A stretch of DNA of 34,759 bases from Deltaproteobacteria bacterium (lineage in GTDB: Bacteria; Desulfobacterota; Syntrophia; Syntrophales; UBA2185): NCBI GenBank assembly GCA_026388545.1, contig JAPLJS010000125.1, forward strand, positions 1 to 34,759. Direction: 5' to 3'. Positions 1 to 34,759 of this stretch are shown piece after piece (position 1 is the first letter of the stretch; each line of letters opens with the position of its first letter). The notes below the pieces were generated by a model. It was not told the DNA's origin, searched no databases, and worked only from the letters and a program-made list of their open reading frames with translations. The translations under genes were made by a program, and so were the position numbers.

Positions 1-202
1 AGAAAGCAATATGCCCTATCACTCGGCCATCCATTTCTGCGACCAGCGATACCGTAAGAGCTTTGGCGGCACGTAGCGCCTCGATGATGAACTGCTCCGT
101 GTGGTTGCTGATCTCCAAGGTCTTGAACGCTGCGATAGTCACCTCAGTTATCGCACAAACATCGTCATGCGTCTCGTTCCTGATAACGATCTTTGGATTC
201 AT
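1..202 (-). CDS. GNAT-family N-acetyltransferase, N-terminal part (runs off window)
   Basis: An open frame on the minus strand begins at ATG 202 and is still open at base 1 (67 codons). It starts MNPKIVIRNETHDD and continues with an AITEVTIAAF segment and SLVAEMDGRVIGHIAF. This is the usual beta1-alpha1-beta2-beta3 opening of GNAT acetyltransferases, which transfer acetyl from acetyl-CoA to an amine; the acetyl-CoA-binding part lies outside the window and the substrate is unknown. A good ribosome site (AGAGGAA) sits just upstream, and the start lies about 25 bases after the GTTGGCC core of the neighbouring attC. It is therefore the next cassette of the array. Other starts are out of frame. 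Confidence 0.75.
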   Translation of the reverse strand, partial: MNPKIVIRNETHDDVCAITEVTIAAFKTLEISNHTEQFIIEALRAAKALTVSLVAEMDGRVIGHIAF

Positions 203-226
203 GGTCTCATATTCCTCTTTCTTGCA

Positions 227-472
227 GGCCAACGGCGGCGGATGAGCCGCGAGCATCGCAAGTCTGAGAAAGCGCGATAGCGGTCTCTCAGACTGAGAAG
301 CGGAGTCGGCTCCATTGCCATTGATAGGCGGAGCGTGAGCGTAGCCGGTCAATGGCAATGGCGAAGCATTCGCCGCCGATAGGCTGACCGTGAGTGGAGA
401 TCAAGGTCAGCTTATCACGAAGATCAGCCAGCGGCCGCTTTATGGCCGATTGGCTGGATTGTCTTGTTAGAT
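227..472 (-). other. Compound attC site (two folded units) of the HEPN-like cassette
   Basis: The right core GTTAGAT is at 466-472 and a left core ending CCAAC at 227-233. Between them are two units. The first (227-383) pairs GGCGGCGGATG (234-244) with CATTCGCCGCC (367-377, one mismatch), contains a perfect 13-bp inverted repeat (312-324 with 349-361), and ends in a degenerate core CGATAGG. The second (about 378-472) resembles the attC at 11232-11330. The GTTAGAT core equals the 5' core of the gene at 476-1810, as expected for one cassette. At about 245 bp it is far longer than a normal attC. Confidence 0.75.
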
Positions 473-475
473 GTC

Positions 476-1810
476 CTAAATCTTGTCATTAATATATGCC
501 TCTACCAGTTTTGAGCACACGTCTTTTAACACCATAAGACTCCTGTCTTCCCCAAATTCTATAGGCATATTTTTCTTTTTCATTTCCTTTATCATAGCAA
601 CTATGTTCTTATTTATTTTTCTATGGCCATCAAAGTAAGAGTAAATGCCACCATTATGAGCAGTGCAATCGCGCCAATCAATCCACATCTGTAGCAGATC
701 GTTAAATGAGAACCGTCGTTCACCTAGTTCAAGTTGGACGATCTTTTCAACGTCTTGAGGTAGATATAATTCTGTAATGAGATCCTTGATGGTCTTTAGG
801 TCCTTTTTCCCTCTCTTAACATTCGAAATCGATTCAATTATTGACCATAACCGGAAGTAAGAAATGTCTAAGTCGACTTCGGCGCAAGCGGAGCTAAACT
901 TGCTCATGATTTCTGTTTTGAACTTTGACGATTCAGAGTTGCAGTAGAGTAAGTTCCATATTTTCGGGTTCTCATTAGCCACTGAACCGCCAACCAGATT
1001 TCCACGGTAATAGCTATTTAAATTCATATAATAAACATCTTTAAGGCCATCCTTTTGCTTCAGGTATATTCCTCCTAACAGCTTCGGGTAGGCACCCCTG
1101 GTAATAGAAAGTATACCGAAAACTCGTTTAATGTAAGGAAGCAGTGGCAGGATAAGTTCTTTATCATCACGGTATATCCGCCTGAAACTGACACAAAAAA
1201 TAGGTGATAGACGATCCTTCTGCGTGAATATCCCATTCGCGATATCATCGAATGGTACATGCCTTAATCCTTGGTAAAGCATTGCTTCTTTAATACTTGA
1301 TGATAAGTCGATAACACCTGACAAAGACAACGGGTAAAGTTCGGCAGGTCCAATTCTGGCACAGCCAGTTAACAGGCAGTCTGAACAGACAAAATGTGCC
1401 TCAGCGTACCTCATATTCTTTAAATCATCCTTATTTCCAATTGAAACGCTCTTTTCCCAGTTCGTTTCTTCCTGTAGTACCAAATCCGCAGGAGCTTCAG
1501 TTATCCTCCCTTCATCAAGAAGCACGTCGTTCGCGGTGTAATCAAATGGGTTTGTGGCCGCTAGAAAATGACGAGAGCCTCTATCTTCAAGGAAAAGTAG
1601 TGTTAAAATGCGGTATATCCCGTTTGGGATGATAGGTGGAGACTCGAGATAAATATAAAGGAAGTCTTTCAGCTCAAAACAACCATTTTGCCATGAATGA
1701 ACAATCAGAGGCTCACCGCTTATCTTGTGAAATAGCACTTTGCAGTTGCCTTTTTTTATACCTACGGGCCAATTGTCAAATGCTTTGGGGAAATGGAATA
1801 GTTCAATCAT
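476..1810 (-). CDS. Cassette protein with C-terminal HEPN-like RxxxxH motif
   Basis: This is a 444-residue protein with no family I can name for its N-terminal 300 residues, which include a Cys pair (CSDCLLTGC). The C-terminal third has an acidic helix (RLWSIIESIS) and then RDCTAH at residues 380-385. That is the RxxxxH signature of HEPN ribonucleases, in the helix context (W..E, later R....H) seen in ApeA/Abi-type HEPN proteins. HEPN domains cleave RNA in toxin and anti-phage systems; that role here is inference. The ATG at 1810 lies 8 bases after the GTTAGAT core (1825-1819), so the leader is minimal. The gene ends just before the matching core at 466-472, so it fills one cassette exactly. 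Confidence 0.8.
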   Translation of the reverse strand: MIELFHFPKAFDNWPVGIKKGNCKVLFHKISGEPLIVHSWQNGCFELKDFLYIYLESPPIIPNGIYRILTLLFLEDRGSRHFLAATNPFDYTANDVLLDEGRITEAPADLVLQEETNWEKSVSIGNKDDLKNMRYAEAHFVCSDCLLTGCARIGPAELYPLSLSGVIDLSSSIKEAMLYQGLRHVPFDDIANGIFTQKDRLSPIFCVSFRRIYRDDKELILPLLPYIKRVFGILSITRGAYPKLLGGIYLKQKDGLKDVYYMNLNSYYRGNLVGGSVANENPKIWNLLYCNSESSKFKTEIMSKFSSACAEVDLDISYFRLWSIIESISNVKRGKKDLKTIKDLITELYLPQDVEKIVQLELGERRFSFNDLLQMWIDWRDCTAHNGGIYSYFDGHRKINKNIVAMIKEMKKKNMPIEFGEDRSLMVLKDVCSKLVEAYINDKI

Positions 1811-1818
1811 ATTTTCTC

Positions 1819-1905
1819 ATCTAACGCCGCGCATCACCGGCAGCAAAAAGCAGAGCAAGGAACGAGCGGCGCTTTTTGCTGTCCGAGTGCATGCGTTTGT
1901 TAGCT
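1819..1905 (-). other. attC site
   Basis: Left core ATCTAAC is at 1819-1825 and right core GTTAGCT at 1899-1905. The arms CAGCAAAAAGC (1841-1851) and GCTTTTTGCTG (1871-1881) form a perfect 11-bp hairpin, with further imperfect pairing outside. It is the attC of the cassette at 1900-2796, whose 5' core is also GTTAGCT. Confidence 0.9.
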
Positions 1906-2796
1906 GTTGCCACATTTGATCGATGACAAATCACCCTTACCAATAATGATATCAGCAACTGCAAAAAACTCCGTGACATACTCCCACCCTGCTGTAAGGG
2001 CATCAAGCCCTCTATGGAATGTGAACGCCGTTGCGGACTTGGCCTCTGGATTGTCCGGAATTCGTACTATCAAGCTCCAAAACAAGTTCATTTGCTTTTC
2101 AAACATACACCAGGAGGATGATCCAATATCTACGTTATGCTGAATACAGTGGCGAATAGCTTTTGCTGGCTCATAACAGAGTTTACTACTGCGGTGAATG
2201 CGCTCTTTAATTTCAGGTGGAAACGTGCATTTATTGATGGTCAACTCAAAGTTCCGCGGCGTACCTTTGCCTGATTCGTATTTTTCCCAAATTGGATATC
2301 TAATGTATTCGTAACCCCTAACCACGGCGGTTACAAGAGCTTCAAATTCATAAAATAGATCCTCAAAAACTGTCACAACCTTTTTGTCTTTTGTCCAAGG
2401 AGGATTCTCGCCGTTAGCCATTTTGCCTGGCCACCGTTTAACATGGTTGGTGCATTTTTCTACATATAAGCGCGCGAGCGCCGTGCAATGGTACAACATG
2501 GTTCCCATCACAAAGTGCAACGGCCGCGGCATATCCAGTTCGCTTCGGTAAATACTGAGTAGCCGCCCTTGCGTTGCTGGCAAAAGGAGCGACATTCTAG
2601 TGTTTCCACATGGTCCTTCCGCGAGTACGGGTCTCACCTGCATAGTGTTAAGAAGTGCATCAGGTACCGATGCCGCAATGGGAGTTTCGCTAGTAATATG
2701 AAGCCATTCTCCTGTCTCGCTCTTCTTTATACAAATTCCGCGTTCAAATGCAACCGTGTCGAATTGATCTAAGGAAAATGTATTTGTCATGACCAT
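1900..2796 (-). CDS. Cassette protein of unknown function
   Basis: The product is about 298 residues and I recognise no family. It looks soluble, with several Cys residues, a helical centre (VFEDLFYEFEALVTAVVRGYEYI) and an aromatic C-terminal region. The open frame reaches 2808, but that ATG is formed by the attC core itself (ATGTTAGCT). Translation more likely starts at ATG 2796 or 2790, only a few bases after the core, with no clear ribosome site. The TAA stop at 1902-1900 is provided by the cassette's own attC core. Both cores read GTTAGCT, which confirms a single-gene cassette. It lies between the HEPN-like and HExxH cassettes. Confidence 0.75.
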   Translation of the reverse strand: MVMTNTFSLDQFDTVAFERGICIKKSETGEWLHITSETPIAASVPDALLNTMQVRPVLAEGPCGNTRMSLLLPATQGRLLSIYRSELDMPRPLHFVMGTMLYHCTALARLYVEKCTNHVKRWPGKMANGENPPWTKDKKVVTVFEDLFYEFEALVTAVVRGYEYIRYPIWEKYESGKGTPRNFELTINKCTFPPEIKERIHRSSKLCYEPAKAIRHCIQHNVDIGSSSWCMFEKQMNLFWSLIVRIPDNPEAKSATAFTFHRGLDALTAGWEYVTEFFAVADIIIGKGDLSSIKCGNS

Positions 2797-2799
2797 AGC

Positions 2800-2934
2800 A
2801 GCTAACATAAAGCTAAAGGGAAACGTGGACCGAACCGACGCAGTTCAATCTATTACCCATATTTGGCAGGTGAAAAGATCAAGGTCACCCGGAAATCTTA
2901 ACGCCACGTTCTCCCTTTCAGCGACTGGTTAGAC
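2800..2934 (-). other. attC site with visible extrahelical base
   Basis: The cores are AGCTAAC (2800-2806) and GTTAGAC (2928-2934). The arm AAAGGGAAACGTGG (2815-2828) pairs with CCACGTTCTCCCTTT (2904-2918) except for one unpaired base, the bulged (extrahelical) base that gives attC sites strand selectivity. Its core GTTAGAC matches the 5' core of the cassette at 2929-3345. Confidence 0.9.
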
Positions 2935-3345
2935 CCGTTTCACGAATTCATCTGGCTTTAATCCAAAATATGCAGCTTTATCTATAATAGCCTGGTAAAA
3001 TCGATCACAGTGACCAGGTCCGACAAAGCTTTTTCTGATAATTCTGAGTTCTTTTACTTTACTGTTATCAACACATGAATCATCTAGTGTCGCTTGATAA
3101 GCATGCAACAATTCATGATACAATTCGAGCTGCGTGGATGACCAGTCTGCATTGTCGAAATTATCGTTTATATTATGGCTCATAACTCGCAATATTATCT
3201 TGTTTCTTTTTTCGTCATATACACTTGCCGTTTCAATGTCATCATCTTTTGGAAATTCAATTTCAAGGGTAGGGGCATTTTGGGGGAACCAATTTTTTGT
3301 TATTTTGTCAAATTCGTCTTTTATCAATTTTGTGATGTTGTTCAT
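2929..3345 (-). CDS. Cassette protein with HExxH metallopeptidase-like motif
   Basis: This is a small 138-residue protein. The sequence ELYHELLHAYQ carries HExxH at residues 77-81 in a predicted helix, followed by a basic, Gly/His-containing C-terminal part (VGPGHCDRFYQ). HExxH is the zinc-binding and catalytic motif of many metallopeptidases, including SprT-like and ImmA-like proteins. With only this motif visible, the family is uncertain and activity is inferred. The open frame extends to 3381, but the ATG at 3345 has a strong GGGGGA site and sits just inside the GTTAGAC core (3370-3364), so I chose it. The TAA stop is supplied by the attC core (2931-2929). Confidence 0.75.
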   Translation of the reverse strand: MNNITKLIKDEFDKITKNWFPQNAPTLEIEFPKDDDIETASVYDEKRNKIILRVMSHNINDNFDNADWSSTQLELYHELLHAYQATLDDSCVDNSKVKELRIIRKSFVGPGHCDRFYQAIIDKAAYFGLKPDEFVKRV

Positions 3346-3363
3346 TGTTGTTTCCCCCTTAGG

Positions 3364-3420
3364 GTCTAACGTGCTGATCACCGGCGGCTGTAAGCCGTCC
3401 GGTAGATTTGCGGGTTGGGT
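3364..3420 (-). other. Compact attC site (57 bp)
   Basis: The cores are GTCTAAC (3364-3370) and GTTGGGT (3414-3420), both perfect RYYYAAC/GTTRRRY matches. The stem ATCACCGG / CCGGTAGAT carries one bulged base, and an inner CGGCT...AGCCG hairpin caps it. It is among the shortest possible attC sites. Its GTTGGGT core equals the 5' core of the next cassette. Confidence 0.9.
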
Positions 3421-3443
3421 ATGGATTTAGCAAAATTATTCTC

Positions 3444-4385
3444 TCACCACATATTATGCCAAGCAGATTTTCCACCCATATCATTTTCGAAATAATCAGC
3501 TATATTTAAATAGTGATCTATACCATATTTGGCACCGCTTAATTCATGCGTCAAACCTACCCGTGAACAGACAGTGTGGATAAGATGAATCATTAGCCAA
3601 CCAAATCGCCTATTAGTATCCCAAAATGACATTTTATGACGAGGATCTGATTCATTCTTCTTTTTCCATTGCGAAATTACATCCTCCCCCTGATCGATCT
3701 TAAAATACCCATCATGTAAAAGGCCTACTGAACAACCGGCAACGATTACCCTTGGTAAAACAGCACATAGGAGATCATTGCCTACAGCGGGATTCTTTCT
3801 TAATTCGAACCACTTGTCTATGAAATTAGCTAAAGCCTTTTTTCGTAGTTTTGTATTAAAGCCGTATATGTAAGTTGCGGGGATGAATTCAAAACACACT
3901 TTTTGCAGAGCAACTTTAGGTGGTGCACCGTTCTTAATAAGATTCTTGGTTCTTGTTTCCAACGGGGATTGATCCTCAAGTCCAGGAGTCAACTGTATAA
4001 GAGACATTGAGTTTTCTAAAGCTTCATGAAGAGATTTGCCTGTGATAGTCGATTTTACTTCTATTGTGGCAATAACCCCTTCAAGCGGATAAATACCAAT
4101 ACCCGGTTCAATTTCAAAAACAGGGAACCTGCTATCGTAGATTATGATATCAATTTGTCGAGACTTTTTCCCTTTCGCATCAAATACCTTTCCGGAACCG
4201 AAGTGCACAACTGGTGGAAGGATAGTTTTGAGAACTCTCTTTATTATAAATTCACGAGCCGATCCTACCAAGACAGAGTGCTCAAATAAACCAACTTGAT
4301 CAGCTTCATGGGCCAAATTGATTTCACACTGGTCAAACCAGTTTTGAACAACATCAGATCCTCTTTCAAAACCTTTTTCTTTCAT
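3444..4385 (-). CDS. DUF6602-domain protein, PD-(D/E)XK nuclease-like
   Basis: The protein has 313 residues. Residues about 35-130 match the DUF6602 pattern: an EHS...GSAREFI opening, a HFGSGKVFDAKG segment, then QIDIIIYD (D79) and IEVKS (E109, K111). The D...ExK spacing on beta strands is the active-site arrangement of PD-(D/E)XK nucleases, so a nuclease fold is likely; DNA cleavage is inferred. Such proteins often occur in defence and mobile regions. The last 120 residues are unassigned. It starts at ATG 4385, about 35 bases inside core GTTGGGT (4426-4420), and its own attC at 3364-3420 carries the same core. It is a complete single-gene cassette. Confidence 0.85.
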   Translation of the reverse strand: MKEKGFERGSDVVQNWFDQCEINLAHEADQVGLFEHSVLVGSAREFIIKRVLKTILPPVVHFGSGKVFDAKGKKSRQIDIIIYDSRFPVFEIEPGIGIYPLEGVIATIEVKSTITGKSLHEALENSMSLIQLTPGLEDQSPLETRTKNLIKNGAPPKVALQKVCFEFIPATYIYGFNTKLRKKALANFIDKWFELRKNPAVGNDLLCAVLPRVIVAGCSVGLLHDGYFKIDQGEDVISQWKKKNESDPRHKMSFWDTNRRFGWLMIHLIHTVCSRVGLTHELSGAKYGIDHYLNIADYFENDMGGKSAWHNMW

Positions 4386-4419
4386 TTAAACAGCTCCAGC
4401 TTTTATAGTGCTTATCGCT

Positions 4420-4493
4420 ACCCAACGCCGTGCTCTCCTGCCGGGTGGCGCGGAGCGGCAGCCCGGTCAGGAGCAGCAGTGATTAGGTTACAT
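4420..4493 (-). other. attC site
   Basis: Left core ACCCAAC is at 4420-4426 and right core GTTACAT at 4487-4493. A GC-rich imperfect stem (GCTCTCCTGCCGGG with CCCGGTCAGGAGC) lies between. The GTTACAT core should recur at the 5' end of the AbiGi-like cassette, but no such core is present near 5240-5290, so that cassette has lost one boundary. Confidence 0.85.
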
Positions 4494-5231
4494 GTCCTTA
4501 CTCATATGCTCAAGAGACGTGATTCTTGTCATCAGTAATTTGATCTTCGCTGAAGAGTGGGAGTCCAGCTTACGTTCAATGAAGTCCACTAAACCCGGGA
4601 TGTCGGAATCTCTTGGGACGAAGATGTATCGAACGTCGTCCGGAGAGAACTCAAGTTTCCCGTGTATCTCCGCTTGAGCATTCCACTTCTGACGCGTAAG
4701 GGCATCATCGTACTGGTCCCTTTTGAGGTAAGGTTCAATTCCCCCATCTTGAGCAATGTATCGCCATTCGTTTTCAAGGTAGAATTCCTTCCGTTTGGGT
4801 TTGTCTTTCACCATCATCGTGCCGACGATTGGTTTCACGAAGGCAGCAATGTGCCGCATACTGTTGATGTAGTCGTCCTCACCGAGGTCTTTTCTCAGTT
4901 TAACAGCGCCACGGAAGGAAGTGCGGATGCTTTCTGTCAGTGGCGACGTTTCAGAAACGTACAGGATCGGGTTAAGACCTTTCTCCAACCCCTATTGACG
5001 AGACATGCCGATGCCATATTCGCCGTAGAATGCAACATGCTCGGCGATCCGTCCTATTGGTATGTCGCAGAATGAAACCAAAGGGAAGGCGATGAAGGAG
5101 TCAGGATCCCTGGTCCGCCACGACATGTCCTCACGGCAGTAATAGGGATAGAAGCAATTCAAGAGAATGCTTTTAAGGGTTTTCAGGCTCTTCGTAAAAT
5201 GGAATAGGGTTGTCGCTTTTGGTGCTGCCAT
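4488..5231 (-). pseudogene. AbiGi-like abortive-infection gene interrupted by one in-frame amber codon
   Basis: A reading frame of 247 codons is broken only by TAG at 4994-4992 (codon 80). The first part (TTLFHFTKSLKTLKSIL..., FIAFPLVSFCDIPI..., YGIGMSRQ) and the second (GLEKGLNPILYVSE...ENEWRYI...) are in the same frame and together read as one AbiGi-family protein, the antitoxin-like partner of lactococcal AbiG abortive infection. A Trp codon (TGG) is the likely ancestor of the stop. The start is ATG 5231 with GGGAGG ahead of it. The TAA stop comes from the attC core. It may be dead, read through, or re-initiated at TTG 4988; no AbiGii-like partner is seen beside it. Family assignment is from memory of the motif pattern. 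Confidence 0.75.
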
Positions 5232-5250
5232 CGTCTGCCTCCCACAAAAA

Positions 5251-5294
5251 GCTCACGAGGAACATAAGCAAGCTGGTGGAACGCCTCGTTAGGC
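5251..5294 (-). other. Degenerate attC-like site
   Basis: The right core GTTAGGC (5288-5294) is perfect, and CGAGG (5256-5260) pairs with CCTCG (5283-5287) around a 22-base loop. The left core has decayed to GCTCAC. It lies downstream of the large helicase gene and upstream of the AbiGi-like gene, where an attC is expected. Confidence 0.55.
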
Positions 5295-5396
5295 GGTCAC
5301 TATGATGTTTACGGCCAAAGAGGCCAACAATATTGTCTACTTATCCGCAAAGAAAAGTTTGCTGTCGCCAAGTTTCCCTATGCCAATTGGTGCCAA

Positions 5397-8300
5397 TCAG
5401 CTGAGATGCACCTGCATTCCATTTCGGCGAAGCGATCCCTTGGACACCAGTTCTTTGATCACATCGCGGATAATGTCCGCACTCTCGCCGCCGAGACGTT
5501 CAATGCCGAAAAGTCTTGCAATTGCCATCGGTAGATATTCCTCGACAACACCGAACTGATCCTCTACGAAATATAGCACTGCAAGCGATAGTTCACTTGG
5601 AGCAATGTACTCAATGGGACGCCTCACCTTTTCTGTCGGTAAACGGAATGATTTAATTTGCCCATCAGGTGAGTAATAAAAAGATGGCTTGGCATTGTGT
5701 ATAATTGCGTGATTTTTCTCAGCGGACCGAAGCGCTTGTTTGATATTCGACTGAACATTCGATCCGGCCTTTGCTACACAATGAATTTCTTTCAGGCGCT
5801 TTACCAGAAAATCGTGATGGATTGGCCCCTCGATATTCACAAGGTCAATGATGGTATTTGAGAGTTCATCGCAGCACGATTCCTTGAGAAGAGCATCGCG
5901 GCTCAGTGTCTGTGATGGATTGAAAAGTACATAGGGCACACCTGGTTTATGCAGCCGTGTATCCTCCCTCTCAGATTTGGCTTTGCCGGACCGCTGAGGA
6001 GGTACCATTGTGATTGGGTCGGGATCGGGGGGTGGCACGTACACCGGACGCTCCACAGGTGCTTGTTGCGCTTGCTCGATACTCCTCAGTATACCGGCAA
6101 CCGCTCGTTCTCGATCATGAAACCACTCTGTTGACCAAACACGATGGATACGCCAACCCATGCGCTGGAGAACCAACTGCCGGAGCAAATCACGGTCTCT
6201 GGCAGTCCGTGAACTATGGTAGGTAACGCCATCACACTCAACGCCGAGAATGTAGCGTCGCTCGTCGCGATGGTCACGCACAGCCAAGTCGATACGGTAG
6301 CTGCTTGCGCCGACCTGCATGTCCACCTTAAGGCCGCGATCGACCAGTGCGGCGCGCACCGCCTCCTCGAACTCATTCGTTTCGGCGATTGTTTTGACGG
6401 GAGTCTCCGACGGCAGCTCACCACTCCGTTCCATGAATTCCAAAAAACTCCGGAGGGATAGGGCACCTCGATTATTCGGATTGACTCCACTGAGATCTTG
6501 CGCCCGTAAGCTTGAAACCAGAATGCACATCCATTTGGCACGAGTGATGAGGACATTCAAACGGCGCCATCCGCCATCGGTGTTTATTGGCCCGAAATTC
6601 ATGCTGAGACCACCAGCATTATCCCGGCCATACCCGACACTGATGATTATGGTATCCCGTTCATCGCCTTGGACGTTCTCCAGCGATTTGACGAACACGC
6701 CCTCGTGGCGGCCCTTGTCAAAAAATGATGATAGGTTTGGCCGTTGGAGCAACGCCTCTTCAATCGCGTCCTCAATTGCCTCCTTTTGGCTTAAGTTGAG
6801 AGCCACGATCCCAAGTGAACGTTCCGGATAGCGTACGAAATGCTCCAATGCCAATCGAGCAACCGATCGAGATTCAATCCGGTTTGTACGGCTGCGGCCA
6901 CGATCGTAAACGCCATCCTTAATGTACTCGAAGCGAACGCCCTGTCCTGCCGCACTCGTATTAGCTGACGGAAATGTGATGAGCTTATTGTCGTAAAAAA
7001 AGTGGTTTGAAAACTTAATGAGTCGCTCATCATGACTTCGATAATGCCACCGGAGATACGATTCATGGAATACCGGTACAACTGCTATGCAATCATCAAG
7101 AAGGGACTCTAAGGGAATCTGCCCTTCAGTCTCATCGTCGTCGTCCTCTTCCTCAGGTATGAGTGATGCTTCGAAAAACGACGTCGGCGGCAGTTGATTG
7201 GGATCGCCAGCCACAACAACTTGCGCAGCCCTCAGAATGGCTGGAATGGCCTCAGCTGTTGGCATTTGGGATGCTTCATCGAAGACCACAAGATCAAAAT
7301 GGAACACGTCAGGTTTCAGGTAGGTTGATACTGAAATGGGGCTCATCAGAAGGCACGGTTTTAAGGTTTGCAGAACGTGTGGGATTTCCGCAAAAAGCTT
7401 TCGTAGTGGCTTAATCCTTTTCCGCTTCTGCAATTCGCGGCGAAGGATGCCGACTTCACTTGCGCTCTCAGGAATGTCCTCCGAGGCACGAACACGTGCA
7501 GAGTTGGAGGAAGCAGTCCTTTGCGCCTGGGCTATTGCAAGTCGTCGGACTCTTTCGTCTAAAATTCTATACTTGTTGATAAGATCGTGTCCTTTGGCCG
7601 CAGTAAATCCCGAAAGTGATTGGCTGTGCTCTATCACACCGCTAATCCATAGATTGAGGAAGCGGCGCTTGAAAATGTGTGGTGCATTACCCGCGCTAAC
7701 CGAGCAAAAACTTTCCAAAAAAGTGGATAAGCGGCACGTTGCGCAGCATTTCAGTGCCCGATCAAGCAGCACCCACTCGCGCATCTTCGGCGTAGATGAA
7801 AGAAGAGATATGCAACGATTGGCAACTTCAGGCAGAGAAGATCTACTCGCAAGTTCTCCCCGAACGAACCCTTGTGGCCAATCATCATTTAATCGTTTTA
7901 TTGACGCTGGCAGAGCATTATCTGCGGATGGAATCAATAGAAGAATTTCTTTAGCGGCTCTTCGAAGATCAGCACTCAGGGATAAAATGGGTACTGCATC
8001 TTTGCCCGCGGCAGTGAATGCCTGTTTACATAGCCCTGCAACCGTGAAAGAAAGAGAGAAGTCTTTGAAAATGATCGGGCTCGATGCCACGGATGTTTCA
8101 AGGTATGAATCGATCCTCACTCGCTGTTCATCGAACCAACTATCTATCTCAGAGGCGCGGCGACACTTCTCGTAAAGAGATTTAATCCATTCTCGTTTGA
8201 ATTGGACGCCTGTGCAGAGAGACGATTTTGCCTGTTTTCGCCATTTCCAATAGGCCGGTTTGAAAAACGCGTGCCATGTCCCATAGCGATTGTAAATTGG

Positions 8301-10223
8301 AGAAAGAAGGGTTGCTGCATCCTTAAGCGGCCAAGCGATCGCTTTATGGATTTCAGATAAAAGTGAGTCAATCTCCGTCCTTTTTTCGGCTGCAATTGCG
8401 AAGGTCTTTGCCAGACTGGCAAGAGTTTCTTCATTGTGCAGCCACCAGTCCTTCGGAAGTCGCTCAGTTTCTGCAACGGCTGTAAGCGCTGTCCTGAAAA
8501 GAACCCATTCGTTGATAGACAAGAATCTGGCACCGGGAATAAGGCTTTCAAGCTGTTCAGCCTGCGGACTTATTTTCTGGTAAAGATCCGCAACGGCCTG
8601 TAATGAGGCAATGAGGCTTTCCTGTTCGACAAGCCCAAATCGCTCGGGTGAAAACCCCTTCCATGGATGGGTTGTCCTTTGGTCAAAGACCTCTGAGTTC
8701 ACTGCGAGTTCTTCGAGAGCCTGGATACACTGATCAACATCATTCTGAGTTGCGTCGAGTGGATTGGGCCAAGGTAATGCACCACGGACTTCAGAAACAT
8801 CTTTAAGATTGGCAAGCTGCGCATTTGCCCGGTACACTGAAAGCCCCAATGGTTGGCTGGGCAAATGGAGTTCCCGTGTATATGTGTTGAGTTCATCACG
8901 GACTTTCAATAGCGCCTGGAGTTCTCGATCCAATGCATCTCCATCGTGGCTTGCTTCGGCTTCCAATGTCCGCCGAAGTTCATCGATGATTTTCTGTTTT
9001 CCCGCCTTCGTGCTATGAGCTTCCAAGCAAAAACGTTGTAATCCTAGTTCCTTGATCCTCTCATGGACAACATTCAGTGCGGCCATTTTCGCACTAACGA
9101 ACAACACTTTTTTGTTTTTGCCCAGCGCATTTGCAATAAGATTTGCAATCGTTTGACTTTTTCCAGTACCTGGGGGACCGTGTACAACGACATGATGTCC
9201 TAAAGAGGTCAAGGTCAGCGCCTCAAGTTGACTGGAATCAGTTGGCAGCACTGGAATTGGTACAGTTGTAGGTGTCGGCAATGCATCGAGTTCATAGGGT
9301 AACGCTTCAGATTTACACATCAATTGTGTAGCTCTGGAAAGTGCGCCAACGACAGGGTGCTTGATGGCAACGTCAACAAGGGCATGAAGATCGCGGTAGA
9401 TGACCAAGGACTCGAAAGAGAAGGTGCTGAGCCAAACCTCGTCCGTTACCTTCCAGGACTGCCCCGCTACAGTACAACGAATTTGCTGAAGAAGCGTCAT
9501 CAACGACTGCTGGACCGGATCCTCAGGCAGCTCAGGCAGGTCAATCTTATGACGTTCGCGGAGATAGTACTCAAGTGCCGGGTTAATCTGAGCGTCCTCG
9601 TCTGCCATGCAAAGCCTGAGGGGCGCGTCCGGGCCTTTACTCTCAAACTCGCAAGGCGTCATCCAGAGGGGGCTCACCGATTCGCCAAATAGGTCGTCGT
9701 TCCACTGAAGCGCGCCAAACGTCAGGTACAAGGTCGTGACGCCGCGTTCCTCTATTGTGGTGCGCGCATTGTTGTGTATGCGTCGGAGCCTTTTTATGAG
9801 GTCGATGGGCTTTGCGTCGAGAGTAATATCTCCGGGCTCGATGACAAACTCGGACTCATCGTCAGACGAAATGAGCAACATTTGTTCAGACTGTTTCTTA
9901 CGTTTGTGGACGAGAGGCATCCGAAGTTGCTTCTCGTCGATCACGAACGTGGAAAAGAGGGCATTCATATCAGGTGTGATCACCTGAAATTTCGCAACAC
10001 GTGATCGGTTGAGTCCGATCAGGGGATTCGATTTGGTGAGATCGAGCACTCGATCTTGCCATCGCCGCATCTGTGCCTTGACGCGGGCAGCATCAATAGG
10101 GCCGAGCATTACGCTAGCCGATGGACCCGCTTTGTCAGCACCGGATTCCGGCGCATGTGCCCGCGTCATGTGATCTGTTGCTGAATTATCGTTTGCCATA
10201 GAAAATACATGAACGCTGCCCAC
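5397..10223 (-). CDS. DUF4011 - superfamily 1 helicase - Vsr-like nuclease - DUF3320 protein (Hhe-type defence protein)
   Basis: This is a very large 1608-residue protein. Domains in order: DUF4011-like region (about 45-250, with RRWQDRVLDLTKSNPLIGL); Walker A GPPGTGKS at about 348-355; a long helical insertion; Walker B FDEAS and GDPNQLPPT at about 975-1005; SF1 motif RRLNVLITRAKW at about 1210; a Vsr/MTES_1575-like nuclease at about 1280-1385 (YRIDLAV, GVECDG, RDRDLLRQ); and a DUF3320-like C-terminus. This architecture is known as a single-gene anti-phage system (Hhe in screening work), thought to couple helicase and nuclease action on foreign DNA. All key motifs are intact. The start could be GTG 10223 or ATG 10199 (MANDNS); neither has a strong ribosome site. 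It is far larger than usual integron cargo. Confidence 0.9.
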   Translation of the reverse strand: MGSVHVFSMANDNSATDHMTRAHAPESGADKAGPSASVMLGPIDAARVKAQMRRWQDRVLDLTKSNPLIGLNRSRVAKFQVITPDMNALFSTFVIDEKQLRMPLVHKRKKQSEQMLLISSDDESEFVIEPGDITLDAKPIDLIKRLRRIHNNARTTIEERGVTTLYLTFGALQWNDDLFGESVSPLWMTPCEFESKGPDAPLRLCMADEDAQINPALEYYLRERHKIDLPELPEDPVQQSLMTLLQQIRCTVAGQSWKVTDEVWLSTFSFESLVIYRDLHALVDVAIKHPVVGALSRATQLMCKSEALPYELDALPTPTTVPIPVLPTDSSQLEALTLTSLGHHVVVHGPPGTGKSQTIANLIANALGKNKKVLFVSAKMAALNVVHERIKELGLQRFCLEAHSTKAGKQKIIDELRRTLEAEASHDGDALDRELQALLKVRDELNTYTRELHLPSQPLGLSVYRANAQLANLKDVSEVRGALPWPNPLDATQNDVDQCIQALEELAVNSEVFDQRTTHPWKGFSPERFGLVEQESLIASLQAVADLYQKISPQAEQLESLIPGARFLSINEWVLFRTALTAVAETERLPKDWWLHNEETLASLAKTFAIAAEKRTEIDSLLSEIHKAIAWPLKDAATLLSPIYNRYGTWHAFFKPAYWKWRKQAKSSLCTGVQFKREWIKSLYEKCRRASEIDSWFDEQRVRIDSYLETSVASSPIIFKDFSLSFTVAGLCKQAFTAAGKDAVPILSLSADLRRAAKEILLLIPSADNALPASIKRLNDDWPQGFVRGELASRSSLPEVANRCISLLSSTPKMREWVLLDRALKCCATCRLSTFLESFCSVSAGNAPHIFKRRFLNLWISGVIEHSQSLSGFTAAKGHDLINKYRILDERVRRLAIAQAQRTASSNSARVRASEDIPESASEVGILRRELQKRKRIKPLRKLFAEIPHVLQTLKPCLLMSPISVSTYLKPDVFHFDLVVFDEASQMPTAEAIPAILRAAQVVVAGDPNQLPPTSFFEASLIPEEEDDDDETEGQIPLESLLDDCIAVVPVFHESYLRWHYRSHDERLIKFSNHFFYDNKLITFPSANTSAAGQGVRFEYIKDGVYDRGRSRTNRIESRSVARLALEHFVRYPERSLGIVALNLSQKEAIEDAIEEALLQRPNLSSFFDKGRHEGVFVKSLENVQGDERDTIIISVGYGRDNAGGLSMNFGPINTDGGWRRLNVLITRAKWMCILVSSLRAQDLSGVNPNNRGALSLRSFLEFMERSGELPSETPVKTIAETNEFEEAVRAALVDRGLKVDMQVGASSYRIDLAVRDHRDERRYILGVECDGVTYHSSRTARDRDLLRQLVLQRMGWRIHRVWSTEWFHDRERAVAGILRSIEQAQQAPVERPVYVPPPDPDPITMVPPQRSGKAKSEREDTRLHKPGVPYVLFNPSQTLSRDALLKESCCDELSNTIIDLVNIEGPIHHDFLVKRLKEIHCVAKAGSNVQSNIKQALRSAEKNHAIIHNAKPSFYYSPDGQIKSFRLPTEKVRRPIEYIAPSELSLAVLYFVEDQFGVVEEYLPMAIARLFGIERLGGESADIIRDVIKELVSKGSLRRNGMQVHLS

Positions 10224-10295
10224 ATTTGAAAAGTAGTGGGAGGTGTCACCCCATTTTCCTTCCTAAATATCTTAGTAAAAACGCCTCCGGTTTCG

Positions 10296-10323
10296 AAGTG
10301 ACTTCAGTGCACTGAAGTCACTT
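10296..10323. promoter_or_regulatory. Perfect 28-bp palindrome upstream of the helicase gene
   Basis: Fourteen-base half-sites (AAGTGACTTCAGTG and its complement) meet with no spacer, 73-100 bases before the helicase start and 150 bases after the preceding gene. There is no T-run on either side, which argues against a terminator. An operator for a dimeric regulator is the simplest reading; no regulator gene is next to it. Confidence 0.5.
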
Positions 10324-10471
10324 ATCGCCATAATATAAAAAACTAATCTACGACGGTACATTCAATTTTCAAGCTAAATATTCTCCGATGTCGTCGCCCT
10401 TTTTCAAGGTGGGTAGTCGGTAAAATATGGAGGAAGTGTCCCGTATTTTCTGCTTGATGGATCTACTCCTT

Positions 10472-11212
10472 TTAATTGGCGTTTGCCAGTTGTAGTTCAA
10501 CATACTTCCGCGATGCATTCCAATAGAAGAATACTCGGTCAAATCTTGTGCTGTAGTGATGTGTAGAAGCTAACACTGTTAAATCAACACTTGAAGGAAT
10601 ACGTAAATCATCAGCAACGATTAACAACCATAACTCACAGCATTTAGATGAATAACTATCCAGTTTTTGTTCTTTCTTGTCAATTTTTTCTTGAAGTTGT
10701 TCCGGTGTAAGCTGGGGAACGAAGCCAATACTTGAGCAGACCCATCTGTTTTCTTTTCCATTCGGATGGTAGTAGACATGAATCATCGCAATTTCTTTCG
10801 GAAAATGCTCAGAGTTTTGTCTAGTTCGCTGTAGTGTCATAGGACTACCTGATTCGATAGTGGTTTCCTCGATTATATGAACAACCATTTTGGCAATTCG
10901 TTGTACATCTTGCTTGCCCATCTTGCCTCTGGTCTTGAATAAGATCTGAACCAGGAGGGGTTGGCTATGATTTTGTAAATATAGCTGATTCGCCTTATCA
11001 ACCACCCTCTGCGCCAGGCTATCTTGGGCCTGCATAGATTGGCCATGTGGGTCACCAGGCTGAAACATTTCAGTATGCTCAATGCCGAGATGCTTGTGCG
11101 AAGCATGTACAATAAAATCTGGCTTCTCTGTCTTTTCAATTTCACCCTCTGGAAAAAAGAGGCAAACTTCCTTGAAGTGTTCTAGGTGGATTAGCTCACG
11201 AGTCTTTTTCAT
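10472..11212 (-). CDS. Cassette-region protein with PD-(D/E)XK-like N-terminus
   Basis: The protein has 246 residues. Near the start, KPDFIV (D32) followed by LGIEHTEMF (E45, T47) resembles the beta-hairpin active site of PD-(D/E)XK nuclease-like proteins, with Thr in place of the usual Lys. The rest is unassigned, apart from a Lys/Gln-rich helical segment (EQLQEKIDKKEQKL, about 169-182). The start ATG 11212 is preceded by AAAGGATAAC. It reads toward the helicase gene 248 bases away, and no attC core separates the two. They could be co-transferred, though the palindrome and the long gap suggest separate transcription. Function is unknown; nuclease activity is only a hypothesis. Confidence 0.7.
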   Translation of the reverse strand: MKKTRELIHLEHFKEVCLFFPEGEIEKTEKPDFIVHASHKHLGIEHTEMFQPGDPHGQSMQAQDSLAQRVVDKANQLYLQNHSQPLLVQILFKTRGKMGKQDVQRIAKMVVHIIEETTIESGSPMTLQRTRQNSEHFPKEIAMIHVYYHPNGKENRWVCSSIGFVPQLTPEQLQEKIDKKEQKLDSYSSKCCELWLLIVADDLRIPSSVDLTVLASTHHYSTRFDRVFFYWNASRKYVELQLANAN

Positions 11213-11231
11213 GTTATCCTTTGCTCAATTA

Positions 11232-11330
11232 TAGAAACGCCGATAAGCTGAGCGTGAGCGGAGCTCGCGGTCAGCTTATCGCGGAAATCAGGCGGCGCGT
11301 TTCGCGCTCGCCTGGATTGATTGGTTATAA
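11232..11330 (-). other. attC site
   Basis: The right core GTTATAA (11324-11330) equals the 5' core of the cassette at 11375-12250. The left core is degenerate (TAGAAAC, 11232-11238). The arm GATAAGCTGA (11242-11251) pairs with TCAGCTTATC (11271-11280) and GGCG...CGCC forms a second stem. The sequence closely resembles the second unit of the compound attC at 378-472. Confidence 0.8.
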
Positions 11331-11374
11331 AGGGGATAATTTTTATGAAACGATTGATATTATTTAGCATTATT

Positions 11375-12250
11375 TTATGTGTAGTAATTCAAATCCTTAT
11401 TATTGGAAATGTGGAAGCGTCCTTCCAAATAGATGGGTTTAAATTCATAACAAAAACCCGTTTCATGACTTTTGCCAAAAATGTCTTCATATATGACATA
11501 TCCATAGCAAAGAATTGTGGCTTGGATAAAATCACTTTCGGTCATTATCGATGGGCCAATTACCTCCCCGCAGGAGAAATTCTCCGTACCATCACTTGTT
11601 ATGATAACTCCCTTCGGAAAAACGATTTCCGATTTACCGCGAACCACCTCCCTGGTCGGATATTCACTTTTTTTAATACTAACTTTAGCACTTACATTAC
11701 AGAGAATAGCGGGAGTCCTTCCGACATTTTTAATCATACCTTTTATAAGATTAAGATTATTATATCCGCTCAAAGTAAAGCCCAGTTCTCCTTTCGGCCA
11801 TTCAATAGAATCAATGAACAGATATGCTCGTTCGATGGTTGGCAGAGCATCCGCAGCCTTTTTAGCGGAATTAGCAGATTTCCTTGTATAGAGCCACAAG
11901 CCAACATTACAGATAACAAGGGCTCCTGTGAAAATCATCAACCAAAAAGTATATCTGATTATAGGATCATTCTTGACAGCCCCCTCCTGACTATTGCCGT
12001 TTTCCTTGTTAGCCTTTTGGGTTTCGGAATTGCTACGCTGGGTGTTTATTTTATTGATTGGGAACACCGTTTTTGGGGCACTATTATTGTTGTCATTGGT
12101 ATTTATATTGCTATTTGCGTTGGACTTGGAATTGAATTTCCTTGGTTGCACCTGCCCTTTAATGGCTGGTGGAGATGGCTCTTGTGAATAGGAATTTATC
12201 CCCGCTAAGAGAAGTAATATCAAGGAAACCAAAATGATGACTTTCTTCAT
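11375..12250 (-). CDS. Membrane-anchored cassette protein of unknown function
   Basis: The protein has 291 residues. A signal peptide or N-terminal membrane anchor (MKKVIILVSLILLLLAGI) is followed by an Asn/Ser-rich low-complexity linker (about 40-75), a second hydrophobic segment (YTFWLMIFTGALVICNVGLWLY, about 99-120) and a C-terminal domain of beta-strand character (RAYLFIDSIEWPKGELGF...). No family is recognised. The minus frame is preferred over an equally long plus-strand frame because of its signal peptide, its AAAGGAATAAG ribosome site, and its fit between two attC cores that both read GTTATAA (12274-12268 and 11324-11330). It is a clean single-gene cassette, probably displayed in the cytoplasmic membrane. 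Confidence 0.8.
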   Translation of the reverse strand: MKKVIILVSLILLLLAGINSYSQEPSPPAIKGQVQPRKFNSKSNANSNINTNDNNNSAPKTVFPINKINTQRSNSETQKANKENGNSQEGAVKNDPIIRYTFWLMIFTGALVICNVGLWLYTRKSANSAKKAADALPTIERAYLFIDSIEWPKGELGFTLSGYNNLNLIKGMIKNVGRTPAILCNVSAKVSIKKSEYPTREVVRGKSEIVFPKGVIITSDGTENFSCGEVIGPSIMTESDFIQATILCYGYVIYEDIFGKSHETGFCYEFKPIYLEGRFHISNNKDLNYYT

Positions 12251-12267
12251 TTTCTTATTCCTTTCTT

Positions 12268-12323
12268 TTATAACGAAAAAACCAGCCGGAGCGTAGCGAT
12301 CGGCTGTATTGACCTGGTTAGAT
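12268..12323 (-). other. attC site (56 bp)
   Basis: The left core is TTATAAC (12268-12274) and the right core GTTAGAT (12317-12323). CAGCCG (12283-12288) pairs with CGGCTG (12301-12306). The GTTAGAT core is the same as that at 13718-13712, the 5' end of the exonuclease cassette. Confidence 0.85.
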
Positions 12324-12327
12324 GACC

Positions 12328-13197
12328 TTATTTATTTTCTTTTTCTGCTAATGATACTAATTCTTTAAAGTCGCTCTCTCGAAGAATCTTTATTTGGTAA
12401 CCCTCAGCTATCAGCTTCTCTGCTTTTCTGTGTTTTGCGTATTTTACTTGACCTGGCGCAAGCTTTCTAACATCTACATCACCAACAACAACAATAGTAG
12501 TATTTTTTGTAACCCCAGTGGCAACGGCACAGCCAGTTTTTGCAACCATGTCAGCTGCTTCTCGTTTTGTAACCTCTAGTGTACCAGTAAACACCAACAC
12601 TTCACCATAGAGAAATCCATCAGGATTTCCTTCTCTTGAAATATTGGAAGTCGAAGGATCAATAGGCTGTTTAACGCGTTTAAGCCACCCATGTAAATCA
12701 ATTCCTGTCTTTTCGATAGCAGCAAGAAGAATGTGCGCCGCAGCTTTTGCATCCTCAAGGGCATCATGTTGTACAAATTGATACCCTAAAATAGCGCACA
12801 CTTTTTCAAGGCTGTACCCTCTGTATGCGCACTGCTCCCATGTTCTTTGGGTCACGCGCGCAGAGTCGAGCCACGTACATGTTGGCACACGCAGCTCATA
12901 CTTTTCACAGGCTTTATGAAGAGCCACTCGGTCAAAGTGGGTGTGACAAACGGCAATGCGATCATCCAGATAGCTGTAGATACGACTTGCGATATCCCGA
13001 AGTTTCGGAGCACCTTTTACTGTGCTCTCATCAATTCCGTGGATCGAAACATTGATCTCATCAAAGAAGTCCTCCGGATCAACATAAGTCTTCCATTCTT
13101 CCTGAATTGAACCATCCTTGAAGTGCACAAGTCCAACCTGGCAGATGGATGACCTATCCACATTTGCCGTCTCGAAGTCCAGGGCAACGAATTCCAT
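12328..13197 (-). CDS. DEDDh 3'-5' exonuclease (DnaQ-like) with C-terminal BRCT domain
   Basis: The protein has 289 residues. The N-terminal exonuclease carries ExoI DFETA (D7, E9), ExoII HTHFDRVAL and ExoIII QHDALEDA, all acidic residues plus the catalytic His present. Residues about 205-285 are a BRCT domain (GEVLVFTGTLEVTKREAADMV..., TTIVVVGD). The pattern matches epsilon-like exonucleases that trim 3' ends of DNA (or RNA) in repair or processing; the exact substrate is unknown. The ATG at 13197 follows GGAGGAGG. It is the second gene of a two-gene cassette, 31 bases after the zinc-ribbon gene, and stops just inside the attC core GTTAGAT. Confidence 0.92.
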   Translation of the reverse strand: MEFVALDFETANVDRSSICQVGLVHFKDGSIQEEWKTYVDPEDFFDEINVSIHGIDESTVKGAPKLRDIASRIYSYLDDRIAVCHTHFDRVALHKACEKYELRVPTCTWLDSARVTQRTWEQCAYRGYSLEKVCAILGYQFVQHDALEDAKAAAHILLAAIEKTGIDLHGWLKRVKQPIDPSTSNISREGNPDGFLYGEVLVFTGTLEVTKREAADMVAKTGCAVATGVTKNTTIVVVGDVDVRKLAPGQVKYAKHRKAEKLIAEGYQIKILRESDFKELVSLAEKENK

Positions 13198-13228
13198 TGT
13201 ACCTCCTCCTCAACGTCCGTCCTTTTCA

Positions 13229-13675
13229 TTACAACCAAACCGTAATATTTTGCTTTTCTGTGATAGTTTCCTTTTTGAATGCTACTGTCAAAAATTTATG
13301 CTCACCATCGTATGTTTTTTCATATTTATCCTTTAGGTAGATCGAGATATTTTTGTCGGGAATGTTTATCGCTTCGGAAAAGTCTTTCGTTTCAAATTCT
13401 AAATTCAAGAGAGGGACTTTTACGTCAAAAGAATCATCGTCATAATATTTAAATTCGACCAGAACCAAATGGTCGATCATCTTTTTATCGTTACTTAAAT
13501 ATCCATACCATTTTTTCTGGAATCTACTTTCATCATATGTTTTTAACGGTTTATGGCAGCATGGGCATGCGTTCTTTAGCAGTTTTTCTTTTGATGATTT
13601 TTGTTTTGATTGTATTTCTTCTAATTCATCTTTTTCATATTCACGTTTACATCCTGTGCATTTTTTGAACACCAC
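13229..13675 (-). CDS. Small zinc-ribbon protein of unknown function
   Basis: The protein has 148 residues. Two CxxC pairs (CTGC at 6-9 and CPCC near 38-41), separated by a Lys-rich helix, should bind one zinc ion; the C-terminal 100 residues look like beta strands and resemble nothing I recognise. It starts at GTG 13675, six bases after a textbook AAGGAGGTGA ribosome site; the adjacent GTG at 13672 is possible. It is the first gene after the GTTAGAT core (13718-13712) and shares the cassette with the exonuclease-BRCT gene, so the two may be functionally linked. Confidence 0.75.
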   Translation of the reverse strand: MVFKKCTGCKREYEKDELEEIQSKQKSSKEKLLKNACPCCHKPLKTYDESRFQKKWYGYLSNDKKMIDHLVLVEFKYYDDDSFDVKVPLLNLEFETKDFSEAINIPDKNISIYLKDKYEKTYDGEHKFLTVAFKKETITEKQNITVWL

Positions 13676-13711
13676 CGCTCACCTCCTTTTCCCGTATCAT
13701 TTATTGTGCAT

Positions 13712-13944
13712 ATCTAACGTCGGTGTTGAGCTGCCGTTTTTGGGAGCGGAAATTGCATTCACGCAATTGTCCGTGCCAAAAACCAAGCGTAGCGCAGCCG
13801 CCCCTTGGGGCGGGGTCCGCTCTAACGGCCTTGATAGGCGGAGCGCGAGCGGAGCCAGAAAGGCCGGGAGAGCGGATGCTCAACACCGACGATAGGACAG
13901 ATGGCCGACGGCCAAGCGCGCATCAGCAAGCGGTCCGTCCTATC
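13712..13944 (-). other. Compound attC-like site at the integrase end of the array
   Basis: The core ATCTAAC (13712-13718) is followed by GTCGGTGTTGAGC (13719-13731), which pairs perfectly with GCTCAACACCGAC (13878-13890). Nested hairpins lie inside. A degenerate core GATAGG (13891-13896) then opens a second inverted repeat, GATAGGAC with GTCCTATC (13891-13898 and 13937-13944). The outer core has decayed. The organisation copies that of the compound site at 227-472. Confidence 0.65.
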
Positions 13945-14101
13945 AGTGTAATAATTGGAAAATTGTCCGCCATATCACCCCCTATAGGTGGACGGATTGT
14001 CCACTTATTATTCTATCATACCATAAAACATGGGAAAACGGTAATATTTCTTTCTACTTATCGCAAATCGCCTGCCATATTCCACTTGTTAAGATAGTAA
14101 G

Positions 14102-14188
14102 ACGGTACCCACGGATGTCAAGACCACGGATACCTACACCCATGGAATGGTCCGAGATATCCGTAGCCTGCAAAGCCCCCTCGACCGC
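14102..14188 (+). pseudogene. Remnant of an integron integrase (intI) 3' end
   Basis: One plus-strand frame reads TDVKTT...YTH...QSPLDRI followed by TGA at 14186-14188. The strand-transfer tyrosine context (TTxxYTH) and the terminal SPLD motif are typical of the last 30 residues of IntI tyrosine recombinases. Reading upstream, the frame keeps weak similarity (VP in place of GH) to about 14102 and hits a stop at 14090. No other part of the integrase is visible. Its position and direction (divergent from the cassettes, at the array's leading end) are exactly those of intI. More than 90% of the gene has been deleted, so the product is inactive. Confidence 0.75.
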
Positions 14189-14391
14189 ATCTGACAACCA
14201 CCGGTTAATTTCAAAATGATAATCAAAATACATCCGTCATGGTAACAATACATTTTCTAAAGAATCTAACCCTCTATGAGGGCGCCGTGGACTGATTATT
14301 GAAACCCCGTTTCTTAAAAAGAGTAGGCTTTTATGTATCTTTTTGCTATTGTGCCGATCAATCATATCACCTTTTCATCGAGGAAACAGTC
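14189..14391. other. Integron/chromosome junction, no gene seen
   Basis: This AT-rich spacer separates the intI remnant from the next gene. It holds a short CCCTC/GAGGG hairpin near 14270-14282 and a lone ATCTAAC (14264-14270) without a partner. Nothing else is recognisable. Confidence 0.5.
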
Positions 14392-14712
14392 ATGAGTGAA
14401 TTCATTAAGAAAATGGAAAAATACCCGCCACACATAACCTCTGCGATTTCCATTCTTATTATCGGTGCATTGATAATTGGGATCTGGGGGTTTTTCAGTT
14501 ATGATAAAGAGGAAAACGAAAGAAACACTAAATTGCAGAGGGATAGATGTTTTGCGGAGGCAGAACGATCATATAATGAATTTCTTGAAAAACATGCAAA
14601 ACAAAAGGACGGATCATATAGTATGCCCATGAATCAATGGACGTTCATAGAGAACAAAACAAAAGATACGAAGGATGTATGTCTAAAGAAGTACCCAATA
14701 ACAAAGGATTAA
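14392..14712 (+). CDS. Small single-pass membrane protein, unknown function
   Basis: The protein has 106 residues, starting at ATG 14392 after GAGGAAACAGTC. A transmembrane helix (about 17-38, AISILIIGALIIGIWGFF) is followed by a charged, Cys-containing domain of about 65 residues, probably periplasmic, with two Cys (CFAEAE, VCLKKY) that could form a disulfide. The open frame extends upstream to 14299 but has no ribosome site there. No family is recognised. It is 28 bases ahead of the flavoprotein gene and may share its transcript. Confidence 0.65.
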   Translation: MSEFIKKMEKYPPHITSAISILIIGALIIGIWGFFSYDKEENERNTKLQRDRCFAEAERSYNEFLEKHAKQKDGSYSMPMNQWTFIENKTKDTKDVCLKKYPITKD

Positions 14713-14740
14713 CACGCATTTATCATAATGGAGGATCAAG

Positions 14741-15322
14741 ATGACCAAAAAGAAAGCTGTGAAAAAGGTACTCGTTTTACTGGGAAGCCCACGGAAGAAA
14801 GGAAATAGTGCTCTATTGGCTGAAAGGATTACCAAAGGAGCGAAATCAGTTGGCGCAAAAGTAGAGACCCTCTTTATGCATGGGATGAATATCGCCCCCT
14901 GTAAATCATGCTATGCCTGTCAGAAACCTGATAGCAAAGGATGTTCAATCAATGACGACATGCAGTCTGTCTATAAGCAGTTGAGGGAAGCTGATGCGTG
15001 GGTTATCGCCAGTCCTGTCTATTGGTTTACCATGTCTGCACAGACCAAACTATGGATGGATCGCTGTTTCGCTTTGCTGCCGTGCGCCAAGGAAGCATTT
15101 GTGGATAAACGGATCGCAATAGCCATGAGTTATGGAGATGTTGATCCGGTTAAATCCGGTTGTGTCAATGCTCTCAGAACGTTTCAGGATGCATTCGGAT
15201 ATGTTCAGGCATGTATTGTCGGAATGGTTTATGGGAGTGCCATGGATGCCGGAGAAATCAAAAATAATGACACCTTAATGAAAGAAGCCGAGGAACTTGG
15301 GAAACAGTTGGTCAGTGAATGA
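14741..15322 (+). CDS. Iron-sulfur flavoprotein / NADPH-dependent FMN reductase family
   Basis: The protein has 193 residues. The flavodoxin-like FMN-binding loop is GSPRKKGNSALL (15-26). A compact cysteine cluster (C54, C57, C60, C68) then fits the 4Fe-4S ligand pattern of iron-sulfur flavoproteins found in anaerobes. The SPVYW.TMSAQTKLWMDR segment contacts the flavin. Such proteins shuttle electrons between ferredoxin-type carriers and small acceptors such as oxygen or quinones; the partner here is unknown. It is cytoplasmic. The ATG is preceded by GGAGG. The length is normal for the family. Confidence 0.9.
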   Translation: MTKKKAVKKVLVLLGSPRKKGNSALLAERITKGAKSVGAKVETLFMHGMNIAPCKSCYACQKPDSKGCSINDDMQSVYKQLREADAWVIASPVYWFTMSAQTKLWMDRCFALLPCAKEAFVDKRIAIAMSYGDVDPVKSGCVNALRTFQDAFGYVQACIVGMVYGSAMDAGEIKNNDTLMKEAEELGKQLVSE

Positions 15323-15607
15323 ACAAGGGCCCAAAGGAAGGAATGAATCGGGATGGAAAAGGTGATGGTTGAAGCACACTTTCTGTAATACTGGTTTTAT
15401 CCTCGTATATTCCATATATTTTTCTGGTATTGCTTTTTTATAATAAATAAGGCAGTAAACCAGCAATTTCAATTGATAAAAAAGATTTGAAGCCGTTATT
15501 AATGTTCGTTCAGTGGTTTTTTCTCTAGGGTGCATTGGTGAATGGAGCAAGAGACTTCTGAACGTGTTAATTAATAAAATCAACTACTAAAAAGGGAGGA
15601 TGAAGGA

Positions 15608-15880
15608 ATGAACAAAGGAGATCTCATCGATGTGGTCGCTAAAACTACCTGCAGCAAAGCAGAGGCGGGAAAGGCCGTTGATGCCTTTATTGAGGCGGTC
15701 AAGAAAGCGCTGAAAAAGGGAGAGAAGGTAACTCTCGTCGGCTTCGGGACGTTCTCCGTCGCGAAAAGGTCTGCCAGAACGGGAAGAAATCCTCAGAACG
15801 GAAAACCGATCAAGATTGCAGCCAAAAAAGTCCCTAAGTTCACTGCCGGGAAGGGGTTGAAGGCGGCTGTAGCGAAATAA
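15608..15880 (+). CDS. hup: HU-family nucleoid DNA-binding protein
   Basis: The protein has 90 residues, full length for HU. The sequence begins [11 protein letters not shown] and has the GFGTF turn, the [14 protein letters not shown] arm that inserts proline into the minor groove, and the [14 protein letters not shown]-terminus. HU bends and compacts DNA and helps recombination and replication. A strong GGGAGG site sits 8 bases upstream. It is a monocistronic gene with a strong terminator downstream. IHF is less likely because the arm and C-terminus are HU-type. Confidence 0.95.
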
Positions 15881-15909
15881 TAATATGTCAGGTAAGGCCC
15901 CTGACCCTT

Positions 15910-15951
15910 GATAACGGGGGGAAATATTCGGCGCCCCCCCGTTATCATTCT
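15910..15951 (+). terminator. Rho-independent terminator after hup
   Basis: GATAACGGGGGG (15910-15921) pairs with CCCCCCCGTTATC (15934-15946) in a 12-bp stem, followed by ATTCTT. It lies between convergent genes (hup and ppaC) and may stop both transcripts. Confidence 0.8.
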
Positions 15952-16027
15952 TAACAACCCTCGCTTCCATTCATCGTACAGTCCGTTAAAGAAAATCCAC
16001 CCGATCTCAAAAACAACTATCCTCCTC

Positions 16028-17683
16028 TCACTGATTTTTCTGAATGAGTTCCATGAGGATCGGAATGAGCTGTTTCTTCCGCGAGAGGATTCCCTTTAAA
16101 ATATAGACGTTTTCCTCCATCTTCGGGTAGCGGATCTGGCTGATGAAAACCCGGTCCCCCCTGATAAAGAGAACGCTATCAAGTTCCGTGATATCCGTCA
16201 CCATGATGGCCGTGAAGAGGTTTCCTGTTTTCGCCTGGAGGCGTTCCAGCCCTTCGAGGATCTCATCCTTGCGGTCCATGATTTCTGTGAAGGTGCTCAC
16301 CTCCACCTGGCTCACGGTGAATGAGTTCTTGCCCTCGCCGAAGTGCTTCATGTCGAGCGAGAGAATATCATCCACGGGCTTAAGGGCCACGAGCGAAGCC
16401 GCTCCCATAATGTCCTTCCCGAATGCTTCGATGGGAAGGTCGGTGATGGCCGAAAGGTACTCTGCCGTGTGGCGGTCTGTCTCCGTTGTCGTTGCCGAAT
16501 GCAGGATCAGCGTGTCCGAGAGGATGCCCGCCAGCAGGATTGACGCAATCTCGTTGCGCATGGGCACCCGGTAGTCCTGGTAAAGCGAGGCGATGATGGT
16601 CGAGGTTGACCCCACGGGCTTGTTGATGAAAATAATGGGGTAGTTCGTGTGGACGTTCCCCAGCCGGTGGTGGTCGATAATCTCCTGTATCCGGTAGTTT
16701 TCAATCCCGTCGACGGCCTGAGAGTTCTCATTGTGGTCCACCATGATGATCTCGATGTCGGGCTCGCGCATGAGATCACTCTGGGAGAGGATGCCGATGA
16801 CCTTGTTGTCGCCGTCTACAACCGGGAGAGACCGGGAAACAGACTCCATAAGTTGCGTCTTTATAGTACCGATGTAATCGCCTTCCTTGAGCGGCTTGAG
16901 TGCGGTGTCGCCCGTGTGCGCAACCGGCGACGAGTAAAGAGTGAGCCACGATGTGGTCGACGTGTCGTAGGGCGAAATCAGGATGGAAACTCCGTTCTCA
17001 TCTGCCCGCTTCTTCAACTCCCGGCTGATGGGGCGTCCGCCCGTCACGACAAGGACCCGGGACTTCCTCTCGATTACATACTCCTGCACGTCATGGCGGT
17101 TTCCCACAAGGACGATGGTGTTGGGAAGGGGCATAGCGTCGATGTGCTCCTTGAAGGTGTCGAACTCATAGGCCGCCACGACGATCTGGGCCTGGAAGAT
17201 TGTCTCTCCGTCGAAGATCGTCACGGGCTGTGCTCCAAGGGTTTTCACCATATGGGCCACGGAGGTGGGAAAGACGCCCTTTCGATTGGGGTCGATCTTT
17301 TTAAGCATGTTCTGGGCGAAGGCGTTGAAATGCAGTATGGAATGAAGCCGCCCTTCGCCGTCCACGATGGGGAGCATCTTGTAGTTTCCTTTGTTCAGGG
17401 TTTCCAGTGCATGCCACAGCGGCATGTCATGGGGAACCGTCGTGGGCAGATAGCTCATGTAGTTTCTCACCTTCGGGATGAGTTCGCTCACGAACTCCGG
17501 TGAAGGCACATTGAACCGCTCCAGGATGTACTCCGTCTGGAGATTCACCTTCCCGCACCGGGCAGCGAAGCAATTTGCATACCCCAGGGTCTGTTTCAAT
17601 TCTGCATAGGCGATTGCCGAGACGATCGAATCCGTATCGGGGTTTTTATGACCAAAAATTATGATCTTTTTTTCTCTTTCCAT
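16028..17683 (-). CDS. ppaC: Manganese-dependent inorganic pyrophosphatase with CBS and DRTGG domains
   Basis: The protein has 551 residues. The DHH core has GHKNPDTDS (11-19) and DHHRLGN (about 338-344), which bind the Mn ions. It is split by an inserted regulatory block: CBS (about 70-120), a DRTGG-like domain, and a second CBS (about 250-300). The DHHA2 part closes the protein. Family II PPases of this type hydrolyse pyrophosphate, and the CBS insert makes activity respond to adenine nucleotides. Removing PPi pulls reactions such as acyl-CoA synthesis forward, which suits the fatty-acid genes at 19546-23362. It starts at ATG 17683, after AGGTGACCT, and lies in tandem with the radical SAM gene upstream. 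Confidence 0.93.
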   Translation of the reverse strand: MEREKKIIIFGHKNPDTDSIVSAIAYAELKQTLGYANCFAARCGKVNLQTEYILERFNVPSPEFVSELIPKVRNYMSYLPTTVPHDMPLWHALETLNKGNYKMLPIVDGEGRLHSILHFNAFAQNMLKKIDPNRKGVFPTSVAHMVKTLGAQPVTIFDGETIFQAQIVVAAYEFDTFKEHIDAMPLPNTIVLVGNRHDVQEYVIERKSRVLVVTGGRPISRELKKRADENGVSILISPYDTSTTSWLTLYSSPVAHTGDTALKPLKEGDYIGTIKTQLMESVSRSLPVVDGDNKVIGILSQSDLMREPDIEIIMVDHNENSQAVDGIENYRIQEIIDHHRLGNVHTNYPIIFINKPVGSTSTIIASLYQDYRVPMRNEIASILLAGILSDTLILHSATTTETDRHTAEYLSAITDLPIEAFGKDIMGAASLVALKPVDDILSLDMKHFGEGKNSFTVSQVEVSTFTEIMDRKDEILEGLERLQAKTGNLFTAIMVTDITELDSVLFIRGDRVFISQIRYPKMEENVYILKGILSRKKQLIPILMELIQKNQ

Positions 17684-17782
17684 AGGTCACCTGTCATCCG
17701 GAGATAAAATCTTCAGGCATCATAATACTTATTTATGCTTAATAAATTCAAGTGGATCTTTTTTGAAGCTCTCACATTCAGA

Positions 17783-19057
17783 TCAACTCATCCAATGGGG
17801 TCGATCAGCCATCCAAACCCTTACGGTTTCGTGTATCCAGTCCTTGAGTTTGCTGACTATATAAAATCTTGGGAAAAGGAGATTTTCCTCCGGAAGGATC
17901 AACCCGTCGTCGACGGCGGTGTTCGCCAATGCCGTATGGGGATAGATACGGATACCAATAGTGATTTTTAATAGATCCAGGTTTAGCGAATCAGCAAAGG
18001 CAAGGCTTTGTTCAACCGACGCTCTTGTTTCACCGGGTCCCCCCAACAGCAAAAATCCCATCCGTTTGATTCCGAAGTCCTTAAGTATTTCTGATGTCTG
18101 GCGAACGGCATCAGGGGTATACTTCTTATTCATAGTGCGCAGAATTCGCTCAGAACCGCTTTCAAATCCCAGACTTACCTCCGTGCAGCCGGCTCTTGCC
18201 AACAGGTGAATAAATTCTTTATCAAACTTCCCGGGGTAAAAGATGCACCTCCAGGATATTTTCAATCCGCTTTCTATAAGGTTACGGCAAAATTCCTTGG
18301 CGTAGGGCAGAGGAATATTGAAGGTATTATCGACGAAATAAAACCTCTGGAATCCGGCATCGGCATGGCGGGCAATCTCCTCAATGACATTTTCCGGGCG
18401 TCGTTTCCTGATAGAGTAGCCTTCGATAGTCGCTGTAGAACAATAACTGCAGTTCATGGGGCAGCCGCGTCTCGTCTGAACCGGCATCCAGCGTTCCTGA
18501 TCACCGGTATAAGAAAGAGAAGAAATATGAGCATCGGGGAGAGGCAATGTATCCAGGTTTTTCACAAACTCCCGTTTTCCCTGAAGGCCGAGACCCCGCA
18601 GATAAAGGCCGGGTGTACCCGTAAGGTCGGCGCCTTGTTCGATCCTATCCAAAAGGATGGGGAATGCCATCTCTCCCTCTCCCTGTATTCCCATATCGGC
18701 TTCCAGATAATTCAAGGCGCTTTCCGGGAAGATGCTGTAACCTGCTCCGCCTAAAATGATAGGGGCGCCTGAACTGCTCCGACAATCGTTTACAACTCTT
18801 TTCACCTGCTCTAAGAGAAATATCGGGTTTTCCATATTCTGGTCATCGATGTTTCTCACAGAGATACCTATTATCTCGGGATGGAAAGCAACAATCGCGT
18901 CCCTGATGGACAACCGGTTATCTTTTTCGGTCATAAGATCTATCATTTTTACATCATGTCCTGCGTTCCGTACCGCACCTGCGACACAATGCAATCCCAT
19001 GGGTAACGGAAGAATATTGATCTGTTCAGTATTTGCGGATATGAGGAGAACTCTCAT
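17783..19057 (-). CDS. B12-binding-type radical SAM protein
   Basis: The protein has 424 residues. The N-terminal Rossmann-like cobalamin-binding region (about 1-140) includes HDVKMIDLM and PEIIGISV. The radical SAM core has RRGCPMNCSYCS at about 198-209, the CxxxCxxC 4Fe-4S motif that cleaves SAM, followed by FVDNTF and a LLGGPGET segment. It belongs to the large B12-dependent radical SAM group (methyltransferase- or cyclase-like); the substrate cannot be told. The cobalamin site lacks an obvious DxHxxG, so B12 binding is uncertain. The start ATG 19057 follows GGGAGGGTGG. ppaC lies downstream on the same strand. Confidence 0.88.
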   Translation of the reverse strand: MRVLLISANTEQINILPLPMGLHCVAGAVRNAGHDVKMIDLMTEKDNRLSIRDAIVAFHPEIIGISVRNIDDQNMENPIFLLEQVKRVVNDCRSSSGAPIILGGAGYSIFPESALNYLEADMGIQGEGEMAFPILLDRIEQGADLTGTPGLYLRGLGLQGKREFVKNLDTLPLPDAHISSLSYTGDQERWMPVQTRRGCPMNCSYCSTATIEGYSIRKRRPENVIEEIARHADAGFQRFYFVDNTFNIPLPYAKEFCRNLIESGLKISWRCIFYPGKFDKEFIHLLARAGCTEVSLGFESGSERILRTMNKKYTPDAVRQTSEILKDFGIKRMGFLLLGGPGETRASVEQSLAFADSLNLDLLKITIGIRIYPHTALANTAVDDGLILPEENLLFPRFYIVSKLKDWIHETVRVWMADRPHWMS

Positions 19058-19128
19058 TTGACCACCCTCCCACCATCATTCCATCTTTATAATAGTAACA
19101 TACATTTAATTCAACATCTCAATGTATA

Positions 19129-19259
19129 GAGACCTTTGAATTTCTCATTGAATCCTTCCTTCGTCATTCCGGGCTTGACCCGGAATCCAGTCATTTCGCA
19201 TAGTGCTGGATTCCGGCTTCCGCCGGAATGACGTGAGGAGTGTGTTTTTCAAAGGTCTC
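19129..19259. mobile_element. MITE-like palindromic element
   Basis: Twelve-base terminal inverted repeats GAGACCTTTGAA (19129-19140) and TTCAAAGGTCTC (19248-19259) are flanked by TATA on the left and GTATA on the right. Inside are nested repeats: CGTCATTCCGG (19162-19172) with CCGGAATGACG (19223-19233), and CCGGAATCCAG with CTGGATTCCGG. It has no coding capacity. The CATTCC...GGAATG unit recurs in shorter form at 33705-33724. Confidence 0.75.
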
Positions 19260-19417
19260 GTATAGTGATTTTTATTTATTAATCTCCATAATTTCATACG
19301 TGCGGTAACGGCTGTTCCTGTGCTGGAAATATTTCTATACAAAAAATCCGAAGAACTCTATGTAAAAATATGGTAAAAGCTCAGTGGGAGGTCAATTCGC
19401 AATCGTGGACAGTGCAG

Positions 19418-19443
19418 GTGCCGCCTCATTTTTGAGGCGGCAC
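19418..19443. repeat. Perfect 11-bp hairpin upstream of the acyl-CoA synthetase gene
   Basis: GTGCCGCCTCA (19418-19428) and TGAGGCGGCAC (19433-19443) are separated by four bases, about 100 bases before the gene at 19546. No T-tract follows on either strand, so it is a weak terminator candidate or an RNA or protein binding element. The remaining intergenic DNA (19260-19545) shows nothing else. Confidence 0.5.
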
Positions 19444-19545
19444 AGGAAAGGGTAAGTGTTTGATAGTTCCGGCATCGGATGGCGGCAGTACGAAGGATCG
19501 GTCAATTTAAAATAATAGAGAGCAAAAAAAAGGGGGAAAGAAAGT

Positions 19546-21204
19546 ATGGCAGATCTTTGGAAAGCTTTAACGGAAGAGGAGAAGGCAAGATACTATACCT
19601 TGAATAAAGAAAATGTCGAATTCCTGATGAATCGATACAACAGGGTTAACCGGTGGGTCATTGCGGACATGATCCGACGCAGCAGATACCATTATCCTGA
19701 CAAGAAGGCCCTGATCTTTCAGGATAAAACACTCACCTATGCCCAGCTTGAAGCTGAATGCAACCAGGTAGCCAATGCGCTGTCAGACCTCGGAGTAAAA
19801 AAGTACGATCGTGTTGCCATTCTGGCTCATAACACGATTCACCACGTCTTGACCTGGCTTGGATGCGCCAAAATAGGTGCGATCTACCTGGCGATTAATT
19901 ATCTTTTAAGGGGCAAGGATATCTCCTACTGTATAAACCACTCTGAAAGTAACGTCTTTATCGTTGAGGATACCCTCTATGATCTGGTAAAAGATGTCCT
20001 CAATGATATGCCCACCGTGAAAACCTGGATCTGGTCCAGTCAGGGTGCCGGGAAGCCTCCTGTGAGTGATCAATTTAAGGATTTTGATGCCTGGTATAAA
20101 AAATTTCCTGATGATGAACCTGATGTACTCCTTCATATAGAGGACCCGGTGCAAATGACCTATACGAGTGGCACAGAGACACTGCCAAAGGGCGTTATCA
20201 TCAGCAATCAAGCCCTGATGGCCCAGTATATGGGAGCTATTATTGACGGACAGTACGACGAAGATGACATTTCTATTAACGCCCTTCCCATATATCACTG
20301 TGCACAGCGTGATGTGTTTTTAAACCCGATTTTCTGGGTCGGCGGAACCAATGTATTGCTTGTTCCCGATATCAGTCAGATTCTCAAAAATATCGCCGAC
20401 TATAAAGCAACGCTCTTCTTTGCGCCGCCGACCGTCTGGATAGGAATGCTCAGGCATCCCGATTTTAATAAGTATGACCTCTCCAGTCTCAAAAAATGTT
20501 ACTACGGCGCATCGATAATGCCGGTGGAGGTGTTGAAAGAACTCATCGAAAGATTACCGGGGACGAAAATCTACAATTATTATGGTCAAACGGAACTTGC
20601 TCCCTATCATACAATTCTCAAGGCAAAAGATGCATTACAAAAGCTCGGCTCCGCCGGAATGGGCGGGTTGAACATGGAAACAAGACTGGAAGATGATAAT
20701 TATAAACCCGTTGATCAACAGGGTATTCCCGGGGAGATCTGCGGGAAGGGTCCCCATGCTTTGGCTATGTATTTCAAGGATCCGGAGAAAACGGAAGAGG
20801 CTATGAAGGGAGGATGGTTCCATTCCGGCGATGTCGGTGTTATGGATGAGGATAGATATATAACCGTTGCCGATCGGAAGAAAGACATGATTAAGACAGG
20901 CGGCGAAAATGTCCCGACCCGTGAAGTGGAAGAGGCCATATACCTGGATAAAAGAGTTCAGGAGGTTGCCGTCATCGGTTTACCGCATCCGAAGTGGGTT
21001 GAGGCGGTAACGGCGGTGATCGTTCCCAAAAAGGGTGAGATAATTACGGAGGAAGAGATCATGGCGCACTGCCGGAAGGAACTTGCTACATTTAAATGTC
21101 CGAAAGCCGTAATCTTTCTCGATGCCCTCCCCAAGACACCAACAGGAAAGATTCTGAAGAGGGAAATGCGCGTGATGTATAAAGAAATATTTGCAGGTAA
21201 ATAA
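19546..21204 (+). CDS. Fatty acyl-CoA synthetase (AMP-forming)
   Basis: The protein has 552 residues, full length for the ANL superfamily. It activates a carboxylic acid to acyl-CoA with ATP, releasing AMP and PPi. Motifs are YTSGTETLPKGV (about 205-216), YNYYGQTE (about 344-351), the hinge KDMIKTGGEN (about 445-454) and PTGKILK, whose Lys near 533 is catalytic. In the first motif, ETL replaces the usual TGx, a mild variation. The chain length accepted cannot be told. It is cytoplasmic. It opens a rightward run with hydroxyacyl-CoA dehydrogenase and thiolase, pointing to fatty acid degradation in a syntroph. The ribosome site is AAAGGGGGAAAG. Confidence 0.93.
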   Translation: MADLWKALTEEEKARYYTLNKENVEFLMNRYNRVNRWVIADMIRRSRYHYPDKKALIFQDKTLTYAQLEAECNQVANALSDLGVKKYDRVAILAHNTIHHVLTWLGCAKIGAIYLAINYLLRGKDISYCINHSESNVFIVEDTLYDLVKDVLNDMPTVKTWIWSSQGAGKPPVSDQFKDFDAWYKKFPDDEPDVLLHIEDPVQMTYTSGTETLPKGVIISNQALMAQYMGAIIDGQYDEDDISINALPIYHCAQRDVFLNPIFWVGGTNVLLVPDISQILKNIADYKATLFFAPPTVWIGMLRHPDFNKYDLSSLKKCYYGASIMPVEVLKELIERLPGTKIYNYYGQTELAPYHTILKAKDALQKLGSAGMGGLNMETRLEDDNYKPVDQQGIPGEICGKGPHALAMYFKDPEKTEEAMKGGWFHSGDVGVMDEDRYITVADRKKDMIKTGGENVPTREVEEAIYLDKRVQEVAVIGLPHPKWVEAVTAVIVPKKGEIITEEEIMAHCRKELATFKCPKAVIFLDALPKTPTGKILKREMRVMYKEIFAGK

Positions 21205-21281
21205 TAAATGGGACGAGGAAAAGCAGGTTTCTTCCCATAACGGGGGCAGGTCCAAATAAAAGATAAAAGAGGAGATGGATT

Positions 21282-22139
21282 ATGGATATTCAGAATGTTT
21301 GTGTCTTAGGAGCCGGTTTGATGGGGAGCGGCATTGCTCAGGTATGCGCCCAGGCAGGTTTTCAGGTAACAATGAGGGATATTGAGCAGAGGTTTATCGA
21401 CGCTGGGATGAATACGATAAAGAAGAACCTGAGCCGCGACGTGGAGAAGGGGAAAAAGACCCAGGAGGAGATGACTGCAATTCTGGGAAGGATCAAGCCG
21501 ACCCTCACTCTTAAAGAGGCAGCCGCCAATGCCGACGTTGTGGTAGAGGTAGTTATAGAAGTGATGGATGTTAAAAAGCAGGTTTACAAGGAGTTGGAAG
21601 AGATCGTGCCTGCCCACTGCCTGTTTTTTACAAATACCTCCGGTCTTTCTATCACGGAGATGGCGGCCATCACAAAACGGCCGGACCGGTTTATCGGAAC
21701 CCATTTCTTCAATCCCGTGCCGGTAATGCGCCTTCTGGAGATTATCAGGGGCTATGAGACCTCGGACGAGACCCTTGAGATTGCCAGGGAATGGGGGAAA
21801 AAGATCGGCAAGGAAGTCATTGTCGTGAAGGAAGCGCCGGCCTTTGCGGTAAACAGGATACTCTGTACCATGCTTAATGAGGCTTTTTTTACCCTTGATG
21901 AAGGTATTGCGAGCGCGGAGGATATAGACAAGGGCATGGTATTGGGCTGTAATCATCCGATTGGACCGCTCGCCCTGTCCGATCTTGTGGGGAATGAAAC
22001 GCTCCTTCGCGTAATGGAGGGCATGCACAAAGAGATGGGAGATAAATACCGTCCGGCTCCACTTTTGAAAAAACTGGTCAGGGCAGGGCGTCTTGGAAGA
22101 AAAACCGGCAAAGGAGTGTACGATTACACAAAAAAATAG
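21282..22139 (+). CDS. hbd: 3-hydroxyacyl-CoA (3-hydroxybutyryl-CoA) dehydrogenase
   Basis: The protein has 285 residues, the single-function length. The NAD-binding loop is GAGLMG (10-15). The catalytic His is H141 in [15 protein letters not shown], with NTSGLSI before it (118-124). The C-terminal domain has [14 protein letters not shown] and the ending [10 protein letters not shown]. It oxidises 3-hydroxyacyl-CoA to 3-oxoacyl-CoA with NAD (or the reverse) in beta-oxidation or butyrate-type metabolism. It is 77 bases after the synthetase and 50 before the thiolase, so probably in the same operon; an enoyl-CoA hydratase and acyl-CoA dehydrogenase are not in the window. Confidence 0.93.
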
Positions 22140-22189
22140 CTGCCCATAACATTATAAGATAATCAAAATATTAGAGTAAGGGGAGACTT

Positions 22190-23362
22190 ATGAAGGACGT
22201 TTTTATTGTTAGCGCTGTGAGGACGCCGATCGGCAGACAGAATGGGTATCTGCGGAACTGGACAGCTCCCGAACTCCTGGGCGCTGCGCTGGATGAAGTT
22301 GTCCGCAGGATTGATCTCGATCCTGAAATTGTGGAGGATGTCATCACCGGCACCGTGTACCAGGTCGGTGAACAGGGTTTTACCCTGGCGCGCATGGGAG
22401 TGTTGGCCTCGAAGTTACCGATGACCGTCCCCGGCGTCTCGGTGAACCGTCAGTGCGGGAGCAGTCTCACCGCCATCCAAATCGCCCAAGGCATGATTGC
22501 TTCCGGGACAATGGATGTGGTGATTGCGAGCGGATGCGAATTTATGTCGAAGTACACCATGTTCTCGGATTTGAACGGCACCCTGTATACCGGCAAGCCC
22601 ATGGGAAATCCCTTCGGGGGATATTACACGAGCAAATATGGCAATCCTGATCAGATCAAAGCGGCGCAAATGATCGCGGATAAGTGGGATATTACACGCG
22701 AAGAATGCCATGAATTTGCTATTGCGAGCCATAAGAAGGCCCACACGGCAACCGTCAACGGGCATTTCAAAAATGAGATTCTGCCCATGAAGGGTGTTGA
22801 TAAAGACGGCAATGAGATCGTCCGGGATACCGATGAAACCATCAGGCCTGAGACAACCCAGGAGACGCTTTTTGCTCTTAAAGTTTTACCCAATACCCGA
22901 TGGATAACCGTAGGGATAGCGAGCACCATCACAGACGGCTCATCCGCTGTGGTTCTCATGAGCGAAGAGAAGGTAAAGGAACTCAAGCTCAATCCGATTG
23001 CCCGGATTGTCGCGAGCGCCGTCATCGGATCAGATCCCGAGATCATGCTCACGGGGCCTATTTATTCAACCCCGAAAGTTCTGAAGAAAGCGGGCCTCGT
23101 CATGGATGATATCGATATTTTTGAAATCAATGAGGCCTTCGCGCCGATACCCCTTGCCTGGGTTAAGGAGCTACAGGCAGATCAGAGCAAACTGAATGTG
23201 AACGGCGGCGCCCTCGCCCTCGGCCATCCGGTCGGCAATTCGGGTTGCCGCCTTAGTGTCACGGCGATCAATGAACTTATGCGGCGTAAGGCCAGGTACG
23301 CGCTCGTTTCGCTCTGCACGGGCGGGGGAATGGCTCCTGCAACGATTTTTGAAAGAGTCTAA
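22190..23362 (+). CDS. Thiolase (acetyl-CoA acyltransferase)
   Basis: The protein has 390 residues. The nucleophile is C89 in VNRQCGSS, the His is H346 in GHPVGNSG, and the second Cys is C376 in CTGGG. All three catalytic parts are present. The enzyme cleaves 3-oxoacyl-CoA with CoA to acetyl-CoA and a shortened acyl-CoA, or condenses two acetyl-CoA. The internal loop (about 130-160) contains unusual YTGKPMGNPFGGYYTSKYG, differing from the standard biosynthetic thiolase, so substrate preference is open. It starts at ATG 22190 after GGGGAGA. It is third in the fatty-acid run. Confidence 0.93.
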   Translation: MKDVFIVSAVRTPIGRQNGYLRNWTAPELLGAALDEVVRRIDLDPEIVEDVITGTVYQVGEQGFTLARMGVLASKLPMTVPGVSVNRQCGSSLTAIQIAQGMIASGTMDVVIASGCEFMSKYTMFSDLNGTLYTGKPMGNPFGGYYTSKYGNPDQIKAAQMIADKWDITREECHEFAIASHKKAHTATVNGHFKNEILPMKGVDKDGNEIVRDTDETIRPETTQETLFALKVLPNTRWITVGIASTITDGSSAVVLMSEEKVKELKLNPIARIVASAVIGSDPEIMLTGPIYSTPKVLKKAGLVMDDIDIFEINEAFAPIPLAWVKELQADQSKLNVNGGALALGHPVGNSGCRLSVTAINELMRRKARYALVSLCTGGGMAPATIFERV

Positions 23363-23443
23363 GAAAAGAAATCTCAAGGTAAAGATGCTTTTTTTATTTA
23401 ATACGTCTCTGTGCTTTTCTTTTTTAGTAAGAGGAAGCCCGCT

Positions 23444-24736
23444 ATGAAGCCATTGGTATCTTTAGTTCAGTATACCGGCAGTCCCGATTCTCTCAAAGAA
23501 ACAATTGAGCTTTGCAGTGGATTTGAGAAGCTGGACAAGAATGCCGGAGTCCTCATTAAACCGAATCTCGTTACATGGGATAACCAGTTTACAATAGCGC
23601 CGTTCGGCGTGTTTACAACGACTCGGCTTGTTGAGGATCTGGTCATCATGCTCAAAGATTACGGGTGTAGAGATATCTCCATTGGCGAGGGATCGGTTGA
23701 ATTTCAAAAAGGCACGGGGACCATGGATGCATATACAGGTCTTGGATATTACAAGCTGATTAAGAAATACGGGATCAAGCTTGTTGATTTTAATGTTAGC
23801 GAACCGGTTATCATGAATGTCCAGGACGGACTCACGCTCCATCTTGCAAAGGAAGCTGTGGAATCGGACTTCCTCATTAACTTTCCCGTGCTGAAAACCC
23901 ACGCCCAATCGAAGGTATCCCTCGGACTGAAAAATCTCAAGGGCTGCCTGAAAACCTCTTCAAAAAAACTCTGTCATCACACAAACCTTGGCTTGGAGTA
24001 CTGTTTTACATTCGTCGCCGATTGCGTAAAACCTGCGCTGACAATCGTGGATGGCATCTATGCCCTGGAGCGGGGCGCCCTTCATTTCGGAAACGCCTTC
24101 AGAAAAGAGGTTATCATTGCGTCCCGCGATATCCTTGCCGCCGACATGCTTGCGGCAAAAACCATAGGCTTCGACCCGCAGGACATTCTTCACTTCGTTG
24201 AGTATGGCAAACGGCATAACAAATCCTTGAACCTGGATGATTATGAACTTGTGGGTGAGGCGCTTGCAGATCATGTCAAACCTCTCAAGTGGGACTGGGG
24301 ATGGACCAAAGACAACACCGGTCCCTCTGTCTTTGAAAAATTCGGTGTGACCGGCATCGCTGTCCCCAAATACGATGAAACCCTCTGCTCCGGATGTTCC
24401 CCGTTTGCCAACATGGTAAATATCCTTGTTTTATCAGCATTTAAGGGCCAGCCTCTTCCCAGCGTCGAGATCCTCAACGGCAAGAAAATGCAGGCGCGGC
24501 CGGGGTATGATAAAACCGTTCTCCTCGGTAATTGCATCATCAAGGCAAATAAGGAAAATATAAATATCCGGAAGTCGATAAAGGTGACGGGGTGCCCGCC
24601 AAACTCAGAGGATGTGATTGCGGCATTGAGGGATGCAGCACTTGATATTAATGAAACCGTATACTGGGATTATCTCAGACAGCAGGGTGAAAAATACGAT
24701 AATCAGGACGGGTATTCCTGGGATTTCTATAAATAA
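23444..24736 (+). CDS. DUF362-domain protein
   Basis: The protein has 430 residues from ATG 23444, which follows AAGAGGAAG; an earlier in-frame start (23411) lacks a ribosome site. It matches the DUF362 pattern: VLIKPNLVTWD, a GEGS segment, FLINFPVLKTHAQSKVSLGLKNLKGC and a VDGIYALERG segment. Cysteines in LCSGCSPF and TGCPPNSED could bind metal, but there is no classic ferredoxin CxxCxxCxxxCP. The function of DUF362 is not settled; relatives are often beside redox and Fe-S proteins. It is 82 bases after the thiolase on the same strand and may belong to the transcript. Confidence 0.85.
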   Translation: MKPLVSLVQYTGSPDSLKETIELCSGFEKLDKNAGVLIKPNLVTWDNQFTIAPFGVFTTTRLVEDLVIMLKDYGCRDISIGEGSVEFQKGTGTMDAYTGLGYYKLIKKYGIKLVDFNVSEPVIMNVQDGLTLHLAKEAVESDFLINFPVLKTHAQSKVSLGLKNLKGCLKTSSKKLCHHTNLGLEYCFTFVADCVKPALTIVDGIYALERGALHFGNAFRKEVIIASRDILAADMLAAKTIGFDPQDILHFVEYGKRHNKSLNLDDYELVGEALADHVKPLKWDWGWTKDNTGPSVFEKFGVTGIAVPKYDETLCSGCSPFANMVNILVLSAFKGQPLPSVEILNGKKMQARPGYDKTVLLGNCIIKANKENINIRKSIKVTGCPPNSEDVIAALRDAALDINETVYWDYLRQQGEKYDNQDGYSWDFYK

Positions 24737-24798
24737 TCTGTTATCAAGAAACGAATCCCCAACCGTCATATTTTGATGCTTAGATTAAGGTGATCATT

Positions 24799-25584
24799 AT
24801 GAAAGCAGCCTTTATTCAATTCAATCCTTTATTTGGTGAGAGAGAAGGCAATATCGAAAAAGCCGTAACACTCATTGAAAGGACCGATGCTGAGATCATT
24901 GTTCTGCCGGAGTTATTTAATACGGGTTATCTCATAACCTCGAAGGAGGAGGCATTTGATCTATCAGAGCCGCTGCCCGGCGGTAAGACCACAGAGGCAT
25001 TGAGTGCAATAGCCCGCAAGAAAAACGCGCATATCGTTGCCGGCCTGATTGAAAGGCACAATGAGAATCTTTTCAATTCGGCAGTAGTTATCTCCCCCTC
25101 AGGGTATTTGGGAAAGTACAGGAAGATTCATCTTTTTAATGAAGAAAAACTGTGGTTTAAGCCGGGTGATATGGGGTTTAATGTCTTTGATATAGGGATA
25201 TGCACAATCGGGGTTATGGTTTGCTTTGACTGGTTTTTCCCTGAATCTATGCGTACCCTCGCTCTCAAAGGGGCAGATGTAATCTGCCATAGTGCTAATC
25301 TGGTGCTCCCCTTCTGTCAGGATGCGATGATTACCAGGTGTCTCGAAAACCGTGTTTTTGCCGTTACGGCAAACAGGACAGGCGAGGAGAAGAGAAACGG
25401 AAAAAGCTTCTCTTATACAGGCAGAAGCCAGATAACAGCCCCGAATGCAACAATTCTGTACCGCGCAGGCGCCGAGACTGAAGAAATCGGTATCGCTGAG
25501 ATAGATGTTACTTTGTCAAGGGACAAGAACTTGAATCGTTTTAATCATATTTTTCTCGATAGAAGGGAAAAGTTTTATCATTGA
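24799..25584 (+). CDS. Carbon-nitrogen hydrolase (nitrilase superfamily)
   Basis: The protein has 261 residues from ATG 24799 (AAGG eight bases ahead); GTG 24790 is less likely. The catalytic triad is visible: E38 in LPELFNTGY, K109 in KYRKIHL and C142 in MVCFDWFFPE. Such enzymes hydrolyse amides (omega-amidase, beta-ureidopropionase or N-carbamoyl-amine types); the amide is not identifiable. Length and motifs fit a single-domain cytoplasmic amidohydrolase. It is 62 bases after the DUF362 gene in the same direction. Confidence 0.9.
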   Translation: MKAAFIQFNPLFGEREGNIEKAVTLIERTDAEIIVLPELFNTGYLITSKEEAFDLSEPLPGGKTTEALSAIARKKNAHIVAGLIERHNENLFNSAVVISPSGYLGKYRKIHLFNEEKLWFKPGDMGFNVFDIGICTIGVMVCFDWFFPESMRTLALKGADVICHSANLVLPFCQDAMITRCLENRVFAVTANRTGEEKRNGKSFSYTGRSQITAPNATILYRAGAETEEIGIAEIDVTLSRDKNLNRFNHIFLDRREKFYH

Positions 25585-25655
25585 TCCGCACTGAAACCGG
25601 TCCGGCAAATAGTGAACGTTTCAACCGTTACTCAATGTTCTCCAAGGCATGAAAG

Positions 25656-27125
25656 ATGAAAGATAAAGAGAAGACAAAGTCGCAACTTGCAGAAGAGTTG
25701 GCAGAAATGCGCCGGCGGGTTGCTGCGTTGGAAAAATCGGAAACTGACCGCAAGCAGGCCGAGGAAATCTATAAGACCCTGGCGGAAAGCTCACTTGCAG
25801 CCGTATTTATCGTACAGGGCGGAATTTTCCGTTTCATTAACACAAGTGCAGCTGCGTATGTAGGTTACACACCGGAAGAACTTATAGGCCGGAACTCCGA
25901 TACGATCGTTCATCCTGAAGACAGGGAGATGGTGAAGAGGAAAGGCCGTGAGATACTACGGGGTGAAGATACTACACCATATGAATTCAGGATGGTGACC
26001 AAAGAGGGCCAAATCAGGTGGATAATGCAGATAGTTACTCCCATCGAATACGAAGGGAAGCCGGCTATATTGGGGAATGCCATAGACATCACTGAACGCA
26101 AGGGAGCTGAGGAACTGTATAAGACTCTCGCGGAAAGCTCTCTTGCCGCAGTATTTATTATACAGGACGGGAAATTCCGCTTTGTTAATACCACCGCTAT
26201 GGCCGATATCGGTTATACTCCCGAGGAGTTGATCGGTAAAGATGCAGATTGCTTTATACACCCGGAAGACAAGGAGGCGGTTGCGATAAAGACCCGTGCG
26301 ATGCTGAAGGCGAAAGATCCTACGCCATACGAATATAGAATTGTCACCAAGCAGGGACAGATCATGTGGGTGATGCAAACGAGCACCTATATTCAATATG
26401 AAGGGAAGACTGCCATTCTTGGTAATGCAATGGATATCACTGAGCATAAGCGGGCCGAGGAGGCGCTGAGGGAATCGGAAGATAAGTTCAGGATTCTCGC
26501 GGAAAAGGCAATCGTCGGGGTTTACCTTATTCAGGACGGCGTATTTAAATATGTTAATCCCAGAGGGGCGGATATATTGGGGTATTCGGTGGATGAACTT
26601 ACTATGAAGCCCCCAAAAGATTTTGTAGCTCCCGAAGATTGGCCGATGGTAAGAGAGTATTTTCGTCAGCGGCTCTCCGGTGAAGTTGATTCCCTTCACT
26701 ACGAATTAAAAATGGTGAAGAAAGGTGGTGAAGTCATTATCGTGGAAGCTTATGGTTCACAGATAATATATAATGGTCAACCGGCAATCTTGGGGACCCT
26801 TCTTGACATATCAGACCGCAAGCGTGCCGAGGAAGAGCAGCTCCACCGTGAAAAACTTCAGAGTATCCTGGAAATGGCAGGAGCGATCTGCCATGAAATG
26901 AATCAACCCATGCAGATCATCTCAGGATATTCCGAGTTATTATTAAAGAATATTTCGGAAGATGATCCTATCCATGGCAAACTTGATATGATACACAAGC
27001 AAACTCAACGGATGGGTTCTATAACAAGAAAGTTAATGAAAATAAAAGAGTATCAAACTCAAGATTATGCGGGAGTCAGCCGAATTATTGATATTAATAA
27101 GAGTTCGGGAAAAGATGCTGAATAA
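25656..27125 (+). CDS. Three-PAS sensor protein with HisKA-like end but no ATPase domain
   Basis: The protein has 489 residues. After an N-terminal coiled coil (about 1-35) come three PAS/PAC units (about 37-150, 152-267 and 272-390); the first two are clear tandem duplicates (YKTLAESSLAAVFI in both). A phosphoacceptor-like helix follows with ICHEMNQPMQIISGYSELLL (H413). The protein then ends at DYAGVSRIIDINKSSGKDAE without an HATPase_c domain. It cannot phosphorylate itself by the usual route and may be trans-phosphorylated or act as a docking or phosphatase partner. The ending looks like a designed terminus, not a frameshift. The receiver gene follows 30 bases later. It is probably cytoplasmic (no membrane segment). 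Confidence 0.88.
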   Translation: MKDKEKTKSQLAEELAEMRRRVAALEKSETDRKQAEEIYKTLAESSLAAVFIVQGGIFRFINTSAAAYVGYTPEELIGRNSDTIVHPEDREMVKRKGREILRGEDTTPYEFRMVTKEGQIRWIMQIVTPIEYEGKPAILGNAIDITERKGAEELYKTLAESSLAAVFIIQDGKFRFVNTTAMADIGYTPEELIGKDADCFIHPEDKEAVAIKTRAMLKAKDPTPYEYRIVTKQGQIMWVMQTSTYIQYEGKTAILGNAMDITEHKRAEEALRESEDKFRILAEKAIVGVYLIQDGVFKYVNPRGADILGYSVDELTMKPPKDFVAPEDWPMVREYFRQRLSGEVDSLHYELKMVKKGGEVIIVEAYGSQIIYNGQPAILGTLLDISDRKRAEEEQLHREKLQSILEMAGAICHEMNQPMQIISGYSELLLKNISEDDPIHGKLDMIHKQTQRMGSITRKLMKIKEYQTQDYAGVSRIIDINKSSGKDAE

Positions 27126-27155
27126 ACTGAAACTGCATATGAGAAGGTGGTCATT

Positions 27156-27557
27156 ATGAATGAGAAAAAGATTTTAGTCGTTGACGATGAAGTTTCCATT
27201 CTGGATATGCTGAAAGATGCTTTCAGTTCAGCCGGATATACTGTATTGACCGCCGAAAGCGCTGAAAATGCAATAAAAATTTTCAGACAAGAAAGCATTA
27301 TGGTCATGTTTCTGGACCTTAATCTTCCCGGTATGAGTGGTATGGAACTCTGTAAATTGATTAGGAAACAGAATCAAATTGGTATTATTTACGCCTTTAC
27401 CGGCTATAGTAACTTTTATGGCTTGTTAGATTGTCGTGCAGCCGGTTTTGACGATTTTTTTGTTAAGCCTGTTAAACTTGATGTACTCTTAAAGGCAGCT
27501 CAAGAGGCATTTGAAAAACTTGAACGCTGGGAAATCGACAACTACGGGTTAACATAA
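27156..27557 (+). CDS. Single-domain response regulator (CheY-like)
   Basis: The protein has 133 residues from ATG 27156 (upstream GAGAAGGTGG); the open frame also has an in-frame GTG at 27147. The receiver residues are present: the acidic pair DDE (10-12), phosphoacceptor D54 in MFLDLNLPG, T82 in FTGYSN and K104 in VKPVKL. There is no output domain, so it probably works by protein contact or in a phosphorelay with the PAS protein just upstream, which carries a candidate phosphohistidine but no ATPase. Confidence 0.92.
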   Translation: MNEKKILVVDDEVSILDMLKDAFSSAGYTVLTAESAENAIKIFRQESIMVMFLDLNLPGMSGMELCKLIRKQNQIGIIYAFTGYSNFYGLLDCRAAGFDDFFVKPVKLDVLLKAAQEAFEKLERWEIDNYGLT

Positions 27558-27691
27558 TATCAATGCCCACTCCACCGTAATACGCCAACCTCATAACAGA
27601 AGTTAACAGCAGTATTCCCTTTTAGACAAAATGTCGTGCAGGGAATATAAACCTCAACCTCTCTGTAACTCATTCTATAAGGACCTAACTC

Positions 27692-29392
27692 ATGGCAGAA
27701 CAACCTCCCTTCCTTCCTTTTGAAATTCCGGATCTTACATCCCGGAATATGAGAATAGGAAAAGAAGGCCTTTTGCAACGCTCCTTCTCTGTCGTTCCCG
27801 ATGATTTTTTCAGAATCTATCAGAACGAACATCTCCCGTTGGAAGTCGAATTTCAACAAGAGGAAGCGCGTGCCAAAGTATTGCTCTATACAAATATCGA
27901 CTGTCAAAAAGACGAATGGCAAGAGCTGGAATTCAAACGGGAAACGAGCAGAAGCTACAGATTATCATATAAGGCAAGGTTCTGCGGCAGCTATAAATTC
28001 AAATTAAAATATTCTCTTGATAACGGCAAAACCTGGTACTGGGACAGGGTTCCTTTCAGCCATGTAATTGTGGATCCGGAGGCCTTGAAGGATATCAGGA
28101 TGTATACTTTGATACCGTCGGTTTCAGGTTCAATCAGCGACTGGATAGATCTTCTCCCCCACATCGCAGGGCTTGGTTTCAATGCAATTCATCTTCTGCC
28201 CATGACCAGCCTTGATTTTTCTGAAAGCCCCTATTCCGCTTACGATCTTTTTTCCATCGATAAAGCTTACGGCGGAAAAGAAAATACTTCCGGTTTTGCT
28301 GTCTTTGAAACATTTGTTGAAAGGGCCAGAGAACTGGGAATCCGGCTTTGTTTTGACCTGGTGCTCAATCACATAGGGATCAGAAGCAAAATGGTGCAAC
28401 TATGCCCGGAGTGGATAGTGCCCGACAAGAGTGAAAAAGACGGTCTGAAGCGTTCCGGTTGCTGGCATATGAACTCATGGCTGAAATGGGGGGATCTTGT
28501 AAAAATATATTATGATCATCCCAATCCTGACATTCGCAGCGATATCTGGGATTATATGAACAAATATTCCCTGTTCTGGTCCCATTTCGCCCGGCTCACC
28601 GGTGGCATGATCCGACTTGACAACCTGCATTCAAGCCATGAAGGGTTTATCACGAACCTGCTTGAAGAGCTGCGCGGCGCCTATCCAGACCTGGTTGTTA
28701 TGGCGGAGTTCTTTACAGATTCCAATACTATTCTGAAAAAAGCTGCTGAATGGCAGATCAATCTTTTTTTAGCCAATCAGTGGGAATACCCCTATGCTCA
28801 TGATCTGCGGAATTATCTGCGTTACATTCATGGCATAGGACGGAAAGTACGCTTTTTTCTCCCCATTACCACACATGATACAGGAGTACCGGCCCAGCTT
28901 TTCGGCAAAGCAGAGGCTGCTGTGCCGCGCTATGCAGTGACAGCTCTCATGGGTACGGGACAAACCGGCATCGTTCAGGGAGTTGAATATGGGCATCCGG
29001 AGAAAATAGATTTTATCGGCAGGAAAGAAAAGTATACATTCCAGGAAAATGTGTATATCACTGAAGAAATAAGAAATATTAACCGAGTGCTTGCAGAATC
29101 ATCCGTGTTTCATCAAGCCGGGAATGTGGAATTTATCGACGGCAGCCACGGCGCAGTGCTGGGCGCCTTGCGCCGCCCGGAGAAAGAACTCGACGGTGGT
29201 TATCTGATCTTTGCCAATCTTGATATTCATAATGGATATTGTTTACAGGTTAACCTTTCCTCTTTTATAAAGGATACAAATAAAATACACTTGGAGGACA
29301 GAATAAGCGGAGCCTGGTATGAATCAGAGGGTAGTGATATTAAGGTTGATATTGAGCCCTGCGGTATCAGGATATTGAGAATCGGGAATTAA
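27692..29392 (+). CDS. GH13 alpha-amylase-family enzyme, glycogen-debranching-like
   Basis: The protein has 566 residues. An N-terminal beta-sandwich (about 30-135) precedes a TIM barrel with all four conserved GH13 regions: DLVLNH (D222-H227), MIRLDN (nucleophile D310), VMAEFF (acid/base E339) and THD (transition-state D396). A beta domain closes it. The N-terminal layout and the SDWIDLLPHIAGLGFNAIHLLPMT segment resemble the glucanotransferase half of eukaryote-type glycogen debranching enzymes. It would cleave or transfer alpha-glucan chains; the exact reaction is uncertain. No signal peptide, so it acts on an internal glucan. It is downstream of the receiver gene by 134 bases. Confidence 0.88.
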   Translation: MAEQPPFLPFEIPDLTSRNMRIGKEGLLQRSFSVVPDDFFRIYQNEHLPLEVEFQQEEARAKVLLYTNIDCQKDEWQELEFKRETSRSYRLSYKARFCGSYKFKLKYSLDNGKTWYWDRVPFSHVIVDPEALKDIRMYTLIPSVSGSISDWIDLLPHIAGLGFNAIHLLPMTSLDFSESPYSAYDLFSIDKAYGGKENTSGFAVFETFVERARELGIRLCFDLVLNHIGIRSKMVQLCPEWIVPDKSEKDGLKRSGCWHMNSWLKWGDLVKIYYDHPNPDIRSDIWDYMNKYSLFWSHFARLTGGMIRLDNLHSSHEGFITNLLEELRGAYPDLVVMAEFFTDSNTILKKAAEWQINLFLANQWEYPYAHDLRNYLRYIHGIGRKVRFFLPITTHDTGVPAQLFGKAEAAVPRYAVTALMGTGQTGIVQGVEYGHPEKIDFIGRKEKYTFQENVYITEEIRNINRVLAESSVFHQAGNVEFIDGSHGAVLGALRRPEKELDGGYLIFANLDIHNGYCLQVNLSSFIKDTNKIHLEDRISGAWYESEGSDIKVDIEPCGIRILRIGN

Positions 29393-29420
29393 CAGAATAA
29401 AAAGTTAAGGAGACACTCCT

Positions 29421-30143
29421 TTGCCGACAGCTTCTCCCCCTTTCCCTTCCTGGCTGACCTCGTGGATGCAGACACAGAAAATTCCCCTATGGGGTGCGGC
29501 TGACCTTCACGGTTTTTCCACACCCAATGATGCACCAGGACAGGGGTTTCCATCCGCCCTTTCATGGGCTATTCCCATGAATCCCTTGATTATGGCCGGT
29601 ATCCTGCAAGGCCCAAACCAGGCCTACGCTGATGAATATGCCGGAGTGAACGCCCGAATCAACGACCTGGCAGAGAGGCTGGCAGCCGAGATCAGAGACC
29701 GGGGCTTTCGAGCCAAACCTTTGGCTGCTTCAGAACGCACCGATACGGTAAATATCAAGGGAGATTTTCCTCACAAGACCGCGGCCACCCGGTCAGGACT
29801 GGGCTGGATAGGCCGCCATTGTCAGCTTATTACCCGCACCTATGGCTCATGGATTCGCCTGGGAACCGTGTTCACGGATATGATCCTCCCCTGTGGGCCG
29901 CCTGTAGAGCGCAACTTCTGCGGCCGCTGTACTCGCTGTGTCGCTGCCTGCCCTGCCCGTGCATTGAAGGGAAATGCCTGGTATCCTGGACTGCCGCGTG
30001 AGGACATTTTGGATGTCCAGGCATGCGATAGCTGGAAAAAAGAACACTACTTTCAGTACCTCAAGGGTCACACCTGCGGCATTTGTTCAGCGGTGTGTCC
30101 CTATGGATTGAAAGTGCTAAAAAATACTTGTTTCTCTCCGTAA
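29421..30143 (+). CDS. QueG-like 4Fe-4S double-cluster protein
   Basis: The protein has 240 residues, beginning with TTG at 29421 after AAGGAG. The C-terminal half has two ferredoxin-type motifs, CGRCTRCVAACP and CGICSAVCP with an extra Cys before the latter (VQACDSW), the double-cluster arrangement of epoxyqueuosine reductase. The N-terminal half (KTAATRSGLGWIGRHCQLITRTYGSWIRLGTVFTD) also fits that family. It is about a third shorter than QueG and lacks the HEAT repeats, so it is a paralogue whose role (a B12- or tRNA-linked reductase) is not defined. Confidence 0.85.
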   Translation: MPTASPPFPSWLTSWMQTQKIPLWGAADLHGFSTPNDAPGQGFPSALSWAIPMNPLIMAGILQGPNQAYADEYAGVNARINDLAERLAAEIRDRGFRAKPLAASERTDTVNIKGDFPHKTAATRSGLGWIGRHCQLITRTYGSWIRLGTVFTDMILPCGPPVERNFCGRCTRCVAACPARALKGNAWYPGLPREDILDVQACDSWKKEHYFQYLKGHTCGICSAVCPYGLKVLKNTCFSP

Positions 30144-30290
30144 TTTTCACTTTTCATTGTGCATTGAGGGTGAGGGTTGGCGTAGTTGATAATTTTGAGC
30201 GAGGGTTGATTTTTTTAATTGATCTTCGGATTTTCTGTTTGTTATTATCTTGTGGTTTATCGAAGATAACCTGCTTTGTGATGGACGGCG

Positions 30291-30752
30291 TTGTATCGAA
30301 ATTTTATTAAATACTGGCTTCCGGTTACTTTCTGGATGGGTGTTATCTTCTTGATGTCAACCGGAACATTCTCCTCAGAGCATACTTCCCGGTTTATTGT
30401 GCCGGTTCTGCATTTTCTTTTTCCCTGGCTTTCACAGCAAGACGTCGATATGATACACGGAATGACCAGAAAGGCCGGGCATGTTACCGAGTATTTCATC
30501 CTGGGACTTCTTTTCTTTCGCGCCTTCCGTGGCGAATCACCGCAGGCATGGCGCCTGCGGTGGGCAATATACGCCTTTATCGGCGTGGTGTTTTATGCGG
30601 TGACTGATGAGTTTCATCAATCGTTGGTTGCCGTAAGAACAGCTTCTCTTGTTGATGTAGGTATCGACTCAACAAGCGGTATTCTCTCTCAGATTGCGGT
30701 AATGCTCTGGCAACGCCGTTGCGGGAGAGTCTCTTCGTACTTTCTCTTATAA
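30291..30752 (+). CDS. VanZ-family membrane protein
   Basis: The protein has 153 residues and begins at TTG 30291, with no clear ribosome site, so the start may be wrong. There are four predicted membrane segments (for example TFWMGVIFLMSTGTF and AIYAFIGVVFYAVTDEFHQ). The signatures RKAGHVTEYFILGLL and TDEFHQ..V..R.ASLVDVGIDSTSG are the VanZ-like core. VanZ-like proteins confer low teicoplanin resistance in one context, but most are envelope proteins of unknown role. The 220 bases after it carry no gene. Confidence 0.85.
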   Translation: MYRNFIKYWLPVTFWMGVIFLMSTGTFSSEHTSRFIVPVLHFLFPWLSQQDVDMIHGMTRKAGHVTEYFILGLLFFRAFRGESPQAWRLRWAIYAFIGVVFYAVTDEFHQSLVAVRTASLVDVGIDSTSGILSQIAVMLWQRRCGRVSSYFLL

Positions 30753-30982
30753 ACGCTGTCCTTTCTGCCCGTTCTGAAATGAGAAAATAACGTCCTGTAA
30801 AGTTTTATCTAAGTCTTTCCATCAACACAACCTTCTGAGCGGAAATAAATTCACCTTGCATTATCTTTTTCACATGCTGTATGGGCTAACTATCTTTACT
30901 ATTGACCGGCAAGGTCCATTGTTTTATACTGCTTGGCCTTGATCATATCAATGCTACTAAGCTTTCGTGAAAGGAGTTAAAA

Positions 30983-32146
30983 ATGCCAGCAAAGAAATAT
31001 TTCTTTACCTCTGAGTCAGTGACCGAAGGACATCCGGACAAGATGTGTGATCAGATTTCCGATGCCGTGTTAGACGACTTGATAAAACAGGATCCCTTTG
31101 CCCGGGTGGCATGCGAGACCTTCGTCACCGTTGGTTTGGTTATCGTAGGGGGTGAGATAACCTCTAAGGGTTACGTTGACCTGCCAAAACTTGTTCGGCA
31201 ACTGGTAAAAGACATTGGTTATACGGACCCCTCGTATGGATTCAGTGCAGATACTTGTGCGATTTTGAATGCCATCGGCACACAGTCTCCGGATATTGCC
31301 CAGGGAGTGGATGTGGGAGGGGCGGGAGACCAGGGTTTGATGGTAGGGTTTGCCTGCAAGGAAACTCCTGAACTCATGCCAATGCCTATTATACTGTCTC
31401 ATAAGCTCTGCAGCAGATTAGCAGAGGTGAGAAAGAAAAATATCCTTCCCTATCTTGGTCCGGATGGAAAATCACAGGTCACGGTGGAATATGAAAATGG
31501 CATCCCCAAAAGGGTGGATACGGTGATTTTAGCCAGTCAGCATACTGAAGATATACTTGACAAATCGGGAAAGACAATTACCCAAAAGGCCAGAAAAGAG
31601 ATGATAGAAAAAGTGGTAAAGCCGGTGATTGATAAAGAACTTTTGGATAATAAAACCAAGTATTTTGTGAATGCCACGGGGAAATTTGTAATTGGCGGAC
31701 CTCAGTCCGATACCGGCATGACCGGCAGAAAGATTATTGTGGACACCTATGGCGGCACAGTGCCCCATGGAGGAGGAGCATTTTCCGGAAAAGATCCCAC
31801 GAAGGTAGATCGATCTGCCACGTATGCCGCCCGCTACATCGCGAAAAACGTTGTCGCCGCTGGCCTGGCGGATAAGTTGATGATTCAGTTAGCCTATGTC
31901 ATCGGCGTGGCTGATCCGGTCTCCATCATGATAAATAGTTTTGGAACGGTAAAAATTCCTCATAAAAAACTTGAAGAACTGATTAGAAAGCATTTTCAGC
32001 TTACCCCTCGCGGGATCATAGAAATGCTGAATTTGAGAAGACCTATCTATAGAGAAACTGCCGCCTATGGCCACTTTGGGAGAACCGAGCCTGGCTTTAC
32101 CTGGGAGAGAACTGACAAGGTGAAAGATTTAAAGAAGGATGCATAA
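30983..32146 (+). CDS. metK: S-adenosylmethionine synthase
   Basis: The protein has 387 residues, full length. The signatures are [13 protein letters not shown] (ATP/Met site), GAGDQGLM and the [17 protein letters not shown] loop, all conserved. It makes SAM from methionine and ATP, feeding methylation and the radical SAM protein found at 17783-19057. The 230-base upstream region (30753-30982) contains no obvious SAM riboswitch; only GC-rich short repeats (TTGACCGGCAAGG) are seen. The ribosome site is AAAGGAG. Confidence 0.97.
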
Positions 32147-32191
32147 AAGTTAGTGAGTTCGCATTTTTCGGAGGAATATCAATTTTAAACC

Positions 32192-33067
32192 ATGGATAAT
32201 CGATTTATTCCCTCTGTTTATCCGCCACCGGAGAAGAGAGAGCCGGCGTGGTGGTTCGTGTTCATGGACCACGGGATGATGGTCATGGAAGAAGGGGAGA
32301 CAGTCTCTGTCCCTTTTATTAAAGACCTGCCTGAGCTCGGACTGCAACCGATCAGGGAATGGTATCTTGGGACCCGTGATGGCCGCCATTGCTATTGCGC
32401 CGATATCTCCGAAAATACTCCCGTTGCCGAAAGAATGGTTTTTCGCGGGTTAAGGTATCTGTATGGACGCCTTGAAGCGTCTCTCCACAAGATAGCAATG
32501 AAGGCATCACATATAATTGAGTGGGACAGGACGCGTCGTTATTGCAGCTGCTGCGGAAAGGAAATGGCTCGCGCAAAGGGCATGAACGCTAAAGAATGCC
32601 CGGGTTGCGGATTCTTGACCTTTCCACGCATTTCTCCTGCTGTCATCGTTCTTGTAGAAAAGGAGAACAGGGTGCTCCTTGCCCGCGTAAAACGATTTAC
32701 CACGGAGTTGTACAGCGTCCTTGCGGGATTTGTCGAACCGGGCGAAACACTCGAAGAAACGGTGAGACGGGAAGTTGCAGAAGAGACTGGTATAAAGGTC
32801 AAGAATATCCGTTATTTTGGAAGCCAGCCGTGGCCTTTCCCCGATTCTCTTATGATCGGTTTTACCGCAGACTATGAGAGCGGCGAGATAAAGATTGATG
32901 AAACGGAAATCGCGGATGCCGGATGGTACGATCCTGACAGACTTCCCACCATTCCCGGGAAAATCAGTATTGCCAGAGAGTTGATCGACTGGTTCGTGAA
33001 TGCGAAGGTAAGAGGAAAAGATACGAGGGTACTGAAGAAGGAGAGAAGATATAGCCCTGATGAGTAA
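32192..33067 (+). CDS. nudC: NADH pyrophosphatase (Nudix)
   Basis: The protein has 291 residues. The zinc ribbon CSCCGKEM...CPGCG lies at about 113-133, followed by the Nudix box GFVEPGETLEETVRREVAEE beginning near 179, and the NudC-specific SQPWPFP motif. It hydrolyses NAD(H) to NMN(H) and AMP and can remove NAD caps from RNA. The N-terminal domain is typical. The start ATG 32192 is 45 bases after metK, so co-transcription is plausible. Confidence 0.95.
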   Translation: MDNRFIPSVYPPPEKREPAWWFVFMDHGMMVMEEGETVSVPFIKDLPELGLQPIREWYLGTRDGRHCYCADISENTPVAERMVFRGLRYLYGRLEASLHKIAMKASHIIEWDRTRRYCSCCGKEMARAKGMNAKECPGCGFLTFPRISPAVIVLVEKENRVLLARVKRFTTELYSVLAGFVEPGETLEETVRREVAEETGIKVKNIRYFGSQPWPFPDSLMIGFTADYESGEIKIDETEIADAGWYDPDRLPTIPGKISIARELIDWFVNAKVRGKDTRVLKKERRYSPDE

Positions 33068-33151
33068 CAGTGAAGGAACTCGGTATCTCCTCTTCTTACA
33101 TTCTATAATTGAATATACCTTTGAACATTTAGTCGGTTTAAGGGGTGACTA

Positions 33152-33676
33152 ATGAAACTCAAACCACATGAACAGGGCGCCCTGAGTTCGCTGTGCGGTA
33201 TATACAGCATTGTTAATGCCATGCGGATTATCAGGGGACTCAATAACGAGGAATCAAAAGAGTTATTTTCGCAGATTATTAGTTATCTTGAAGAAAATAA
33301 GAAACTTGCTGTTTCGTTAACGTCAGGAATCAGCATAACGGTGATGGGGAGCATATTCAAGGATGTTATCGGAGATAGAATACATCGATCCATTCCTTTC
33401 CATAAGCAGCCGACGGTGAGGATCGGCGAATTCTGGGCGGAGATGAAGAGATTTCTTGACGAGGAACGTATGAAAGGAGAAAAGAGGACGCTTCTCCTCA
33501 GCCTGGGTGGCGAACATGAACACTGGACTATTGCTCATAAAATTACCAAGAAACGAATCAGCCTTTTCGATTCAATTGGTTTGAGGCATCTTGACCGTCG
33601 CAATTGTACAACACGCACGGCATCTACCAGCAGACTCCATTTAATACATCCCACTCAAACCTATTTTTTAAAGTAA
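33152..33676 (+). CDS. Papain-like (C39-like) cysteine protease-fold protein, unknown function
   Basis: The protein has 174 residues. The order Cys-His-Asp is visible: C15 in LSSLCGIYSIVNAMR, H124 in EHEHWTIAHKI and D140 in LFDSIGL, spaced as in papain-like folds such as C39 peptidases. There is no signal or membrane segment. The last 30 residues are Thr/Arg-rich and may be variable. No family name is certain, and peptidase activity is an inference. The start ATG 33152 follows AAGGGGTGAC. No close partner is evident. Confidence 0.75.
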   Translation: MKLKPHEQGALSSLCGIYSIVNAMRIIRGLNNEESKELFSQIISYLEENKKLAVSLTSGISITVMGSIFKDVIGDRIHRSIPFHKQPTVRIGEFWAEMKRFLDEERMKGEKRTLLLSLGGEHEHWTIAHKITKKRISLFDSIGLRHLDRRNCTTRTASTSRLHLIHPTQTYFLK

Positions 33677-33704
33677 CATTAAAAATGACTATCTCCCTCA
33701 CGTC

Positions 33705-33724
33705 ATTCCCGCGCAGGCGGGAAT
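33705..33724. repeat. Short palindromic intergenic repeat
   Basis: ATTCCCGC (33705-33712) pairs with GCGGGAAT (33717-33724) around GCAG, preceded by CGTC. It is the half-unit type found inside the MITE-like element at 19129-19259 and lies between the papain-like gene and the cyclophilin gene. Confidence 0.65.
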
Positions 33725-33859
33725 CCATGAAAAAACCGAATACCGCGTCAAGTGCGGCATAGCGTAAAATGTAAATATCTGTTATAGACACAACACCGTG
33801 CAGAGAAAGTAATGGCTGTACAGGTTTTCCCAAACATACATGTCAAGGAGAAATAAAGT

Positions 33860-34345
33860 ATGAAAAAGCTGGAATGGAAGAGTCCACCTGAAATGCAGAT
33901 TGACCCGGTCAAGGCATATAGGGCGGTTATTGAGACCAATAAGGGAGTTATTGAATTGGAACTGTATCCACACCATGCGCCTAAAACAGTTAATAACTTC
34001 GTCTTCCTGGCGAGGGAGGGTTTCTATGACGACGTATCTTTTCATCGAGTGATCAGCGATTTCGTAATTCAGGGTGGAGATCCGACAGGTACAGGGAGAG
34101 GCGGCCCCGGCTACAGGTTTGAAGATGAGTTGAAGGGGAATCCGTTAAAGCACGAAACAGGGGTGATTTCGATGGCGAACTCCGGGCCAAACACGAACGG
34201 AAGCCAGTTCTTCATTACCCATTCCCCTCAGCCGCACCTGGATGGAAGACACACGGTATTCGGTAAAGTAGTGAGCGGCCAGGAAGTCGTCGATGTAATT
34301 CAGCAGGGAGATACAATACTGAACGTAAAAATACACGAGGTTTAA
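33860..34345 (+). CDS. Peptidyl-prolyl cis-trans isomerase (cyclophilin type)
   Basis: The protein has 161 residues. The catalytic motif is [25 protein letters not shown], followed by NGSQFFI and [12 protein letters not shown], all standard for bacterial cyclophilins. It catalyses proline isomerisation during protein folding. It has no signal peptide, so it is cytoplasmic (PpiB-like). The first 18 residues are an extension before the fold. It starts at ATG 33860 after AAGGAG. Confidence 0.95.
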
Positions 34346-34443
34346 AAAAAGCGGGGGCAGGGAACCTGCGAAATTCGAACGTTGATACGTTAAGAATACC
34401 CGGCCCCGGGTACACTGATTTGGCAATATGAAAATCGCTGACG

Positions 34444-34759
34444 TTAAGACCCGGCGAATTCGCGCCGGTACTTCTCGTCCAAGAGCTGGTTGATGCTTTC
34501 CATTATAATTCTTGTTACCTGTTCGAACTGCCTTTTATATTTCTGCTGTGATTCTTTGGAAAACAGTTTGAATGGTTCATCAATCCTGAATTCTCTCAAC
34601 TGATTATCAAGAGAAAGGGGCTCTCCTACCCGGTAGATTATCCGCCCGCTTTTCGCAAAAGGCAAACTCCCTGTATACAACTGATCCGAATTATTACAAC
34701 CGACGGGAAATATCCTTTTCCCCGTGTTCAGGGCAAGTTGCGCAATCCCTGTTTTCCCT
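34444..34759 (-). CDS. Lysophospholipid (1-acylglycerol-phosphate) acyltransferase-like, C-terminal part
   Basis: The minus-strand frame is open from the window edge to the stop at 34444 and encodes about 104 residues. The visible part has GKTGIAQLALNTGKRIFPVG, SGRIIYRVGEPL and a charged C-terminal helix (ESINQLLDEKYRREF). This fits the C-terminal half of PlsC-type acyltransferases, which use acyl-CoA or acyl-ACP to acylate lysophosphatidate at the membrane. The catalytic HxxxxD lies beyond the window. It is convergent with the cyclophilin gene. Confidence 0.7.
   Translation of the reverse strand, partial: GKTGIAQLALNTGKRIFPVGCNNSDQLYTGSLPFAKSGRIIYRVGEPLSLDNQLREFRIDEPFKLFSKESQQKYKRQFEQVTRIIMESINQLLDEKYRREFAGS

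Follow-up and report, generated by a model that had tools for sequence, protein, structure and literature searches.

In one genome survey, pseudogenes made up nearly one third of the integron integrase (intI) genes, some of them with large insertions or deletions (Nemergut et al. 2008, PMC2426708), and in Xanthomonas integrons intI has repeatedly been inactivated, truncated or deleted, with arrays that are more stable (PMC12444791). Clusters of attC sites lacking an integron integrase are termed CALINs (IntegronFinder; PMC9024848), and in Treponema phagedenis attC sites persist in integron remnants without intI (PMC3607928). A literature search found no paper on the integrons of Syntrophales. 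The locus described here lies in a stretch of 34,759 nt (the window) from a Syntrophales-type genome and, judged from its sequence, clearly represents a familiar type of integron decay, providing a new example in which both flanks of the deletion are mapped. As in intI pseudogenes and pseudo-integrons (PMC2426708; PMC12444791), a chromosomal integron retains its array beside an inactivated intI; in contrast to these, inactivation in the window was by a large deletion that left only 27 codons, and the leader and attI are kept on its other side. The window resembles a CALIN (PMC9024848) in having an attC array without an integrase gene in cis, but still holds a molecular remnant proving descent from a complete integron. 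It likewise shares the persistence of attC sites after intI loss with T. phagedenis (PMC3607928), though no intI was found there whereas the window retains both tail and attI. The feature is very probably what is left of an integrase gene from a chromosomal (sedentary) integron, some 0.9 kb of whose interior has been deleted, and mapping both flanks against an intact relative documents an integron turning into an integrase-less cassette array.

The remnant of the integrase gene is found at 14111-14194 on the plus strand and comprises 27 codons and a TGA stop (IntI homology at 14111-14191, stop codon at 14192-14194), with the catalytic-type tyrosine in a YTH motif and an SPLDRI end. It translates as TDVKTTDTYTHGMVRDIRSLQSPLDRI-stop (codons GAT GTC AAG ACC ACG ... 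CGC ATC TGA), the full frame reading DVKTTDTYTHGMVRDIRSLQSPLDRI-stop. The peptide matches positions 289-315 of 315 of the IntI profile TIGR02249 (E=2.5e-4, 20.5 bits), the sole family matched in an NCBIfam search, and residues 294-320 of 320 of IntI4 (2a3v), its sole PDB match at E<=10 (E=0.031, whole sequence); Pfam gave no match for the 30-aa peptide because the piece is too short. At the DNA level, the 3' end of intact intI aligns with the window over 100 nt at 86% identity (E of about 1e-28 to 1e-26). The match of the tail to IntI is far above chance. Membership in TIGR02249 calls for a full-length protein above the curated cut-off of 265 bits, with a catalytic core and an IntI-specific patch; with 20.5 bits and some 0.9 kb missing, the remnant is a pseudogene and not a member protein. 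The first-pass annotation had taken a frame TDVKTT...YTH...QSPLDRI, followed by a stop, for the C-terminal end of IntI, and the codons together with the profile, structure and DNA matches bear this out; the span it gave, 14102-14188, differs slightly from that of the homology and its stop codon. Its placement of the fragment where intI belongs also holds, as the plus-strand tail lies at the leading edge of the attC array and the cassettes, with their minus-strand genes, are divergent from it. This is the standard orientation of cassettes relative to intI. At such lengths, remnants of this kind can go unnoticed in protein-family searches like Pfam. A search of the window against Rfam found nothing.

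The nearest full-length relative of the vestige, recovered by a family-level search, is the intact 357-aa integrase of locus L043 (G005 contig 349), a true IntI that scores 438 bits against a cut-off of 265 bits and has the C-terminus DVKTTEIYTHVMARDIRNLQSPLDRI. BLASTN aligns L043 with the window in two blocks, one over the tail (window 14112-14211 to L043 3509-3410, 86% identity) and one over the leader (window 13931-14102 to L043 4598-4428, 73%). The 918 nt between these blocks in L043 are absent from the window, where about nine ambiguous bases stand instead; the lesion is therefore an internal deletion that begins near the start codon and reaches codon ~331 of about 357, sparing the leader and the attI side. 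The comparison with relatives bearing an intact intI, which the first-pass annotation had proposed, thus bears out its claim that the rest of the gene was deleted as regards some 0.9 kb of coding sequence, but not as regards the attI and leader side; the tail was all that this annotation had recognized. The deletion junction maps to 14103-14112 on the plus strand and is uncertain by several nucleotides, as both the leader and the tail are similar to CCACGGA at this point. The weak points of the comparison are a leader identity to L043 of only 73% and a junction known from the MAG assembly alone.

The retained attI/leader region (13938-14102, plus strand) contains two imperfect copies of TTCCACTTATTAnnATATTAnGATA and is closer to loci L165 (89%) and L168 (85%) than to L043. 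In many relatives, the conserved leader block begins abruptly at (A/T)(A/T)CAGTGTAATAA, and the sequence to its left differs. Hairpins proximal to attI, at 13889-13945 in the window and 4697-4585 in L043, have the core GATAGG instead of GTTAGG and sit at the boundary between attI and the first cassette; the same core is seen in L162, L163, L170 and L175, with GTTAGG in other relatives. A 73 bp stretch of attI-like leader, sharing 95% identity with the window, occurs in L167 (5560-5632; G135:C49) beside an unrelated ORF and with no intI, and represents a solo attI-like sequence. No orthologous locus combining the right-hand flank of the 14111-14194 vestige with an intact intI was found. The flavodoxin gene on that flank is present in relatives; in the nine family genomes inspected for it, its neighbourhood showed neither an integron nor a vestige.

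The tail itself bears signs of decay. An in-frame TAA occurs at 14090-14092, and no start codon lies between it and the tail. Isoleucine and valine of the IYTHV motif are invariant in the tails of 72 intact relatives and have become threonine and glycine in the window (TYTHG); altogether four of the 27 tail residues are unseen at their column in any of these relatives. These changes fit a drifting pseudogene. A mini-protein formed by in-frame fusion of a start codon to DVKTT was considered and rejected, as the window has ACG in place of a start codon and the TAA lies just upstream.

The neighbouring minus-strand array contains genuine attC sites, which were called by a custom scan and by eye rather than by IntegronFinder. 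The first attC-like site spans 13712-13897 (~186 nt; core GTTAGAT; arms GTCGGTGTTGAGC / GCTCAACACCGAC) and belongs to a small first cassette without an ORF. Further minus-strand sites were called by a gapped scan at 4420-4488 (ACCTAAT...GTTGGGT; scan score 16.2), 2800-2934 (GTCTAAC...GTTAGCT) and 1819-1905 (AGCTAAC...GTTAGAT). Two stricter scans had returned the 13712 site only, plus one chance match, and the gapped version added three sites; shuffled array sequence yielded no attC site at a score >=15. Other probable sites were seen by eye, for example one below the scan threshold at 12272-12323 (minus strand; ATCTAAC...GTTATAA), which over part of its length shares 90% identity with a site of the L045 cassette array. 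Genes of the cassette region include one for a DEDDh exonuclease with a BRCT domain (12328-13197, minus strand; Pfam, PADLOC) and one for a 1608-aa helicase/nuclease (5397-10223, minus strand; DUF4011, AAA_11/12, MTES_1575; PADLOC candidate PDC-S37, 1216 bits), and Pfam and PADLOC identify further cassette-type genes for an AbiGi-like piece and a DUF6602/PD-DExK protein. The array is rich in such defence-like genes (PDC-S37-type helicase/nuclease, AbiGi-like, NucC-like and DEDDh).

The source genome (G000) is a MAG of 3.28 Mb in 128 contigs, 100% complete by markers with 3.25% contamination. No intact integron integrase was found in this 128-contig assembly, in which gaps are possible; integrase models matched only two IntI tails and Xer-type recombinases in which the stretch between model positions 187 and 240 is lacking. 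The second tail, of 46 codons and another IntI type, lies at about 1584-1724 of contig 7 (L003/L007), and its immediate downstream neighbour shares 79% identity with the gene that follows an intact intI on contig 62 of G006 (L045), so that for this tail the orthologous intact locus is known. With one tail in the window and one on contig 7, two different integrons of this genome have therefore lost their integrase. The window thus falls short of a complete integron in its broken intI, having an attI-like leader and attC sites, and conforms to a CALIN or degraded integron in that no intact integrase occurs nearby or in the assembly, gaps permitting.

Under the favoured reading, the ancestral locus would have had intI on the plus strand, immediately to the right of attI and facing away from a cassette array on the minus strand. 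An internal loss of about 0.9 kb, presumably in a single event, would then have fused the leader, close to the start codon, with codon ~331, so that attI, the leader, 27 codons of the C-terminus and the stop codon survived. Such a remnant would make no integrase and would be drifting, leader and tail presumably being without function. With no cis-encoded integrase for the cassettes, and none found in the rest of the genome, integrase-driven change of the array should have come to an end, barring an integrase that arrives or that acts in trans. A frozen array, as the first-pass annotation had suggested, is plausible and agrees with the finding that G000 holds no intact intI, as far as its assembly shows; an integrase acting in trans, or one lying in an assembly gap, could still move the cassettes. 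If the array is frozen, its phage-defence-like genes would be fixed.

A possible but rather unlikely variant is that the leader and attI, and perhaps the tail, were kept because they still work, for example as a Pc promoter for the cassettes or as an attI for an integrase in trans. The leader and attI outlast the coding sequence in many relatives, and functional IntI can mobilize CALINs in trans (PMC12444791); however, the promoter role is only putative, no intact integrase was found in G000, and part of the leader has also been lost in some relatives. A false join in the MAG between the leader of one integron and the tail of another is highly improbable, even though this is a draft genome of 128 contigs with some contamination and the nearest relatives of leader and tail differ: the two parts have no long repeat in common that could cause a false join, a comparable junction exists in the independent assembly L160, and the tail residues themselves are degenerate in the manner of a pseudogene. 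That the tail derives from an XerC/D-like or phage tyrosine recombinase, many of which have the YTH motif, deserves almost no credence and is already refuted by the 86-89% DNA match to intact intI genes, besides which no Xer or phage-integrase model in Pfam or NCBIfam matches the peptide and the SPLD end is typical of IntI.

Truncation or loss of intI is common in the order, whose members are mostly uncultured syntrophic bacteria. A DNA search of 155 genomes of the order with the leader plus tail gave matches in 35. Intact or nearly intact intI loci were present at L168, L171-L174, L176, L178, L180 and L186, some of them with a stop in the N-terminal leader part; internal deletions were seen at L161 and L185, and leader or N-terminal fragments only at L163, L167, L169, L170, L175, L177, L179, L191-L194, L196-L199 and others. 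At L160, the leader is joined to the same tail codon region as in the window, and the two right breakpoints coincide within alignment uncertainty. A deletion shared by both was rejected, as the left breakpoints differ (second leader repeat in the window, first in L160); the two are probably independent, and are not evidence for a hotspot.

Of the 24 vestiges that carry a leader and have unrelated downstream flanks, 11 have their ends inside a 36-nt interval and five inside one of 7 nt, at CCCATCC close to codon 80; against uniform break positions this gives p=1.5e-4 and p=0.009, respectively, in a test that ignores shared ancestry and alignment-end bias. Breaks near codon 80 (CCCATCC|GCGG) occur at L191, L193, L194, L198, L199, L234, L236 and others, and several truncation junctions adjoin REP-like sequence (GGGGACAG / AAACGGTTCTATTTT). 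In view of these biases and the abutting REP-like sequence, the cluster is reported as unexplained and not as a finding. It is doubtful that intI loss in the order is non-random, with truncation recurring near the same places through a sequence-directed process or through selection keeping the attI/promoter side; if it were, this would constitute a genetic route by which active integrons become stable cassette arrays that keep attI. The leader with its 80-codon fragment was also considered as a mobile unit and rejected, since G039 carries the sequence found downstream of the intact intI of G040, pointing to deletion in place.
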